Source: an uncultured Methanobrevibacter sp. (GTDB taxonomy: Archaea; Methanobacteriota; Methanobacteria; Methanobacteriales; Methanobacteriaceae). Taken from it: a DNA stretch of 64,000 bases. The stretch covers positions 1 through 64,000 of the forward strand of contig NZ_CAMJUE010000004.1 of NCBI RefSeq assembly GCF_946408925.1, in the 5' to 3' direction. The position numbers were made by a program, and so were the translations under genes. The notes beneath the pieces were generated by a model. That model was given only the letters and a program-made list of their open reading frames with translations, did no database searches and was not told where the DNA came from. The first letter of the stretch is position 1, and each line of letters begins with the position of its first letter. Of the stretch, positions 1 through 64,000 are shown in pieces.

Positions 1-3
1 AAA

Positions 4-210
4 ATGAAACTTAGTGCAAGAAATCAATTAGAAGGTAAAATTACAAATGTCGAATTAGGAGCTGTTATGGCTAATATTAAAATCGAAATTTCAGAGCCTA
101 ACACTATTACTGCTGTTATTACTAAGGAATCTGCTGAAAAATTAGGTTTAGCTGAAGGTGATGATGTCACTGCAATCATCAAATCTACCGAAGTGATCAT
201 TGGGAAATAG
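4..210 (+). CDS. Mop-type molybdopterin-binding (TOBE) protein
   Basis: This 68-residue protein is a single TOBE/Mop domain. It begins with the typical SARNQLEGKI and continues through VELGAVMANIKIEI and a C-terminal segment ending EVIIGK, which is the standard length for a free-standing molbindin. Molbindins bind molybdate or tungstate oxyanions, or the pterin cofactor, in the cytoplasm. That fits a methanogen that needs Mo/W for formylmethanofuran dehydrogenase. The ATG is only three bases from the window edge, so its ribosome binding site and any upstream partner such as a Mod transporter cannot be seen. MoaE lies just downstream on the opposite strand, which keeps the molybdenum theme. 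The family call is confident; whether it stores or senses the anion is unknown. Confidence 0.85.
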   Translation: MKLSARNQLEGKITNVELGAVMANIKIEISEPNTITAVITKESAEKLGLAEGDDVTAIIKSTEVIIGK

Positions 211-216
211 GATTAT

Positions 217-357
217 CTAATATAATCCTACAAATCTCAACAGTATTAATATTATTAAAACAATAATTCCTGCTTTTAGAAGGGTTTTTAAATTTTTTAT
301 AATTGCATAAACGATTAAAAATAGTATAATTAATTTCAAAATAAATAAGAAGGTCAT
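217..357 (-). CDS. Tiny hydrophobic membrane protein coupled to moaE
   Basis: This reading frame of 46 codons starts MTFLFILKLIILFLIVYAI and ends in FVGLY. It is almost wholly hydrophobic, with two potential membrane segments separated by a short basic linker (residues about 21-29, KNLKTLLK). The ATG lies one base after the moaE stop, and a GGAGGT ribosome binding site falls inside the last moaE codons, so translation is probably coupled to moaE. The good binding site and its placement make it a real gene rather than chance. I do not recognise a family and propose no function. Confidence 0.6.
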   Translation of the reverse strand: MTFLFILKLIILFLIVYAIIKNLKTLLKAGIIVLIILILLRFVGLY

Positions 358-358
358 C

Positions 359-796
359 TTAACCTCCTGCTAGGATGGTTTTAGTGCCTTCTTCAGATAT
401 TTCTTCTTTTTTGAATTCAACCTCATATTTTACGGTTTCAATAACTTCTTTTAATGCATCAAGTGTTTCTCCACGATGTGCACCAAGAACTGCCACTAAA
501 AATAACATGTCTCCTGTATAAAACTCTCCGATGTAGTGGACAACTGATATTTCATGAACATTATATTTTATTTTTGCATTTTCTACAATCTTTTCTATTT
601 CTGATTCTGTTTTGTCTTTATCGGGTGTGGTTAAAATCAATTTTTTGAGGTTCATGTTTTCCTCTTTTCCACGTACAATTCCTTCAAAAGTGAATATTGC
701 ACCTGAATAATCGATTTTGGTACTTTTTTTCAATTCACTGATTAAATCTGCTGTTGTAACTTTGTCTTCTTTTGCTTCTATTACTCTTACAGTCAT
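359..796 (-). CDS. moaE: Molybdopterin synthase catalytic subunit MoaE family protein
   Basis: MoaE is the large subunit of molybdopterin synthase. With the thiocarboxylated small subunit MoaD it inserts two sulfurs into cyclic pyranopterin monophosphate. The 145-residue protein has the family's features: DYSGAIFTFEGIVRG near residues 30-44, VHYIGEFYTGDMLFLVAVLGAHRGETLDAL around 86-115, and VKYEVEFKKEE near 122. The last substitutes for the usual W-K-K-E. No MoaD gene is in the window. The gene follows nadM by 35 bases and overlaps the ribosome binding site of a tiny membrane protein. The family is clear. Some methanogen members have an N-terminal addition, and here residues 1-25 may be such a piece. 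Confidence 0.88.
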   Translation of the reverse strand: MTVRVIEAKEDKVTTADLISELKKSTKIDYSGAIFTFEGIVRGKEENMNLKKLILTTPDKDKTESEIEKIVENAKIKYNVHEISVVHYIGEFYTGDMLFLVAVLGAHRGETLDALKEVIETVKYEVEFKKEEISEEGTKTILAGG

Positions 797-831
797 GATT
801 ATACCTCCAACAATTAATTATATAACTCATG

Positions 832-2080
<1,249 letters not shown>

Positions 2081-2355
2081 AAAATAACCTGATTTCTTTA
2101 ATTATAATTTAATTACTAAAAAGTTTCTACAATTTTTATTTGGAGATAACTTTTCAAATCCTATTAACTTTATTTTTATGTGATTTTTATTATATAATTA
2201 TGTATTTTTTGAGAGTTTATCGCTTTATCACTTCCGAAAAATAATTTTGCAAAATGACACAGACCTTAGGTAAAAAACTATAAATATTTAACTAAACCTA
2301 TATTAAAGACCTTTTACTAAAAATATATTATAAAAATAAATATGGAGTATTTTTA

Positions 2356-3024
2356 ATGGAAACTAAAAATATAATTATCATTGCCGTAGTTGTTGCAATA
2401 ATTGCCATTGCAGGTATTGTTTTCGCTACCGGAATGTTAAATAATAATGCTAATAAAAATACGGAAACCACTCCATTTGAAAATGAATTCATGAAGGGTA
2501 GTTTCGCCGGAAAAGTAAAATTAGTAAACGATAAAGAAAAATTCATGCAATCTTATGAAGATGAACAGAATAAGATAACCTATAACATATCAACCGTTGA
2601 CGATTCAAATGCACTGATGGATATATATTACCTGCAGGGAGTGATGAATCCCGAAAAAAGAACCTTCAATGGTCATGAATGGAATATCTATTTCACACAG
2701 GCAGTTGAGGGAAATGACACAAATGCATCAAATGGAACCATGAACATTATCATTTGTCAGTCTCAACAGGAAAAACAGGGATATTTAATATATATGATAA
2801 TTGGTGCAGATTCAAAAGTCAATGCAACATTAAATACATATGGTGAGTCTTACACAGACTTTGTAGAGCCGTTGCTTAACAGTATTACTTTAAAAGAAAG
2901 TAAAAACGTTCCAAAGATATATGATGAATTTGGTCTGAGTGAAGATCAATTTGCAGAACAGATGGAATTAATACAACAGGTGAAAGCAGGAAATCAGTCT
3001 GCAATAAAACAAGTGGCAGGATAA
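2356..3024 (+). CDS. Membrane-anchored extracellular protein of unknown function
   Basis: The 222-residue protein has an N-terminal hydrophobic segment at residues 5-26 and then a hydrophilic, N-glycosylation-rich domain. This is the usual layout of small Methanobrevibacter surface proteins. No lipobox cysteine is seen. I do not recognise the domain; it alternates predicted strands (GSFAGKVKLV, YNISTVDD, EWNIYFTQAV) and ends with a glutamine-rich helix. A TATA-like CTATAAATATTT lies near 2279-2290, about 70 bases upstream. The stop is one base before the tsr3 start, so the two may be cotranscribed, though they share no obvious role. Confidence 0.6.
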   Translation: METKNIIIIAVVVAIIAIAGIVFATGMLNNNANKNTETTPFENEFMKGSFAGKVKLVNDKEKFMQSYEDEQNKITYNISTVDDSNALMDIYYLQGVMNPEKRTFNGHEWNIYFTQAVEGNDTNASNGTMNIIICQSQQEKQGYLIYMIIGADSKVNATLNTYGESYTDFVEPLLNSITLKESKNVPKIYDEFGLSEDQFAEQMELIQQVKAGNQSAIKQVAG

Positions 3025-3025
3025 A

Positions 3026-3547
3026 ATGAAAATTACAGTTTTTCATGCAAATGAGTGTGACAAGAAAAAATGCACAGCTATAAAATTGGCAAAGATGGGA
3101 AAGTGCAGATTAGTTGAAAACATCAATAAAATTCCCTCAGGTGCAATAGTTCTAAATCCATATGCTGAAAAAGCTGTATCCTATGAAGACTACCGTTATG
3201 TACAAAGAAGAGGAATTGTGGGACTTGACTGTTCATGGAATGAGGTGTCAAGTTCTAAAAAATTCTTTTCTTTATCAAAATATCACAGGTCATTGCCTTT
3301 TTTAATTGCAACTAATCCCGTCAACTATGGAAAAGCATGCATATTGTCAACTGTTGAAGCTATAAGTGCCACATTATACATCACTCGTTTCAAGGATGAG
3401 GCACGTGATTTAATGAATGGTTATAAATGGGGTCATACCTTTTTAGAACTCAATCATGATTTATTGGAAGCATATAGTGAAGCTGACACAAGTGCTGAAG
3501 TTGTAAAGGTTCAAAATGAATTTTTAAAGGATGCTAACCGGGAATAA
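3026..3547 (+). CDS. tsr3: Tsr3-family rRNA aminocarboxypropyltransferase (DUF367)
   Basis: Tsr3 transfers the 3-amino-3-carboxypropyl group of S-adenosylmethionine to a small-subunit rRNA uridine late in ribosome maturation. The 173-residue protein shows the family landmarks GLDCSWNEV (about residues 69-77), LPFLIATNPVNYGKACILST (about 92-111) and EAISATLYI immediately after, and has the normal length for archaeal members. L40e follows about 170 bases downstream with its own promoter, so ribosome genes are neighbours. The family assignment is strong. Confidence 0.9.
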   Translation: MKITVFHANECDKKKCTAIKLAKMGKCRLVENINKIPSGAIVLNPYAEKAVSYEDYRYVQRRGIVGLDCSWNEVSSSKKFFSLSKYHRSLPFLIATNPVNYGKACILSTVEAISATLYITRFKDEARDLMNGYKWGHTFLELNHDLLEAYSEADTSAEVVKVQNEFLKDANRE

Positions 3548-3719
3548 TACTTCATTATTTTAGGTTAGAAATTATTTCAAATTTTATATTTTTTTTCTTA
3601 ATTTGGCTTATTTTAACTAAACCTTTAAATACTATTAAATCAAAATAATTAATTAATAGTTATGTATAACATAACGGTTTATTATTATTTATTTTCACGA
3701 TTATAAGGAGGAGTTATTA

Positions 3720-3866
3720 ATGGCAAGATTTGAAGAAGCAGAAAACAGAATGTTCAATGTAAAAATCTGCTTAAAATGTAATGCTCGTAACCCTGCTGGT
3801 GCAACTACTTGCAGAAAATGTGGTTACAAAGGTTTAAGATATAAAGCAAAAGAACAAAGAGGATAA
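3720..3866 (+). CDS. rpl40e: 50S ribosomal protein L40e
   Basis: This 48-codon gene encodes [13 protein letters not shown] followed by a Cys4 zinc ribbon: C-L-K-C at residues 17-20 and C-R-K-C at 31-34. It ends in a basic tail. This is the compact archaeal L40e, a structural zinc protein of the large ribosomal subunit. The start is fixed by a strong AAGGAGGAG ribosome binding site at about 3704-3712. A TATA-like TTTAAATACT near 3627-3637 lies upstream, and an eight- or nine-base T-run near 3891-3899 could end the transcript. Confidence 0.95.
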
Positions 3867-3952
3867 ATATATTCTCTTTACACTTTACTATTTTTTTTTA
3901 AAACAATTAATTATTAATATTATTTTTCACAAAACTATTTTTAGGTATTCTT

Positions 3953-4705
3953 ATGAAAGACGTTGAAAATTACATTAGAGATATTTTAAAAACAAGAAAA
4001 ATTCATTTTACTTTAATTGATCCTGACGAACAGACTCCTGAGGAAGCTTTGGAAATAGCCACTCAGGCTATTGAAGGAGGGACTGATGGAATAATGATTG
4101 GAGGATCCACTGTTAACGGGGATGATGTGGACAATACCTGTAAGATATTATCCGAAAACATTGCTGTACCTATTATTATTTTTCCCGGAAATACAAGCAG
4201 CATAAGCAAATATGCAGATGCGATATTTTATATGAGTTATGTCAATTCCACAAATCCGTACTGGATTAATGGTGCACAGGCATTAGCAGCACCTGCAGTA
4301 AAAGCATCAGGTATGGAAATACTTTCCATGGCTTATATGGTTGCTGAACCTGGAGGAACTGTTGGTTGGGTAGGAGATGCAAAACTGGTTCCTAGAAATA
4401 AACCTAAAATACCTGCGGTTTATGCAATGTCATCTGAAATGTTCGGTTTTAAATTTTTCTACATTGAAGCAGGTTCCGGCGCTGATAAACCTATTCCTCC
4501 GGAAATGGTGGCATACACCAAAAAAGCGACAGAAAACATGATTGTTGTTGTGGGTGGAGGAATCCGTGACGGTAAAGCTGCGTATGTGGCTGCTAAAGTT
4601 GGTGGAGATATTATTGTCACCGGTACTGTTGTGGAAGAAGTGGACAATGTTCAAGCTAAAATTCAAGAAATAACTGGAGCTATCTTGAAAGCTTCAAAAG
4701 AGTAG
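3953..4705 (+). CDS. Geranylgeranylglyceryl phosphate synthase
   Basis: The enzyme joins geranylgeranyl diphosphate to sn-glycerol-1-phosphate, the first ether bond of archaeal membrane lipids. The 250-residue TIM barrel shows FTLIDPDEQ at residues 19-27, GTDGIMIGGS around 42-51, the GNTSSISKYADAIFYMSYVN stretch around 82-101, YIEAGSGA near 173-180, and the phosphate-binding GGGIRDG and GDIIVTGTVVEE near the C-terminus. The length is normal for the group found in Methanobacteria. The gene stands alone on the plus strand between L40e and nurA, and its end overlaps a terminator hairpin. Confidence 0.95.
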   Translation: MKDVENYIRDILKTRKIHFTLIDPDEQTPEEALEIATQAIEGGTDGIMIGGSTVNGDDVDNTCKILSENIAVPIIIFPGNTSSISKYADAIFYMSYVNSTNPYWINGAQALAAPAVKASGMEILSMAYMVAEPGGTVGWVGDAKLVPRNKPKIPAVYAMSSEMFGFKFFYIEAGSGADKPIPPEMVAYTKKATENMIVVVGGGIRDGKAAYVAAKVGGDIIVTGTVVEEVDNVQAKIQEITGAILKASKE

Positions 4706-4737
4706 TGTTAATTACTGCTCTTCAAACTCTTTTTTTC
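4698..4737 (+). terminator. Hairpin plus T-tract after the GGGPS gene
   Basis: The arms AAGAGTAGT (4698-4706) and ACTGCTCTT (4714-4722) pair over nine positions, with one G-U wobble, around a seven-base loop. A T-tract follows at 4730-4737. The left arm contains the end of the lipid synthase gene. It separates that gene from the nurA-herA promoter just downstream. Confidence 0.6.
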
Positions 4738-4748
4738 TTATATATTAC

Positions 4749-4764
4749 TTTTCAAATGCTCTCT
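4749..4764 (+). promoter_or_regulatory. Shared repair motif, copy 1, upstream of nurA-herA
   Basis: The sequence TTTTCAAATGCTCTCT is followed six bases later by the TATA-like ATTTAAATAA (4771-4780). The predicted transcript start near 4800 leaves a short leader before nurA. The same 16 bases occur at 20067-20082 before the Hrq1-like helicase, and 15 of 16 occur on the minus strand at 19887-19902 before the UvrD-type helicase, always with the same spacing to the TATA box. I read it as a binding site for a shared regulator, or as an extended upstream promoter element. The regulator is unknown. Confidence 0.7.
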
Positions 4765-4839
4765 AATTTGATTTAAATAATATTAAAATTAATAGTATAA
4801 TTAAAGATTTAAATAATATTTGCTAGTAGAGTGATATTC

Positions 4840-5913
4840 ATGTTAAATTCATTATATGAAAAGGCCATCGCTAAAAGGGGATTTATTCGGGAAATAAGTT
4901 CTGAAACCGATATTGACTCTCAACTGGAATATAAATGGTTTGATAGGAAGATTGGTGAAAGCACTAGTAATTTCTCCATTGCGGCCGGTGACGGAAGCTT
5001 TAACAAAAAGAAGTTTTTAACCACCAACTTCTGTGCGGTCGGTGCGGAATCCATTATTTACGATGGCGAAATTAAAAAAATAGACGACTCGGATATCTTC
5101 GATATTTCCCATGTGTCATTTCTTGATGAACTTTTAAGTAATTATATGGCAATTTACGAGTTGAAATGTGCTATACGGACAATGAAAGAGTATAATGTGG
5201 ACTATTACATGTTTGACGGATCTATTTTGGGAGACCTTCAAAATGCCTTTCCGAGAGGTGCAAAAATGCCTTCCAAACTTAAAGACAATCTTGATGACTC
5301 TTTATTGGCGGAGTTTGAACGAAGATTGAGCATTAGAAAATACGGTTTGGTATTTCCTGAAATCAGGGATTCTTTAAAGCTTGTGGAATTGCCAAAAACT
5401 GATGATGCCAATAAAATTGAAGAGTACAATCTTCATTTGGCATCTGTTGAAAAGATAATTCTTTTAAAGGAAATTCTACAGTTCAGAAAAAGAATTATTT
5501 CAATTTCTAAAACATCCTCTGATAATGAATTGTTTAAGTGGAATATTCCAGATATTGCATTTCTTGATAAATTCACCAAAAAACAGGGAATGACAATTAT
5601 AAAGCATAAGCAAGTTTATGAGAATGCGCCGTTTCCATTTTTCAATGACTTTTTTAAAAGTCTGACATTTACAATTTTTTATGTTCGCCTTCAGGATAAT
5701 AAAAATATCCTAAAAGTGGAATTACCTTATAAGGCTACAAAAGAGGAAGTATTTGAGATTATACGTAAAATTAATGTCTTATCTGTTCAAGGTTATCCGT
5801 ATCTTTTAAACAAGGCTCATAATGATGTGGTGATAACCGGCAGGAATATGAAGGAACTGATGAAAATAGCTAAGATTTATGAGACAACAAATAGGGAAGT
5901 GATGTCATGGTAG
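4840..5913 (+). CDS. nurA: NurA 5'-3' nuclease
   Basis: NurA is the nuclease that works with the HerA translocase, and with Mre11-Rad50, to resect double-strand breaks. This protein has the RNase H-like core: AAGDGSFNKK near residues 47-56 and YMFDGSILGD near 128-137 supply the conserved metal-binding aspartates. NDVVITGRN near the end matches the NurA C-terminus. The ATG at 4840 is preferred. A GTG at 4831 is in frame, but the GAGTGAT just upstream of 4840 is the only plausible ribosome binding site. The gene overlaps herA by seven bases, so the two are translated together. The shared repair motif precedes it. Confidence 0.88.
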   Translation: MLNSLYEKAIAKRGFIREISSETDIDSQLEYKWFDRKIGESTSNFSIAAGDGSFNKKKFLTTNFCAVGAESIIYDGEIKKIDDSDIFDISHVSFLDELLSNYMAIYELKCAIRTMKEYNVDYYMFDGSILGDLQNAFPRGAKMPSKLKDNLDDSLLAEFERRLSIRKYGLVFPEIRDSLKLVELPKTDDANKIEEYNLHLASVEKIILLKEILQFRKRIISISKTSSDNELFKWNIPDIAFLDKFTKKQGMTIIKHKQVYENAPFPFFNDFFKSLTFTIFYVRLQDNKNILKVELPYKATKEEVFEIIRKINVLSVQGYPYLLNKAHNDVVITGRNMKELMKIAKIYETTNREVMSW

Positions 5914-7409
5914 TGGGAATCTGTGTGGGAGAAACCAATTTAAATGAAGTTACATTCATTTCAGATAAAATGCCGCAAGTTGGCCAATATGTAACAATAG
6001 AATATGACGGGAAAAAAGTATTGGGAATGGTGGAAAATTTAGTTAGAGGCAACGATGCACTGAATGTTGATATAAATGATTTTAAAGCAATTCAAAAGAT
6101 ATCTAAGATAGGTGTTGAAGACAACTACATAAGAGGCAAAGTGAAAATCCTGGGGGATGTAAACGATAATTTAAAATTGCCAAGAACTCCAGTTCTTCCA
6201 GGAACTGAAATTCAACTTGCAGATGCAAAAATACTAAAAGAGATATTTAAAGTTACAAATCCAATAAAACTTGGAACATTAGTGAATCAAAGTGATGTGG
6301 AAGTCAATGTGGATGCAAATCCAATACTGTCAAGACATTTGGCAATTCTTGCAATGACAGGAGCCGGAAAATCAAATACAGTTTCAGTATTAATCGACCA
6401 GCTACTGTATTATAATGTGCCTGTTTTTGTATTTGATATGCATGGGGAATATAAAGGAGCAGAATTCCCAAACGGTAATGTGAATGTAATCAAACCAAAA
6501 ATTAATCCGAAATACATGACATTTCATGAAATTAAAAAACTGGTAAATATTCCAAGCAATGCATACCTTCAGGAACGTTATTTCAGAAAAGCATTTAAAA
6601 AAGTTAAAAAACAAATTGAAGATGGTGTTGCGCATGAAAACAATTTCTTACAGTTAATGTATGATATACTGCAGGAGGAATCTTTGGATGAGAATTCCGA
6701 TAAAAGAATCGTTGATGTAATGAATAAGATTGATGATTCAATGGATAAGTACTCAAATCTCTTCGACCAGTATGCCGGCAATATTCTCACAAGTATTAAA
6801 AAAGCCCATGTCAATGTGCTTGATTTAAGTCAGGTTGATGAATCGGTTGCAAGTGTTCTTGTAAGCCATATACTTAGAAATTCACTGAAACGCTCCAAAA
6901 TTGCTGCCAACAGTGGAAATAAAGAGGAATTATTGGATAACTCTGTTTTTTACATTCTTGAAGAAGCTCATATTTTAGCTCCAAATAAACGTGATAGTGA
7001 TTCTAAACGTTGGATTCAGAGAGTGGCCAGAGAAGGACGTAAATTTGGATTAGGTTTGTGTCTGGTAAGTCAATCACCGAAAACGGTGGATCATGATGCA
7101 TTATCACAAATGAACAATATGATTATTTTAAGGCTTGTTGAACCTGAAGACCAAAGGCATGTTCAATCTGCAAGTGAAAGCCTGTCACAGGATCTGGTAA
7201 ATCAGCTGCCTTCTTTAAATGTAGGTGAAGCGATTGTTTTAGGTTTGATGACTAAAGTGCCTACTCTTGTTAAAATTGATAAATTCCAGGGCCGTACTCA
7301 TGGGGATGATATGGATATCATTTCTCATTTTAAGGATTCATTGAAAAGGGAAGCTGAAGAAATAGATAAACAAAATGAGGAACTTATGGACATGGGATAT
7401 CTTTATTAA
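5907..7409 (+). CDS. herA: HerA DNA translocase/helicase
   Basis: HerA is a hexameric FtsK-like ATPase that pumps DNA to NurA during end resection. Residues 1-90 form the HAS barrel typical of the family (GICVGETN, GQYVTIEYDGKKVLGMVENL). The Walker A motif MTGAGKSNT is near residues 150-158 and Walker B FYILEEAHIL near 348-357. RWIQRVAREGRKFGLGLCLV downstream provides the arginine-finger region, followed by SQSPKTV and EPEDQRHVQSAS. At 500 residues the length is standard. It overlaps nurA. Mre11-Rad50 follow after 233 bases that carry their own TATA-like box. Confidence 0.95.
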   Translation: MVVGICVGETNLNEVTFISDKMPQVGQYVTIEYDGKKVLGMVENLVRGNDALNVDINDFKAIQKISKIGVEDNYIRGKVKILGDVNDNLKLPRTPVLPGTEIQLADAKILKEIFKVTNPIKLGTLVNQSDVEVNVDANPILSRHLAILAMTGAGKSNTVSVLIDQLLYYNVPVFVFDMHGEYKGAEFPNGNVNVIKPKINPKYMTFHEIKKLVNIPSNAYLQERYFRKAFKKVKKQIEDGVAHENNFLQLMYDILQEESLDENSDKRIVDVMNKIDDSMDKYSNLFDQYAGNILTSIKKAHVNVLDLSQVDESVASVLVSHILRNSLKRSKIAANSGNKEELLDNSVFYILEEAHILAPNKRDSDSKRWIQRVAREGRKFGLGLCLVSQSPKTVDHDALSQMNNMIILRLVEPEDQRHVQSASESLSQDLVNQLPSLNVGEAIVLGLMTKVPTLVKIDKFQGRTHGDDMDIISHFKDSLKREAEEIDKQNEELMDMGYLY

Positions 7410-7642
7410 TCCCATTATTTTCAATTTTATCATATTTTTTCATAATTAATTTTTACTTTATTTGGAAAGAATTTTCTTTCTTCTTAAAGCGGGAAATTCA
7501 ATGAGGTTATATCAATATTGATTTGTTTTCAACTGATTTCAAGGCAAACTATTAAATATGGATTTAAATATACTAATACACATTAAATGCTTGAAATAGT
7601 GTTTAAATTGGTTATATACAAAAAATTTAAAAAGGTAATATA

Positions 7643-8884
7643 ATGAAATTTGCACATTTAGCAGACACTCATTTGGGTTACCGTCAATATGGTTTATTTG
7701 AACGGGAAAAAGACTTTTATGAAGTGTTTGATAAGGTTATAGATAAAATAATAGAAGAAAAAGTAGATTTTGTAATACATAGTGGGGACTTATTTGAAAC
7801 CGCAAGACCTTCACCGATGGCACTTTTAACTTTCCAAAAAGGGCTGTTAAAATTAAGGGGTGCCGGAATTCCTATGTATGCAATAGCCGGAAACCATGAT
7901 GTGGTAATGCGTAAGGGATCAATTCCTCCACATGTAATTTTTAAAAAATTGGGTTTAAAAGTAATCAGTACAATTAATCCGACATATATGCATGGTGATA
8001 TATTCATAGCGGGACTTCCTTACTATCCTGCCTCACATGGAAAGGCTCTTAAAAGCAAATTGGCTGAGTTATCCGAAAAGGCAAATCATCATGATAAATC
8101 AATTCTTGTTTTGCACCAGGGCATTGATAAATATTTCAGTTTGAACTATGAATTGGAAATCGGAGAGATTCCGGATAATTTTGACTACTATGCTTTGGGT
8201 CATATTCATAAATATGTTAATGATGCCTACGGTAAAGGAAGATTAGTGTATCCTGGATCTGGTGAAATATGGAAAACATCTGAACTAGCAGATTACAGAA
8301 TAAATGGCAAAGGTTTTGTGGTAGTTGATTTTGATGGTTCCAAACCGGTTATTAAAAGGGTGAAAGTTGACATCCCACGTGAATTTATTGAAAAAAATAT
8401 AAATTACAATGAATTGGAAAGTGGAATTGCAAGTATTAAAGAAATAATCAAGGGCTTTGATAAAAAACCTATTTTAAAATTAACTATCAAGGATGTTGAA
8501 TCAGACACCAGTCGAGTTTATGAAATCATAAAAGAACAGCTGGGAGATTTGGCTTTAATGATTAGGCCTACATTCATAATGGCAGGTGAAGAATATGAAC
8601 TTCTTGAGGTTGAATCCAAAAAATTGGGTCCAGAACAATTGATTGAAAGTAAACTTCAGGGATACGGCAATAGTGATGTTACAACTCTTGCTATTGACTT
8701 GTATCATTTGCTTTCAAAAGATAAGATTGATGAATCAGGAGAATTAATTCACCAATACTTCGATGCTCATTATAATGATGTGGATGAAGACTCGGAATTT
8801 AAAACAGAGCCGGTGGAAAATGATCAGCCTTCACAAGAAAAAGAAGATGGGCAGGTAACATTCGGCAAGGAGGTTTCAGAATGA
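7643..8884 (+). CDS. mre11: Mre11 DNA double-strand break nuclease
   Basis: Mre11 is the Mn-dependent nuclease of the Mre11-Rad50 break-processing complex. All five phosphoesterase motifs are visible: HLADTHLG at residues 5-12, HSGDLFE near 46, AGNHDV near 83, LHQG near 172 and ALGHIHKY near 190. The C-terminal 70 residues are acidic and of low complexity, where other archaeal Mre11 proteins bind Rad50. It overlaps rad50 by four bases (ATGA). A TATA-like ATTTAAATATAC at 7562-7573 and AAAAAGGTAATATA before the ATG indicate its own transcript start. Confidence 0.95.
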   Translation: MKFAHLADTHLGYRQYGLFEREKDFYEVFDKVIDKIIEEKVDFVIHSGDLFETARPSPMALLTFQKGLLKLRGAGIPMYAIAGNHDVVMRKGSIPPHVIFKKLGLKVISTINPTYMHGDIFIAGLPYYPASHGKALKSKLAELSEKANHHDKSILVLHQGIDKYFSLNYELEIGEIPDNFDYYALGHIHKYVNDAYGKGRLVYPGSGEIWKTSELADYRINGKGFVVVDFDGSKPVIKRVKVDIPREFIEKNINYNELESGIASIKEIIKGFDKKPILKLTIKDVESDTSRVYEIIKEQLGDLALMIRPTFIMAGEEYELLEVESKKLGPEQLIESKLQGYGNSDVTTLAIDLYHLLSKDKIDESGELIHQYFDAHYNDVDEDSEFKTEPVENDQPSQEKEDGQVTFGKEVSE

Positions 8885-11628
8885 TTTTCACAAAATTAAA
8901 ATTGAATAATTTCAAATCACATCAGCACACAGTTATTCAGTTTGATAAAGGTATAAGTGTTATTGTAGGTGAAAACGGAGCTGGTAAATCAACCATTCTA
9001 GAAGCAATTAGTTTTGCATTATTCAAACAGCACACTGCTAAAAAAATTGATGATCTGGTTAGAAATAATGCAAATACCATGTCTGTTGAATTGGAATTCA
9101 GTTCCAATAATAGGGATTATAAAATCATTCGTGAGAAAAAATCTAATTTAAAATCCTCACTTTATAAAAGAACTTCCTCTGAAGGAGGTTATGTCCACGT
9201 CTGCACAGGAGACAAGGAAGTTGCAGGTGAAATTCGTCAAATTCTAGATATTGATTCTGATTTATTCTTAAATGCAATTTACATTAGACAGGGTGAAATT
9301 GCAGAATTGGTAGATAAAACTCCTGCTGAGAAAAAACAATTGATAGGTAAATTGTTAGGCATTGACTCCTTGGAAAAAGCTTGGAAAAATTTATTGCCAT
9401 TCATAACAGATTATGAATCTGATTTGGCCGAGTTAAGTGGTAAATTATATAATTCTAATGAATTAATTGAAAATTATCAAAAGAAAAAATCTGAATTGGA
9501 AAGCCTTAAACAGAGAGGCTATGAACTGGAAGAGCAGATAGATGAAGTTGACGGATTGCTCAGGGAAATTTCTGAAAATAAAAGAAACATGGAAAGAGAA
9601 AAAGAAATCTATGAAACTCAAGTTAAAAATTTGGAAATGGAAGAAAAAACCTTCGCCAAATTGGATGAGGATAAACGCAGGGTTCAATCAAGCCTGGATA
9701 AGATTCGTGAAGCTGAAGAAGAAATCAGCAGATTGGAAAAATATGTTTCTAAACTGGAAGTTTATCTTGATTTTGAAAAATCAGTAACAAGTATCCAGTC
9801 ATTAAAAAAACAAGAAGAGGAAATTGAAGATACATTGGATTCCATTTCCGAACAAAAAGAAATAGTTTCCTCTAAAAAAGAGGGATATAATAATTATCTT
9901 TCTTCCGATGAAGATATTTCCAGATTAACCGACCAAAAAAATAACTTTGAAAAAGAATTGGCTGCAATGGCTAAACTTGAAAAGGACAAAAAAGAATTGC
10001 TCAAAAACATTGAAGAGGAAAGAAATGATATTGACAAATTCTTTTCAAGGTCTAAAGATAAACTGCAGGATTATGGTTTAGATCAAGATAAATTAGCTGA
10101 AATTGATGATTTCAATCATCTTGAGAATGCCACCAATGAATTTATCCAAGAAACATCTTCCAAAATTGATGATTTGAATAAGGAAATCATTACTAAAAAT
10201 GAAGACATTGTGGTTTATAAACAGAATATCAAAGCCTGTAAAAAACCATTGAAAGATTTGGATGGTATTGACAACAAATGTCCTGTATGTCAATCCGATA
10301 TCAGTTCTTATAAGAAAAAAGAGTTGACTAAACATTATACTGGTGAAATTGAGGAGAATGAAAAATTAATTACTCAAAATGAAGAAGATGTTCGTTTATT
10401 GACTAAAAATAAGAATAGCTTTGAAGAAAAACATCAAAATCTCACAGAGCTGTCCAAAAGTATAATAGAATATAAACAGAAATTTGAACATCTGCAAAAT
10501 GAGCTAATTAGATTAAATAAAATGGATGAAGATTTAGAGGCTAAGGAATACATCAGCAATAAACTTGGTGAGTTAATATTGGTCATTGCCACTAAAAAAG
10601 AAGAACGTGAATCCTTTAAACAAGATCATGATTCTTACATTCAATCCAAAGGTGCTTTAGATGTTTTAGGCAGTGAAACTGAAGCTCAATATAAATTAAA
10701 ACAAGTGAGAAATGAAATCGATAATCATGTAACCAATATTAAATTGGCCATTGATCAGGACCCTCATTTAAGCGGAGACATTAGTCCTAGTGAACTTAAA
10801 AATCGTATTGATGATTTGAAAGAAAAAAATGAACAATACAATCAGTTAAAAGGATTTGTTCAGAATAAAAATTCATATTTGACTCAATTGGATTCAATTA
10901 AGGAAGACATTGGTGTTTCATTAAATCAGAAAGATATCATTGAAAATAAAATCAAGGCTTCTTTATATGATGAAGAGAAATACGAGCAGATTTTATATAA
11001 TTTCGAACGCTACGAAAGAAGGAAAAATACTTTTAATGAAGAGCTTTTCACAATTAAAGGCAGAGCAAAAGAATCAATTGCTGTTCTTCAGGATTTGGCT
11101 GAAAAAATTAAAACGGCATCCAAATTCAAACAGGAATATGATAATGTCAATGAATATATCAGTCTTTTAAAACATATCCGTGAACTGTACAGCCGTGGAG
11201 GAATACAAAAAGATTTAAGAAATATTTCACGCCCTGCAATTCAAAAACACACCAAGGAATTCTTTAAGGAATTTAATTTCAACTATTCTGATTTAACTAT
11301 TGATGATGACTATGAGGTCACAGTTTACGGTCCTGAAGGTGAATCATCAATGAGTATGGTCAGTGGTGGTGAAAAAATAGCTATTGCACTTGCTTTAAGA
11401 TTGGGTATTACTCAAGCAATGGCTAACGGTGAATTGGATACTATTTTGTTAGATGAACCAACAATTCATTTGGATGCTTCAAGAAGACATGAATTGATTA
11501 ATCTGTTGAAGGAAATGTCTTCATTGCCTCAAATGATTATTGTGACTCATGAAGCTCAACTTGAAAACGCTGCGGATAATCTAATAAAAGTGGAAAAGGA
11601 AAATGGTATTTCAAAAGTAATAATGTAA
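8881..11628 (+). CDS. rad50: Rad50 ATPase of the Mre11-Rad50 complex
   Basis: Rad50 is an SMC-like ATPase that bridges DNA ends and controls Mre11. The N-terminal Walker A motif GENGAGKSTILEAI is at about residues 32-45, with the Q-loop YIRQGEIAELVD near 137. Two long coiled-coil halves flank the zinc hook C467-P-V-C470. The C-terminal half has the ABC signature MVSGGEKIAIALALRL and Walker B ILLDEPTIHLD, followed by the switch histidine in IIVTHE. At 915 residues it is a normal archaeal Rad50. The codons overlap mre11 by four bases, which suggests coupled synthesis in the 2:2 complex. Confidence 0.96.
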   Translation: MIFTKLKLNNFKSHQHTVIQFDKGISVIVGENGAGKSTILEAISFALFKQHTAKKIDDLVRNNANTMSVELEFSSNNRDYKIIREKKSNLKSSLYKRTSSEGGYVHVCTGDKEVAGEIRQILDIDSDLFLNAIYIRQGEIAELVDKTPAEKKQLIGKLLGIDSLEKAWKNLLPFITDYESDLAELSGKLYNSNELIENYQKKKSELESLKQRGYELEEQIDEVDGLLREISENKRNMEREKEIYETQVKNLEMEEKTFAKLDEDKRRVQSSLDKIREAEEEISRLEKYVSKLEVYLDFEKSVTSIQSLKKQEEEIEDTLDSISEQKEIVSSKKEGYNNYLSSDEDISRLTDQKNNFEKELAAMAKLEKDKKELLKNIEEERNDIDKFFSRSKDKLQDYGLDQDKLAEIDDFNHLENATNEFIQETSSKIDDLNKEIITKNEDIVVYKQNIKACKKPLKDLDGIDNKCPVCQSDISSYKKKELTKHYTGEIEENEKLITQNEEDVRLLTKNKNSFEEKHQNLTELSKSIIEYKQKFEHLQNELIRLNKMDEDLEAKEYISNKLGELILVIATKKEERESFKQDHDSYIQSKGALDVLGSETEAQYKLKQVRNEIDNHVTNIKLAIDQDPHLSGDISPSELKNRIDDLKEKNEQYNQLKGFVQNKNSYLTQLDSIKEDIGVSLNQKDIIENKIKASLYDEEKYEQILYNFERYERRKNTFNEELFTIKGRAKESIAVLQDLAEKIKTASKFKQEYDNVNEYISLLKHIRELYSRGGIQKDLRNISRPAIQKHTKEFFKEFNFNYSDLTIDDDYEVTVYGPEGESSMSMVSGGEKIAIALALRLGITQAMANGELDTILLDEPTIHLDASRRHELINLLKEMSSLPQMIIVTHEAQLENAADNLIKVEKENGISKVIM

Positions 11629-11652
11629 ATACATTATTACCTTATTTTTTTT
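11617..11652. terminator. Bidirectional terminator at the rad50 end
   Basis: A perfect 11-base inverted repeat, GTAATAATGTA (11617-11627) and TACATTATTAC (11630-11640), overlaps the rad50 stop codon. It is followed by an eight-base T-run at 11645-11652 that runs into the stop codon of the converging gene. An A-run at 11613-11616 gives a short U-tract for the opposite direction. It probably serves both converging genes. Confidence 0.55.
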
Positions 11653-12046
11653 ACATCGTTTCTGGTGCATCTTTAATTGCATCAATGATACAGTTGGCAT
11701 TCCATCCCACGATGGTTGCAGCACGTTCTTCTAATATTTCCGGAACTTCTTCAAGCCCGTATGGTCTTACAAGAACTATTGGTATATCATAATCTTTGCT
11801 TGCTTTTAATAAATCTGTGAACAATTCCTTATTGTCATTATAAATGCCTGCTAACATGATGATTCTATCAATTTTTTGATAAAATCCCTCTCCTGCGGTT
11901 GCATATTCTCCTGATATAGATTCTTTCCATAGAAAATCAGTTTTTGAAAAGAGTTTTTCTGTAAATTGGCCGTATTCATTATTTTTATCAATTCCATTAG
12001 TGATAATCAAATTGTAAATTTTATTGTCTCTGTCATTTTCAAACAT
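11651..12046 (-). CDS. MTH538-like (CheY/TIR-like fold) protein
   Basis: The C-terminal half, VLVRPYGLEEVPEILEERAA followed by TIVGWN and a closing helix, closely resembles what I remember of MTH538 from Methanothermobacter. That protein has a solved flavodoxin/CheY-like fold and gives its name to the MTH538 TIR-like domain family. The core also has DRIIMLAGIYNDNKELFTDL, the expected second half of a TIR-like sheet. Members include Thoeris ThsB-type proteins, but no catalytic glutamate of NAD-hydrolysing TIRs can be assigned here. The first 45 residues are a non-conserved extension. It converges on rad50, next to the end-resection genes; whether that matters is unknown. Confidence 0.65.
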   Translation of the reverse strand: MFENDRDNKIYNLIITNGIDKNNEYGQFTEKLFSKTDFLWKESISGEYATAGEGFYQKIDRIIMLAGIYNDNKELFTDLLKASKDYDIPIVLVRPYGLEEVPEILEERAATIVGWNANCIIDAIKDAPETM

Positions 12047-12231
12047 ATAATCGCCTGCTTTTATAACTTGTCAAAAAACTTATTAAACTTTTGTATTGTC
12101 ATTTATTATTTTATGTGCTTTTAATATTTAAAGTTCATAAGGTCTTGTCGAAATCCGGTGCTAGTTATATAAAAATCTTTATTAATTTAAAAAATTAAGA
12201 TTATATTATTAATAAGTAGGAATTATTTTTT

Positions 12232-13512
12232 ATGAAAGCTGCAGTAATTGGATTGGGTGTAGAAGGTAAAAAGGCGGTAAACTCTCTTTTAAGACATGGT
12301 TGGGAAGTTTATGCTACTGATTTGAATATTAATGTTGATTTATCCGGTTTGGATTTGCCAATGTTATCTATGAACATGATTGATGATAAACAAACCGTTT
12401 CAATAGTTGGAGAGAATATAACTGTTGATTTGGGTTTTACAAACTCATATGCTATTGAAAACTGTGATGCCATTGCAATTAGTCCAAGCATGTTTGGAGG
12501 TTCTTTTGCTGAGAGATTGCTGGAAGATGGTGACTTGTTATGTGATGTTGCTACAAAGCACAAGGATATCTTCACTATTGGGATTACTGGAACTAACGGA
12601 AAAACCACTACTGTTCACATGCTGAAAACCATTTTGGAAGATGCCGGCAAAAAGGTATTAGTTGGAGGAAATGGTGGTGGAGGATTTTCCGGTTATTATG
12701 ATTTGATTCTGGAAGCTCAGGACGACGATTATGATATTTTACTTGTTGAAGTATGTGACATGACATTGGATTTTGCCAATTACTGCTTTGATTTTGATAT
12801 GGTCGGTTTGACAAATATCGGTAACGACCATATGGATGTTCACAAGACTATAGCAAATTATAAAAATTCATTAGTCCGGTTTTTTTCAAATAAGACAATA
12901 TTTACCGCTTTCAATCAGGATTTTAACTCTGATTTTAAAGAAGCCGCCAATAAAACGATTCCATATTTTGCTTATCAGGATGAATTGAAATTGGTTGGTG
13001 AATTTAATCTGCTTAATGCAGGTCTTGCCACTGCCATTGCAAGGGAACTTAAAATTTCAAAAGATGTTGTTAAATCATCTCTTAAGAATTTCAAGGCAGT
13101 TGAAGGCAGATTGGATGTTTATAAAATTAATGATGCTGACGTTTATGTTGGAAAAACTGATAATTCCGACGCTTTAGCTTCAGTTTTAGCTGAAAAAGAT
13201 TTTTATGCATTATTTATTGGAACTCCAAGACATAATGAAACTCATAGGCTGGATATTTTGGATGTTGCCGTAAATTATAATCCCGAAGTCATTGTGCTGT
13301 TTCCAGGTTTGGATGATACTCTGGACATGGCGATATACAGGCTTAATTCATTAGGATATATGGGAAATATAATAACTGTAAATACTCTTGATCAGATTAT
13401 AGAATTGGTTGCAGAGTATTCTCATGAGGATGCTATTCTCATTGGTGGTAACGGTCAAGATGTTCTGATTGATATTCAAGAAAGAATTAAACAGATTTCT
13501 GAGAAATTATAG
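12232..13512 (+). CDS. Mur ligase family enzyme, possibly coenzyme F430 synthase CfbE
   Basis: This 426-residue protein has the three Mur-ligase parts. There is an N-terminal Rossmann domain (AVIGLGVEGKKAV), and a central ATPase with GITGTNGKTTT (P-loop near residue 121) and VGLTNIGNDHMDVH. The C-terminal domain holds VEGRLDVYK, but there the usual DYAHNP is replaced by GKTDNSDAL. The missing amino-acid-ligase signature and the glycine-rich GGNGGGGFSGYYD insert suggest a substrate other than peptidoglycan or pseudomurein. CfbE, the Mur-like ligase that closes the last ring of the methanogen cofactor F430, is my first candidate. A pseudomurein peptide ligase is the alternative. Confidence 0.6.
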   Translation: MKAAVIGLGVEGKKAVNSLLRHGWEVYATDLNINVDLSGLDLPMLSMNMIDDKQTVSIVGENITVDLGFTNSYAIENCDAIAISPSMFGGSFAERLLEDGDLLCDVATKHKDIFTIGITGTNGKTTTVHMLKTILEDAGKKVLVGGNGGGGFSGYYDLILEAQDDDYDILLVEVCDMTLDFANYCFDFDMVGLTNIGNDHMDVHKTIANYKNSLVRFFSNKTIFTAFNQDFNSDFKEAANKTIPYFAYQDELKLVGEFNLLNAGLATAIARELKISKDVVKSSLKNFKAVEGRLDVYKINDADVYVGKTDNSDALASVLAEKDFYALFIGTPRHNETHRLDILDVAVNYNPEVIVLFPGLDDTLDMAIYRLNSLGYMGNIITVNTLDQIIELVAEYSHEDAILIGGNGQDVLIDIQERIKQISEKL

Positions 13513-13580
13513 ATTTAATAATAACATATTTATAATAGGTTTGCTAAAATTATAAATCGATAATATTTTAGGTGTATTAA

Positions 13581-14768
13581 ATGAGTAGTGGTTGGAGAAA
13601 AATTTCTATAGTAATTTTTATAGCTTTAATTGTATTGAGCATATTTCTTGCAGTTTCAGGTACTGCAATGAATAATTATACAGCAGATTCTATAGCAAAA
13701 GAATATAATCTCCCTATCGGCCAATCAGTATTCGAAAATCAATCAATTGTAGGGACTACTGATCCAGTTCAAGTTCCGCTGTTGAGCAATTTTGCATTTT
13801 TAACACATCAAGTTCAAGCTTTTGATTTACATGGCATGTTAATAGCTCTATCAACTGGTGTCGTTCCATTCGATTTTTCAACTGTTGCCGGTGAAGGTAT
13901 AAATTCATATGGAAATGTTGTAAACGTTGATGGTCCTGGATTTTTAACTTTTTCAGGAGATAAATTAGTTGTTAAAGAACCTGACAACTATGTATGGGCA
14001 TATAGTGCTCCGTATAAATGGTTGGAGAAAACTGCATCTGGTGTAGATGTCTATGAGGATGGCAAAAAAGTTAAATCAGTTCCTGTAGATCAAATTAAAA
14101 ATTTAGAGTATCATAATGATTATTATAACGCATCTACAATTGCAAGCTGGTATAATTATGATGCGCAGGTAGGATCAACATTCACTCTAGAAAAAGGAAT
14201 GGTCGGCTTTTCAGATGGAAGGAACAACATCAGTTCAAGTGATGTGCCTAAAATATTTGGTCAGGACATGGTAGATTATGCATCTGAATATCCAACAGGA
14301 TCTCCAATTTTATTGTATGCCGGAAATTACACCGAACAAGGCGGTGAAGCTTATGGTACATCTTTAGGTTCACACCCTGAATATGGTGATGCAATAAGGG
14401 AAGTGAATGCAAGACAATTTGTTGATGCATGGAATGGAACTGTAATACCACCTAATTCCACTGCAAGCGGTAAAGATTATGTTTACTTTGAATCTGCTAG
14501 TGATGCTTCAGCACCTGGCGGAAGTGCGGCTCATGGAGTATGTCCGTCAGCAAGAGCATTAAGGGCAGCTGTTACTTCTGAAGGATTTGACCTTCCAGTA
14601 GGTATGTGCTGGGATGAGGATGCAGTTTTATTCGGATATAATCCTGCTCAGGATATTACTGTTTACAATAATCATGATTATCCGGTTCAAATCAAAATGT
14701 GGACAGAAGGTGAAGGAACTGGAATGGGAATTTATGCCCAAATTGTAAGATATATTCCTAATGATTGA
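13581..14768 (+). CDS. Membrane-anchored VanW-like protein
   Basis: A single N-terminal transmembrane segment (residues about 8-27) anchors a large exported domain. The C-terminal third resembles VanW-type proteins. HGVCPSARALRAAV corresponds to their GVCQVSTTLYxA segment, and DITVYNNHDYPVQIKMW to the NNxDYPxxI segment; it ends IVRYIPND. VanW domains occur in bacterial cell-wall-associated proteins, and their biochemical role is not established. Here it may act on or bind the archaeal envelope. A start ATG follows TTAGGTGTATTAA. The last eight bases overlap an alternative start of the next gene. Family confidence is moderate, function unknown. Confidence 0.5.
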   Translation: MSSGWRKISIVIFIALIVLSIFLAVSGTAMNNYTADSIAKEYNLPIGQSVFENQSIVGTTDPVQVPLLSNFAFLTHQVQAFDLHGMLIALSTGVVPFDFSTVAGEGINSYGNVVNVDGPGFLTFSGDKLVVKEPDNYVWAYSAPYKWLEKTASGVDVYEDGKKVKSVPVDQIKNLEYHNDYYNASTIASWYNYDAQVGSTFTLEKGMVGFSDGRNNISSSDVPKIFGQDMVDYASEYPTGSPILLYAGNYTEQGGEAYGTSLGSHPEYGDAIREVNARQFVDAWNGTVIPPNSTASGKDYVYFESASDASAPGGSAAHGVCPSARALRAAVTSEGFDLPVGMCWDEDAVLFGYNPAQDITVYNNHDYPVQIKMWTEGEGTGMGIYAQIVRYIPND

Positions 14769-14793
14769 ATATATCTTTAAATATTTCTTTTTT

Positions 14794-15447
14794 ATGTCTA
14801 TTTCTACAATTATTACTGCTGCGGGTAAGAATTCCAGAATGCGCAAAGATCAGATTTCCCGTGGTATCAAAGTGACCAATAAACTTATTTTGCCATTTAA
14901 TGAAAAAACAGTTATAGAGACCACTATTGATAATGCATTATCATTAGATGTAGATGAATGCATTGTGGTACTTGGCCATTATGCTTGTGAAATAAAGGAA
15001 GTTATCTTTGATAATTATAAAGGTGATGTTAAATTCATTGAAAACAATCCTGTCGATGTAGGTTTGTCAACCTCATTATACAATGGTTTGGTAAATTCCG
15101 AATCTGATTTTGCTTTATGCATCACTGCAGACCAGCCGACAGTTTTGCCTGAAACATTTGAAGAAATGATTAAACAAAGCCGGAACTCGCAGAATCCTTA
15201 TAAAACAATATCAATATTGCGTAGGAGAAAAACAGGTTTGTTGGATACTGCCGAAGGATTGGGAATGCCTTTTGTAGCGCCACGCTTAAACTTAATGAAA
15301 TATCTGGAAAATGAGGATGACAACTTAAATCCAATTCTTAGAAAAATATTTGATGACGGGTATACATTTTATGGAATAAAAGAAAAAAATGAAAAAGAGT
15401 TATTAAATATAAATCATTATGATGATTATTTAAGTCTCCTAGATTGA
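14794..15447 (+). CDS. MobA/MocA-like nucleotidyltransferase
   Basis: The protein begins SISTIITAAGKNSRM, the nucleotide-binding loop of MobA-like NTP transferases. It contains ADQPTVLP, the metal-binding D-Q-P of MocA-like cytidylyl/guanylyltransferases, and GLSTSLYNGL, the second MocA signature. It presumably transfers CMP or GMP to a phosphorylated cofactor or similar acceptor; molybdopterin is possible, since moaE and a molbindin are in the window, but this is unproven. An in-frame ATG at 14761 would add 11 hydrophobic residues and overlap the upstream gene. I prefer 14794, where the conserved domain starts. The 3' end overlaps the converging DUF169 gene by nine bases. Confidence 0.7.
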   Translation: MSISTIITAAGKNSRMRKDQISRGIKVTNKLILPFNEKTVIETTIDNALSLDVDECIVVLGHYACEIKEVIFDNYKGDVKFIENNPVDVGLSTSLYNGLVNSESDFALCITADQPTVLPETFEEMIKQSRNSQNPYKTISILRRRKTGLLDTAEGLGMPFVAPRLNLMKYLENEDDNLNPILRKIFDDGYTFYGIKEKNEKELLNINHYDDYLSLLD

Positions 15448-16116
15448 TTCAAGACCTTCAATAACTTCTTCTATTTTTGATTTGCTGATGCCGATTGCCA
15501 TTTCTTCATCTTTGATGTCGGCAAATTTTCTTGAACCGTCACAACCTAAAGTGAAATTGATTCCCTCTTCAAGATATGGTTTTGAAAAGGCATCTCCACA
15601 TAATGACTGGATGCCTGCGAATAATCCGCTTGCTTTTTCTCCGGTTTCATAAACCAGACTTTGTGCAAGTTTCATTCCGCCTACTGGGCTGGTGATAATC
15701 TGTATCACATCAGCTTCAAAATCAGCTTCATCTAAAGGAGCATAAACGATTGCAAAGGATCTCTCTTCGATGATGGATAAATCAGCGGTAAGTTTTTTTG
15801 CAGTTTCCAGGTCTTTAAACCTGCCTAATGAAAAGTATTTTTCACCATTTGCCAGTTTTTCAGGCATTTCTCTAAGACCGATGGCTCCAGCTCCTCCTAA
15901 ACATAACTGCTGGTCGATTGTGGAGTAAAATGCATCTCCAAGGGAAGCTTTTCTGACCATTTCACAGTGTCTGATTTTTTCATCAATTAAATCAATGCCT
16001 TCAGGCAGGTCTTCTTCTGTTTTAATCAGTTTCATTGCTACAGGTTTTGCATCAAGAGCAATTTTACTTTCTATGACTTCACAATATTTTTTGTTAATCT
16101 CCAAATTATTAGTCAT
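15439..16116 (-). CDS. DUF169 family protein
   Basis: The 225-residue protein has the DUF169 layout: PVAMKLIKTEEDLPEGI at the start, a central C-E-M motif in RHCEMVRKA, QQLCLGGAGAIGL around residue 71, and FTLGCDGSRKFADIKDEEM near the end. Family members are common in methanogens and anaerobes and carry several conserved cysteines (here in HCEM, QLCLGG, LCGDA and LGCDG), perhaps for a metal or iron-sulfur site. No reaction is known. The gene reads against the nucleotidyltransferase and follows the nuclease gene by 27 bases in the same direction, so it could be the last gene of the helicase-nuclease transcript. Confidence 0.75.
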   Translation of the reverse strand: MTNNLEINKKYCEVIESKIALDAKPVAMKLIKTEEDLPEGIDLIDEKIRHCEMVRKASLGDAFYSTIDQQLCLGGAGAIGLREMPEKLANGEKYFSLGRFKDLETAKKLTADLSIIEERSFAIVYAPLDEADFEADVIQIITSPVGGMKLAQSLVYETGEKASGLFAGIQSLCGDAFSKPYLEEGINFTLGCDGSRKFADIKDEEMAIGISKSKIEEVIEGLESI

Positions 16117-16143
16117 GTAATCACCTTGATTTAATTATTTATG

Positions 16144-17376
16144 CTATGGAATTTTAATATCTTTTGTTTTAACACTGTTATTTTTACAGAATGTTCTGAA
16201 ATCACATGCTTTACATGTCCTTTCATCAGATTCGCCCTTCCATGCATCTTGGATTTTACATCCCTTAATCTCCTTAATTAATGAACTTTCTATATCAAAC
16301 ACTACCCGGTCAAATTTCTCTAAGGAATTTTTTATTTCGTCCTCGTCGATGTTAATTATGCGGATTGATCTTGATATTTTGAATTCCTCACTTAATTCAG
16401 GAGCTTTGTCATCTTTATTCCAGTTCATTATTGATTCAACATCCTCACTATATTTGCCGTAATCTATAGCATCGTCGGTTAAATCATTTGCAATCTCCTC
16501 TTGAATCAAAACCAAATCCTCCTTTGAAGGTACAAGTTCATTAAGATAAAATATTATCCCTGCAAATATAGGTTTTGAATCTTCCTGTTGACTTCTAAGC
16601 CAGGAATACGTTAAAATCTGCTGTTTATGATTTTCCCATGGATTGTTGAAAGTATTATTGTTTTTTTCAGGAGGTCTTTTCATGCCCTTATAATCAATAA
16701 TGATTTCATATTCATCTCCCTGAGTGAATTGAGTTATCTTTTCACGGAATTTTTCATCTTTTTTAAGAAATTCAATAATTTTATTGTTGTAATTATCCAA
16801 ATTGCTTTGATTTATATTTTTATTGATTTTCATGGAACTCAATACATCCACAACACCATTAATCCCATAATAATTTGATCTGCTGGTTTTTTCATCATAA
16901 TTGGGCATATTTCTTAAGCCTTTTATTAAAAGCTCACTGGAATCGATCAGAGGAAACAGATGAGGACCCCATACATTTATGGCCTTTTCAGCTCTTGCGC
17001 TGGCTAATTTCTTATGGTCATGCTCATTTAAATCTTCAATTGTCAGTTCACTATTCAGCAGGCTGTAAAACAATTTTTCATCATAAGGGTATAGTCCGTC
17101 AACCTGTAATCTGGTGTCAATCATATCTTCAATCGGTCTGATGTCTCTTTTCCAATTCCACGGGAACTGTTTGTTTGTCGCATCCCATTGAAGATAAGCT
17201 TCTTCCATAACTCCATGAATAAACTCTCCAAACCATCTTTGAACGGGTTTTGAAGGAGGTAATGTTCCCTTGTTCTGGTATCTGTATTGCAAATTGCATG
17301 TTAAAAAAGACAGCAAATCCCCTGTCAGACTGTATTCAGGTATCATGTATGATTTTGATCTTGAAGGTAATTTCAT
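16144..17376 (-). CDS. PD-(D/E)XK nuclease with C-terminal Fe-S cysteines (RecB/Cas4-like)
   Basis: This 410-residue protein reads as a RecB-family nuclease. Near the N-terminus LLSFLTCNLQYRYQN gives the first cysteine of a Cas4/AddB-like cluster and EFIHGVMEEAYLQW the conserved early helix. EYEIIIDYKGM near residue 230 holds the D-x-K of the catalytic core. C373, C388, C391 and C397 form the C-terminal cysteine cluster. It starts ten bases after the helicase stop, with GGAGAT as ribosome binding site, so helicase and nuclease are one operon. The pairing recalls bacterial AddAB and suggests processing of DNA ends. Assignment to a named family needs a search. Confidence 0.75.
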   Translation of the reverse strand: MKLPSRSKSYMIPEYSLTGDLLSFLTCNLQYRYQNKGTLPPSKPVQRWFGEFIHGVMEEAYLQWDATNKQFPWNWKRDIRPIEDMIDTRLQVDGLYPYDEKLFYSLLNSELTIEDLNEHDHKKLASARAEKAINVWGPHLFPLIDSSELLIKGLRNMPNYDEKTSRSNYYGINGVVDVLSSMKINKNINQSNLDNYNNKIIEFLKKDEKFREKITQFTQGDEYEIIIDYKGMKRPPEKNNNTFNNPWENHKQQILTYSWLRSQQEDSKPIFAGIIFYLNELVPSKEDLVLIQEEIANDLTDDAIDYGKYSEDVESIMNWNKDDKAPELSEEFKISRSIRIINIDEDEIKNSLEKFDRVVFDIESSLIKEIKGCKIQDAWKGESDERTCKACDFRTFCKNNSVKTKDIKIP

Positions 17377-17386
17377 TTTTAATCTC

Positions 17387-19825
17387 CTAAATTAAGTAAA
17401 TTTCATCAAATCCGATATATTTTTCATTTCTACTCCATCCAAGTGCCACGTTCGGGATATTGAAGTGTTTGTCTTTACGTTTATATCCTTCAATTGCATT
17501 ATTAAGACCAACCAATATTAAAACGCTTTCAGCTCTGGAAAATGCAACAAAGTAAAGTCTGGTCAAATCATCGAATGACCTGTCCTTTTCACTTCTTTTT
17601 GAATCTCCAAGTTCACTATATTGGCGTATTGTATCCTCGATGCTGATATTTTTGGCAGGTTTTTTGGGAAACCTCAGCCTTTGTGTTTTAATGTTGTTGT
17701 CTCTGAATTTGGAACCGACATCCACTATTACTAAAGGAAATTCCAGCCCTTTAGACTGATGAATTGATAAAACATTCACTCTATCTTCAGGCAGTGTTTC
17801 AAGAAGTGATTCGTCAATCTGAATGCCTCCTGTTGACAAAGGTATAAAAATATTCCAGATTGCCTCTAAAATAGAAGCTTTTTCCTCTTCTTTATTAACG
17901 AATGAAATGTGTGAGTAATATTTGCTGAAAAATCCTGTTTGGGTTATGGATTTGGTAATCGCTTCAAGATATACAATTCCTTCAACATCTTCCTGTAACT
18001 CATCAATCCATGTAATCAATTTATATGCCAGTTCCATTAGACCGGCTTTTTTAGGCCATTTTTCTCTTTTTCTTGGTGTTCTGTTCTGCCAGTAAAGTAC
18101 AAATTGACTTAAATTTATAGGTTCATGAGGTTCCGGATTAAGCTTAATGTATTCACGGGCTTTCACTCTCCATTTATTCATTGTTATCTTGGCCAAATTG
18201 GGAATGGTTTTATCACTAATCTGTATTTTACCTTCAGGGTCAATACATTCAAGCATCAATCCGCAAAAGATTTCAACAACTTCGACTTTTTGCAGTTCAA
18301 TTCCTCTGGGGTTAAATACTTCAATAGGTTTTCTCTGCTTTTTGAGATGTTTTCTTAAATAATATAAAAGGGAATTGTTTCCAAATTGTTTTTCTTTAGG
18401 TGAATAGGATAATATCGCAATATCTGATGCAGAACCATACTCCTCATCTAATTTAAGGGTAATTTTATCAATTTTTTTACCTTCCTTTTCTTTTTGGGCA
18501 TTAATCTGCTGTAATTTGGCAATATCAATATCGCCGTCAACCTGTTTAAAGTAGTCTTCATCAAGCACCTTTAAAACTTTTAGTTTAACTTCTCCATTGT
18601 TGATGAGTTTTGAAATAAGATTGGACAATGATTTTGAAAGCATTTCCACATTATTTCTAAATAATCCCAATACGGGCATTTTATCCTTTTCAAAATCTGG
18701 TGCAATGATTTTGGGCTTGTCGTTCACCCTTGCGAGCTGATAGTCTTCATCAAGTTCCACAAAATGGTTGCAAAGGTCGATGATATTTTCCGTTGAACGG
18801 TAATTTGTTTTTAGATTAATCTCCTCCACATCTATGCCGAGCTTGCTTTTCGCACGTGATTTATAGTTGGTAAATAAATCCACGGTAGCTCCTCTAAATC
18901 TGTAAAGGGACTGGTCATCATCTCCTACAACTGTGATGCTGCCGTCATTTTTCAGTGCGGATTTTGCAATGGTGAAATAGATGTCTTCCTGAATCAGGTT
19001 TGTGTCCTGATATTCATCGACTAAAACGATTTTCACATTGTCCAAAAACAGGTCCAATTTGTGCTGTTTCATTAAATTTAAAAATCTTGATTCAAGCATT
19101 GTAAAATCCATGGTGTTTCTGCCGGTTAAGATTTCTTCATATTTTCTTATACATTCGAGAATGATTTTCATTCCTTTGTTGTGTTCGTTTATTTTGTATA
19201 ATTCCTCAATGTCAACCTGGTCCTGATAGATTCTGTCTTTTATTTCAAGCAATGTTCTGCTCATCTTTGAAGGTTCATCCAGCTTTTCCTTTCCGGTTAA
19301 ATTTTTAAGATAATCCTGTAAGCTTTCATTTTTATATATCTCATTTTCGCTAAGTATTTTTATCATTGCTGAGTTTGCAACAAATTCTTCAATGATAATA
19401 GGATGATTGGTTCCGGGTTCCTTGTGCTGTCTCATGATTTCTTCTGCTAATTTGTCAATCGTGCCCACATTAATCTGATTGAAATCGATTTTAATGACTT
19501 TTTTAATTCTATCAAAATCATCAGTATTGTCAAGTATCTGATTTTTAATCTGATCTCCCCAGCCTAAGATTCTTGAATATAACTCTTCAGCGGCTTTTCT
19601 TGTAAATGTTGTTGCAAATATTTCATCCGGACGGATATCATCAACAAAAATGAATTTCAATATTTTCAATACCATTACGGTGGTTTTACCGCTTCCGGGT
19701 CCGGCCACTAGGAATAATGATTGGTTGGGCCTTGACAATATGGCTTTTTTTTGATCTTCATTTGAAGAAATGTCTCTTTCAAGTACATTTACTACGATTT
19801 CCTCAAATTCTTTTAGTGATATCAT
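17387..19825 (-). CDS. UvrD/Rep-type superfamily 1 DNA helicase
   Basis: The protein of about 812 residues carries SF1A helicase motifs in order: FLVAGPGSGKTTVMVLKIL (Walker A), FATTFTRKAAEELYSRI (Ia), NVGTIDKLAEE (Ib), VLVDEYQDTN (Walker B), VVGDDDQSLYRFRGA (III), LKTNYRS (IV), VNVLSIHQSKGLEFPLVIV (V) and YFVAFSRAESVLILVG (VI). It should unwind DNA 3' to 5'. An ATG at 19837 is in frame, but AGGG in its own codons gives the ATG at 19825 a proper ribosome binding site, so 19825 is favoured. The promoter has a TATA-like box at 19871-19879 and the shared repair motif upstream. It pairs with the nuclease gene downstream. Confidence 0.92.
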   Translation of the reverse strand: MISLKEFEEIVVNVLERDISSNEDQKKAILSRPNQSLFLVAGPGSGKTTVMVLKILKFIFVDDIRPDEIFATTFTRKAAEELYSRILGWGDQIKNQILDNTDDFDRIKKVIKIDFNQINVGTIDKLAEEIMRQHKEPGTNHPIIIEEFVANSAMIKILSENEIYKNESLQDYLKNLTGKEKLDEPSKMSRTLLEIKDRIYQDQVDIEELYKINEHNKGMKIILECIRKYEEILTGRNTMDFTMLESRFLNLMKQHKLDLFLDNVKIVLVDEYQDTNLIQEDIYFTIAKSALKNDGSITVVGDDDQSLYRFRGATVDLFTNYKSRAKSKLGIDVEEINLKTNYRSTENIIDLCNHFVELDEDYQLARVNDKPKIIAPDFEKDKMPVLGLFRNNVEMLSKSLSNLISKLINNGEVKLKVLKVLDEDYFKQVDGDIDIAKLQQINAQKEKEGKKIDKITLKLDEEYGSASDIAILSYSPKEKQFGNNSLLYYLRKHLKKQRKPIEVFNPRGIELQKVEVVEIFCGLMLECIDPEGKIQISDKTIPNLAKITMNKWRVKAREYIKLNPEPHEPINLSQFVLYWQNRTPRKREKWPKKAGLMELAYKLITWIDELQEDVEGIVYLEAITKSITQTGFFSKYYSHISFVNKEEEKASILEAIWNIFIPLSTGGIQIDESLLETLPEDRVNVLSIHQSKGLEFPLVIVDVGSKFRDNNIKTQRLRFPKKPAKNISIEDTIRQYSELGDSKRSEKDRSFDDLTRLYFVAFSRAESVLILVGLNNAIEGYKRKDKHFNIPNVALGWSRNEKYIGFDEIYLI

Positions 19826-19886
19826 TTTTTCCCTCATTATGTTAATATGGATTAATTTATTTACTTTTTAATTTATAAAGTAATTG

Positions 19887-19902
19887 AGAGACCATTTGAA
19901 AA
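19887..19902 (-). promoter_or_regulatory. Shared repair motif, copy 2, upstream of the UvrD-type helicase
   Basis: Read on the minus strand this is TTTTCAAATGGTCTCT, differing from the other two copies at one base. Seven bases on, towards the gene, is TTTATAAAT (19871-19879), the presumed TATA box. The helicase start is a further 35-45 bases away. The copy at 20067-20082 serves the divergent helicase, so both sides of this intergenic region carry the motif, each pointing outward. Confidence 0.7.
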
Positions 19903-19959
19903 GTATTCATTGCAATGCGATTAAAAATAAAAAGTTATATTAATGTAAAATAATATTTA

Positions 19960-20027
19960 TTATTATGGGAGTGATTTTTCTTCCATAATATGCATGAGTT
20001 AGAAGCAATTTTGCTTCTAACTTTTTT
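19960..20027 (+). ncRNA. Candidate small RNA with two hairpins and a U-tract
   Basis: This stretch lies in a 339-base gap between divergent helicase genes, where no mRNA should end. Hairpin 1 pairs TATTATGGGAG (19961-19971) with CTTCCATAATA (19980-19990), with one G-U pair. Hairpin 2 pairs GTTAGAAGCAA (19998-20008) with TTGCTTCTAAC (20011-20021) and is followed by six T (20022-20027), a terminator shape. A TATA-like GTTATATTA at 19934-19942 sits about 25 bases before hairpin 1, as expected for an archaeal promoter starting near 19960. A 34-codon frame starting at the ATG in TATGCATGAG overlaps it but lacks a ribosome binding site. Confidence 0.45.
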
Positions 20028-20066
20028 CAAAAAGATTTTCACTACTAATTTTCATCTAAATATTAT

Positions 20067-20082
20067 TTTTCAAATGCTCTCT
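20067..20082 (+). promoter_or_regulatory. Shared repair motif, copy 3, upstream of the Hrq1-like helicase
   Basis: TTTTCAAATGCTCTCT is identical over 16 bases to the copy before nurA. It is followed after six bases by ATTTAAATATAC (20089-20100), the presumed TATA box; transcription would start near 20122 and the gene begins at 20165. Identity extends weakly into the flanks (a TTA/TTT run before, and TTT about two bases after). Confidence 0.7.
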
Positions 20083-20164
20083 GGTTTAATTTAAATATAC
20101 TTATTAACAAAATGATAATAGTATTGAATGAATTGTTAAATTTCCAAAAAAATTAGCTGATATT

Positions 20165-23029
20165 ATGTCTGATATTGATAAAATTGATATGTTTAAAAAT
20201 GATGTGAGGTATAGGGAAAATATTGCCCATATAGAAACAATTCCCGCCAAGAAAGCCAGCTTTAAAAAAGTTGACAATTTGAATGAAAGAATTGTTGATT
20301 ATCTCAAAGCAAAAGACGTCAAATTATATCAGCATCAGGCGGAAACCTATGATGCAATTAAAGATGGTGAGAATGTAATAATCACAACTCCTACAGCATC
20401 AGGCAAAACCTTAGCTTTTAATTTGCCTATAATGGAGACCATGATTGAAGACAATGATGCAACCGCATTATATATCTATCCGGCAAAAGCACTGTCCAAT
20501 GACCAGCTGCATGTTCTGGAAAACCTGGAAAATGACCTGGATATTAAAATCAGGCCGAGAACCTATGATGGGGACACACCTCGTGAAAATAAAAGGGGAA
20601 TTCGTGAAAAGTCAAGAATCGTATTGACAAATCCTTATCAGTTGCATTTAATTTTATCCTGGCATCATCAATGGTCAAGATTTTATAAAAACTTAAGATA
20701 CATAGTTATTGATGAATCCCATTATTATAAGGGTGTTTTCGGTTCAAATGTTGCATTTTTGATTAAAAGATTAAAAAGAATTGCCAATTTTTATGGGGCT
20801 TATCCTCAATTTATCTTATCCTCAGCAACCCTTGCAAATCCTCTGGAGCTTGCAAACAGGTTAACCGGTGAAGAGTTTAAATTGGTGGATAATGACACTT
20901 CCCCAAGCGGAGAAAAAGACTTTATTTTATACAATCCATTTAAGAATTATGTTAGAAAAAAGGTCAATTCTCAAAATGCGCCTTCTGTTCACATGGAAAC
21001 GGAAAACATATTCATGTATATGATGCTTAAAAATATTCAAACATTGTGCTTTACAGTTTCAAGAAAAACCACTGAATTAATCGCAATGTGGGCTAAAAAA
21101 GATATGGGTCAGGTTAAAGGGCAATTGGCACATAGAATTGCTGCTTACAGGGCAGGATATCAGGCTTCAGAAAGGCGTGAAATAGAAGATGGTCTTAAAA
21201 GCGGAAAATACTTGGGGGTAACATGCACCAATGCACTGGAACTGGGAATAAATATAGGTTCTCTTGATGCGGTCATCATTTCAGGATATCCCGGAACCAT
21301 GATTTCAACATGGCAGCAGGCCGGACGTGCAGGAAGAAGCAGTCAGAAATCTCTTGCAGTATTAATCGCTTTTGAAAATCAGCTTGACCAGTATTTCATG
21401 AACAATCCCAAATTTTTCTTTGACAAACCTCATGAGAATGCAATTATTGATTTGACAAATCCTATTTTGCAGGAAGCTCATTTATTGTGTGCAGCAAAGG
21501 AACTGCCTCTTCAAAGAGGAGAATCGGAAAAATACTTTGGAATTTCACAGGATGTTATTGACAAACTGATCTTGAAAAAAGATCTATATGAAAATCATAA
21601 AGGGGATTTTATCTATCCTTATGATGACAATCCCGCAATGGACCATTCCTTGGACCAGATATCCTCAGAAGAGTTCAAAATAATGAACAACGGTAAACTT
21701 CTTGAGACTATGGAAAGATCCCAGGTTTACAGAGAAGCCCATGAAGGAGCTATTTTAATCAATAAAGGGGACACATATGTCGTAAATGATGTTAATCTAA
21801 AAAACGGATTTGTAAATGTGTCCCAACAGACGGTGGACTATCATACGATGGTTTTAAATCAGACTGACACTAACATTAAAAAGAAACTGTCAAAAACAAA
21901 ATACGGCAAACTGTCAATTCATTTTGGGGAACTGACAGTTAGTGAAGATTATTTTAAATATAAGAAAATGCAGTTTTCAAAATCCGTGGGAACTTTCCCG
22001 TTGGATCTGCCTCCTTTGAAATTCAATACCAAAGGATTATGGTTTACAATACCAAAACAGGTTAAGGACACATTGGAAGACATGTTTCCTAATGAGGAGG
22101 AAGTTTTTGCAGGAGGATTGCATGGTGTGGAACATGCATTAATAGGTCTGTTCCCGTTACATACTATGTGTGACAGGTTTGACATTGGAGGACTATCAAC
22201 TAATTATCATGAGGACACTCAGGAAGCTACAATATTCATATATGACGGTTATGAAGGGGGAATCGGAATTTGCGAAAAGGCGGTTGATGTTTTCGTTGAA
22301 CTTTTAAACTCCACTATTAACCTATTAAACAACTGTCAATGTCAAAGCGGATGTCCTTCATGTATCTATTCACCAAAATGCGGTAATGATAACAAACCAT
22401 TGCATAAGAATGCCACTAAATATATTTTAAATTACATGCTTCAGCTGATATCCAATAATGATTGCGATGGTGAAATTCACTCGGAGATAATAATTGAAAA
22501 CGAAGAAATTCCGGATGAGTTTGATGAGGCTTACGATTTATATAATAAAGGGGATTATTCGGCTTCAAAAGATGTTTTGAACAGCATTATTGCAAATGAT
22601 AAGAAACATGCTCGTGCATTGGCTTTAATGGCTCAAATATTATATGAACAGGATCAAAAAGATATCGCATTATTGTTCACCAGAAAGGCTCTCTCCTGTG
22701 ACAGGTCAAATGAAATGGCCAATGAACTTGAAGTTTTGCTTGTAAATAAGTCTCAAAAGGAAGATGTTGTTTTGAATTCACTGGATGATGTTGAAACATT
22801 ATATGAAGAGGCGTATGATTTGTACAATCAGGGAGACCTTGCCACTGCATCTGACATTCTTTTAAAGCTTTTGGATTTTGATGATAAAAACTCTGAAGCA
22901 TTGGCATTAATGGGATTGATATATTACAGTTCGGGAATGTTTGCAAAGGCAATAGAACTTTATAAAAAGGCATCCAAAATAAATAAAAATGGTGAAATGG
23001 TTAAGGAGCTTAAAATTAGGGTGTCTTAG
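20165..23029 (+). CDS. Hrq1/MrfA-like DEAD/DEAH helicase with DUF1998 and TPR repeats
   Basis: A 954-residue SF2 helicase. Motifs run QHQAETYDAI (Q-like), TTPTASGKTLAF (Walker A, near residue 78), VIDESHYYKG (DEAH-like, D-E-S-H), LSSATLAN, CTNALELGINIG and QQAGRAGRSSQ. C-terminal to the motor is a DUF1998-type zinc region with C-x-C-x3-C-x2-C-x5-C in CQCQSGCPSC followed by IYSPKCGND. This architecture is that of Hrq1 and MrfA, helicases of interstrand-crosslink and mitomycin repair. Residues from about 780 add at least four tetratricopeptide-like repeats (EAYDLYNKGDY, EAYDLYNQGDL), unusual for the family. It has the shared repair motif upstream and ends in a four-base overlap with the converging reductase gene. 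Confidence 0.88.
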   Translation: MSDIDKIDMFKNDVRYRENIAHIETIPAKKASFKKVDNLNERIVDYLKAKDVKLYQHQAETYDAIKDGENVIITTPTASGKTLAFNLPIMETMIEDNDATALYIYPAKALSNDQLHVLENLENDLDIKIRPRTYDGDTPRENKRGIREKSRIVLTNPYQLHLILSWHHQWSRFYKNLRYIVIDESHYYKGVFGSNVAFLIKRLKRIANFYGAYPQFILSSATLANPLELANRLTGEEFKLVDNDTSPSGEKDFILYNPFKNYVRKKVNSQNAPSVHMETENIFMYMMLKNIQTLCFTVSRKTTELIAMWAKKDMGQVKGQLAHRIAAYRAGYQASERREIEDGLKSGKYLGVTCTNALELGINIGSLDAVIISGYPGTMISTWQQAGRAGRSSQKSLAVLIAFENQLDQYFMNNPKFFFDKPHENAIIDLTNPILQEAHLLCAAKELPLQRGESEKYFGISQDVIDKLILKKDLYENHKGDFIYPYDDNPAMDHSLDQISSEEFKIMNNGKLLETMERSQVYREAHEGAILINKGDTYVVNDVNLKNGFVNVSQQTVDYHTMVLNQTDTNIKKKLSKTKYGKLSIHFGELTVSEDYFKYKKMQFSKSVGTFPLDLPPLKFNTKGLWFTIPKQVKDTLEDMFPNEEEVFAGGLHGVEHALIGLFPLHTMCDRFDIGGLSTNYHEDTQEATIFIYDGYEGGIGICEKAVDVFVELLNSTINLLNNCQCQSGCPSCIYSPKCGNDNKPLHKNATKYILNYMLQLISNNDCDGEIHSEIIIENEEIPDEFDEAYDLYNKGDYSASKDVLNSIIANDKKHARALALMAQILYEQDQKDIALLFTRKALSCDRSNEMANELEVLLVNKSQKEDVVLNSLDDVETLYEEAYDLYNQGDLATASDILLKLLDFDDKNSEALALMGLIYYSSGMFAKAIELYKKASKINKNGEMVKELKIRVS

Positions 23030-24174
23030 GGAGCTCCGGCATATGGTGTAAATCCGCTTTCAAAGTGTTCGCACACGTTTTCAAGCTCTTCAGGGATATC
23101 TATTTTTTGAGTACAGTAATCAAGACAGGTTCCGCAATAGGTACAGTCATCTGCAGGGACTTTTTCATCAGCTAATTTATCAAAGTATAATCTGTAGATG
23201 TCTGATTCCGGACGGTTTGTACTTAAATTGTATAATCTGAAATATTCCGGAATCGGTATCATTGCAGGACATTCCTTCACGCAATATCCGCATTCGCTGC
23301 ATGGGACTGCAAGGGTTGAGTTGAGCTTGTCGGCCATTTTTGCTAAAAAGTCTTTTTCTTCATCGGTTATCGGCTCAAAGTTTTCAAAAGTTTCACAGTT
23401 ATCAAGCAAATCTTCCATTTTATTCATTCCGCTCAATACCATTTTAACATTTTCAAGTGATGCGCAAAATCTTAACGCAAAGCTTGCTATGGATTTTTCG
23501 GGATTGAACTGTTTGAATGAATCTTTTATTTCATCGTTTGGATTAACGATTACTCCTCCTTTTAGAGGTTCCATCACATAAACGTCAAGGCCATGTTTCA
23601 CACATAAATCATAACACTTATGCGCTTCGATTGCAGGGTCTTCCCAGTCAAGGTAGTTAAGTTCTAACTGGACTATATCTATGATGTCTGCGTATTTGTC
23701 AAGGACCTTTTCCAGCAAGTCTGCGCTATCATGGAAACTGAATCCAATTTTTTTTGCGGTTCCTTTCTCTTTCATTTTTTTAACGTTTTCAAATGATTTG
23801 TGCTGTTCTGCTAGTTTTAACCACGGGGTATTGATGTTGTGTATGAATAGCACATCAAAATATTCAATTCCCAATCTTTCAAGCATTTCATTTACAAACT
23901 TTTCATTGTCTTTTTCGCTTGTTAATGCCCAAGTTGGTATTTTATCGCAGATTTGAAATGATTCCCGTGGGTATCGTTCAACCACTGCTTTTCTTATAGC
24001 TTTTTCGCTTGTTCCATTGTGGTATGCATAGGAAGTGTCAAAGTAATTAAATCCTTTTTCCATGTAAATGTCAACCATTTCACTAAAAAGTTCCTGGTCT
24101 ATTTTTGTCGGGTCGTCCTGGTCCAGCAGAGGTAATCTCATACAGCCAAAACCGAACTTTGATTTGTAGTTCAT
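23026..24174 (-). CDS. Aldo/keto reductase with two 4Fe-4S clusters
   Basis: Residues 1-280 form an aldo/keto reductase barrel: FGCMRLPL, FNYFDTSYAYHNGTSE (with the catalytic D and Y), a lysine in CDKIP, and LELNYLDWE. The C-terminal 100 residues hold two ferredoxin-like sites, CSECGYCVKECP and CTYCGTCLDYC. This fusion is common in anaerobes and would link NAD(P)H-type chemistry to ferredoxin-like electron transfer; the substrate is unknown. The AKR tyrosine is seen in SYAYHNG. It has its own promoter region of about 185 bases shared back-to-back with hypA. Confidence 0.88.
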   Translation of the reverse strand: MNYKSKFGFGCMRLPLLDQDDPTKIDQELFSEMVDIYMEKGFNYFDTSYAYHNGTSEKAIRKAVVERYPRESFQICDKIPTWALTSEKDNEKFVNEMLERLGIEYFDVLFIHNINTPWLKLAEQHKSFENVKKMKEKGTAKKIGFSFHDSADLLEKVLDKYADIIDIVQLELNYLDWEDPAIEAHKCYDLCVKHGLDVYVMEPLKGGVIVNPNDEIKDSFKQFNPEKSIASFALRFCASLENVKMVLSGMNKMEDLLDNCETFENFEPITDEEKDFLAKMADKLNSTLAVPCSECGYCVKECPAMIPIPEYFRLYNLSTNRPESDIYRLYFDKLADEKVPADDCTYCGTCLDYCTQKIDIPEELENVCEHFESGFTPYAGAP

Positions 24175-24360
24175 GATACTATCTCCTTTGTATTATTTTT
24201 TAAGTTATAGATTATATAAATGTTGTCAATATCAACAGTTACTAATAGTAAAAAATTTTTTAAATTGAGTATTACTTCACTAAACTTAATATATTAAATA
24301 GGTTTATAAATTAATAAAACTAAAATTAAAATATTAATATTTATTAAAAGGAGTAGTAAA

Positions 24361-24735
24361 ATGCACGAATTATCTATGGCTCAGGGGATTATTAATGCAG
24401 TACTAGAAACTGCCCAAGCGAATAATGCAACTGATGTTAATGAAGTAACTGTTGAAGTTGGAAGGTTAGCAATGATTAATCCGGAACAATTGGAGTTTAT
24501 TTTAGAAGTTCTAATTGAAAATACGATAATGGAAGATGCAAAAATAATTTTTGAGGAAATTCCGGTTGAAATGGATTGTAATGATTGTGACTTCCATGGT
24601 GATGCAATTCTAGATGATAGTGATCATTATGCTCCACTTGTCAAATGTCCGGAATGCGGCAGTTTGAGTGTTGAAATCTTAAACGGCAAGGATATTGTTG
24701 TTAAAAATATTGTTATTGAAAAACCTGATGATTAA
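24361..24735 (+). CDS. hypA: Hydrogenase nickel incorporation protein HypA
   Basis: HypA hands nickel to the large subunit of NiFe hydrogenases together with HypB. The 124-residue protein starts MHELSMAQ, with the nickel-binding His2. It has a zinc site made of C-N-D-C near residue 74-77 and C-P-E-C near 98-101, with a longer acidic linker between them (DDSDHYAP) than in bacterial HypA. The start is set by AAAAGGAGTAGTAAA. It precedes hypB by 18 bases. Methanobacteriales need this pair for the F420-reducing and Mvh/Eha/Ehb hydrogenases; none of those genes is in the window. Confidence 0.95.
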   Translation: MHELSMAQGIINAVLETAQANNATDVNEVTVEVGRLAMINPEQLEFILEVLIENTIMEDAKIIFEEIPVEMDCNDCDFHGDAILDDSDHYAPLVKCPECGSLSVEILNGKDIVVKNIVIEKPDD

Positions 24736-24753
24736 AAGTATAGAGGTGAAAAT

Positions 24754-25404
24754 ATGCATCAAGTGGCTGATGTTGAAGTGGCAAAAAATATTATGGACGC
24801 TAATAAAAGATTAGCAGATAAAAACTTAAAAAATTTAGAAGAAAAAGACATTTTCTGTGTTGATTTTGTAGGAGCAATAGGTTCCGGTAAAACAACCCTT
24901 GTGGAAGAGATAATTGATAATACAGATTATAAAATTGGTGTCTTGGCAGGAGATGTAATCTCCAAATTTGATGCAGGCCGTATTGAAAAACACAATGTTC
25001 CAGTAGTGGGTTTAAACACAGGTAAAGAATGTCATTTGGATGCACATCTGGTAGGTCACGGATTGGAAGACCTTCCATTAGATGACCTGGACATGGTGAT
25101 AATTGAAAATGTAGGTAACCTAATATGTCCTGTTGACTTTGATTTAGGTTCTCATTTAAGAATTGTAGTTGTAAGTGTCACTGAAGGTGACGACACCGTA
25201 GAAAAACATCCGATAATTTTCCAAACATCCGATGTGGTTGTAATCAATAAAGTTGATCTTGCAAGTGCGGTGGGTGCTGATGCAGATAAGATGGTTGCTG
25301 ACGCACAAAGATTAAATCCTAACATTAAAGTTATAAAATCCAGCTTAAAAGAAGGAACTGGATTGGATGAAATTATTAAGGTTATTGAAGAAGCGATGAA
25401 TTAA
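24754..25404 (+). CDS. hypB: Hydrogenase nickel incorporation GTPase HypB
   Basis: The 216-residue SIMIBI GTPase supplies energy for nickel insertion. The P-loop DFVGAIGSGKTTLVEEI is at residues 29-45. GKECHLDAHLVGHGLEDLP carries the metal-binding Cys and His at the dimer interface, IIENVGNLICPV is switch II, and VINKVDLA gives NKxD. There is no long N-terminal histidine-rich stretch, so nickel storage is unlikely. It follows hypA with a GAGGTGAAA ribosome binding site and is followed by a DUF354 gene 22 bases on. Confidence 0.96.
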   Translation: MHQVADVEVAKNIMDANKRLADKNLKNLEEKDIFCVDFVGAIGSGKTTLVEEIIDNTDYKIGVLAGDVISKFDAGRIEKHNVPVVGLNTGKECHLDAHLVGHGLEDLPLDDLDMVIIENVGNLICPVDFDLGSHLRIVVVSVTEGDDTVEKHPIIFQTSDVVVINKVDLASAVGADADKMVADAQRLNPNIKVIKSSLKEGTGLDEIIKVIEEAMN

Positions 25405-25426
25405 ATGAATTGATTTAGGTGGTAAC

Positions 25427-26458
25427 ATGAAAGTATGGATAGATATTTCAAATGCGCCTCATGTAAGGTTTTTTAAAGATGTGATAAAGTATTTAGAAGC
25501 AGAAGGTGAGGATGTTATTGTTACAGCAAGACAATTTGGTGATATCCATAAATTACTTGAAATGTATGATATCGATTTCATCTCTGTTGGAAAACATGGT
25601 GTAAGCCTTTACGATAAACTTAAGGAAAGCACACAAAGAGTTTATAATCTTGTAGACATTATACATGGTGAGAATATTGATGTTGCCCTTAGCAAGCATT
25701 CTATAGAACTTCCAAGAATCACATTCGGATTGGGAATTCCAAGTTTATATGTTCTTGATAACGAACATGCGCTTGCAGCCAATAAACTGACACTGCCGTT
25801 ATGTGATAGGATTATCACACCGGATATAATTGATTTTTGGAAACTTATGAAATTTGGAGCTGATCCAAACACTATAGTTCCATACAATGGTACCTCTGAA
25901 TTAATGCACTTCAAAAGCTTTAAATATAATGATAATGTATTTGATGATTTGAATTTAGAATTGAATCATTCAAAAACTATATTGATGAGGCCGGAACCTT
26001 CACTTGCATCATATCTTGATGCTGACTGCAGGAAATCAGTCTTATCTCCAATAGTTGATGAACTGAAAAATGTGGCAAATATTTTAATATTGCCAAGATT
26101 TAAGGAACAGGCTGAAATATTTGAAGGAATTGAAAATGTTTCAATACTCAAGCCTCCTGTTGACACTTCCAGCATTATTAAAAAATCCGATTTGGTTATT
26201 GGAGCTGGTGGAACAATGAACCGGGAAGCTGCAATTCTTCAAACTCCAGTTATTTCCTGTTATCCTGGTGAAACATTATCTGTAGATCAATATTACATTA
26301 ATAAGGGTTTGATGTACAGGTCTATTAATACTGATGAAGTTATAGAAAAGGCTCTTGACTTCATAGTTAATCCGCATGAAAAAATTGATGTTAAAACAGA
26401 TGATTTATTCCAGGTGATTATTGATAATTTATATGATTTGGCACATAAAAGTAAATAG
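25427..26458 (+). CDS. DUF354 family protein (glycosyltransferase-like)
   Basis: The 343-residue protein starts MKVWIDISNAPHVRFFKDVI, the DUF354 hallmark. It has a GT-B-like two-domain layout with SKHSIELPRITFGLGIPS, a central linker, and a C-terminal GAGGTMNREAAILQTPVIS that resembles the donor-site loop of UDP-GlcNAc 2-epimerase/MurG-like enzymes. The family is widespread in archaea. A sugar-nucleotide role in envelope assembly is a reasonable inference but not demonstrated. It sits 22 bases after hypB and 51 bases before a tRNA-Ala, with no evident link to hydrogenase maturation. Confidence 0.8.
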   Translation: MKVWIDISNAPHVRFFKDVIKYLEAEGEDVIVTARQFGDIHKLLEMYDIDFISVGKHGVSLYDKLKESTQRVYNLVDIIHGENIDVALSKHSIELPRITFGLGIPSLYVLDNEHALAANKLTLPLCDRIITPDIIDFWKLMKFGADPNTIVPYNGTSELMHFKSFKYNDNVFDDLNLELNHSKTILMRPEPSLASYLDADCRKSVLSPIVDELKNVANILILPRFKEQAEIFEGIENVSILKPPVDTSSIIKKSDLVIGAGGTMNREAAILQTPVISCYPGETLSVDQYYINKGLMYRSINTDEVIEKALDFIVNPHEKIDVKTDDLFQVIIDNLYDLAHKSK

Positions 26459-26509
26459 TTTTTTATAGTACTACTTTCATATATTACTATATACTTATTA
26501 TTAGTTATT

Positions 26510-26582
<73 letters not shown>

Positions 26583-26620
26583 CTTTAATTTTTTTAAAAA
26601 ATAAGAATTGTGATTTTAAT

Positions 26621-27703
26621 ATGTTATTAATTGCTCAAAACCACTTACAATTAATTGTTGAAGTAGGAATAATGTTATTTGTGGCATGGGTGTTTGCATT
26701 AAACTTGATTCCTTTATCATTAAGTGTTGTGACCTTTTTATCTTTGTTTATCATGGGCGGTTTCACACTTATTTTTGGAGGAGATATTGCTCTTTTGGTA
26801 ATTGCTTCAAGTCAGGCTGAATTTACGCATCCATTCGGTCCGATTGCATTGTTGGGTACAGTTGCGGCTCTTGCTTCACTGAAGGTAATGAAGGAATCGG
26901 GAGTTGATATACGGCCTTTAAGGAGATTTGTAATTTTATTCCTTATAGGTATTACCGTATTTGGGGGATTAATGCACAGGTCATTTTTATTGTTATGGTT
27001 AATCGGATTATTCTTCGGATATTTGATGATATCCAAATCCTTCAGAGAAAAATCAGTGTTCACAGCAAAAAGAATCGGAATCTTTTTAGGCGCAGCAGGT
27101 GTAGGTTTTGTTCTTTTAGAAGTTATTTCAAGAGTTACTGGTATGACAATCTTTTCACCGTTATTAAGGTTAGGCAGGATTGAACAATACTCATTATCAA
27201 GTATTAAAACAGTATTAAATAACATTCAATTAATCGGACACAATGCACAGGCTTCATATTGGGGAGCTGACGGAACTGCTTTTGCTGAAGGTTATATTAC
27301 ATTACCTATGCAGTTGGTTTTATTCTTCGGTCTTCCGTTCCCGATGTTTTTCGGTATTCTGGTAAACCAAAAGGATACAATTGATTATATGCTTCCAGGT
27401 ATCTTCGGATATGGTTTTGACTTCGGTATATTGGGATTACTTGGATTAATTCTATTTGTACTTGGAACAATTGTAATCGGTTTTAAAGTATTGAAGAAAT
27501 ACCGAGAAAAAAGAGAAAAAAATAATAAGAAATATCTCGGAAGAGAAGTTTTATTAACCGGCGCATTGGCATCATTCTGTGCACAGGCATTAATCGGATT
27601 ATTTGTATTTAACAGAACAATCAACGGTATGGCATTATTAACATTTATTTTTGTAGGTACATTAATTTTAGCTAATGTAGTTACTCTTAAATCCAGATCA
27701 TAG
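26621..27703 (+). CDS. Polytopic membrane protein of unknown function
   Basis: The ATG at 26621 is chosen because the frame extends upstream only through the tRNA. The 360-residue product has about eight to ten hydrophobic segments and few charges, apart from KSFREKSVFTAKR and KKYREKREKNNKKY loops, which probably face the cytoplasm. I do not recognise a family. It is followed 13 bases later by the DUF1890/DUF1894/methionine synthase genes in the same direction, so it may be the first gene of that operon. A transport or envelope role is only a guess. Confidence 0.65.
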   Translation: MLLIAQNHLQLIVEVGIMLFVAWVFALNLIPLSLSVVTFLSLFIMGGFTLIFGGDIALLVIASSQAEFTHPFGPIALLGTVAALASLKVMKESGVDIRPLRRFVILFLIGITVFGGLMHRSFLLLWLIGLFFGYLMISKSFREKSVFTAKRIGIFLGAAGVGFVLLEVISRVTGMTIFSPLLRLGRIEQYSLSSIKTVLNNIQLIGHNAQASYWGADGTAFAEGYITLPMQLVLFFGLPFPMFFGILVNQKDTIDYMLPGIFGYGFDFGILGLLGLILFVLGTIVIGFKVLKKYREKREKNNKKYLGREVLLTGALASFCAQALIGLFVFNRTINGMALLTFIFVGTLILANVVTLKSRS

Positions 27704-27715
27704 AGAGGTAGTTAT

Positions 27716-28174
27716 ATGAAAGCTTTAGTATTACTTGGATGTCCGGAAACTCCATCACAAACTCCAATGGCTGTTTATGTTTTTAATAGATTAACAAAAA
27801 TGGGTTATGATACAACAATCGCAGCTAACCCGGCTGCCAAAAAATTAGTAAAAATATCTGACCCTGAAGATTATTATCATTTAAACCTGGTTGATTTAGA
27901 AAGACTCTTAGGTGAAATCAATCCGGGAGATTTTGATTTATTGGTTGGTTTTGTTCATAAAGATGCGGCAGCATCATTTTTCGTAACATTTGATCAAATT
28001 CTTCAAACCAAATCCCTTGCATTAGTATTTTCACGTGATGCTGATGAGGTGGCTGAATTTGTTAACATGATTGAAGAGAGCGGAAGCAATGCAATAATCA
28101 CTGCCGTAAGGGCTTTTCATAATCCTTCACCGATTAAAGTTAAATTCGATAAAGCAATTAAGGAGTTTGAATAA
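27716..28174 (+). CDS. DUF1890 family protein of the methionine synthase operon
   Basis: The 152-residue protein begins MKALVLLGCPETPSQTPMAV and continues with GYDTTIAANPAA and FDLLVGFVHKDAA, the DUF1890 pattern, with a nucleotide-binding-like alpha/beta fold. DUF1890 genes are found almost only in methanogens, next to DUF1894 and the archaeal methionine synthase, as here. The usual inference is a helper in methyl or corrinoid transfer; no activity is known. AGAGAGGTAGTTAT before the ATG is a clear ribosome binding site. Confidence 0.85.
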   Translation: MKALVLLGCPETPSQTPMAVYVFNRLTKMGYDTTIAANPAAKKLVKISDPEDYYHLNLVDLERLLGEINPGDFDLLVGFVHKDAAASFFVTFDQILQTKSLALVFSRDADEVAEFVNMIEESGSNAIITAVRAFHNPSPIKVKFDKAIKEFE

Positions 28175-28176
28175 AT

Positions 28177-28491
28177 ATGTCTTTTTGTCTAGATACTTAC
28201 TTACAACAATCAGATAATTATGAAATACATGCTTCAAAAGCAGGCTTTAAAGACTGCGCAATGATTATAAGATTCAAAGCGGATGATTTGGTTTATATCA
28301 AACCTGGTGATGAGGTGTTGGGCGTTCGTGTTATTGGAATACCTCCGATACCAATCGGATTTGACCATGAAAAAGGAACAGTATTCCTTCCTTATACAAA
28401 ACCATGCCATGGAACATCTGTTGTTGAACTGCCAATCGATGAAGAAGAAGTCGAAAAAATCAGAAAACTTGACACCGGTAAAGGAAAATGA
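28177..28491 (+). CDS. DUF1894 family protein
   Basis: The 104-residue protein carries KPGDEVLGVRVIGIPPIPIG and FLPYTKPCHGTSVVELP, hallmarks of DUF1894, which occurs in methanogens beside DUF1890. The two conserved cysteines (in FKDCAM and KPCHGT) might bind a metal or cofactor. It starts two bases after DUF1890 and overlaps the methionine synthase gene by four bases (ATGA). The tight coupling of all three argues that they act together. Confidence 0.85.
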   Translation: MSFCLDTYLQQSDNYEIHASKAGFKDCAMIIRFKADDLVYIKPGDEVLGVRVIGIPPIPIGFDHEKGTVFLPYTKPCHGTSVVELPIDEEEVEKIRKLDTGKGK

Positions 28492-29432
28492 AATCAACAG
28501 TTGTTGGAAGTTTTCCAGTTGAAGTGAAAAAAGCCTCTTCAACAAAAAATAAACTTTTAAATGCTATTGGAGCATATGATCCTTTTAAGGAATCTATTAA
28601 AGACAGTGTCATTGCTCAGCTTGATGCCGGAGTGGACATAATCTCCGACGGTCAGGTTAGAGGGGATATGGTCTCTATTTTTACTGAATATATTCCGGGC
28701 ATGAAAATTGTTGACGGAAATACTGAAATCGTTTCCAAAATCAGAAAACCAACACAGGAAATTTCAATCAAGGATTTACAATATGCCAAAAAGGTAATGA
28801 AAGAATATTATGGCGGAAGTATTCCTGAAGGAAATGGGGTAAAAGGAATTATAACCGGTCCAAACACTATTGTTCACTCTTCAAGAATAACTAGTTTTTA
28901 TAAAAATAAGGAAGATGCAATAATTGATTTGGCACATTCCCTGAAATATGAAGTGGATGCAATAGCAAAGAAAGTCGAGCCGGTTTATATTCAAATAGAT
29001 GAACCGTTCCTTTCCACAGGAATGGTTGACATGAAAACTGCACGTGAAGCTGTAGATATTCTGCATGATGGTTTGCAGGTGCCTTTGGCCATGCATGTGT
29101 GTGGCATTTTAAAGGATGCATTTAAGGATATATCAAAATTCAATGTTGATATTCTGGACTTTGAGTTTGCAGGAAATAACATTAATTTGGATGTTCTGGA
29201 AAAAAATTACCCGTTAGTTTCAAATAAAAAAATAGGTTTTGGATGTGTTGATTCCTCTGTCAATACTGTTGACAGTGAAAGTGATGTTGATAAATTGGTT
29301 TTTAAAGCTATTGAAATTGTTGGAAAAGATAATTTGCTTTTGGATCCGGATTGCGGCCTTAGAAGAGCTCCAAAGGATGTTGCTTTTGCTAAATTGAAAT
29401 TAATGAATGATATTAAAGACAAATATAACTGA
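28488..29432 (+). CDS. mesA: Archaeal core methionine synthase (MetE C-terminal type)
   Basis: This 314-residue enzyme corresponds to the catalytic half of MetE. In Methanothermobacter the homologue (MTH775) was shown to methylate homocysteine from methylcobalamin, not from methyltetrahydrofolate. Visible signatures are TVVGSFPV at the start, DIISDGQVRGDMV, YIQIDEPFL, and the zinc-site pieces MHVCG (His and Cys) and LDPDCGLR (Cys). The MesA name follows the published grouping of short methionine synthases. It overlaps DUF1894 by four bases. Confidence 0.88.
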   Translation: MKSTVVGSFPVEVKKASSTKNKLLNAIGAYDPFKESIKDSVIAQLDAGVDIISDGQVRGDMVSIFTEYIPGMKIVDGNTEIVSKIRKPTQEISIKDLQYAKKVMKEYYGGSIPEGNGVKGIITGPNTIVHSSRITSFYKNKEDAIIDLAHSLKYEVDAIAKKVEPVYIQIDEPFLSTGMVDMKTAREAVDILHDGLQVPLAMHVCGILKDAFKDISKFNVDILDFEFAGNNINLDVLEKNYPLVSNKKIGFGCVDSSVNTVDSESDVDKLVFKAIEIVGKDNLLLDPDCGLRRAPKDVAFAKLKLMNDIKDKYN

Positions 29433-29443
29433 TTTTGATTTAA

Positions 29444-29986
29444 ATGACTGAGTATTGCCGTAAATGCGGTGAAGCATTAAAAGATGATGCGCTGTTTTGC
29501 GCTAACTGCGGAGAGGAAGTGCCTGACAGGCGCAACGGCTTTTCAAAAAAGTATATTGTATTGATAGCTGTCGCATTAATAATTGTGGCTATTGCAGCTT
29601 CAAGTTTTTTAATTATGAATCATTCACAAACAGTTGAAGTTGACAATGTTAAGTTTGAACTGCCGGCTGATTATGTAAAGGAACCGTCACGGACCAATGT
29701 TAGTTTTGACGGCAATGTAAAGTCCAGTGCAATGGGATGGAGCAATGATAAAAACTATATTGAAATAGGCATTACCAAAACGCCAGGTTCAGGATTTAAC
29801 AGTGAGGAGGTTTCGGCCAGTCTGGGCGGAACACCTACCAAGATGTTTGGATATTATGGTTATCTTTTGGAATATGAAAATGAGGGTTACGCTTTCATAT
29901 TCGGTCTGAAAGATGAGGTGTGCATGGTTTATGTTAACAATTATGATGCCTTTGATGATGTTAAGCTAATCGGTCAGGATTCTTAA
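29444..29986 (+). CDS. Zinc-ribbon, membrane-anchored protein
   Basis: Residues 5-27 form a Cys4 zinc ribbon (YCRKCGEAL and FCANCGEEV). A basic patch and one transmembrane helix (about residues 36-56) follow, and then a 120-residue extracellular domain that I do not recognise. This zinc_ribbon_2-TM-exterior plan recurs in methanogen genomes, including the gene at 61101. The gene is 11 bases after mesA, so it may ride on that transcript, but the link is unclear. The end converges on cbiF with a terminator between. Confidence 0.75.
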   Translation: MTEYCRKCGEALKDDALFCANCGEEVPDRRNGFSKKYIVLIAVALIIVAIAASSFLIMNHSQTVEVDNVKFELPADYVKEPSRTNVSFDGNVKSSAMGWSNDKNYIEIGITKTPGSGFNSEEVSASLGGTPTKMFGYYGYLLEYENEGYAFIFGLKDEVCMVYVNNYDAFDDVKLIGQDS

Positions 29987-30000
29987 TTTTAAAAATAATA

Positions 30001-30028
30001 TATAAAGTTAGAAACGACTAACTTTATA
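30001..30028. terminator. Bidirectional terminator hairpin
   Basis: A perfect inverted repeat pairs TATAAAGTTAG (30001-30011) with CTAACTTTATA (30018-30028) around a six-base loop. It sits exactly between the ends of two converging genes, the zinc-ribbon protein and cbiF. Confidence 0.55.
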
Positions 30029-30781
30029 TTAACGATATTCATGTTTGAAGTTTTTGTCATATAGCTTAGATGCATTAAATTCACCAGGGTCTAATACATC
30101 TCCCACCACAATCATTGCAGTCTTTGTTATATTAGCATCTTTAACTTTTCCTGCAATATCCTCGAGGGTTCCTCTAATTATTTGCTGGTCTGGCCATGTT
30201 GCCTTTTTGACAACTGCAACCGGAGTGGTTTTTTCATATCCTACAAGCAATTCATCAACAACTTTGTCAATCATTCCTATGCCTAAAAAGATGCACATGG
30301 TGGCATGATGCTTTGAAAAGCTTGAAATGCTTTCACCGTCAGGTTTTGGGGTTCTGCCTTCCGGACGGGTTATAATAACACTTTGCGAAATTTCAGGCAA
30401 TGTCAGCTCGGCTTCAAGCACACTTGCAGTACCGAACAGTGAACTTACTCCAGGAATGATTTCATATTCTATGTCATGTTTTTTCAACTCACGGATCTGC
30501 TCGGCAATGGCACCATAAATTGAAGGATCACCGGTATGCACCCGGGCAACCATTTTTCCTTCGCTAACAGCTTTTGTGATAATTTCGTCTGTTTCCTCCA
30601 GGTTTAAATAAGCACTATTGTGTATTTCACAATCTTTGCGTGCAGGAGCTAAAACATCTTTGTTTACAAGTGAACCTGCATAAATGATAACATCTGCATT
30701 TTCTATGACTCGTCTTCCCTTGACTGTGATTAAATCAGGATCTCCCGGTCCGGCACCAATAAAAATAACTTTTCCTTTCAT
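30029..30781 (-). CDS. cbiF: Cobalt-precorrin-4 C11-methyltransferase
   Basis: CbiF/CobM methylates C-11 of the corrin ring with S-adenosylmethionine in anaerobic B12 synthesis. The protein has GKVIFIGAGPGDPDLITVKG at the N-terminus, YAGSLVNKDVL, VARVHTGDPSIYGAI and EIIPGVSSLFGTAS, and the C-terminal segment KTAMIVVGDVL. This matches the family throughout. The ATG at 30781 starts right at the conserved core. A TTG at 30814 would add 11 residues without a ribosome binding site. Corrinoids are needed for the methyltransferases of methanogenesis and for the methionine synthase nearby. Confidence 0.9.
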   Translation of the reverse strand: MKGKVIFIGAGPGDPDLITVKGRRVIENADVIIYAGSLVNKDVLAPARKDCEIHNSAYLNLEETDEIITKAVSEGKMVARVHTGDPSIYGAIAEQIRELKKHDIEYEIIPGVSSLFGTASVLEAELTLPEISQSVIITRPEGRTPKPDGESISSFSKHHATMCIFLGIGMIDKVVDELLVGYEKTTPVAVVKKATWPDQQIIRGTLEDIAGKVKDANITKTAMIVVGDVLDPGEFNASKLYDKNFKHEYR

Positions 30782-30878
30782 GTTAATCAATTTGTCTTTA
30801 GTATTATTTAACAATTATGCATCAATTTTGACTTTTGTTTAGAGTAAACTTTATTAATTTCAAAGATAATTAAAAAAT

Positions 30879-31271
30879 ATGGATAATAAAGGTTTTATTT
30901 CAATTGAATATTTATTTGCATTATTTATTCTTATAATTATTGCTTTAGGATTGTTATTTTTCGCATCCTCTTCAATATCATCAAGTTTAAATATAGAAGA
31001 TAGTGTATCCCACAGGTTGATTCTGGATGATTTGGCAAATCAAATCGCTCAGGTAAACTCCAATGGGGTAGGATATTCAAAATACATTAAATTACCTTCT
31101 GATAGGGGATATTTCGAAATAATCGTTGAAAAGAATAAGCTCACAATGGAATATTCAGATAAAAAGGGTGAAACGATATTGATGTTTGCAAACCTGAATG
31201 AAAAATACAGGCTGGTCAGCGGAAAGAGTTATACTGTCACAAAAACTGACGGGGGGATAGTGATATCATGA
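30879..31271 (+). CDS. Archaeal class III-type prepilin-like protein
   Basis: The 130-residue protein begins MDNKGFISIEYLFALF, with a short basic leader, glycine cleavage site, then a glutamate at +5 and a hydrophobic stretch to about residue 31. This is the type IV/class III pilin-like signal processed by an archaeal prepilin peptidase. The rest is a small soluble domain (KYIKLPSDRGYFEIIVEKN). The overlap with the next gene is four bases. I infer a minor pilin or surface-filament component, probably acting with the next gene product. Confidence 0.75.
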   Translation: MDNKGFISIEYLFALFILIIIALGLLFFASSSISSSLNIEDSVSHRLILDDLANQIAQVNSNGVGYSKYIKLPSDRGYFEIIVEKNKLTMEYSDKKGETILMFANLNEKYRLVSGKSYTVTKTDGGIVIS

Positions 31272-31765
31272 GGGAAAACAGAGCCCAGATTTCAGCAGAG
31301 TTTCTGCTGGTATTCGGAATTCTGATACTGGTTGTAATGATGGCGATTGCTTTTGTTTCAAATCAAAACGAACTGAACATTGCAATGAGTGCTGCAAGAA
31401 ATGGCGTCAACGAGGGATTGTCAACTTCATCAAGTGCAATATATCCTGAAGACACATTCAGAGATTATTCAATGTCAAAAACGGGTCTGCTGTCTCCATA
31501 CACTGTGAAAATCGTAAATATCTCATATAAAGAGTTGGGATATGATATAAACTATGACAAGAAATGGATTCAGTTTGAGGTATATGCTAAAACATCTGAA
31601 AGATTTGACAATGATGAACTTGTATCCATTGGCGATAGGATAAATTACAACTTAAGAAAATCAATATCAATAAGCTTCAACTCAACACAGGCAACAAATA
31701 AATTATACAATCCCGTATTCTCACCACATTATGTCTACACAACCGCTAATGTTAAATGGATATGA
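31268..31765 (+). CDS. Class III signal peptide protein (archaeal pilin-like)
   Basis: The start MRENRAQISAEFLLVFGILI matches the class III signal motif Q-x-S-x-E-F-L almost exactly, with cleavage expected just before the glutamine. A hydrophobic helix runs to about residue 27 and a 130-residue exported domain follows. Such proteins form adhesive pili in methanogens. It overlaps the preceding pilin-like gene by four bases (ATGA), so the two probably assemble together. No pilus ATPase or EppA peptidase is in the window. Confidence 0.8.
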   Translation: MRENRAQISAEFLLVFGILILVVMMAIAFVSNQNELNIAMSAARNGVNEGLSTSSSAIYPEDTFRDYSMSKTGLLSPYTVKIVNISYKELGYDINYDKKWIQFEVYAKTSERFDNDELVSIGDRINYNLRKSISISFNSTQATNKLYNPVFSPHYVYTTANVKWI

Positions 31766-31781
31766 GTATATAGTATAGATT

Positions 31782-32153
31782 ATGTCAAGATATGAAAAAG
31801 GAAAAAAGTCACTTGAAAGCATTCAGAAGCGTTCTGTTGAGGAAATATTTGGCGAACTTGATGAAATCGCACCTGACCTTTCAAAGTTTGTAATAGAGTT
31901 TCCATATTCTGAAATATATACACGTGAAGGATTGGATTTGAAAACCCGTGAAATATGCACAGTTTCCGCTTTGACCGTTCTTGGAACAATTCCACAATTA
32001 AAGGAACATATCAATGCTGCCCTAAATGTCGGAAACAGTCCGGAAGAAATTGTAGAGATAATAATGCAGATGAGTGCTTATTGCGGTTTTCCAAAATCAA
32101 TTAATGCAATGATGGCTGCAAAAGAAGTTTTCAAAGAGAGGAATTTACTTTGA
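31782..32153 (+). CDS. Carboxymuconolactone decarboxylase-family protein
   Basis: The 123-residue all-helical protein has the CMD core LDLKTREICTVSALTVLG and LKEHINAALNVGNSPEEIVE followed by IIMQMSAYCGFPKSINAM. The E-x2-C-x-H-like residues of the CMD domain are present, but the C-x-x-C of AhpD peroxidases is not, so a redox role is less likely. Archaeal members are of unknown function. It lies 16 bases after the pilin-like pair and overlaps the next small gene by four bases. Confidence 0.8.
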   Translation: MSRYEKGKKSLESIQKRSVEEIFGELDEIAPDLSKFVIEFPYSEIYTREGLDLKTREICTVSALTVLGTIPQLKEHINAALNVGNSPEEIVEIIMQMSAYCGFPKSINAMMAAKEVFKERNLL

Positions 32154-32344
32154 ACAATATGAATAATGTCTGCATTAACTGCAAACATTGGCAGTTGACA
32201 GAATCTTTGGAAGGTGAAATCTGCAGGATTCGCAATGTGCACACAAATCCGACAGACACATGTCCTCAATTTTCACCAAAAAGCACTTTTGATGACTTGC
32301 AGAATCCTTACAAATACGTTGATGATAAAAATATCAGATTTTAG
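32150..32344 (+). CDS. Small four-cysteine protein, putative metal binder
   Basis: A 64-residue protein with C-I-N-C-K-H-W near residue 8-14, then C near 25 and C near 38, a spacing suited to zinc or an iron-sulfur cluster. The TTG at 32150 is the likely start, since GAGG lies eight bases upstream; the ATG at 32159 would have a 17-base gap. It overlaps the CMD-family gene. I do not recognise the family. Confidence 0.55.
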   Translation: MNNMNNVCINCKHWQLTESLEGEICRIRNVHTNPTDTCPQFSPKSTFDDLQNPYKYVDDKNIRF

Positions 32345-32350
32345 ATACGC

Positions 32351-32656
32351 ATGACCTTTGAAGCAATAGCAAGCAAAATACAGAAGGAATTGGCTGAAAT
32401 CATTCAGAATAACAAAGAGTTAAACGAATATGAACTGATTGTCTACAAATATGTTTTCATATCCGAACTCAATGTTCCTCTCCTGGAGGATTTGGATATT
32501 GAAATATCTCAGGATTCATTCATATTGCATGTGATTCCGGATGATTTGGAATTCGGCCTGCTTCGAAAGCTTGATGATAATTTTGATAAATTCAGAATTA
32601 GTTTTTTGCCCAATAATTATAATGTAATAAAATTAAAGTTTGAATTGTGTGATTAA
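32351..32656 (+). CDS. Hypothetical protein
   Basis: A 101-residue acidic protein, with an N-terminal amphipathic helix and alternating predicted strands (YELIVYKYVFIS, DSFILHVIP). The residue pattern looks like a compact alpha/beta fold. I do not recognise it. It is six bases after the four-cysteine gene and is probably cotranscribed with it. No ribosome binding site is obvious. Confidence 0.5.
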   Translation: MTFEAIASKIQKELAEIIQNNKELNEYELIVYKYVFISELNVPLLEDLDIEISQDSFILHVIPDDLEFGLLRKLDDNFDKFRISFLPNNYNVIKLKFELCD

Positions 32657-32731
32657 ATGTATGATGAAAAGGAAAAACAACAACTGATGGGAGATTTAGT
32701 GGAAATGGAAACATTTAAGCAGTCGGTATGA
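32657..32731 (+). CDS. Possible 24-residue small protein
   Basis: An ATG immediately follows the stop of the previous gene (TAAATG), and the frame runs 24 codons, MYDEKEKQQLMGDLVEMETF and on to a TGA. It is acidic and helical. It may be a real leaderless or coupled small gene, a remnant of a longer gene cut off by the pseudogene region downstream, or chance. Confidence 0.25.
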   Translation: MYDEKEKQQLMGDLVEMETFKQSV

Positions 32732-32749
32732 AGGAAAAATCCTGTGTAA

Positions 32750-35182
32750 TTATTTTTTAAAAGCATGCTTAAGATTTCTGAGGGGCTCAGTAATTTTCCA
32801 ACTTGAAGAAGATAAAATTTCTTGATTTAGTTTAGATAATTTTTTATTTTGAGTTTTTAATTTTTCGTTTTTCTGTTTTAAATTTTGAAATTTCATTATT
32901 CAAATCCGAAATCTTATTATTCATTATCATTATTTTTCCGTTAATACATATGATTTTAATATTTTTACATATTCATCAAATTTCAGAGATTCACAAATCG
33001 TTTTTGCATTATTTCCTAATTCTTCCTTTAATGCATTATTGTTCACTAAAAATTTAATTTTTTCAACTAATGCATCACTTGATCCATATTCAACAAGGTA
33101 TCCGCTAAAATCATTAATAACGATATCACAAAAACCTCCGGCATTTTCAAATGCAATAACTGGTTTTTTTGCATTAAATGCTTCCATCACTACTGACGGA
33201 AATGGATCTTCATATGAAGTTAACAAAAATATGTCACATGCATCGTAATATCTCATGATTTCTTTTTTATCTGAAATGAAACCGGTAACAATCAAGTTTT
33301 CGGAATTGTTAATTTGATTTGAAAATTCCTGTTGAATGTTTTTATTTATACATCCTACCTAGATAAATGTCAGATTTTCATTTTTTAATTTTTCTGAAAC
33401 ATCTACAAATATGTCAAAGCCTTTTCTTTTTTCACCACGGCCCACTTTTAGTATTATTTGATTATTTTCAGGAATATCATATTTGTTTTCTAAAATTCTT
33501 CTGGATTCATTCCTGTCAAATTCATCAAATATGTTATAATAACCTTGAGAATGAATTAATTTCAAGTTTCTTACTTTAAACATGTTTTCAAATTTATTCG
33601 CTACAAATTTTGATGGGAAAACAACCAAATCGGCATAATCTGCAATCTCTTTTGAAAATTTTTCTAATTTTAAATATTTTATAACACCAGGTAATTCATG
33701 AACCAAACTTATTACATAAAAATCATGTTTTTTCAATGTACTAATAAAATTACCTGTAACTACAGTATTTAATATTGCACTTTCAAAATTTAACATGCTT
33801 AATTCATGGGTATACTGCACAATTTTTTCATTTGTATCAACAATGAAAGTAGGAGCCATTTTTTTATATTCCTCAATTATTGGACCATCTGACTTTACAA
33901 AAACAGCAACTTCCATATCCTGTTTTTTAAACTCAGCAATCATGTTTTTCAGAAGTATCTCCGAACCGCCATAGTCTCCAGAATGTCCAACTAATAATAT
34001 TCTTTCTTTACCTGTATTTATCGGATAATATGAAAATATCTCTTTTTTAATTGATTTAAAAGAATTTTCAAATTTAATGCCATTAATATTTTCCTCAAAA
34101 ATTTTTAGCCAATCATTAACGCTGTCTTCAATTAGATAATTGGATATGACATCATTATATGAATTTTTTATAATTGTTTTTTGAAGTGATTCATCTTCAA
34201 TTAAGCGAATGATTTTTTCAGCCCATTCATCACTCGTGTTATCATAGACTAACAATCCATTTTTTTCATTTTCAATATTGTTAGCATAAGGACCGATGTT
34301 ACTATAAACTCCTGGAATGCCCAAAACGGCATATTCCAGATATTTCAATTCACTTTTAGTTAAATTAAGATTGCTGGATTCTAATGGTGCAATTGCTATA
34401 TCCCAATCAACAGTATTTTTATACCAATCTATAAATTCAAAATAATGCTGTTTATCATCTGGAACTTCTATTTGTTCAGTAAAATCTAAATGTTCTGTAG
34501 TTCCTCCAATAAGTTCAAATATTATTAAAATTTTCTTCTTTAAAAAATAATCTTTTACCCTTTTTATTGATTTTTCAATCAAGATTAAATCCCAGGAATG
34601 ACGAATAGACCCCATATATCCAATTTTAATAATATTATTTGGTTTGTATTTTTTTATCCCATAATTCTTTTTAAACCAAAATGTTCCCAATCTATTAGGT
34701 ATTACAGTAATATTATTATTTAAATAAGCTAATTGTTGTTTTAAATTTTCTGTTGTAACTGTAACTAAATCAGCGTTTGAAATAATATGCTCTAATTGAT
34801 TTTGTATTCCCCAATAAAAATCATGTTGAGGATTTGATTCATCTATATGGATTAAATCGTCGTCAATTTCATAAATAATTTTAAAATTTAAAATTTTTGA
34901 TTTTTCTATCAAAAGATTTGCAATTTCAAAATCATAATAATTCCTTTGTAATATAATATAATCAAAATTAACTAAATTATTTTTAATATCCTTTTTAAAA
35001 TTATCATAATCATTCGGAAAAACAATACAAAAATTAAATTTTTCATTTTTTGAAATTATATCAAAAACAGAAGCTAATCTCAAATCGAATGGCACATTAT
35101 CATTATGAAATATGCAAACATTAATTTTCTCATTATCCTTTTTTATAGGCATTTCGGAATATCTTTTAAAATTATTGTACAT
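32750..35182 (-). pseudogene. Broken two-domain glycosyltransferase with decayed tail
   Basis: The frame starts at 35182 and runs 607 codons to a TAG at 33359-33361, then continues in the same frame. Residues 1-360 are a glycosyltransferase-like unit (NVCIFHNDNVPFDLRLASVF, IYEIDDDLIH, KIGYMGSIRHSW). Residues 390 onward start a GT4 unit (RILLVGHSGDYGGSEILL, ILKVGRGEKRKGFDIFV). The TAG falls just after LTFI, where GT4 proteins have (W)VG; TGG to TAG is one change. After it come VGCINKNIQ, the GT4 end with SYEDPFPSVVMEAFNAKKPV, and then several stops near 32915-32932. Downstream in frame a coiled coil and SSSSWKITEPLRNLK remain, ending at 32750. So at least one nonsense change and frame loss in the coiled coil have occurred. 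Confidence 0.75.
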
Positions 35183-35479
35183 GTTTATCAGTTAAAGGAT
35201 TACTCAATCAAATTATGTTTTAGGAATTTAATTAAATATTTGAAAATTTTTCCAAAAAATTAAAAGTATTGTTGATTTGAATTTTTTTGATTAAATTTTG
35301 TCATTTTTTATTTTTTGTTTTTTTAGTTTATATAATAATTTGGATTTTTTATAAATTTTTTCATTTCAAGAACTAGAAAAATTTATTTGGATTTAAAATT
35401 AGTGTAAAAAAAATGAAAAAGACATTTCTTGTTGATGTAATTTTGAGGACTTGGATTTCAATTTCAACAAAAAAATTAG
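35183..35479. other. AT-rich gap with no recognisable gene
   Basis: Nearly 300 bases with long T and A runs separate the broken glycosyltransferase from the TatD gene. I see no convincing frame, no repeat and no RNA fold apart from the terminator at its right edge. The stretch nearest 35183-35240 would contain the promoter of the broken gene, reading leftwards. Confidence 0.5.
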
Positions 35480-35503
35480 GAAGTTTTAATTGACTTAAAC
35501 TTC
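35468..35503 (-). terminator. Terminator after the uppS-tatD transcript
   Basis: The arms GAAGTTTTAA (35480-35489) and TTAAACTTC (35495-35503) pair with one bulged base around a five-base loop. On the minus strand, a U-tract encoded by the A-run at 35469-35475 follows the hairpin. It lies just past the tatD stop codon. Confidence 0.5.
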
Positions 35504-35506
35504 TTT

Positions 35507-36268
35507 TTAAATGTTAAAAATCTTTCGGGCATTGTTGGTGGTTATCTCATCAACAGTTTCAATATCCATATTTTTTATTTCAGCAATTTTATGAACCGCT
35601 TTTACAACATTAACGGGTTCATTTCTTTCTTCTTTCGTCATCGCCAAATATGGACTGTCAGTTTCTGTTAATACATAATCAAGGTCAATCTTTTCTATTA
35701 AATCCTGATGATGTTTGGAATAACAAAGCATGGTTGAAAAACTCATATACGAATCGTCACGATTCATAATCCTTTTTGCGGTCTTAAGGCTTCCTCCGTA
35801 ACAGTGGAAAACAAAATACGGAATGTCTTCATAATCTTCTATGATGTGGACTGCCTTTTTTTCACAGTCCCTGACATGCATTACAATAGGAACTTTAAAC
35901 TCATTTGCAAGTTCCAGAAATCCTCTGAATATTTCCTGTTGCCTTTCACGTAATGCCTTATCGGTAACATAATAATAATCCATTCCCACTTCTCCGATTG
36001 CTAAAATGTCATTTATATGATTTTTGACATTGTCATGAGCAATTTCAATATCCTTTTCAGTTGCATTTTGGGAGCTGACTGGATGAAAACCAAATGTCGG
36101 ATAGATAAATCCTTCATAATCTTTGGATAGTTGTAAAACATCCATGTTGCTGTCGTTGCTGTAGCCTGAAACGATGACATGGTCCAGTTTGTCCCTGGCT
36201 CTTTTAATGACCTCTTCACGGTCAGCATCAAAATCCTCAAAATCAATATGGCAATGTGTATCTATCAT
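35507..36268 (-). CDS. tatD: TatD-family metal-dependent hydrolase (DNase-like)
   Basis: TatD proteins are TIM-barrel metal-dependent DNases. Here MIDTHCHIDFEDFDADR supplies the two histidines, AIGEVGMDYYY the bridging glutamate, VMHVRDCEKKAV and FHCYGGSLK the next ligands, and LTETDSPYLA the final aspartate, all in the usual order. The ATG at 36268 is preferred: GGTG lies six bases before it. An in-frame GTG at 36280 would extend it by four residues into the end of uppS. Just one base separates the uppS stop from this ATG, so the two are cotranslated. Confidence 0.9.
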   Translation of the reverse strand: MIDTHCHIDFEDFDADREEVIKRARDKLDHVIVSGYSNDSNMDVLQLSKDYEGFIYPTFGFHPVSSQNATEKDIEIAHDNVKNHINDILAIGEVGMDYYYVTDKALRERQQEIFRGFLELANEFKVPIVMHVRDCEKKAVHIIEDYEDIPYFVFHCYGGSLKTAKRIMNRDDSYMSFSTMLCYSKHHQDLIEKIDLDYVLTETDSPYLAMTKEERNEPVNVVKAVHKIAEIKNMDIETVDEITTNNARKIFNI

Positions 36269-36269
36269 A

Positions 36270-37034
36270 TTAAACACCAAAACGTCTTTCCCGTTCTTGA
36301 TATGATCGGATAGCTCTTACAAAATCAACTTTTCTAAGTTCCGGCCACAGGGTTTCACAGAAATACAATTCTGAATATGATGACTGCCAAAGCAGGAATC
36401 CGCTTAAACGCTCTTCTCCACTTGTACGGATAATTAAGTTAGGATCTACCAATCCCTCTGTGTAGAGATTTTTGCTTACAAGGTCCTCGTCAACATCATC
36501 GACAGTGATTTCACCAGCTTGAACCTGTTCAATAATCTTTTTAAATGAGTCTATGATTTCCAAACGCCCATCGTAACCAATAGCTATATTGAATAATCTT
36601 TTTTCATAATGGGCGGTTGCATCTTCCGCTTCTTTTATTGCTTCGCGAACGCTTTGCGGAATTAAATCAGTTCTGCCAACAACTTTTACTTTAACTTCGT
36701 TTCTATGTATTTTTTCATGATCCACTAGTCTTTTGAAGTTTTTTACAAACAGATCCATCAGGCCTTCAACTTCATGTGATGGTCTGTTGAAATTCTCTGT
36801 TGAAAAAGCATATACTGTTATGATTTCAATTCCAAGCTCAATGCTCCAATCAAGAACTTTTTCTAAGGTGTCCACTCCGATTTCATGACCTTTAACAACA
36901 TCGATGTTTCCCTGGAGCTTGGAATATCGTCTATTCCCATCCATAATTATGGCAACATGCTTTGGCATTTTTTCTGGTTTTAAATCACGAGTGATGTACC
37001 ATTCATATAATCTATAAAGTATATTTTCTGCCAT
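36270..37034 (-). CDS. uppS: cis-prenyltransferase (undecaprenyl/polyprenyl diphosphate synthase)
   Basis: The enzyme extends an allylic diphosphate with isopentenyl diphosphate to the long polyprenol carrier used for glycan and pseudomurein assembly. Family motifs are complete: [13 protein letters not shown] (residues about 27-39), [24 protein letters not shown], and [20 protein letters not shown] with [10 protein letters not shown] after it. The 254-residue length is normal for the archaeal geranylgeranyl-diphosphate-specific group. It is nine bases after mtxX and one base before tatD. Confidence 0.95.
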
Positions 37035-37043
37035 TTATATCCC

Positions 37044-37757
37044 TTATTCAGATAAATCAAAAGCTAATTTTAAACTACGGACATAACCATCAATGCTTTG
37101 GTCTCTGCTTGTGTCGATGTAGATGCTGTCAATTCCAAAGGTTACAGCACCATGACTTGGCCAAGAGCTAAGTAAAACGAGTGTTCTGAAAATGATGTTT
37201 CCAACTCTGCCGTTAGGGGCGATAATAACATTTGATTTGCTGTTTATTGCCTTTTCGATTAATATGAAGTAATTTGTAACATCTTCTGTTGTATTTTCTT
37301 TTAGTAGTTTTGTTAATTTTTTGCTGTCTATAATGGAATTAGATACTTCACTACCTCTTCCAAAATCATCTTCCCTTCCTTCGGCCAAAATAGCAATTTT
37401 AGGTTTTTTACCAACTTTTTTAAGAAAGTCAATACAGTTAATGGCAATTTCGTATCTTTCCTCAATGCTTCTGCCCTCATCAATCCCAACGGGTGACAAT
37501 AAAAATTCATATCCGTCTCCATTGACATAGGTTGCTCTAGAAAGTTTAGGGTAACGTTCTTTGAGTTCTTGCATAATATTGGAAGCTGGAAGTGAGCCAC
37601 GAACTACTGCATCGACTTTATTATCTAAAACTGCCTTAATTAAGTCATCATCACTATATATTAATTTTATATCCGTTTGTGGGTGTTTTTCTTTAAAAAT
37701 ATGACAAGCTTGTATTATATTTTCGTTTTCACCAACACCAATAGCTATTGTTTTCAT
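37044..37757 (-). CDS. mtxX: Methanogenesis marker protein MtxX (Mmp4)
   Basis: This 237-residue protein matches the MtxX/methanogenesis marker 4 family, found only in methanogens and named for its distant likeness to phosphate acetyltransferase-type methyltransferase proteins. It opens MKTIAIGVGENENIIQACHI and contains VDAVVRGSLPAS, AILAEGREDDFGRG and VIIAPNGRVGNIIFRTLVLL followed by SSWPSHGAVTFGI. Its reaction is unknown. Presence of this gene by itself marks the genome as a methanogen's. It heads the operon with uppS and tatD. Confidence 0.88.
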   Translation of the reverse strand: MKTIAIGVGENENIIQACHIFKEKHPQTDIKLIYSDDDLIKAVLDNKVDAVVRGSLPASNIMQELKERYPKLSRATYVNGDGYEFLLSPVGIDEGRSIEERYEIAINCIDFLKKVGKKPKIAILAEGREDDFGRGSEVSNSIIDSKKLTKLLKENTTEDVTNYFILIEKAINSKSNVIIAPNGRVGNIIFRTLVLLSSWPSHGAVTFGIDSIYIDTSRDQSIDGYVRSLKLAFDLSE

Positions 37758-37868
37758 TAATTTAATTATATATATTTCATTATAAATTAAAGTTTTCTAA
37801 TTTTTCGTGTTTGTGAAAAATTTTTAAGCCATGATGTTTAAAATATAATTAAGTTGTGGGGATTTTTA

Positions 37869-39044
37869 ATGAGTGTTAAAATTAGTGAATTGTCAAAGTA
37901 TAGTGAGAATGATTTGGAAAAAATCAGATTGGTTGAAGATGTTTATAATCAGTTTGCTCCTGTTAAACAGCAGGTTTTGCGTTCCATTAAGCGTGAATTT
38001 GTCGGTGATTTTGATCGTTGCGATTATGATTTTGATGAACTTGAAAAAATTCAGGATCCGCAGATATTCACTAAATACTGTCCTGAATGCAATAAAAAAT
38101 ATCCTAAGGGAGAAAATGTATGTATGGACTGTCTTGTTCATCTGAAGGATATTTCAAGTAAGGTTAACGTGAAGGATATAGACTTCAAACCCCAATTCAT
38201 ATTCAACGGCAAAAATTCCCTGGACAGTTTTGAAGAGATTTTAAGTGGGGAAAATCTCAAAAAAATTAATGAATTTGAATTCAATCATGATGATTATATG
38301 AATATTTTGTACAATATCAAATCCCAGGCATTTAAAAACTTTGATGATATTGTCAAAACAAATGAAATCATTTTTGATGAATTGAATATACTCGATAAAA
38401 TCATCCTATTTGTCAAGTCATTTGTAAAGGTTGATTACAAATCCTCCGGAGGACAACTGGGGTATTTTGAAGAAAATACTGTTTTTATCGATGATAGACA
38501 AACCAGATCCCTTCAGATAACTACACTGATTCATGAAGTGTCTCACTTTATTATTCATGAAATCTTAACTGAAATTCTTTGTAAACTATTGGACACCACT
38601 AAAAACTCATTCATTGAGGAGATAATATATTTTGTTTTGTCATATTCCTCATTCACTCAACTGATTGATGAATATTCGGCTCATAACGTTGAAGGAAGAT
38701 TCACTGTATTCGGTTTTCAGGATTACTCATCATTTATACAAATTGTACAAAACCTTGATGGTGAAATGTCAGATGATGATATAGAAATAACAAAATCCAT
38801 CGGCAATACATTTGCATTATCCATAAAGGAAATATTGGAATCTCTCATTGACAGTGACTTGAGAGAAGATATAAAAGACCAATTCATGAAAGATGTTTTG
38901 GACAGACCCAATTACAGGGCTTTGGAAATGGAAAATTATAAAATCCTTAACGAATACGGACTTCTTAAAGCGATTTGGCTAATTTTAAATGAAGGCTGTG
39001 AAATAGCAGCATTAAACATTGACAAATTAAAACAAACTGAATAA
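37869..39044 (+). CDS. Putative zinc metallopeptidase-like protein with zinc ribbon
   Basis: The protein has an N-terminal helical region and then a Cys4 ribbon, CPECNKKYPKGENVCMDC (about residues 72-89). An H-E-V-S-H sequence at H222-H226, within IHEVSHFIIHEI, matches the H-E-x-x-H of zinc metallopeptidases. A third ligand could be the E or H in EYSAHNVEGRF downstream, as in gluzincins. I do not know the family. The ATG at 37869 is chosen because GGGGAT is upstream of it; a TTG at 37854 would add five residues. It is a single-gene unit, diverging from mtxX. Confidence 0.6.
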   Translation: MSVKISELSKYSENDLEKIRLVEDVYNQFAPVKQQVLRSIKREFVGDFDRCDYDFDELEKIQDPQIFTKYCPECNKKYPKGENVCMDCLVHLKDISSKVNVKDIDFKPQFIFNGKNSLDSFEEILSGENLKKINEFEFNHDDYMNILYNIKSQAFKNFDDIVKTNEIIFDELNILDKIILFVKSFVKVDYKSSGGQLGYFEENTVFIDDRQTRSLQITTLIHEVSHFIIHEILTEILCKLLDTTKNSFIEEIIYFVLSYSSFTQLIDEYSAHNVEGRFTVFGFQDYSSFIQIVQNLDGEMSDDDIEITKSIGNTFALSIKEILESLIDSDLREDIKDQFMKDVLDRPNYRALEMENYKILNEYGLLKAIWLILNEGCEIAALNIDKLKQTE

Positions 39045-39193
39045 TTTATTAATAATCATGTATTAACCATTAATCATTGACAATCACCATTTTTGAGTAT
39101 TTAATAGGCTAAATTTTGCAAAACCAATGCAATTTTGTAAAGCCCAGTCTTTTTTTAGAAAATGACTTATACATTAACAATCTAATTAATTCT

Positions 39194-39487
39194 ATGAACA
39201 TTAAAGATAGGATTTTAACTCTTAACGAAGAACACTCAGGAGCAAACACAGATATTTCCGAATTGCTTTTGACAATTGTAACCAAATTCCAATTGTTTGA
39301 ACCATGCAATTATTTATCAGAAGATGATGAATGGGTAAATGTAAGTTTAATATCTATTGAGGACAATAACATCTCTCAGGCATTAAGCATTCGCAAAAGT
39401 GAAATTACAACTTTTGGAATTTTCAACCGTGAAGAAATAGAACTTAATTTATCCCCTCAAAAAGGATCCGAGGATTTATATCAATGA
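39194..39487 (+). CDS. Hypothetical acidic protein, first of a pair
   Basis: From the ATG at 39194 the protein has 97 residues. The frame could start as early as a TTG at 39116, and no clear ribosome binding site helps, so the start is uncertain. The sequence is acidic, with mixed helix and strand (DISELLLTIVTKFQLFEPC). It overlaps the next gene by four bases, so the two form a unit. I do not recognise it. Confidence 0.45.
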   Translation: MNIKDRILTLNEEHSGANTDISELLLTIVTKFQLFEPCNYLSEDDEWVNVSLISIEDNNISQALSIRKSEITTFGIFNREEIELNLSPQKGSEDLYQ

Positions 39488-39777
39488 AAGAATTTTTTTT
39501 AGATGAAAACTTTGATGTTGATGAATTGACCAGCCAGATAAACGGCATAATGGACAGGTGGTCTATTCAGCTTTTGGACATTAACGGTCCTAATTGGGCA
39601 ATTTATGATTATGATATGAATGTCATGTATTTCTTTCAGTTTCATGTGGATTTCAACGATATTGAGGTTAGAATAAAATTAGAAGATTTGAAACTAAATG
39701 TCATTCATCATATTGAGTCTTTAAGGGATGAAACAACTTATAGGGATAATTTAACCAATTCAGTATTTATAAAATAA
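39484..39777 (+). CDS. Hypothetical acidic protein, second of a pair
   Basis: A 97-residue protein overlapping the first of the pair by four bases (ATGA). It has an aromatic-rich middle (NWAIYDYDMNVMYFFQFHVD) and an acidic helical end. No family is recognised. Two small, overlapping acidic genes of equal length suggest a complex of their products, but nothing in the sequence tells what for. Confidence 0.5.
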   Translation: MKEFFLDENFDVDELTSQINGIMDRWSIQLLDINGPNWAIYDYDMNVMYFFQFHVDFNDIEVRIKLEDLKLNVIHHIESLRDETTYRDNLTNSVFIK

Positions 39778-39784
39778 AAAAAGA

Positions 39785-39808
39785 AAGAATTAAAATTATT
39801 TAATTCTT
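39785..39808. terminator. Bidirectional terminator hairpin
   Basis: The arms AAGAATTAAA (39785-39794) and TTTAATTCTT (39799-39808) are perfectly complementary around the four-base loop ATTA. It lies between converging genes and includes the stop codon of the minus-strand gene. A-runs precede it and no long T-run follows, so it may be stronger for the minus-strand transcript. Confidence 0.5.
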
Positions 39809-40167
39809 GTATTGTAATATCTTACGCCATCTGTATCATAAGTGTACCATCTGTCAACTTCAGCATCATAGCCTTCACCGATTACAGTTACATATGAATC
39901 TGATTGAGGGTTATAGACTCTATGAGTTTGGTTTGAAGTATTGGTATTGTTAGATGAATTTCCAGCAACAGTGCTATTAGAAGCTTTACCGTCTTTATCA
40001 ATCATAATAACATTTGGTGTGTTATTTGATGATGTAGTGTTGTTTGCAACGGCGGTAACATTATTTGCCTGTTCGTTGCTGTTGCCGATGATAATATAGG
40101 CTCCAACTGCTATAAGCGCAATTACAAGAATTGCAATAGCAATCATGATAATTCTATTTTTTTCCAT
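39796..40167 (-). CDS. Small membrane-anchored surface protein
   Basis: A 123-residue protein with a short basic N-terminus and a transmembrane segment at residues 6-27, followed by a serine/threonine/asparagine-rich linker with many N-x-S/T sites. A short C-terminal domain ends DRWYTYDTDGVRYYNTRIK. This is a typical small glycosylated, membrane-tethered surface protein of Methanobrevibacter. The C-terminal domain is not recognised. It is preceded at 40 bases by the CDF transporter gene in the same direction. Confidence 0.6.
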   Translation of the reverse strand: MEKNRIIMIAIAILVIALIAVGAYIIIGNSNEQANNVTAVANNTTSSNNTPNVIMIDKDGKASNSTVAGNSSNNTNTSNQTHRVYNPQSDSYVTVIGEGYDAEVDRWYTYDTDGVRYYNTRIK

Positions 40168-40209
40168 AATTTATCACCTTATTTAATATTTGTTTAAAGT
40201 ATTATATAT

Positions 40210-41301
40210 TTAGTCACTTACATCATAGTCATCTATCATGACATAATTAAACTCCGGATGTTTGGATTTTATTTCTTTTAATATCTTTTCCTTAACAGCT
40301 TCACGGTCTGCATCGAAATCAACAATGATGTCAAATGTGATGAGTTTCTGCTCTTCATAAACAATGAAACCATGTATTTCAAGAACCTCTTCATATTTGC
40401 CTGCAATGTTATATAAATCATCGCGAACTTCACTGTATTTGTCATTGTGAGCATATATTCCAACAGTTAAAATAATTGAGAATTCCTTATATATTTTCAC
40501 TGCAATCTGACGGGTTAGATTATGAATCTCCAGTGCTGTCAGTTTGTCATCAATTTCCACATGAACTGATCCCTGCATGTCTTCGGGACCGTAATTATGC
40601 AGGCTTAAGTCGTATGCCCCATAAACTCCAGGCAGTTCGCAAATGGAATCCTTGATTTTTCTGGACAGTTCGGAATCAACTCTGGCTCCAATCATGCTGT
40701 CAAGAGTTTCTCTCAACATGTCAATACTGGCTTTTATGATTACAATGGATATGATAACTCCTAAAATTCCTTCAAGTGAAATGTGGAAAAATATGGAGAT
40801 TATTGCGGCAATTAATGTTGATAGTGACAATATCGCATCAAAAAATGCATCACTTCCAGATGCAACCAATGCCTGTGAGTTAATGTCTTCACCAACACGT
40901 TTCACATACTGGCCCAAAACAAATTTAACCACAACTGCCACTGCAATTATTATGAGTGAAACTGTTGTGTAATTTGTAACATCCGGATTGAATATTTTAG
41001 GCCAGGATTCCATGAATGCGGTAATACCTGCCCATAGAACTATTGCTGCAATGATGACAGAAGAAAAATATTCAATACGACCATAACCGTATGGATGATT
41101 TTTATCAGGGGCTTTGCTGGCAAGTTTAGTTCCAATGATTGTAATTATGGATGATAAAGCATCAGTTAAGTTGTTAACAGCATCTAAAGTAATTGCAATG
41201 GAATTTGTAAGTATTCCCACCACTGCCTTAAAGGCAACAAGAATCAGATTCACTACAATTCCTATTATGCTGGTTTTAACAATTTTTTCTTGTCTTGACA
41301 T
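40210..41301 (-). CDS. Cation diffusion facilitator family transporter
   Basis: CDF proteins export Zn, Mn, Fe or Co by proton antiport. The 363-residue protein has six hydrophobic segments. In the second, LDAVNNLTDALSS carries the D-x3-N-x2-D metal-site pattern, and HPYGYGRIEYFSS is the family signature between helices 2 and 3. ALVASGSDAFFDAILSL gives the second metal-site half (S-D-A-x2-D). The C-terminal 130 residues form the cytoplasmic ferredoxin-like domain, longer than usual. The metal cannot be told from sequence. Confidence 0.9.
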   Translation of the reverse strand: MSRQEKIVKTSIIGIVVNLILVAFKAVVGILTNSIAITLDAVNNLTDALSSIITIIGTKLASKAPDKNHPYGYGRIEYFSSVIIAAIVLWAGITAFMESWPKIFNPDVTNYTTVSLIIIAVAVVVKFVLGQYVKRVGEDINSQALVASGSDAFFDAILSLSTLIAAIISIFFHISLEGILGVIISIVIIKASIDMLRETLDSMIGARVDSELSRKIKDSICELPGVYGAYDLSLHNYGPEDMQGSVHVEIDDKLTALEIHNLTRQIAVKIYKEFSIILTVGIYAHNDKYSEVRDDLYNIAGKYEEVLEIHGFIVYEEQKLITFDIIVDFDADREAVKEKILKEIKSKHPEFNYVMIDDYDVSD

Positions 41302-41645
41302 GATTTTAATATTTGTCTTTAATTAATTAAATAAATGTGTTTTCAGTCAATGTAAAATAATTGTAGCAAAAGACGGTTAAAAATAGGTTTTATTTTTTTC
41401 ATTAGTGTTAATGAATTCTCTGATGTGACAACTATAATCAGTAATTTGGTATATGGGTCATGATACCTTTTCATTAGTCTTGAAATTGACTTATATAATT
41501 TAGTTTAAACATTATTAATTGAAAAAATGTTTGTGAACTTTTAAAAATCCAATAGTTTATTGAAGTAGAGTTGGGGAATTATTTATATATGTTTTAAATA
41601 TAACTATAATAAAATAGTATTAAAGTATTATTAAGTGGTTTATTA
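41302..41645. other. Intergenic region before the surface-glycan genes
   Basis: These 344 bases hold no convincing gene. They carry the promoter of the divergent CDF gene on the left. On the right, TATA-like TTATTTATATATG (41580-41592) and GTTTTAAATATAAC (41590-41603) precede the membrane protein gene by about 50 bases. A further TATA-like GACTTATATAATTTAG is near 41487. I see no stable hairpin with a T-tract. Confidence 0.5.
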
Positions 41646-43763
41646 ATGAAAAATATGTTTTTAAATAAAAAATGGTTAAATGTAATTTTGCCAATTGTTT
41701 TTTCTTGTTTGTTAGAGTCATATATTGTTTTAATTGAAAATGCAAATTTGGTAATTAATTTCTCAAATCAAGATTTTATTAGTTTATTTTCATTTAAAGA
41801 ATTTTTAGTTTTTTTTATCATATTTTTTATAATATTTTATATTTTACTCGATGAAAGAAAAAAAATAAGGGTATTTAATTTTATTTATACATATAGATTA
41901 CATTTATCCTTAGCTTTAATTTTTCTTGCGGTAATTTTTCAGATACATGGATCTTCAATTAATGAATTAAATATTTTTCATGTAAGTCATAAACCTCTGT
42001 TGGGTGTATCTAGACCTAATAGAAGTGATGAATTTCTTGTTAATACAATGTATGCTTTTTCACAGTATATGACTAATTTTACATATTTTTCAGATATTGT
42101 CAGGGCTTCTACAACTGATATGTTTATAATATATGGACAACCTGTTTTTGATATTGGAATAATATTTAGACCATTTTTAGTTGGTTATTTATTCTTAAAT
42201 CAGGGTCAGGGACTATCTTTCTTTTGGATTGGCCGTTTAATATTTTTATTTTTAATCTCTTTTGAATTTGGCATGATATTAACAAATAAAAATAAAACAC
42301 TTTCACTTGCCTACTCATTATTGATTACATTTTCGCCTATTGTTCAATGGTGGTTTGCCATTAATGGATTAGTTGAACAGTTGATTTTCGGACAACTGGG
42401 CATTATACTAATCAATTGGTATATGTCCGTTGATGATTATAGAAAACGTTTTTTTATTGCGTTTGGTTTAATGATCAGTGTGGGTACTTTTTTACTTGTA
42501 TGTTATCCTTCTTGGCAAATTCCTTTTGCTTATGTATTTATTTTGCTGGCAATATGGATATTTTTAAAAAATAAATCAACTTTTAATTATAATAAAAATG
42601 ATTTATTGATTTTTTCAGTATTTTTAATAATCTTTACAATTATTATGGCACATATTTTATTAAATTCTCTAGAAACTCTAAAAATTATAATGAACACTTC
42701 GTATCCAGGTTCAGAAGTATTTAATGGTGGAGGCATGGTAAATACTATATTTAATTATATTCCCTCAATATTTTTCCCATTAAAACAAAATTTTTCAGTT
42801 TCTAATGCATGTGAATATTCGGTATTCGTCAGCTTGTTTCCAGTACAGTTAATTTTATCATTCATTGTTTTAGGATATCAAAAAACTAAAGATAAATTGC
42901 TTATTGGTCTTTTAGTATTATATATATTGTTATTTATAGTGTATTTGTTTACATTACCAAATTTTATTGTTGATTTGACATTAATAAGTCATATAAGGCC
43001 TAATAGATTATTTACAGTAATAACTTTCATTGGTGTATTGATTCTGATTCGTTCAATAAGCGATTTGGAAAATTTAAAAAATAAAAAATTGATTATTTTC
43101 ATGTCAATTTTATTGTCTGTAATTATGGTGTTATTTTCTACTTTTGAATTCGGAGATTATTATGTTAATTGGATGATAATTTGTTCTATAATTTTTTATT
43201 CAATTGTATTTTCAGCATGTTTTTTAGCATCCTCAAAAAGAAATCAAAAAATATTTTTAATTTGTGTTATAATGTTATCATTTTTAACAGGAGCATTAGT
43301 TAATCCAATTGACCACGGTACTGATGTTGTTTTTGACTCCTCTCATATAAATCATGTAAAAAATATTGTTGAAGATGATCCAAATGGAATTTGGATTGTA
43401 GATGAAAATTCACTTGTATGTAATGATATATTCATTTCTGTTGGTGCAAAAACAGTAAATTCAGTTAATACTTATCCTGATTTAAATAGATGGGAAACAA
43501 TAGACAGTAATCATCAGTATTATGAAATTTATAATAGATATGCCCATATTTATGTTAATTTACAAGATAAAAATGATTCTAATTTTGAATTATTAAAACC
43601 TGATTGTTTTAAAGTAAATTTACATATTAATGATTTAGAAAAACTCAATATTAGTTATATTGAAACAAATAAAAATTTGGATAAATTTTCAAATGATAAT
43701 GTTAAATTTGATAAGATTTATAAAGATAATAAATATAAAATTTATAAGGTAAATTATACGTAA
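41646..43763 (+). CDS. Large polytopic membrane protein, GT-C-like
   Basis: A 705-residue protein with around a dozen hydrophobic segments and a soluble C-terminal domain of about 150 residues. The second extracytoplasmic loop has LLGVSRPNRSDEFLVNTMYA followed by FSQ, which resembles the (S/P)RPxRSDEWLV motif of membrane proteins related to lipid-linked-sugar-dependent GT-C enzymes and YfhO. I infer a sugar transfer or envelope glycan role. It stands alone on the plus strand ahead of a 292-base gap. The family name is not certain. Confidence 0.55.
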   Translation: MKNMFLNKKWLNVILPIVFSCLLESYIVLIENANLVINFSNQDFISLFSFKEFLVFFIIFFIIFYILLDERKKIRVFNFIYTYRLHLSLALIFLAVIFQIHGSSINELNIFHVSHKPLLGVSRPNRSDEFLVNTMYAFSQYMTNFTYFSDIVRASTTDMFIIYGQPVFDIGIIFRPFLVGYLFLNQGQGLSFFWIGRLIFLFLISFEFGMILTNKNKTLSLAYSLLITFSPIVQWWFAINGLVEQLIFGQLGIILINWYMSVDDYRKRFFIAFGLMISVGTFLLVCYPSWQIPFAYVFILLAIWIFLKNKSTFNYNKNDLLIFSVFLIIFTIIMAHILLNSLETLKIIMNTSYPGSEVFNGGGMVNTIFNYIPSIFFPLKQNFSVSNACEYSVFVSLFPVQLILSFIVLGYQKTKDKLLIGLLVLYILLFIVYLFTLPNFIVDLTLISHIRPNRLFTVITFIGVLILIRSISDLENLKNKKLIIFMSILLSVIMVLFSTFEFGDYYVNWMIICSIIFYSIVFSACFLASSKRNQKIFLICVIMLSFLTGALVNPIDHGTDVVFDSSHINHVKNIVEDDPNGIWIVDENSLVCNDIFISVGAKTVNSVNTYPDLNRWETIDSNHQYYEIYNRYAHIYVNLQDKNDSNFELLKPDCFKVNLHINDLEKLNISYIETNKNLDKFSNDNVKFDKIYKDNKYKIYKVNYT

Positions 43764-44055
43764 TTATGTAATCTATTAATAAGTTTATTAAGGGCAATAT
43801 TGATATTTAAAATTTAATAGTGTAATTTTATATTGGATATTTTAAATTTTACTAAATTTAGCTAATAAATTTATGAAAATTTAAGTTTTAATGGACACCT
43901 GTAGAAAAACACAGAAAATAAACACTGCTCAACAGATTATTTTAAAAAAAATTAGAAATCAACAAGAATGTCTAAAATTTAGTATATGTGGCGTTTTTTA
44001 AAACTTATTAACTATTAAGTACAAAGATATATTCACTTAATAAAGGTGCAAACAA
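43764..44055. other. Intergenic region, one short frame only
   Basis: These 292 bases hold one 36-codon frame (43891-44001, starting MDTCRKTQKINTAQQIILKK) with no ribosome binding site. Its lysine- and glutamine-rich sequence could be a decayed fragment, but I recognise no source. A TATA-like box at about 44018-44028 (AAAGATATATT) precedes the USP gene. Confidence 0.4.
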
Positions 44056-44481
44056 ATGTATAAAAAAATTTTATTACCAACAGATGGTTCAACATATGCA
44101 GACCAAGAAGTCGAAAGAGTAGTAGATTTAATTGCTGATGATGGTGAAATAATTGTTTTATCTGTTGCAGGTAGATTAACATCCAGTGCGTTCCAATCAA
44201 GGAGAAAAGTGAAAAAAGTAAACGAGAAACTTAAAAAGGATGCTCAAAAATTTGTAGACAATATGGCATCTAAATTTGATGATAGTTTAAATGTTACAAA
44301 AATGGTTAAAACAGGTTTTCCGGCAGAAACAATAAAACAGGTAACTGAAGAGGAGGGTGTTGATTTAATTGTAATATCCTCATCAGGTAAAAGTGGAATT
44401 CATAAATTTGTAATTGGCAGTGTTGCCGAAAAGGTTCTAAAAGACAGTGAAGTGGATGTGTTATTAGTCCATAACAATTAG
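44056..44481 (+). CDS. Universal stress protein UspA family
   Basis: The 141-residue protein starts KKILLPTDGSTYADQEVERV and ends DVLLVHNN, the normal USP beginning and end. Near the C-terminus GKSGIHKFVIGS fits the ATP-binding pattern G-x2-G-x7-8-G-S, so it probably binds ATP. An AAAGGTGCAAACAA sequence precedes the ATG. The next gene begins seven bases after the stop. A general stress role is the family inference; nothing in the neighbourhood specifies it. Confidence 0.92.
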   Translation: MYKKILLPTDGSTYADQEVERVVDLIADDGEIIVLSVAGRLTSSAFQSRRKVKKVNEKLKKDAQKFVDNMASKFDDSLNVTKMVKTGFPAETIKQVTEEEGVDLIVISSSGKSGIHKFVIGSVAEKVLKDSEVDVLLVHNN

Positions 44482-44488
44482 GTGCAAT

Positions 44489-44872
44489 ATGAAATTCAAA
44501 AACATTATAACAATCATAATTATACTTTTAATAATAGCTGTTGGTGCATTCTTTTTCATTCAGGCCAATTCACACAACACAAAAGTGGATGTCATAAGCA
44601 ATAATACATTAAAAAATGGGGATGCTGTTAAAATAGTCTTGAATGATGAATATAGGAATGTTTATCCTGGAGAACAGGTTCACATTAAAATTTTAGATGA
44701 TTCCGGCTGGGCAAACAATTATGATGTGGTAACCGATGATAAAGGTGCAGCATCAATCGTACTATCTACATATGATAATGGTAATTACACCATTCATACA
44801 AATTATAATGGAACTTTATTCAATAAGGCTTACCATGGTGTAAATAACTTAGTAATCGATGATGGATATTAA
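44489..44872 (+). CDS. Membrane-anchored protein with Ig-like domain
   Basis: A 127-residue protein with a transmembrane anchor at residues 5-24 and a compact exported domain. The domain has beta-sandwich character: VYPGEQVHIKILDDSGWANN, VVTDDKGAASIVLSTYDNG, NYTIHTNYNGT. This resembles Ig-like modules of methanogen adhesins, where DKGxAxI and GNYTI are typical. It is a single such domain, so it may be a small adhesin or a surface-glycan-associated protein. It lies seven bases after the USP gene and just before the CDP-glycerol transferase pair. Confidence 0.55.
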   Translation: MKFKNIITIIIILLIIAVGAFFFIQANSHNTKVDVISNNTLKNGDAVKIVLNDEYRNVYPGEQVHIKILDDSGWANNYDVVTDDKGAASIVLSTYDNGNYTIHTNYNGTLFNKAYHGVNNLVIDDGY

Positions 44873-44895
44873 TAGCATTTTTTGGAGGATTTAAT

Positions 44896-47154
44896 ATATC
44901 TAACTTTATTTGGCTTTTTGGAGAAAACAACTGTAAAACAGCAAGCAATAATTCATTTTTTTTCTGGAAAAGCATAGTCAGTATTAAAGACAATATTGAC
45001 AAGTATTTTGTCATTGAAAAGAATGATGTGACATTGAAAGTGTATAATACTCTTTCAAGTCATGAAAAAAAGTATGTTTTATGGAAAAACTCTATGAAAC
45101 ACTTTAAAATATTTGGTGATGCGGATCTGTTTTTCGTAACGTTATCATTCAAAGATGTTGTTCCGGATAAGTTTATTGTTAAAAGGATGGATATGCGTTT
45201 GAAAAAACCTTTCATACATCTTCAAAAGGGTGTTGAGGGGATGAAAGTGTATGATGAAAAGGGAATTTCCTTTAACAATCATATTTTCAGATTTTTTGTA
45301 TATAATAAACCGTTAATTAATAAAATAAAAGAGTATAATGAGTTTAAGGATTATCAGTTGTTTTATTCAAAATACCAACCAAAATGGGGAGATTTACTTA
45401 GAAAAGAAGAGAAAATTGAAAGCGACAATCAGATATTCTGGTTCATTACCCATAGAAGATACTTCGTTACTAATGAAATGGATACTAAATTTTTCGTTAG
45501 ATACATTAAAAGAGTAATCCAGGACAAGTCATTAATCAAGTTTCTCAAGGATAATGATTTTAAAATTAAAATATGCACCCATCTGATTAGTGAGGATATT
45601 ATTTTGAATGAACTTTCTCAGTATATTGATAATGATTTGATTACTGTTTGTAAGCAGGAAAATACTGATATAGCGACTGAAATAGCAAAAAGTGATTTGT
45701 TAATCACTGACTTTTCATCAATTGTTTATGATTTTGCATTTTTAAACAAGCCGTCAATCATTTTCCAGCCTGATTTGGAAATATTTGATGAGAATAATGA
45801 TGTATATTATACAGATGAGGAGTTCAGTGATGTTATAATTACTCCTTCCGATTTGGTGGAAAGGATTATATCTAAAGACTATTCAATTGATCCGTTTTTC
45901 AAAAAAGGATTTGAAAATATTGATTATGGCTTTGTTAAATCAGATAAACATCTTAAAGAGTTTTATGATTATTTCTACAGACTGCAAAATAATAAAATCA
46001 CATTCATAGGATATAATTTTTATGGTATTGGTGGAACCGTAAATGCTACAATGGCTTTGGCTGAAAGTTTACTGGAACATGATTGCCTTGTAGAGTTAAT
46101 TTCTCTTAAAAGATTGGATGAATTCAGACACATTCCCCCTTATGGATTGAATATAAAATATATCCAATGGGATAATTCAGGTTCAATTAAAGAGAAGGCT
46201 AATAGATTCACCCACAGGTCACCAAAACATTACAGTTTTTTAGATTATGATTATGATAAAAAGAATTTGCATCCCTATGTAGGTTACACTTTAGATAAGC
46301 TGATGAAAAATATTAAAACAAAAACATTAGTTTCAACAAGGGAATCCCTTCATTTGTTTGTTAATGAAGCAACTTCAGGTGATGTTGAAAATAAAGTGTT
46401 TTTCTTCCATACATTAGCAGATGTTGTTCCGAATGTATTTCCAAATCTTATTGAAAAACTCAAGACTATCCAACTTGATAAAGCAGTTTTTATCACCGAC
46501 AAGAACAGATTGGCACTTAAGGAAAAATTCGGTTATGATAATTTCAATTCCTATATCTGCCTGGGAAACACTTTAATCGAATCCAAAATGATTGATAAAA
46601 GTGAAATTGTTCCTGTAGAAAAAAAGGACAAATACAAGGCGATTTATCTGATAAGAATCAGTACCGAGCGAAAAAAGGATATTGAAAATCTGATTAACTT
46701 CGCCAAATATGTCAAGGAAAATAATAAAACAAATATCGAGATAGATGTATTTGGAGATGGAAACTATGTGGGTGAATTCTTAAAACAAATTGATTCCAAT
46801 GATTTGGAGGGCATAATAAATTATAAATTTTCAACAGAAACTCCAATTGAAGAAATCAGAAATCATGATTTCATGATAGACTTCACATTAAACCACAGTT
46901 TTGGAATGACATACATAGAAGCAATATTGAACGGTAAGAAGGTGTTCTGTATGGAAAATCCCGGATCGCTTGAAGTAATGGATGATATTCCGGATTCATA
47001 CATTCAATCTTATGAATGGTTATGCAATCAAATAGATGAAATTGATAAAATCACAAAACAGGATTTAATATGTTATTATGATAACATTCAGGAGAAATAT
47101 TCTCATGCAACACTTGCAAATAAATTTTTAGAGTTTATAGGTGAGGAGTCATAA
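44896..47154 (+). CDS. CDP-glycerol phosphotransferase/glycosyltransferase fusion, paralogue 1
   Basis: The downstream paralogue reads SSDNFIWIFGENL; the same segment here is ISNFIWLFGENN. No ATG, GTG or TTG opens this segment in frame. An ATA at 44896 is placed six bases after GGAGGA, so it is the apparent start. The first usual start codon, a GTG at 45028, would delete 44 conserved residues. The N-terminal half is a TagB/TagF-like CDP-glycerol transferase (LLITDFSSIVYDFAFLNKPS, IIFQPD), but the catalytic HGT is KGV at K111. The C-terminal half is a GT4-like domain with FGMTYIEAILNGKKV intact (E675). It likely polymerises or decorates a teichoic acid-like glycan. Confidence 0.7.
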   Translation: MSNFIWLFGENNCKTASNNSFFFWKSIVSIKDNIDKYFVIEKNDVTLKVYNTLSSHEKKYVLWKNSMKHFKIFGDADLFFVTLSFKDVVPDKFIVKRMDMRLKKPFIHLQKGVEGMKVYDEKGISFNNHIFRFFVYNKPLINKIKEYNEFKDYQLFYSKYQPKWGDLLRKEEKIESDNQIFWFITHRRYFVTNEMDTKFFVRYIKRVIQDKSLIKFLKDNDFKIKICTHLISEDIILNELSQYIDNDLITVCKQENTDIATEIAKSDLLITDFSSIVYDFAFLNKPSIIFQPDLEIFDENNDVYYTDEEFSDVIITPSDLVERIISKDYSIDPFFKKGFENIDYGFVKSDKHLKEFYDYFYRLQNNKITFIGYNFYGIGGTVNATMALAESLLEHDCLVELISLKRLDEFRHIPPYGLNIKYIQWDNSGSIKEKANRFTHRSPKHYSFLDYDYDKKNLHPYVGYTLDKLMKNIKTKTLVSTRESLHLFVNEATSGDVENKVFFFHTLADVVPNVFPNLIEKLKTIQLDKAVFITDKNRLALKEKFGYDNFNSYICLGNTLIESKMIDKSEIVPVEKKDKYKAIYLIRISTERKKDIENLINFAKYVKENNKTNIEIDVFGDGNYVGEFLKQIDSNDLEGIINYKFSTETPIEEIRNHDFMIDFTLNHSFGMTYIEAILNGKKVFCMENPGSLEVMDDIPDSYIQSYEWLCNQIDEIDKITKQDLICYYDNIQEKYSHATLANKFLEFIGEES

Positions 47155-47155
47155 T

Positions 47156-49489
47156 ATGAGTAGTGATAATTTTATTTGGATTTTTGGAGAAAATCTTGGA
47201 TCAACAGCAAATAACAATTCATTTTATTTCTGGAGACATGTGGTCAATATTAAGGATAAAATCGATAAATATATAGTTTTTGAGAAAAATGACTCCACAA
47301 AAGAGGTTTATAATACACTTTCAAGTCATGAAAAAAAATTTGTCCTATGGAAAAACTCACGAAAACATTACAAAACTTATTTTGATGCCGATATGTTCTT
47401 TGTCACTTTATCCTACAAGGACATAACTCCGGATAAACTGTTTATAAAAACTATGGAAATGCAGATTAAAAAACCTTTAATCTATTTGCAGCATGGAACC
47501 ATTGGAATGAAAGAGGTTTTTTATAACGGAAATGACTATTGGAATAATATTTTCAGATTTTTCATATATACCGATGATGAGTTTGACTACATGACAACCC
47601 GTAATAAGTTCCGGGATTATCAGCTGTACAATGCTAAATTTCATCCAAGATATGGTGAACTGTTAAGAAAAGATGAAAGATACCAGAATAAAAATCAAAT
47701 TTTATGGTTTATTACATGGAGAGAATATTTCGGAAGAAATGCTCAAACAGAAATGTTCATAAATCATGTTAAAAATGTTGTTGAATCAGAGGAGTTCAAA
47801 AAATATTTGACTGATAACAAGTTAATCCTGAAAATATGTGTTCATCAGTTCTTTGATCAAAATACATTTAAAGACATCTACAAATTCTCTAAAAAAGGAC
47901 TAATTGAAATTGTCAATCCATCAAATATTGATGTAATGGATGAATTAAACAAAAGTAAATTATTAATAACTGATTATTCTTCCGTAGCATATGATTTTAG
48001 TTTCTTAAATCGTCCGGTAATTTTATTCCAACCGGATATTGATGTTTATATTCAGGAAAGAGGATTTTACTGTAAACTTGAGGATTTAGAAAAATTCAAT
48101 ATCAAATCTTCAAAAAAGTTAATAGACACAATTGTTCATGAGAAGTTCAGTGTCAATCCATTTTTTAAAGATGCATTGCCTCAAAATATTGATTATGAAG
48201 CAATCAAGCAGGACAAGCATATTGATAATATTTACAATCATTTTAAGGCTATTCAGGAAAATAAAATTACATTTTTACTTTTCAATGCATATGATTACAC
48301 TAATTTCATGAATTATACTTTTAAGTTAGCTGAAGTCCTGCTGAAAAGCGGATATCTTGTTGATTTTATTTCATTAATTAAAAAAAGGAATTTATTTAGT
48401 TTCCCACCATTCGGATTATCGATTAACAGCATAAATATAGAAAATGATCCTTCATTAAGAAATAAAATGCATAAAAGACAACATAAATCTCCTAAGAATT
48501 TAAGTTATCTCCAATTTGATTCTAAAAAAGAATTATTGCATCCATACACAGGATATTATTTAACAGAATTGATGAAAACCGTTAAAACTAAAACATTAGT
48601 TTCAGCATCAGAATCTCTTCACTTATTTGTTGATGATGTCACATCTCCACATGTTGAAAACAGGATATTTTTAAATAATCCGTATGATGTAAATGATGAA
48701 TTGCTTTCAAAATTGAAAAATATTAGTTTCAGCAATGATATTTTCACATCTCGCAAAAATCAGGAATTATATGAGTCTAAATTAAATAAAAAATTCCCAA
48801 ATTCATTAATATTGCCTAGAAATATCTTATTAACCAATCAGATTGCTGAAGAAATAGATTTAAATGATGAGCTGTTGGATGATGATTTAAATCTAATTGA
48901 AGTTCCAATTGAGGTTCGACGGGAAGACCGAAAATTGGGTGCAAGGTATATCTTATTGGAAAATTCCATAATTCAAAAAAAGGAAAAATATAGGGGCATT
49001 TCTATCGTTGATTTTGACGAGTGTGGTGATGATGATTTAAAAAACATTATTGATTTTGCAATATACTTAAGAGAAAATAATATTAATAATGTTTCAATTG
49101 ATGTTTATGGAACAGGATTTAAAGCAGACATGTTTTTAGATTTAATAGAATCTAATGATTTATTTAGCTATATTTATTATAGAGGATTAAATAAATACAT
49201 AGTCATTGAAATTCGTGAACATGACTTTTTAGTTGATTTTGCTAAAAATCCTGTCAATAATTTAAATTATTTATTGGGACTGCTGAATTATAAGAAAGTC
49301 TTCTGTTTTAAAAATGATGAATCATCTGAAGTTTTTAAAGACATTCCAAATTCATTTTTCGATTCATGGAAAGATTTATGCTTAAAAATAGATAATCTTT
49401 CTGAAATTTCACTAAAAGAGCTGAAAGATTATTATGCATTGGGATTAGGTAGAATTCCTAAGGATATATATGTTGATTTTCCGGAATAA
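47156..49489 (+). CDS. CDP-glycerol phosphotransferase/glycosyltransferase fusion, paralogue 2
   Basis: A protein of 777 residues from the ATG at 47156 (AGGAG ribosome binding site). It aligns end to end with the preceding gene. The N-terminal TagF-like domain keeps YLQHGTIGMK with the catalytic-type His113 and LLITDYSSVAYDFSFLNRPV followed by ILFQPD. The C-terminal GT4-like half, by contrast, is degenerate: the position of the donor-site glutamate is leucine (L707, in LNYLLGLLNYKKV), and a roughly 50-residue insertion rich in D, E and I precedes it. So this copy looks active at the phosphotransferase end. Its stop and that of its partner leave one base between genes. Confidence 0.75.
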   Translation: MSSDNFIWIFGENLGSTANNNSFYFWRHVVNIKDKIDKYIVFEKNDSTKEVYNTLSSHEKKFVLWKNSRKHYKTYFDADMFFVTLSYKDITPDKLFIKTMEMQIKKPLIYLQHGTIGMKEVFYNGNDYWNNIFRFFIYTDDEFDYMTTRNKFRDYQLYNAKFHPRYGELLRKDERYQNKNQILWFITWREYFGRNAQTEMFINHVKNVVESEEFKKYLTDNKLILKICVHQFFDQNTFKDIYKFSKKGLIEIVNPSNIDVMDELNKSKLLITDYSSVAYDFSFLNRPVILFQPDIDVYIQERGFYCKLEDLEKFNIKSSKKLIDTIVHEKFSVNPFFKDALPQNIDYEAIKQDKHIDNIYNHFKAIQENKITFLLFNAYDYTNFMNYTFKLAEVLLKSGYLVDFISLIKKRNLFSFPPFGLSINSINIENDPSLRNKMHKRQHKSPKNLSYLQFDSKKELLHPYTGYYLTELMKTVKTKTLVSASESLHLFVDDVTSPHVENRIFLNNPYDVNDELLSKLKNISFSNDIFTSRKNQELYESKLNKKFPNSLILPRNILLTNQIAEEIDLNDELLDDDLNLIEVPIEVRREDRKLGARYILLENSIIQKKEKYRGISIVDFDECGDDDLKNIIDFAIYLRENNINNVSIDVYGTGFKADMFLDLIESNDLFSYIYYRGLNKYIVIEIREHDFLVDFAKNPVNNLNYLLGLLNYKKVFCFKNDESSEVFKDIPNSFFDSWKDLCLKIDNLSEISLKELKDYYALGLGRIPKDIYVDFPE

Positions 49490-49591
49490 TTTAAAAAATT
49501 AATTAAAATATTCTGATTGTTAGAGTTATATATGAGTTTTAATAAATATACATATAGGTTTTAAATAATTACATGGTAATAGAGTTTTAAC

Positions 49592-50722
49592 ATGTCGACA
49601 GTAAATAAAAATACAAAAAAGAAAAGGATAATATATTTGGATACTTTAAGAGCGTTAGCAATCATTTCAGTTATTTCATTTCATGTCTTCTGTAGGGTTG
49701 CATGGGTAGTTTATCCAGATTATTCAACAATACCTTCATTAAATTGGTTTATAGCTGATATCATAGGACCTTGTTCCAGATATGGTGTTGATTTATTCCT
49801 AATGTTATCCGGTGCATTATCTTTAGGCAGGCAATGGGATATCAAATCTTTTTTATCAAAAAGAATCCCTAGAATTGTATTGCCTTTTGTATTCTGGTGT
49901 GTAATTTTATCTTTAGTTTTGCTGTTGATAATATATTTATATCCTAATTTCTTGCCCCTTACGGAGCAATTTAATTTAAAAATAGCATTTTTTAAATCAT
50001 TTTACATATTGGATATCTTTGATTTTATTGGAAATGCAATGTTTGCACAATCTAAATGGTTTACTCCAAACTGGTTCTTTTGGATGATTTTAGGAACATA
50101 CCTGATAATGCCGATATTTAACAAATGGCTTTACAGTGCTGATTTAAAAGAAGCAGAATATTTCCTTGCAATTTGGTTAATTACTTGTGTTTTTGACTTC
50201 ACATTATTCGAAACTTTCCCAATTAAAATCAGTTACTTCAGTGGTCCGATTGGAATGGTTGTTTTAGGATATTACTTAAGACACACAAAAAGAAAAATTT
50301 TCAATGATCTTAAATGGTCAATTATAATATTGTTAATCGGATTAATTTCCACAATATCTGTTTCATACTTATGGTCAAGTAATTCTACAGTGTTTGCCTT
50401 CCACAGATATTCTATTTTCATGGCAATAATGTCTGTTGGAATATTTACTTTATTTAAAAACATTGATAAATTAAATCTAAAAGTATTCAATAGTCCTGAT
50501 AGTATTTTCAGAAAAATAACATTTTCCATTGCTAAATACAGTTACGGAATTTATTTAATTCATATGGTATTCCTGAACTTAATATTTATGTTTGTGCTTC
50601 CATACGTACATTTCAAAGTTTTAGTTGTTATAGTATTGTTGGGAGCATTAATAATTCCATGGTTCATATTGGCCATATTGAATAGGGTTCCATATATTAA
50701 TCAGTTAATCGGTTCTAAATAA
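49592..50722 (+). CDS. Membrane acyltransferase (acyltransferase 3 family)
   Basis: This 376-residue protein has about ten hydrophobic segments and begins KKRIIYLDTLRALAIISVIS followed by FHVF. That is the acyltransferase 3 (OafA/WecH) start, with the conserved R and the H of the active-site region. RYGVDLFLMLSGALSL is the second hallmark. It probably O-acetylates a surface glycan from a cytoplasmic acyl donor. Its place between the CDP-glycerol transferases and the UDP-glucose dehydrogenase supports that. Confidence 0.85.
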   Translation: MSTVNKNTKKKRIIYLDTLRALAIISVISFHVFCRVAWVVYPDYSTIPSLNWFIADIIGPCSRYGVDLFLMLSGALSLGRQWDIKSFLSKRIPRIVLPFVFWCVILSLVLLLIIYLYPNFLPLTEQFNLKIAFFKSFYILDIFDFIGNAMFAQSKWFTPNWFFWMILGTYLIMPIFNKWLYSADLKEAEYFLAIWLITCVFDFTLFETFPIKISYFSGPIGMVVLGYYLRHTKRKIFNDLKWSIIILLIGLISTISVSYLWSSNSTVFAFHRYSIFMAIMSVGIFTLFKNIDKLNLKVFNSPDSIFRKITFSIAKYSYGIYLIHMVFLNLIFMFVLPYVHFKVLVVIVLLGALIIPWFILAILNRVPYINQLIGSK

Positions 50723-50737
50723 TGGAGGCATCATAAA

Positions 50738-52045
50738 ATGAATATTACTGTAATTGGGACTGGATACGTTGGTCTTGTAACTGGCGCATGCTTTTCAAAA
50801 ATGGGTAATAAGGTATATTGTGTAGATATTGATGAAAATAAAATTGAAAACTTAAAAAATAACATAATGCCTATTTTTGAACCTCAATTAGAAGATATTG
50901 TAAAGACTTCCCAAAAAAGAGGAGATTTAATCTTCACAACTGATATTGGTGAGGCTTTGGATAATACCAATATCATTTTTATTGCTGTTGGAACTCCAAT
51001 GGCCGATGATGGGTCTGCCAATTTGGATTATATATTTTCAGCTGCAAGAGACATTGCTGAAAATATTTCTCATGAATCAATTGTTGTTATCAAATCAACA
51101 GTACCTGTCGGCACCGCATTTAAAGTTAAAGAGGAAATTGAAAAAAATTGTGATGTAAAAATTGACATAGCGTCTAACCCTGAATTTTTAAAGGAGGGCA
51201 ATGCGGTTAATGATTGTTTACGTCCGGACAGGGTTGTCATTGGTGCTGAAAGTGATGATGTTTTTGAAATATTGAAGGAATTATACTCTTCATTCGTATC
51301 TAATCATGATAGATTTATTTGTATGGATATTAAATCTTCAGAAATGACAAAATATGTTGCTAATGCAATGCTTGCAACTAAAATATCTTTTATGAATGAG
51401 ATAGCTAATATTTGTGAGGTTACCGGTGCGGATGTAAAAAATGTCCGTCTTGGAATCGGTTCGGATAAACGTATCGGTTATGATTTTATTTATGCCGGAT
51501 GCGGTTATGGTGGAAGCTGTTTTCCAAAAGATGTTCAGGCACTGATAAATACTTCACGTGTTAACGGTTATGAACCAAAGATATTGTCAACTATAGAAGA
51601 GGTTAATAATAATCAAAAGATGGTTCTTGTAAATAAGGTAGTTGACAGATTTGGCAGTGATTTATCAGGCCTTACGTTTAGTATTTGGGGTCTTTCATTC
51701 AAACCTTATACAAATGATGTAAGGGAAGCTACATCACTAACTGTAATTTCATCACTTATTGATAAAGGCGCAAAAATAAAAGCCTATGACTCACATGCAA
51801 TTGAAGAATTCAAAAAAACAATTGACGATAAATATCTCGATTCAATAGAATTTTTTGACAATAGATATGATGTGCTAAATAATTGTGATGCATTAATATT
51901 GATTACTGAATGGAAGGAATTCAGAAACCCTGATTTTGAAATTATTGCAGATAAATTAAATAAGAGTATCATATTTGATGGCAGAAATATTTATAATAAA
52001 AAAATACAACAAAGAGGTTTTGAATTATATCAAATAGGATGTTAA
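50738..52045 (+). CDS. UDP-glucose/UDP-sugar 6-dehydrogenase
   Basis: The enzyme oxidises C6 of a UDP-hexose to UDP-uronic acid with two NAD+. Motifs: NITVIGTGYVGLVTGACFS (NAD fold), FIAVGTPMADDGSANLDYI, IASNPEFLKEGNAV, CGYGGSCFPKDVQAL with the catalytic cysteine, and SFKPYTNDVREA. The length of 435 is normal. Glucose, GlcNAc or ManNAc versions cannot be separated by eye. Uronic acids are plausible for the surface polymer built by the neighbouring genes. It is 15 bases after the acyltransferase, with GGAGG upstream. Confidence 0.9.
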   Translation: MNITVIGTGYVGLVTGACFSKMGNKVYCVDIDENKIENLKNNIMPIFEPQLEDIVKTSQKRGDLIFTTDIGEALDNTNIIFIAVGTPMADDGSANLDYIFSAARDIAENISHESIVVIKSTVPVGTAFKVKEEIEKNCDVKIDIASNPEFLKEGNAVNDCLRPDRVVIGAESDDVFEILKELYSSFVSNHDRFICMDIKSSEMTKYVANAMLATKISFMNEIANICEVTGADVKNVRLGIGSDKRIGYDFIYAGCGYGGSCFPKDVQALINTSRVNGYEPKILSTIEEVNNNQKMVLVNKVVDRFGSDLSGLTFSIWGLSFKPYTNDVREATSLTVISSLIDKGAKIKAYDSHAIEEFKKTIDDKYLDSIEFFDNRYDVLNNCDALILITEWKEFRNPDFEIIADKLNKSIIFDGRNIYNKKIQQRGFELYQIGC

Positions 52046-52063
52046 TTAATCTTAGAGGTTATT

Positions 52064-54025
52064 ATGTATAAAATATCAATTATTGTCCCGGTATATAATG
52101 CTGAAGATAAAATTGAGAGGGCATTTAATTCTATTTACAATCAAACTTTAGGATTTGAAAATCTTGAAGTGATACTGGTAGATGATTGTTCAACAGACAG
52201 CAGTCCCGAAATCATAAAAAATTATCAAGAAAAGTATGAAAATGTCAAAGCAATATGTTTGGATGAGAATAGTGGTTTTGCAGGAAAACCTCGTAATATT
52301 GCTGTTGAAAATGCAACTTCAGAGTATTTGATGTTTTTAGATTCGGATGATGAATATTTTAACAATGCCTGTGAGATATTATACGAAAATATTATAAATG
52401 ATGACTATGAAATGGTTTCAGGTAATTATGTTCGTTGTGTAGGAGATATTATACAAAATAAATACTGGAATAATATTGAGTTGGTGGATAACTCTTTTGA
52501 AGTCAAATCAGTCCACGAACAGCCTGAATTGTTTTCACTTCCACCATCAGTTTGGACAAAAATTATTAAAAAGGACTTAGTTTTAAAAAATGATATAAAA
52601 TTCATTGAAGGGGTTCCTGCTCAAGATGTGTATTTTGTCTATAAATGTTTATTGAATGCAGATGGCATAAAATATGTTGATGTTCCGGTAGTTCGCTATA
52701 TGCCCGGAGACAACATCCATGATTTTTCAACCACTTCTGTTAAAAATAAAAAAACATTATTTGGTTTTCTAAAAGCATATATTGAGATATTATCACTGTT
52801 TGATGATTATGAATCCTATAAAAGGTGTCTGGGAGGTCATTTAGATTTTTGGGTTCCTCATCTTATTGCTTCAAACATATCTAAAGTTGAAAAAATTGAT
52901 CTTTTAACATATGCCTACCCATTATTCGAGATTTTTAAAGATGATGTTGACTTTAAACCACGATTTGTTTTACGCGAATTTTTTAATAAAGTATACAAAA
53001 AGGATTTTGCAGGTGCAGTTATATTATCTGAAAAAATCCGATTCAAATTAGCAGAAAATAATTATAATATCTATAATGAACTAAAAAATAGAGATATAAT
53101 TATTCTTGAAACAGATAATCATTCATATGAATTATTCAACCTTTTTAATGAAAATGACAGTTCTGTAAAATTATTGTCATTTGACAATAGGTATGATTCA
53201 CAGTCACGGATAAATATTTTTGAATATTATTCTAAAAAGTTTGGTGAGGGTAATTCGGATTTTCAAAAATTCATTGAACCTAAGGAAAATGAAAACTATA
53301 TTAAAATAAAAAAATCCCACGGAAATGTCGTCAATATAAAATATTTCAGTTCAGATTCTAAAAACGACTCAGATTTGGTCATGGAAAAATTTTACATTGA
53401 TGATAAGCTATTTGAATGCACCACTTTTAATGATGGCGAAATTCAAAAACAATCTTTTTTCACTGAAGATGGATTTAAATTTTTAAATATTGAAAAAAAT
53501 GTTGTCAAACTCTTTAATAGAGATATGGATTATGAAATTGAGTTTTCAGGTATTGATGAGTTTTACAATTATTTCATAAGCGAAATCTGTCTCATTTCCA
53601 ATGAAAAGCCATTTTTAATCTGTGAAAATCCAACAAAATGTTTAAATATTAAAAATATCGATTCTAGTATAGCATTTAAAATCAGCAACGGCTACTGCTG
53701 CGCTCAAACTTATGATATGGAGATTATATTTAATTTCCAGGGTAACCTGCTAAACAATTGGTATAAATTTTTAAGAAATATATATCTGGATGAAATAAAT
53801 GATTTAAATGACCTTCCAGTTAAATATGATAAACTGGAGAATAAAAATAAAAGTTTAAAAAATAAAATAAATAATTTAAATAAACAAAAATCAGATTTAA
53901 AAGAACAAATTAAAAAGCTTGAAAAACAAAGAGATAATTATCATGATTTGAATAATGAATTATTATCTTCAAACAGTTGGAAACTTACAAAACCTTTAAG
54001 GAAAATAAAAAATATTAAAAAATAA
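52064..54025 (+). CDS. GT2 glycosyltransferase with coiled-coil S-W-K tail
   Basis: Residues 1-220 are a GT-A family 2 domain: MYKISIIVPVYNAEDKIERA, ILVDDCSTDSS, SGFAGKPRNIAVE and MFLDSDDEYF (the DxD motif). A middle part of about 350 residues is not recognised. From about residue 588 a lysine-rich coiled coil runs to the last 20 residues, SSNSWKLTKPLRKIKNIKK. That tail recurs in other glycosyltransferases here. It likely adds sugars to the surface polymer on the cytoplasmic membrane face. Confidence 0.85.
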   Translation: MYKISIIVPVYNAEDKIERAFNSIYNQTLGFENLEVILVDDCSTDSSPEIIKNYQEKYENVKAICLDENSGFAGKPRNIAVENATSEYLMFLDSDDEYFNNACEILYENIINDDYEMVSGNYVRCVGDIIQNKYWNNIELVDNSFEVKSVHEQPELFSLPPSVWTKIIKKDLVLKNDIKFIEGVPAQDVYFVYKCLLNADGIKYVDVPVVRYMPGDNIHDFSTTSVKNKKTLFGFLKAYIEILSLFDDYESYKRCLGGHLDFWVPHLIASNISKVEKIDLLTYAYPLFEIFKDDVDFKPRFVLREFFNKVYKKDFAGAVILSEKIRFKLAENNYNIYNELKNRDIIILETDNHSYELFNLFNENDSSVKLLSFDNRYDSQSRINIFEYYSKKFGEGNSDFQKFIEPKENENYIKIKKSHGNVVNIKYFSSDSKNDSDLVMEKFYIDDKLFECTTFNDGEIQKQSFFTEDGFKFLNIEKNVVKLFNRDMDYEIEFSGIDEFYNYFISEICLISNEKPFLICENPTKCLNIKNIDSSIAFKISNGYCCAQTYDMEIIFNFQGNLLNNWYKFLRNIYLDEINDLNDLPVKYDKLENKNKSLKNKINNLNKQKSDLKEQIKKLEKQRDNYHDLNNELLSSNSWKLTKPLRKIKNIKK

Positions 54026-54038
54026 CTTTATGGTGGTT

Positions 54039-55214
54039 ATGTTGACAAAAATTTCTATTATAATTCCAGTTTTTAACACTGCAAGTTATTTGGATGAATG
54101 TTTGAAAAGTGTTTTAAATCAGACATTCACTGATTTTGAGATAATTTGTGTTAATGACGGATCAAGTGATAGCTCTTTAGATGTACTTAAGAACTATCAG
54201 CTTAAAGATAATAGGATTAAAGTAATCAGTCAATCCAATAAAGGTGCGGGTGCTGCTAGAAATGTAGGAATTAAATATGCTAAAGGGGATTACATTTTAT
54301 TTTTGGATTCTGATGATTATATCACAAACCATGCATTAAGTGAAGTTTATGATATTGCAGTTTCCACATCTGCAGATATGGTATTATTCAAATTGATTAA
54401 TTTTGATAATGAAACCTATGAAACCTCAAAATCCAACTATTTTGAAATGAAATTTATTAAGGATATCGTCGGAGACAATGTCTTCAGTTGGAAAAATGTC
54501 AAAAATAGATTTTTTGATATTTCCATTACCGCTCCCGGAAAATTAATTAAAACTAATTTAATTAAAAATATCCGCTTCCCTGAAGAGATTATATTTGAGG
54601 ATAATGTTTTCTTTAGCAAAGTCCTGTTTAAAACAAAACGATTATATTTTTATGACAGATATTTATATAACAGACGTTTAAGGGATGATTCGGTAACAAC
54701 ATCCTATTATGAACATTTTATAGATTGCGTTACCGCATATGATTTAATTGAATCTGAAATCAGAAAAAGTGGCAACTATGACTATTTGGCTGACCAGTTA
54801 TTTAATCGCAAATGCAGGGATATATTTAACAGATTTTCACAGCTTCCAAACAAATTCAAGAAAGAATATTATGACAAAACTAAAGAAAACTTCTTAAAAA
54901 ATAAAAATAAGCTTGAAAGTGAAGGCACATTAAAAATATGTGATGAATATAGTTTAAATTTATTTAATTCAGCAATAAACACTCGTACATATAGGGAATT
55001 TGAATTGTCCGTTGAAAATTATAATTTAAAACTTCAATTAGATAAATTAAGATTAGATAATCAATTATTGAAACGTCAACATGCTAAAAAGATTTATAAA
55101 ATGGAAACTGACTATAAACAACAAATAGAATCAATTAAAGGCTCAACAAGCTGGAAAATTACCAGGATATTCAGAGTTGTCGCTAACTTCTTTAGAAGGA
55201 TTTTCAGTTCCTAA
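54039..55214 (+). CDS. GT2 glycosyltransferase, short coiled-coil tail
   Basis: The protein starts LTKISIIIPVFNTASYLDEC and has ICVNDGSSDSS and ILFLDSDDYI, the family 2 nucleotide and DxD motifs, with EIIFEDNVFFSKVLFK further on. The last 60 residues are a coiled coil that ends STSWKITRIFRVV and a basic, hydrophobic tail. The start is uncertain: in-frame ATGs at 54030 and 54039 and a TTG at 54042 (best spaced from GGTGG) all lie close together. It follows the preceding gene after a few bases and is part of the same transcript. Confidence 0.85.
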   Translation: MLTKISIIIPVFNTASYLDECLKSVLNQTFTDFEIICVNDGSSDSSLDVLKNYQLKDNRIKVISQSNKGAGAARNVGIKYAKGDYILFLDSDDYITNHALSEVYDIAVSTSADMVLFKLINFDNETYETSKSNYFEMKFIKDIVGDNVFSWKNVKNRFFDISITAPGKLIKTNLIKNIRFPEEIIFEDNVFFSKVLFKTKRLYFYDRYLYNRRLRDDSVTTSYYEHFIDCVTAYDLIESEIRKSGNYDYLADQLFNRKCRDIFNRFSQLPNKFKKEYYDKTKENFLKNKNKLESEGTLKICDEYSLNLFNSAINTRTYREFELSVENYNLKLQLDKLRLDNQLLKRQHAKKIYKMETDYKQQIESIKGSTSWKITRIFRVVANFFRRIFSS

Positions 55215-55248
55215 ACTTTTATTAAATATTATTTATTAAAATATTACC

Positions 55249-56622
55249 ATGAGTAAAAATCATTGTGATGAGCTATATATTTCCTATTTATTCCCACCAT
55301 TAAATAAAGCATCAGGAATAACAGTTTTTAAAAGGATAGCTGAAAATAATAAGAAAGTTGATGTTTTACAGGGGAAATTTGATTTATCTAGTGACTTCAA
55401 TGATTATGTCGATAATTATATCAATGAAAGATTTTATGTTTCTGTTGATGATTCGTTGGATTGGACAAGTTTCATATTTAAATTCATTGAAAAAGGGTTA
55501 AATGAAATAAAAAAGGATTATGAAAACATTTACTCCAGATCATGGTTAATGGCCAATCATTTTTTAGCATTTGAATATAAGTGTTTGAACAGGAATGTTT
55601 TTTGGACAGCTGAATTTTCAGATCCTTTAATATATGATATACATAATAAAAAACGACAGTTTAAACAGATGGTCATTGATGATGAAAAATTCATTTCAAA
55701 AATCAATAAAGAGATAACCGTTTTCAATAAGAATAACAATTCGAACTTTAAGTTAATTGAAAATAACTCCATGGCATATTTTATTGCCGAATATTTGGTG
55801 TATTTGTTTGCTGACAGGATAATTTTTACAAATGAAAATCAATGCAGGTTCATGCTGAATCAATTCCCCGAAAATATCAGACAATTAGTTTTAAATAAAA
55901 GTGAAATCAGAAGACATCCTACATTATCCGAGGATTTTTACAAAATTAAGAATGTTGACTTGAATCTGGATAATAACAAGGTCAATATTGCTTATTTTGG
56001 AAATGAATTTTATTCAAAAAGGCACTTTGAGGCATTGTTTTATGCAGTAGAAGCATTAAATCATAAATTTAAAGATAAACTTAAAATTTACATATACACT
56101 TCAGATCATGATTTATTAAAGAAGCTGATTCCCTCTGATATATTTTCTGTTAGAGAACCTCTTGATTATCTTGATTTTCTAAATGCAACAACTAAATTTG
56201 ATATTCTGATTGTTAATGACGCAATCACAAAAGACAATTTTGAAATCAATCCGTATTTACCATCAAAACTGTCTGATTATTTAGGTTCCAACACTGATAT
56301 CTGGGCATTATATGAAGATGGAAGTTCACTTTCACAATTTAATTTAAAATATAAATCTGAAATAAACGATTATGACAGCTGCTTATATGAACTGGTTAAA
56401 ATCATTGAAGACAGGGGGTTTTGCGATGATGATTTTTCCATTGATGAAAATTACATAAACTCCCGCTTAACAAATCTTAATGATTTATATGAACAGACAT
56501 TCAGACAAAAACAAAGGTTGGAAAGTGAAATTGAGAAGTTGACTTTTGAAAATAATGAAATCAAATCATCCAATAGTTGGAAGATAACAAAACCTTTGAG
56601 AAATTTAAAAAATAAAAAATAA
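55249..56622 (+). CDS. GT-B-like glycosyltransferase with S-W-K tail
   Basis: A 457-residue protein beginning ELYISYLFPPLNKASGITVF, the start of GT-B enzymes that act in surface polysaccharide synthesis. It has NVFWTAEFSDPLIYD, an acceptor-side feature, and NIAYFGNEFYSKRHFEAL with PYLPSKLSDYLGSNTDIWAL, which correspond to the GT4 donor domain. The end is a short coiled coil and SSNSWKITKPLRNLKNKK. I expect transfer of a nucleotide-sugar to a glycan. It lies in the glycosyltransferase cluster, 34 bases after the preceding gene and nine bases before the next. Confidence 0.75.
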   Translation: MSKNHCDELYISYLFPPLNKASGITVFKRIAENNKKVDVLQGKFDLSSDFNDYVDNYINERFYVSVDDSLDWTSFIFKFIEKGLNEIKKDYENIYSRSWLMANHFLAFEYKCLNRNVFWTAEFSDPLIYDIHNKKRQFKQMVIDDEKFISKINKEITVFNKNNNSNFKLIENNSMAYFIAEYLVYLFADRIIFTNENQCRFMLNQFPENIRQLVLNKSEIRRHPTLSEDFYKIKNVDLNLDNNKVNIAYFGNEFYSKRHFEALFYAVEALNHKFKDKLKIYIYTSDHDLLKKLIPSDIFSVREPLDYLDFLNATTKFDILIVNDAITKDNFEINPYLPSKLSDYLGSNTDIWALYEDGSSLSQFNLKYKSEINDYDSCLYELVKIIEDRGFCDDDFSIDENYINSRLTNLNDLYEQTFRQKQRLESEIEKLTFENNEIKSSNSWKITKPLRNLKNKK

Positions 56623-56631
56623 TGTGGTTTA

Positions 56632-57738
56632 ATGTGCGAAATATCTGTAATAATTCCGGTTTACAATGTTGAAAAGTATTTGAAGGAATGTCTTGACAGT
56701 GTAGTTAATCAAAGCTTTACAGATTTGGAAATAATATGCGTTAATGATGGATCAGCGGATAAATCCTCAGATATCCTGGAAGAATATTCAAAAAAAGATA
56801 GTAGGATAAAAATTATTACTCAAAAAAATCAGGGACTTGGAGCTTCAAGAAACAACGGTTTAAATTTAGCAAAAGGAAAATATGTTTACTTTATTGATTC
56901 GGATGATTATATAAATCCGGATACTTTGGAAAAATTGCACGAAAGCATTGAATCCAACCGGTCAGATGTGGTATTATTTAAATTTGAAACATTTGATGAT
57001 GCAAGAAATGTTCACAACAGAGGCAGTGAATTCAGAATTGATAAGATTTTTGGAGATAGGGATTATTCGGATTTCACATTTACATATAATGAAGTTAAAA
57101 AGCATGTTTTGAATACCGCTTTTTCAGCATGTTTAAAATTGTATAGTAAGGATTTTCTTGATTCATATGATGATTTCAGGTTTCCGGAAAATATTTCATA
57201 TGAGGACGTTGTGTTTCATGTAAAGGTAATGACAAGAGCATCAAGGATTTCATTTGTCAATGAATCAATGTATCATTACCGTTCAAATCCAGATTCAATA
57301 TCCAATTTGAAATCTAATGGTTTTGACATATTTGAAGTTATTGATATGGTTGAAGACTTTTTAAGGCAGGATGATTATTATGATATTTTAGAAAATGAAT
57401 TTGCATTATTTAAAATATCACAGATTTTAACTTACTTAAAATCAACCAAATCTGAAGAATTTTTCCAAAAAGCAAAAAATGAATTTGAAAGCTTTAAGAT
57501 TAATGACATGAATTTTATCAAACCAAAATTTGAAGAGTATAATATGGTTTTGGAATCTGATTCTTATTTGGATTATATTTCAAATTATTACTTAATTCAA
57601 ATTTCAAAACTTGAAAAAGAAAATGAAAAGCTAAGAATAGAAAATAAAGAATTAAAACAGATTAATCACGGGATGCGTCATTCTAGAAGTTGGAAGTTAA
57701 CAAAACCTCTACGTTTTCTGAAAAATTATAGGAAGTAA
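56632..57738 (+). CDS. GT2 glycosyltransferase with S-W-K tail
   Basis: A 368-residue family 2 enzyme: MCEISVIIPVYNVEKYLKEC, ICVNDGSADKS, GLGASRNNGL and VYFIDSDDYINP (DxD), then FPENISYEDVVFHVKVM. The C-terminal coiled coil (KLEKENEKLRIENKELKQ) ends HSRSWKLTKPLRFLKNYRK. It is highly similar to the gene at 54039. Last gene of the glycosyltransferase run before the ABC transporter. Confidence 0.88.
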   Translation: MCEISVIIPVYNVEKYLKECLDSVVNQSFTDLEIICVNDGSADKSSDILEEYSKKDSRIKIITQKNQGLGASRNNGLNLAKGKYVYFIDSDDYINPDTLEKLHESIESNRSDVVLFKFETFDDARNVHNRGSEFRIDKIFGDRDYSDFTFTYNEVKKHVLNTAFSACLKLYSKDFLDSYDDFRFPENISYEDVVFHVKVMTRASRISFVNESMYHYRSNPDSISNLKSNGFDIFEVIDMVEDFLRQDDYYDILENEFALFKISQILTYLKSTKSEEFFQKAKNEFESFKINDMNFIKPKFEEYNMVLESDSYLDYISNYYLIQISKLEKENEKLRIENKELKQINHGMRHSRSWKLTKPLRFLKNYRK

Positions 57739-57845
57739 TAATTCATTTTGAACAGTTAATAATTACATTAATATATCTTATTTTATAAAATATAATTTAG
57801 TAGAAATATTCTACTATATAGTTATAACTATTTTGGTGTTTTAAA

Positions 57846-58685
57846 ATGAATAAAAAGATAGGTATTATATTTGCTTTAGTATTAGTAGCTTTCTTAGTTA
57901 TGGGTACTGCAAGCGCTGGTTTATTTGACTTTTTAGGAGGAAATAATGCATCCAATAATGCTACAGCTAACGATGAAAATACATTCATTGTTGGATTTGA
58001 TGCAGAATTCCCGCCTTACGGATATAAGGACAACAGTGGAAACTATGTTGGTTTCGACTTAGACTTAGCAAAAGAAGTTTGTGAAAGAAACAATTGGACT
58101 TTTAAAGCACAACCAATCGATTGGGATGCAAAAGATGCGGAACTTGATTCAGGTTCTATTGACTGTATTTGGAATGGATTCACCATTAATGGTAGGGAAA
58201 ACGACTATACCTGGTCTGAACCTTATATTGACAACAAACAAGTTATTGTTGTAAAATCTGATTCTGGAATTAATTCTCTTGATGATTTAGCAGGAAAAAC
58301 TGTAGAAACACAAAAAGACTCCTCAGCATTATCTGCACTTAAAGGAGACAACAAAACATTATCAGATAAATTCGCAACATTGACTGAAGTTGCTGATTAT
58401 AATACAGCATTCATGGATTTAGAATCAGGAGCATGTGATGCAGTAGCTGTTGATATCGGTGTAGGACAACACCAAATATCTTCCAAATCTAATTCAGATG
58501 CCTACAAAATTTTAACTGATCCTATTTCATCAGAACAGTATGGTATTGGATTCAAAAAAGGAAACGATGCTTTAAAAGACAAAGTACAAGCAACATTAGA
58601 TGAAATGTTTGCAGACGGAACTGTAGTAAAGATTGCTCAAAACTACAGTGATTCCGGTGTACCTGGTTCTTTAATCACAAAATAA
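57846..58685 (+). CDS. Amino-acid ABC transporter substrate-binding protein
   Basis: A 279-residue periplasmic-binding-type (SBP_bac_3) protein. It has an N-terminal signal segment (residues 1-25, ending TASAG) and an N-rich linker, then FIVGFDAEFPPYGYKDNSGN and VGFDLDLAKEVCERN, WNGFTINGRENDYTWSEPYI, and QYGIGFKKGNDALKDKVQ. It has no lipobox cysteine, so anchoring must be by an uncleaved signal or by the permease. The ligand should be a polar amino acid. It heads an operon with permease and ATPase. A TATA-like TATAAAATATAAT (57783-57795) lies upstream. Confidence 0.9.
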   Translation: MNKKIGIIFALVLVAFLVMGTASAGLFDFLGGNNASNNATANDENTFIVGFDAEFPPYGYKDNSGNYVGFDLDLAKEVCERNNWTFKAQPIDWDAKDAELDSGSIDCIWNGFTINGRENDYTWSEPYIDNKQVIVVKSDSGINSLDDLAGKTVETQKDSSALSALKGDNKTLSDKFATLTEVADYNTAFMDLESGACDAVAVDIGVGQHQISSKSNSDAYKILTDPISSEQYGIGFKKGNDALKDKVQATLDEMFADGTVVKIAQNYSDSGVPGSLITK

Positions 58686-58717
58686 ACTAAATTAGTTTTG
58701 AGGGGAGAATTAGTTAT

Positions 58718-59368
58718 ATGATATTAAGTAATGTAATTGCACAATTACTTGGAGGTATGGTTACCTCAATTGAAATATTTATATTAACTTTATTATTCTC
58801 TCTTCCTCTGGGTTTAGTTATAGCCGGAGGAAGAATGAGTAAATTTGCACCATTGCGATGGTTAATGAAGGTATATATTTCAATCATGAGAGGAACACCA
58901 TTAATGTTACAATTAATAGTAGTATTTTTCGCACCATACTATGTTTTTGGTGTGAGTTTATCGGCTGATTATCGTTTTATTGCTGTTATTATAGCATTTA
59001 CTATAAATTATGCAGCATATTTTGCTGAAATTTATCGTGGAGGAATCGAATCCATTAACAGTGGACAATATGAAGCTGCACAAGTACTTGGATACTCAAA
59101 AATTGAAACATTTTTCATAATCATAATGCCACAGGTATTTAAAGTAATTCTTCCTTCAGTAACTAATGAAGTAATTACACTTGTAAAGGACACTTCACTA
59201 TCATTTGTAATTGCAATTCCGGAAATGTTTACTGTAGCAAAACAGATTGCAGCTGCAGATGCATCAATTGCTGCATTGCTTGTAGCAGGTGTTTTCTATT
59301 ATATATTTAATATTATAGTTGCATTTGTAATGGAATACTTGGAAAATAGGATGAACTATTATGAATAG
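58718..59368 (+). CDS. Amino-acid ABC transporter permease
   Basis: A 216-residue permease with about five hydrophobic helices and the family loop YAAYFAEIYRGGIESINSGQ followed by YEAAQVLGYSKIETF, the EAA motif that contacts the ATPase (A/G-x3-E-A-x-x-L-G). RGTPLMLQLIVVFFAPYY near residue 50 is typical of the HisMQ type. It forms a homodimer with the ATPase and receives the substrate from the binding protein. A GAGGGGAGAA ribosome binding site precedes it. Confidence 0.92.
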   Translation: MILSNVIAQLLGGMVTSIEIFILTLLFSLPLGLVIAGGRMSKFAPLRWLMKVYISIMRGTPLMLQLIVVFFAPYYVFGVSLSADYRFIAVIIAFTINYAAYFAEIYRGGIESINSGQYEAAQVLGYSKIETFFIIIMPQVFKVILPSVTNEVITLVKDTSLSFVIAIPEMFTVAKQIAAADASIAALLVAGVFYYIFNIIVAFVMEYLENRMNYYE

Positions 59369-59377
59369 AGGGATATT

Positions 59378-60061
59378 ATGAGTTTGCTTGAAGTTAAAAA
59401 TCTTAAGAAAAGTTTTGATGATAATGTAGTTTTAAAGGATATTTCTCTAAGTGTAGAAAAGGGTGAAGTTTTAGCCATTATAGGTCCTTCAGGTTCAGGT
59501 AAATCAACATTGCTTAGATGCATAACTGATTTGGAAACTGAAGATAGTGGTGAAATTAATTTCGACGGATCTTTCGGATTGGTATTTCAGAATTTCAACT
59601 TGTTTCCTCATCATTCAGTAATGAAAAATATTACAAATGCACCAATACGTGTTCAAAAAAGAGATAAAAAAGAAGTATTTGAACATGCAAGAGACTTGCT
59701 TAAAAAGATGGGTCTTGAAGATAAGGAAGATGCATATCCTTGTGAGTTGTCAGGAGGTCAGCAGCAAAGGGTTTCAATAGCAAGAGCGCTTGCGATGAAT
59801 CCGGATATTCTGTTCTTCGATGAACCTACTTCAGCACTTGATCCTGAACTGACCGGTGAAATTCTTAAGGTAATACGTGATCTTGCTGCTGAAAATATGA
59901 CAATGGTGATTGTAACACACGAAATGGCTTTTGCTCGAAATGTAGCTGATAACATCATTTTTATGGATGGTGGAGTTATTGTTGAGCAGGGCACACCTGA
60001 AGAAGTATTTTCTTCTGAAAATAAGAGGATGAAAGATTTCCTCGGAAAATTTTATGATTAG
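59378..60061 (+). CDS. Amino-acid ABC transporter ATP-binding protein
   Basis: The 227-residue ATPase contains [16 protein letters not shown] (Walker A), [17 protein letters not shown] (Q-loop), [20 protein letters not shown] (signature), [15 protein letters not shown] (Walker B and D-loop) and VTHEMAFAR (H-loop). It belongs to the GlnQ/HisP type and is complete. It ends the three-gene uptake operon, nine bases after the permease. An archaeal cell would use it for polar amino acid import. Confidence 0.95.
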
Positions 60062-60147
60062 TCATAAAATTTAAATTCTATTTTTTTTTACTTTCAGATA
60101 GTTTTATATGCTTTAATGATATAAATTATCTCAAAGGAGGAATATTC

Positions 60148-61029
60148 ATTAAGAAATTTTTATATATATGGATAATCTTATTATTTTTTTCATTTACTCT
60201 ATCAATAGTTGGTGCCAGTGAACAAATCTCTATTGATACAAACCAGTCACAGGAAGCTAATGAATTGGAAGTATTGTCCAGTGAAATAAATAACAATGGT
60301 TCTTCAATAACATTATATAATGACTATATTTACAATAATTCTGATGATAAGGTATTTTTAAATAAATCTGTAACAATTGAAGGGAATGACCATAGTATTG
60401 ATGCAAATAACAATACCATATTTGAAGTAACCAATAATAATAACATTATTTTTAAAAATATTACTTTCAATAATGTTAATGAATTTTTTATGAATATAAC
60501 TGGTGTAAATTCAAACATCACCTTTTTAGATTGCAATTTTAATTTTATAAACAATTATACAGATAATTGTGTAAATGTAACTTATAATGTGCCATCTTAT
60601 GGTTTTACCTGTGAAATTTCATCAACAATAAAAAACCTTGCAGAAGCTATTGTAGGTCAATCAACCGATCTTGATGCTGCAAAAAAACTGGCCAAATGGG
60701 TAGGTCGTAATTTTGACCATGAAACTCGAGACGGATTTTACCAAACTCCTGATGAGACATTAAATAGAAGAATCGGAAACTGCTGCTCCCTAACCGACTT
60801 GTTTTTACAAATGTGTGTTGCAGTTGGGGTAGATAAAAACCATAAATTATATTATGTCCATACAGGAACACCTAAATTCGGTAAAAGACATTTCTTCGCA
60901 ATGATAGACAACATACTGGTTGATGTTGGTTCTAAACCTTATAATCCGTGGGGTCACGCATTATTTATAGATGATGTGATTTATGGATTCACAGAATATC
61001 CAATGCTGCCTCTTCCAAGAAATTATTAA
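60148..61029 (+). CDS. Secreted transglutaminase-like protein with beta-helix-type N-terminus
   Basis: The frame upstream of the first usual start codon (TTG, 60265) encodes a clear signal peptide: KKFLYIWIILLFFSFTLSIV then GASEQ. AAAGGAGG ends at 60140, and an ATT at 60148 with seven bases of spacing is the apparent start, so translation probably begins at a non-canonical codon. The mature part starts with a right-handed beta-helix-like N-rich region (NHSIDANNNTIFEVTNNNNI) of the kind found in adhesins. A transglutaminase/pseudomurein peptidase-like fold follows: RIGNCCSLTDLFLQMCVAVG with the nucleophilic cysteine, HFFAMIDNILVDVGS with His and Asp. It may cut or cross-link the cell wall. Confidence 0.6.
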   Translation: MKKFLYIWIILLFFSFTLSIVGASEQISIDTNQSQEANELEVLSSEINNNGSSITLYNDYIYNNSDDKVFLNKSVTIEGNDHSIDANNNTIFEVTNNNNIIFKNITFNNVNEFFMNITGVNSNITFLDCNFNFINNYTDNCVNVTYNVPSYGFTCEISSTIKNLAEAIVGQSTDLDAAKKLAKWVGRNFDHETRDGFYQTPDETLNRRIGNCCSLTDLFLQMCVAVGVDKNHKLYYVHTGTPKFGKRHFFAMIDNILVDVGSKPYNPWGHALFIDDVIYGFTEYPMLPLPRNY

Positions 61030-61100
61030 TGACAAATAAATTTATTTAATATTGTTGTTAAAATATTATTATATAGATGTAAATTTTTAGAGGTGAATTA

Positions 61101-61766
61101 ATGCGGTGTCCTAAATGTGATAGTGAAAATAATGATTCCGCAAAATTTTGTAAAAAATGCGGAACACCATTAAATAAGAAAACGATTAGTCATGATAGCA
61201 TGATTAACTCAATGAATGGAAATTCAAATAACAACACAACCAAATACATTATTATTGCACTAATTATAATAGCTATTGTTTTGGCAGGAACTTTTGTTTA
61301 TATTTATGGATTTGGAGCAAACAAGACTAACGATTCCCAAATACAACAACAAGCTGCAGATAATACTAAGAATGTATCTCAAAGTGATGAACCTACACAG
61401 GCTCAAAACTCACAGCAATCACAAAGCAAACCATCCACATCTTCAATGTCGATTCTAGGAGGAAGCTTTTCAACCGATGGAGGACTTGAAGACTTGACCT
61501 ATGCTTCAATATATGTTGGTCCGGAACATGCCGGTGAAAAGGTAACAATACAAATATTCTATTCACGTGATGGATCCAGTCTAAATAATGGAAACATGGT
61601 TCCAAAAACAGTAAATTCAAAAGGATATATTGAAGTATCCAGTGCGGATGCATACAAATACTTCCCGGATTATGCTAAAATAAATTTATATGACGGTTCC
61701 GGTGCTAAATTACTTGACACTAAAAGTGTTAGTTTAAGTCCGCAAAGCGGTACTCAAACATTTTAG
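61101..61766 (+). CDS. Zinc-ribbon, membrane-anchored surface protein
   Basis: Residues 3-22 are a Cys4 zinc ribbon (CPKCDSENNDSAKFCKKCG). A transmembrane helix lies near residues 48-70, and then a Gln/Ser-rich linker (about 80-115). A C-terminal beta domain (ASIYVGPEHAGEKVTIQIFY) resembles small Ig-like modules. It has the same plan as the 29444 gene. The function is unknown; the ribbon may bind a partner at the membrane's inner face. The 3' end overlaps a terminator hairpin. Confidence 0.7.
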   Translation: MRCPKCDSENNDSAKFCKKCGTPLNKKTISHDSMINSMNGNSNNNTTKYIIIALIIIAIVLAGTFVYIYGFGANKTNDSQIQQQAADNTKNVSQSDEPTQAQNSQQSQSKPSTSSMSILGGSFSTDGGLEDLTYASIYVGPEHAGEKVTIQIFYSRDGSSLNNGNMVPKTVNSKGYIEVSSADAYKYFPDYAKINLYDGSGAKLLDTKSVSLSPQSGTQTF

Positions 61767-61780
61767 TTGAGTACTTTTTT
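61750..61780 (+). terminator. Hairpin plus T-tract
   Basis: The arms GTACTCAA (61750-61757) and TTGAGTAC (61767-61774) pair perfectly around a loop that contains the stop codon of the gene, followed by six T (61775-61780). Confidence 0.6.
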
Positions 61781-61900
61781 CTTTTTTTATTTTTCTTGTT
61801 TTAATTAATTGAGGTACTTGATGTGGTGCCTAACTTTTAAATATAATTTTATTTAATATAATATTATAGATAAACGGATTTACATGAATGGTGATGAATT

Positions 61901-63769
61901 TTGAAACGTTTAGGAATTTTTTATTGCTTTGATGAGGATGGAATTATCGATGAATATATTACTTATTTGTTAAATGATATTTCTCAAAATTTAGATGAAT
62001 TGTGCATTGTTTATACTGGTGATTTAACTGATGAAAGCATTGAAAAATTAAAAATATATGCTAATGACATTATCCAATCAAATAAAAGATATGATGCTGA
62101 AGCTTATGGGGATGTGATGATTAATCATTATGGTTGGGAATCTTTGTCAAAATTCGATGAAATAATTCTTTTCAATGATTCATTTTTCGGTCCATTTTAT
62201 CCTTTTAAAAGCATTTTTGATAAAATGGATGGTGAAAAACTAGATTTCTGGGGAATAACTTCTAATAGTGAATTATTTAAATCAGGCGATGTTTTTAAAG
62301 ATGAATATGAATTAAATTATATTCAAACTTATTTTTTAGCTTTTAGAAAAAATTTAATTATTTCTAATGAGTTTCAAGAGTATTGGAGTGAATTTACAGA
62401 TTTTGAAAATCTCAACGATTTGCATGTGAAACATGAGGCCATGTTCACTAAACACTTTGAAAATTCAGGTTTTAAATGGAAAGTTTATGTTGATTCTTCA
62501 GATTTAGAAGTTTCTAAAAAAGATTTAATGAATTTATATTTATTTGATAGTTATAATCTTATTGTTAACAAACAGTTGCCTGTTTTAAATAAAGAGGCAT
62601 TTAAAATTCCTCGAGATATACATCTTAAATATAATAATGCCTCTGATTTATCTAGAACTATTGATTATTTGAAAGAGAATACTGATTATGATGTTTCATT
62701 AATATATCGTCATTTCCTAAGAATACTTGAACCTAGTCAATTAGTTGATATTTTTAATTTAGTTAGAATTTTTCCTAAAAAGCAATATGGGGATTCATAC
62801 ACTACCGATAAAAAAATTTTATTAATTGCTCATCTGTATTATGATGACATATGGGAATATGCATTTAATTATTTTAAAAATATTCCTAAATATATTGATA
62901 TTCTTATTTCAACTAATTCGGATACAAAGAGGAATTTTTTTGAAGAAAAAATTGCTAATAATTTGGATAATACTTGTAAGGTAATTAAGATTGATCCTAG
63001 AGGTAGGGACATGGCAGCTTTATTTGTTGCTTCAAGGGATTATCTAAAAGAATATGATTATTTCTGTTTTATGCATGATAAAAAATCTTCAGGTTCAGGA
63101 TATATAACTGTTGGAGCTACATTTAGGGACCTTTTATGGGAAAATAATTTAGCCAGTACAGGTTATATTGAAAATATTATTAGGGAATTTGATGAAAATA
63201 GCTCCTTGGGTTTAATTGTTCCACCAAGAGTTTATACTGGCCCTTATTTTTATAACTTTATCAATCAATATTGGGTTGCAAATTTTGACATTGTCTTGGA
63301 TTTATTAAATCAAATGGGTATCGACACTCCAATTGATAAGAGCTATCCTCCTTTATCTATAGGTAACTGTTTTTGGGCCAAGTATGATGCGTTAAAACCT
63401 CTTTTTGATTTGTCTTTAAAATATGAAGATTTTCCAAAAGAACCTATGCCACCAAATGGCACTATTAGTCATGCATTAGAAAGAATTCATGGTTATGTTG
63501 CGGCTAGTAGAGGTTATTGCACTGAATTCGTAATGACAGAAGAATACGCCAGATCAGAAATGTTTAACATAAATTATATGTTACATGAAACATTTTCAAT
63601 CATTAAATCAAATCATAAAAATATTAACTTGCATGAGTTTTATAGATTTAAGAATACATTAAATAAACTTTTGAATGAAAATAATCAGATATTAAAAAAA
63701 TGTAATGATATTCAAAAACAAAAGTCAAATAATCTCATGGGAAGATTAAAAAATAAAATAAAACTATAA
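61901..63769 (+). CDS. RgpF-like rhamnan synthesis protein (glycosyltransferase)
   Basis: The 622-residue protein matches the RgpF family, proteins that build rhamnose-containing wall polymers in streptococci. Features include MKRLGIFYCFDEDGIIDEYI, YDAEAYGDVMINHYGWESL, IILFNDSFFGPFYPFKSIF, IDPRGRDMAALFVASRDYL, FCFMHDKKSSGSGYITVGAT and NCFWAKYDALKPLFDL. The start is a TTG at 61901, preceded by GGTGAT with five-base spacing. The tail is a short coiled coil ending in a basic segment (MGRLKNKIKL), but without the S-W-K motif of its neighbours. It continues the surface-polymer region toward the window end. Confidence 0.88.
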   Translation: MKRLGIFYCFDEDGIIDEYITYLLNDISQNLDELCIVYTGDLTDESIEKLKIYANDIIQSNKRYDAEAYGDVMINHYGWESLSKFDEIILFNDSFFGPFYPFKSIFDKMDGEKLDFWGITSNSELFKSGDVFKDEYELNYIQTYFLAFRKNLIISNEFQEYWSEFTDFENLNDLHVKHEAMFTKHFENSGFKWKVYVDSSDLEVSKKDLMNLYLFDSYNLIVNKQLPVLNKEAFKIPRDIHLKYNNASDLSRTIDYLKENTDYDVSLIYRHFLRILEPSQLVDIFNLVRIFPKKQYGDSYTTDKKILLIAHLYYDDIWEYAFNYFKNIPKYIDILISTNSDTKRNFFEEKIANNLDNTCKVIKIDPRGRDMAALFVASRDYLKEYDYFCFMHDKKSSGSGYITVGATFRDLLWENNLASTGYIENIIREFDENSSLGLIVPPRVYTGPYFYNFINQYWVANFDIVLDLLNQMGIDTPIDKSYPPLSIGNCFWAKYDALKPLFDLSLKYEDFPKEPMPPNGTISHALERIHGYVAASRGYCTEFVMTEEYARSEMFNINYMLHETFSIIKSNHKNINLHEFYRFKNTLNKLLNENNQILKKCNDIQKQKSNNLMGRLKNKIKL

Positions 63770-63809
63770 AATTGTAATTTTAAGTAAATGGTGTAGCTAT
63801 TGATCAACT

Positions 63810-64000
63810 ATGTTAGAGAAAGATTTAAAATTGGAAAATAATGAAAATGAATTAATTGATTATTTATTTGATTCAATCCCTAATCATTATTCTTTAGAAA
63901 ATAATTATTCAGATTCATATTTGAGTAAATACTCTGATCTTATTGAGGGGTATAATAAAAATTATTTCAGTGATCAAATTGTAATAGGTATCTTTTTAAA
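63810..64000 (+). CDS. Partial protein, 3' end beyond the window
   Basis: An ATG at 63810 opens a frame that continues to the window end. It begins MLEKDLKLENNENELIDYLF and continues with a D, N and Y rich segment ending QIVIGIFL. It is probably the next gene of the surface-polymer region. An alternative frame from a TTG at 63800, better spaced from GGTG, is only 13 codons. The family cannot be named from 63 residues. Confidence 0.45.
   Translation, partial: MLEKDLKLENNENELIDYLFDSIPNHYSLENNYSDSYLSKYSDLIEGYNKNYFSDQIVIGIFL

Follow-up and report, generated by a model that had tools for sequence, protein, structure and literature searches.

What occupies the space between two helicase genes that are both read away from it, where no mRNA should end? 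The question arises in a 64,000-nucleotide stretch of an uncultured Methanobrevibacter sp. (the window, contig C4 of a 2.3-Mb archaeal genome), in which a 327-bp gap separates the gene of a UvrD-type helicase (17387-19837, minus strand) from the gene of an Hrq1/MrfA-type helicase carrying an MZB domain (20165-23029, plus strand). The initial annotation had proposed a small RNA in this gap, regulated together with the helicases, and its description of the site is accurate: the flanking genes are divergent, two hairpins (stems of 11 bp and 12 bp) lie at 19961-20023, six T (20022-20027) follow the second, and a TATA-like box, TTATATTA (19935-19942), starts 26 bases before the first, where about 25 had been given. 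The UvrD-type protein probably starts at its second ATG (codon 5; window 19825-19837), since similarity in many relatives begins at codons 2-5. The parts of the element are as follows.

19928-19942, plus strand: putative small-RNA promoter, comprising an A-rich BRE-like stretch (19928-19932) and the TATA-like box (19935-19942), from 39 aligned upstream regions.
19960-20027, plus strand: putative small-RNA gene made up of two hairpins, the linker and a T tract (3' end predicted), from the fold, matches to covariance model R1 and stem covariation.
19961-19990, plus strand: hairpin 1, 19961-19971 paired with 19980-19990 (11 bp), from the fold, covariation and G-U pairs.
19996-20023, plus strand: hairpin 2, 19996-20007 paired with 20012-20023 (12 bp), from the fold and covariation.
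20022-20027, plus strand: run of six T, probable termination site, from the sequence and from T runs in relatives.

The fold of 19960-20027 reaches -28.1 kcal/mol, compared with -9.2 ± 2.8 in shuffled sequences (z -6.8; 0 of 200 shuffles as good). Searching the window with Rfam release 15 gave a tRNA at 26510-26582 as the sole match at or above threshold and none in the gap; a permissive search of the gap scored 14-19 bits, against thresholds of 45-112, and a search of eight loci of the small RNA and of its probable target, cbiM, returned no family at the gathering score.

The distribution of the element was followed by reading the gap from relatives through its helicases, and by a genome-wide search with a covariance model (R1) seeded with the gap copies. 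In 18 of the first 21 loci (the window's own counted) the two hairpins recur and enclose a conserved core, CCATAATATGCAT. At E<=0.001, R1 matched 40 of 67 Methanobrevibacter genomes, with a single copy in each, and gave zero matches outside the genus across 150 genomes of the order. All 40 copies sit in the uvrD/hrq1 gap and are oriented like hrq1; three of them are near a contig end, where just one of the two helicases is visible. The copies in named records belong to Methanobrevibacter in 19/19 cases, M. thaueri among them, and the element pattern had 0 matches in viral contigs. In genomes without the element the gap usually measures 137-145 bp; two genomes (G088 and G004) carry apparent decayed remnants, judged by eye, and in G008 the gap is rearranged. 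An Hrq1 protein tree (58 rows, from a short search and with many weak forks) explains the distribution by six changes, which fits one gain and five losses, the element being missing from 5 genomes nested within the clade. Two weak R1 matches considered as second copies (G027:C148 and G004:C16, E about 0.005) were rejected, both being the antisense strand of cbiM starts, as was a third (G028:C106, plus strand), which is the element read on its other strand. In G073 the RNA is present (36.8 bits), yet it falls under the cut for alignment A4.

Covariation in the hairpin arms, named by the initial annotation as a check on its small RNA, was analysed in 39 relatives' sequences, and the stems proved to be compensated. 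In the alignment, which was fitted to the model, 95.4% of the stem cells are paired, double changes affect 10 of 18 pairs (56 double-change cells vs 14 ± 5.6 in shuffles), and sliding the partner by 1-3 columns lowers pairing to 37-58%. G-U pairs outnumber A-C pairs overall (72 vs 20 cells), in hairpin 2 (32 vs 3) and in an alignment made by MAFFT only, without the model (76 vs 26), which argues for the plus strand as the RNA; the fold energy of that strand is the better one in 36/39. BRE and TATA elements are parts of an archaeal promoter, and the 39 aligned upstream regions have A at frequencies of 0.59-0.82 from -32 to -28, T at 0.87 at -24 and no G from -25 to -19; in 32/39 the 8-mer from -26 to -19 contains neither G nor C, as against 3-9/39 for the positions tested between -62 and -34. 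With TATA box and start spaced as is usual in archaea, the 5' end of the RNA would fall near 19960-19966, at the base of hairpin 1. Within 20 nt of hairpin 2, a run of at least five T is present in 27/39 relatives, vs 9/39 for an upstream control stretch; a T run directly behind the hairpin is not universal among them. The proposal of a small RNA is thus strongly supported by single-copy conservation, compensated stems, strand-specific G-U pairs and a positioned TATA box, and these features of the sequence strongly support 19960-20027 as a conserved RNA gene of Methanobrevibacter.

The most conserved part of this RNA is the 3' arm of hairpin 1 together with the linker, and a search for the reverse complement of this segment in genome after genome led to the translation start of one gene. 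Within the window's genome, CTTCCATAATATGCAT (19980-19995) is the exact reverse complement of that start, which lies on another contig (C69). The encoded protein is CbiM (TIGR00123 at 337.6 bits, cut-off 184; Pfam PF01891), the substrate-binding S component of the CbiMNQO cobalt ECF transporter, and the small membrane protein directly after it presumably resembles CbiN. The start is laid out as a Shine-Dalgarno sequence (GGAGGA), a few A/T bases and then ATGCATATTATGGAAGG, encoding MHIMEG. The match defines one further feature:

19978-20002, plus strand: putative antisense segment, 25 contiguous bases able to pair with cbiM mRNA, around the exact 16-nt core at 19980-19995.

The cbiM start reads exactly ATGCATATTATGGAAG, a 16-mer, both in the window's genome and in 31/31 RNA-bearing genomes with a readable main cbiM; judged by place, every exact occurrence in the 67 genomes is either a cbiM start or the strand opposite the small RNA, and a control pattern (the reversed one), with one mismatch allowed, had 3 matches across all 67. 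Pairing was assessed in 31 genomes with the RNA and a main cbiM of >60% identity. Eight of the 39 aligned RNA-bearing genomes have no main cbiM above this line (G085, G036, G031, G082, G001, G070, G078 and G086); these are incomplete assemblies (81-94%), and the 50%-identical cbiM that exists in G070 was excluded from the pairing test. Uninterrupted pairing between RNA and cbiM, with G-U allowed, covers 14-30 nt in 31/31 genomes; of the 25 nt in the window's genome, 18 belong to the coding sequence, counted from the AUG, and 7 to the leader. This duplex is predicted at -39.8 kcal/mol, compared with a best of -30.9 and a mean of -18.7 for 46 other gene starts in the window, and in 31/31 genomes a genome's own RNA/cbiM pair beats shuffled RNA (z -3.0 to -9.8). 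The conservation of the cbiM 16-mer alone proves nothing, since the protein (MHIMEG) dictates this stretch as well and 19/23 genomes without the RNA keep it. A second CbiM paralog was rejected as the target, its start (TTGCATATACC in most) being unlike the complement of the RNA. This paralog is about 30-38% identical, mostly has a TTG start (L202-L214, L216-L218) and carries AGTATTAC shortly before the Shine-Dalgarno sequence in 15/16 loci; AGTATTAC is perhaps a NikR-type site, and the paralog perhaps a nickel transporter.

The complementarity extends past the AUG into the non-coding leader, where no protein constrains the sequence, and the RNA itself has no protein to preserve. The leader pairing score is 152 for own pairs vs 116 ± 6.6 for permuted ones (0 of 20,000 as high, in a permutation that ignores relatedness), and the match is in register at 175/217 positions, as against 56-104 at offsets of 1-7. 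Individual genomes illustrate it: an additional T before the AUG in G010 is matched by an additional A in its RNA; G062 has AC and not TT at leader positions -2/-1, and its RNA has GT and not AA; and clades with leaders ending in TTATTT or TAATTT carry mostly the RNA linkers AAATAA or AAGTTA. The natural variation of about 30 species already supplies compensatory RNA/leader pairs. Leader pairing amounts to 0-2 nt in 7/31 genomes (G066, G003, G079, G072, G018, G028 and G062), and a phylogenetic sign test at the clearest leader position, on a tree that leaves out three of the 31 genomes, yields 1-2 independent pairs, too few for significance. Four loci (L190-L193, from G025, G007, G002 and G066) encode a different type of CbiM (MHIMEGFLPP, 84% identical), preceded by the leader and first codons found in their relatives; it looks as though the coding part had been exchanged and the start paired by the RNA retained.

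The RNA is best read as a trans-encoded antisense RNA. It shows conserved structure on one strand (covariation, G-U asymmetry), complementarity to the translation start of its target (31/31 genomes) and a gene independent of and distant from that target (on C4 with cbiM on C69 in the window's genome, and 336 kb from cbiM in the single-contig genome G029), and the positioned TATA box in the 39 relatives points, as far as sequence goes, to a promoter of its own. Conservation, structure, strand, promoter position and exact complementarity into the leader are established here by computation. We consider it likely that the RNA acts in trans, pairing with the cbiM start and repressing the gene. The gene at 19960-20027 would be transcribed on the plus strand from its own promoter into an RNA of about 65-70 nt with a fold of two hairpins. 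The linker and the target-matching 3' arm of hairpin 1 would pair with cbiM mRNA over the AUG and the bases between the AUG and the Shine-Dalgarno sequence; the pairing would hide the start codon and keep the ribosome off, and this block of cbiM initiation would in turn lower cobalt uptake. Because the conserved segment is exactly antisense to the cbiM start, the RNA probably blocks CbiM production; we infer repression rather than activation, and likewise an inducing signal.

The best of the other explanations accepts the same RNA and the same pairing and gives them the opposite effect, activation or stabilisation of the mRNA, through the opening of an inhibitory leader structure or the masking of an RNase site. 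The pairing spans the AUG to codon 6 and should thus block an initiating ribosome, and the sites of activating RNAs usually lie upstream, which also counts against it. In its favour, the cbiM leader in this clade is able to fold into hairpins, and M. mazei sRNA154 is described in PMC5867862 as stabilising some of its targets. We regard activation as unlikely, though the least so of the alternatives. The element might also be a cis-acting structured 5' leader or attenuator of hrq1, given the shared orientation of all 40 copies; however, in many gaps hrq1 has a TATA-like stretch of its own before its start, even where the element is missing, the distance from element to hrq1 is variable, and the complementarity to cbiM would be left unexplained, all of which make this very improbable. 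Still less credible is a terminator or transcription barrier between the divergent genes, at the DNA or RNA level and with no target in trans: a hairpin and T run do stand at 19996-20027, but an intrinsic terminator would end a converging gene, whereas both neighbours read outward, the T run is found in just 27/39, and neither the invariant unpaired linker nor the upstream promoter would be expected. An equally faint prospect is a minus-strand copy of the cbiM start, as a decoy mini-gene or relic, for although that strand reads ATG CAT ATT ATG GAA, like cbiM codons 1-5, its frame then enters a loop that varies freely between species and has no preceding Shine-Dalgarno sequence in the window, and G-U pairing, fold energy and promoter all favour the plus strand.

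Regulation of the RNA together with the helicases, which the initial annotation had linked to two copies of a repair motif in the region, did not hold up. The two copies are present:

19887-19901, minus strand: repair-motif copy facing the UvrD-type helicase gene, with one mismatch, judged to lie outside the RNA gene.
20068-20082, plus strand: repair-motif copy facing hrq1, exact, upstream of a TATA-like stretch (20090-20099), judged to lie outside the RNA gene.

In 35 gaps (three contig-end loci and one mis-anchored locus excluded) the uvrD-facing motif keeps a distance of 48.1 ± 2.6 nt to uvrD and a variable one, 91 ± 72 nt, to the RNA; it is still present in 16/19 short gaps without the RNA, and the hrq1-facing copy occurs in 11/35 gaps. 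In a member of the repair-motif regulon, motif and promoter would be a constant distance apart, which is not so for the RNA; what ties the RNA to the helicases is position only. The initial annotation as a whole therefore stands for the small RNA and falls for the co-regulation, and the probable target, cbiM, was absent from it. The motif itself, TTTCAAATGCTCTCT, also occurs at 4750-4764 (plus strand), upstream of an operon resembling nurA-herA-mre11-rad50 (4831-11628; named from translations), and similar stretches recur across the genus; it is a candidate operator of an archaeal DNA-repair regulon.

The surroundings of cbiM hold further conserved sequences. Upstream of cbiM, 25/31 loci share a conserved palindrome, TTAGGTTTGCCTAA, which looks like a metalloregulator operator; its position is -162 to -166 from the ATG in 21 of them (about -163 to -166 in L149, L151, L160 and L172, for example) and -41 to -50 in 4 relatives to which the RNA model gave no match. 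The RNA-bearing clade has a longer cbiM leader, with one or two possible hairpins between the presumed promoter and the Shine-Dalgarno sequence (L149, L151, L160, L172); these lie in the last 100 bases before the cbiM start and possibly belong to the same regulation. The palindrome is strong in 4/39 small-RNA promoters (L046, L056, L067 and L069), vs 0.26% of shuffles, with an overall mean near the null; a metal operator as a general feature of the RNA promoter was accordingly rejected.

A broader proposal, which we advance tentatively and rate somewhat below an even chance, is that of a dedicated antisense RNA with essentially one target, which arose once, in a clade of gut Methanobrevibacter, co-evolves base by base with the cbiM leader and sets cobalt uptake, and hence the corrinoid supply of methanogenesis, where bacteria would use a cobalamin riboswitch; the palindrome TTAGG-N4-CCTAA common to cbiM and, in at least some species, to the promoter of the RNA would suggest one metalloregulator for both. 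Cobalamin riboswitches upstream of bacterial cbiM genes regulate cobalt uptake after transcription, at the start of cbiM. The bacterial device is a cis-acting sensor of its ligand, whereas the control proposed here would act in trans by base pairing.

Closer relatives in kind are known from methanogens. Methanosarcina mazei sRNA162 is an intergenic, trans-encoded RNA with stem-loops whose single-stranded linker masks an mRNA ribosome binding site (PMC3510493). The present RNA is like it in being intergenic and trans-encoded, with stem-loops and a linker that would pair with mRNA; however, sRNA162 measures 191 nt and the present RNA about 65-70 nt, the linker is the most variable part of sRNA162 and the most conserved of the RNA described here, and the target is a regulator gene in the former and a cobalt transporter in the latter, sRNA162 being reported, in PMC3510493, from Methanosarcina only. 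In the same organism a loop of sRNA154 masks the ribosome binding site of glnA2, and sRNA41 masks such sites in polycistronic mRNAs (PMC5867862). These too are trans-encoded methanogen RNAs, but according to PMC5867862 their targets belong to nitrogen and acetyl-CoA metabolism, sRNA154 has several, and the genus and order are different. Among the matches listed (titles and abstract openings, in a coverage that leaves out subscription papers) for small RNAs of Methanobrevibacter, methanogens and Methanothermobacter, the present RNA was not described; nor, among the matches listed and with the same coverage, was an antisense or small RNA of cbiM or an archaeal small RNA of cobalt uptake.

The length of the uninterrupted pairing, the apparently single target and the apparent co-evolution of target and RNA would be unusual. 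A defined target is known for few trans-acting small RNAs of archaea, and the methanogen examples compared here are all from Methanosarcina. If the reading as a repressor of cbiM is true, it would place such an RNA in Methanobrevibacter, a main methane producer of the rumen and gut, and would give it a precise target open to experiment, in the uptake of the cobalt that methanogenesis requires for its corrinoid enzymes.

Follow-up and report, generated by a model that had tools for sequence, protein, structure and literature searches.

At which codon does translation begin in a gene whose reading frame holds no ATG, GTG or TTG between a stop codon at 60061 and a TTG at positions 60265-60267, i.e. 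39 codons into the protein? This question is raised by a forward-strand gene of the window, the whole stretch of 64,000 nucleotides analysed here (bases 1-64000 of contig C4), which belongs to a draft assembly of 2.30 Mb in 133 contigs, 87.8% complete. The Shine-Dalgarno (SD) sequence AAAGGAGG can be read directly at positions 60133-60140, and seven bases further on stands an ATT (60148-60150). Translated from this codon, the N-terminus is IKKFLYIWIILLFFSFTLSIVGAS, a typical signal peptide (IKKFLYIWIILLFFSFTLSIVGA, positions 60148-60216, the end being a predicted cleavage position), and this architecture is common to all homologues. The frame continues to position 61029 (stop included) and, as judged from its translation, the family alignment and Pfam, encodes a secreted protein of 293 amino acids with a transglutaminase-like domain. 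The initial annotation had described the SD, the spacing, the ATT with its in-frame signal peptide and the TTG as the first usual start, all exactly as we find them.

The TTG is not preceded by an SD and its use would remove the signal peptide; no ATG, GTG or TTG compatible with the conserved N-terminus was found. Spacing 7 is the optimum SD distance in this genome, where it is the commonest value among ATG genes with a strong SD (52 of 125). Folding of the mRNA gave no structure that would hide the start site (z = +1.0).

Homologues were retrieved by protein similarity, a search blind to the start codon, and this is the only family gathered without a bias towards ATH codons (H = A, C or T). 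It has six full-length members: besides the window gene, these are a paralogue of the same assembly, with 42% identity to the window protein, and orthologues in genomes G026, G078, G076 and G065 (42-51%). Five of the six, the window gene included, have no usual start at the SD-placed site, which is occupied by ATT in the window gene and G026 and by ATC in the paralogue, G078 and G065. The exception is G076, where an ATG immediately precedes the codon of the corresponding isoleucine, and AUH is therefore not strictly required at these starts. The ATC of G065 follows a weaker GAGG site, and an in-frame ATGATG without a recognisable SD lies further upstream. In the paralogue a stop codon stands four codons upstream of the ATC, so that no upstream start is possible and the ATC is the sole SD-placed option. 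The initial annotation had proposed the ATT as an apparent start codon; ATT or ATC in all but one of the five further homologues, the position of the SD and the genome-wide test given below all support that assignment.

The orthologues of G026 and G076 are 80% identical, with dN = 0.109, dS = 0.340 and dN/dS of about 0.32, which indicates purifying selection on the gene. Four gene neighbourhoods were compared and had no other genes in common. That the gene is translationally coupled to a conserved gene upstream was also considered, and was rejected because these neighbourhoods are unrelated.

The transglutaminase-like identity, previously suggested from the sequence, is borne out by a Pfam match to PF01841 (E = 2.7e-8, 34.5 bits against a curated cut-off of 23) over residues 163-228 (positions 60634-60831), and all four family members scanned lie above the cut-off. 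What it has in common with the PF01841 superfamily is the transglutaminase-like core, here in a secreted protein of a methanogen. Cys212/Cys213, His248 and Asp259 are invariant in four homologues and are putative catalytic residues, judged by motif; His248 and Asp259 lie downstream of the Pfam match in the window protein. The predicted structure, with a pLDDT of 45.7, was of too low a quality to place them. Part of the protein resembles the N-terminal regions of adhesin-like proteins. The pseudomurein endoisopeptidases PeiP and PeiW are, we assume, possible kin; the window protein differs from them in that the Peptidase C71 (pseudomurein endoisopeptidase) profile is not among the Pfam matches of the protein or of the scanned members, and in that no PDB relative was found by sequence. 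A search of viral contigs found no relatives. The protein is probably wall-active.

The use of such codons was then assessed in 1.50 Mb (about 65%) of the window genome, taken in stretches. In open frames of 100 codons or more, we counted the in-frame codons that follow a strong SD (GGAGG or GAGGTG) and lie ahead of any usual start. Seven of them stand at spacing 7, and all seven are ATH (four ATT, two ATA, one ATC), against an ATH background of 12.6% among such codons (binomial P = 5e-7), whereas at the remaining distances between 0 and 15 there was no excess, with only 5 ATH in 54. Among the seven are the window gene and its paralogue, two further adhesin-like genes and a second gene of the window, in which GGAGG (44884-44888, forward strand) is followed at spacing 7 by ATA (44896-44898). 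This gene, to which the initial annotation had already pointed as a companion case with a strong SD and a non-canonical start, encodes a PF04464 glycerophosphotransferase plus glycosyltransferase, and its first usual start lies at 45028. One more adhesin-like gene, on contig C109, has ATT after AAAGGAGG; it was found by pattern and is additional to the seven. Extrapolation from the 65% sampled gives a class of about ten genes for the whole genome. Genome G029, of which 400 kb were sampled, did not show the enrichment of ATH at spacing 7; either the frequency differs among species or the sample was too small.

Some unusual starts of other kinds were met with in these genomes. In G029 (L047:18226) a signal-peptide gene has TTT, which is not near-cognate, at spacing 7 after GGAGG, and a TTG seven codons on may be its start. 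The CTP synthase gene pyrG of the window genome (L132:16168-17766, contig C23) has an apparent CTG start after GGAGAGG, with no usual in-frame start ahead of the conserved N-terminus. A TFB-like gene of the same genome (L065:7083, contig C2) overlaps the gene upstream and has an SD-placed ACG at spacing 8 after AAAGGAGG, perhaps its start; the nearest usual start downstream lies 57 codons further on.

Across the genus, the pattern GGAGG-N7-ATH-AAR-AAR gave 62 matches in 67 genomes. Thirty of these ATH-Lys-Lys loci were read: 22 begin a gene, of which 18 encode a signal peptide and four belong to a single exonuclease family (PF00929); the remaining eight fall within genes or in short frames. 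As a control, the identical context was searched with CTH, GTH or TTH in place of ATH, which gave 35 matches, and none of the 30 read begins a signal peptide. The ATG version of the pattern was found 16 times in 31 genomes (15 gene starts, six with a signal peptide) and the ATH version 33 times, as raw matches, in those same 31 genomes; in this strict context AUH is therefore at least as common as AUG. Secretion is commoner with ATH than with ATG starts in the strict Lys-Lys set (P = 0.015; P = 0.05 with protein families collapsed), and in the window genome, with the Lys-Lys condition lifted, secreted proteins make up 5/7 of the ATH but 19/94 of the ATG starts (Fisher P = 0.008). Signal peptides were called by a simple hydrophobicity rule and not by a trained predictor; the rule wrongly flagged an exonuclease (L249) and missed a truncated signal peptide (L256), and the counts are those obtained after reading. 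The assemblies are mostly metagenome-derived, and the single-contig genomes G011 and G034 also show the pattern. Orthologue sets gathered by the ATH pattern itself cannot tell how often ATG replaces ATH.

In four genomes the exonucleases of the RNase_T family (L235, L249, L250 and L254), which are not secreted, start with ATT or ATA. Among adhesin-like genes, one of G016 (L020) has an ACG, seven bases behind GGAGG, that leads into a signal peptide, and several others retrieved by protein similarity (L014, L015, L018, L021, L022, L026, L030, L095) often have TTG after a strong SD; weak start codons may generally be favoured for this class. The adhesin-like frames of L022, L096, L100 and L104 begin in a common stretch, VEGLVGQSLRGFKSRPPHH, which looks like the tail of a tRNA gene lying directly upstream.

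The pattern extends to other genera of the Methanobacteriaceae, where 14 of 20 matches begin a signal peptide, a fraction that is no estimate of frequency, the 20 having been picked for AT-rich spacers. A signal peptidase-like protein (L278, genome G102; the DNA pattern is also present in G103) starts with ATA and has its next usual start 46 codons later, and in a secreted protein with an ATC start the next usual start is 107 codons on. With no possible downstream start, these two are the firmest single cases. A polyphosphate kinase gene has an ATT start with a stop codon immediately upstream; PP_kinase_N is matched from residue 10, and this N-terminal domain begins ahead of the next usual start. 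The polyphosphate kinase, the RNase_T exonucleases and the signal peptidase-like protein lend independent support to such starts. Outside the Methanobacteriaceae, an ATT-started lipoprotein-like beta-helix gene is shared by three species belonging to a different family of the same order, and an ATT-started NosD/beta-helix surface protein occurs in a single species from a different order. A search of more distant archaea for the ATH pattern found none. Other near-cognate starts were seen only singly: CTG in the CTP synthase, and ACG in the adhesin-like gene of G016 and perhaps in the TFB gene of the window genome.

Comparable starts are known from bacteria. In Staphylococcus aureus, cvfC1 (AUU) and ccpN and infC (AUA) have extended SDs and start codons conserved in relatives, and AUU or AUA starts behind strong SDs reach roughly 10% of the expression obtained with AUG (PMC13009471). 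The archaeal cases resemble them in the conserved AUU or AUA, the strong and well-spaced SD and the retention of non-AUG codons by orthologues. The S. aureus cases differ in being bacterial, in being limited to a few proteins of regulatory function or small size, in that initiation was measured by Ribo-Ret and reporters, the archaeal case being drawn from sequence, and in having IF3 as their fidelity factor. Archaea are not known to have IF3. In Escherichia coli, infC and pcnB have an AUU start that limits expression (Binns and Masters 2002, as cited in PMC13009471); as summarized there, they share the AUU with the window gene, but are two isolated chromosomal genes, neither of them secreted, and infC is autoregulated by IF3. 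The adhesin-like proteins of Methanobrevibacter (PMC2812497) are secreted and built of beta-helix-type repeats, and in the genomes analysed here many of their genes carry the ATH start pattern.

The anatomy of the site, the conservation of non-AUG codons in the homologues, the enrichment at a single spacing and the association with signal peptides are, very probably, best explained if AUU 60148 is a weak start rescued by a full SD, which yields a secreted protein at low dose, and if this is a habit of the whole family. The complete SD at the optimal distance of 7 nt would place the initiator tRNA over the AUU, where, as with AUC or AUA, only the first two positions of the codon would pair and initiation would be weak, and the exactly spaced SD would hold the ribosome in place and so compensate for the poor codon. 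The outcome would be a secreted, probably wall-active transglutaminase-like protein made in small amounts. Methanobacteriaceae would use AUU, AUC or AUA (rarely ACG or CUG) behind strong SDs at exactly the right distance, chiefly for secreted surface proteins, and a low level of a possibly wall-cutting enzyme and of large adhesins would plausibly spare the secretion machinery or the wall. We infer that initiation is with methionine, that the yield is reduced and that a low dose may have been selected. The idea of deliberate low-level expression, put forward in the initial annotation, is plausible, since the non-AUG codon is kept across deep divergence and such starts give about a tenth of the AUG yield in S. 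aureus.

It is possible, though we rather doubt it, that the ATT starts are instead tolerated drift in an AT-rich lineage with strong SDs, AUG having mutated to AUH in genes for which a low yield costs little and the change having persisted with no selection for weakness. The third base varies between T, C and A among orthologues, G076 has its AUG alternative, and surface proteins are plentiful and redundant, with 105 adhesin-like proteins in M. ruminantium (PMC2812497). However, five of the six deeply diverged homologues lack AUG, though one mutation would restore it, the complete and precisely spaced SD resembles compensation, and an ortholog-like group, in a set found by the ATH pattern, has kept ATC in five genomes.

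It seems unlikely that AUH starts form a class-level control, in which surface-protein synthesis is held low, tied to initiation fidelity and tuned together, so that a change in fidelity (e.g. in aIF1 level or growth state) would shift all AUH-started proteins at once. The bias towards secreted proteins is consistent with such a switch, in Sulfolobus aIF1 reportedly disfavours start codons other than the canonical ones (PMC6237735), and the AUA start of S. aureus ccpN responds to the medium (PMC13009471); on the other hand, some housekeeping genes (polyphosphate kinase, exonuclease, CTP synthase) also have near-cognate starts. The aIF1 (SUI1) gene is absent from the window assembly, but 96 of the 139 family genomes have it. 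It sits in the ribosomal-protein operon, and the 1.5 Mb sampled contained nothing of this operon. Loss of aIF1 as the cause of AUH starts was rejected, an assembly gap being the likely reason for its absence. Several other drafts (G026, G065, G068 and others, besides the window genome, G000) also gave no aIF1, probably through gaps and not loss.

A start at TTG 60265 with a cytoplasmic product, or a decaying gene copy, is very improbable: this TTG is the first conventional start, but no SD was found ahead of it, 39 codons including the conserved signal peptide would be lost, and the homologues retain signal peptide, catalytic motifs and purifying selection. A base-call or assembly error hiding an ATG, which the draft state of the assembly (133 contigs, 87.8% complete) might suggest and which would have undone the initial annotation, is hardly conceivable, given ATT or ATC at the same place in independent assemblies and a genome-wide pattern specific to spacing 7, and the ATT can be regarded as genuine.

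The usual gene callers allow only ATG, GTG and TTG, and Prodigal ignores ATA, ATT and CTG (PMC2848648); the annotation of AUH-started proteins therefore probably lacks the signal peptides, so that their secretion goes unrecognized. Our literature search, in which subscription journals were thinly covered, found no paper linking Methanobrevibacter with AUU starts, and the breadth of AUH starts in archaea and their bias towards secreted proteins appear, provisionally, to be undescribed. AUU-type starts have been known as isolated bacterial cases, whereas here they appear to be recurrent and conserved across an archaeal family. Genes with AUH starts are natural templates for testing how the archaeal ribosome chooses its start codon. 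Methanobacteriaceae dominate methane production in the rumen and gut, and surface proteins, the class in which most AUH starts are seen, are under study as targets for host interaction and vaccines.
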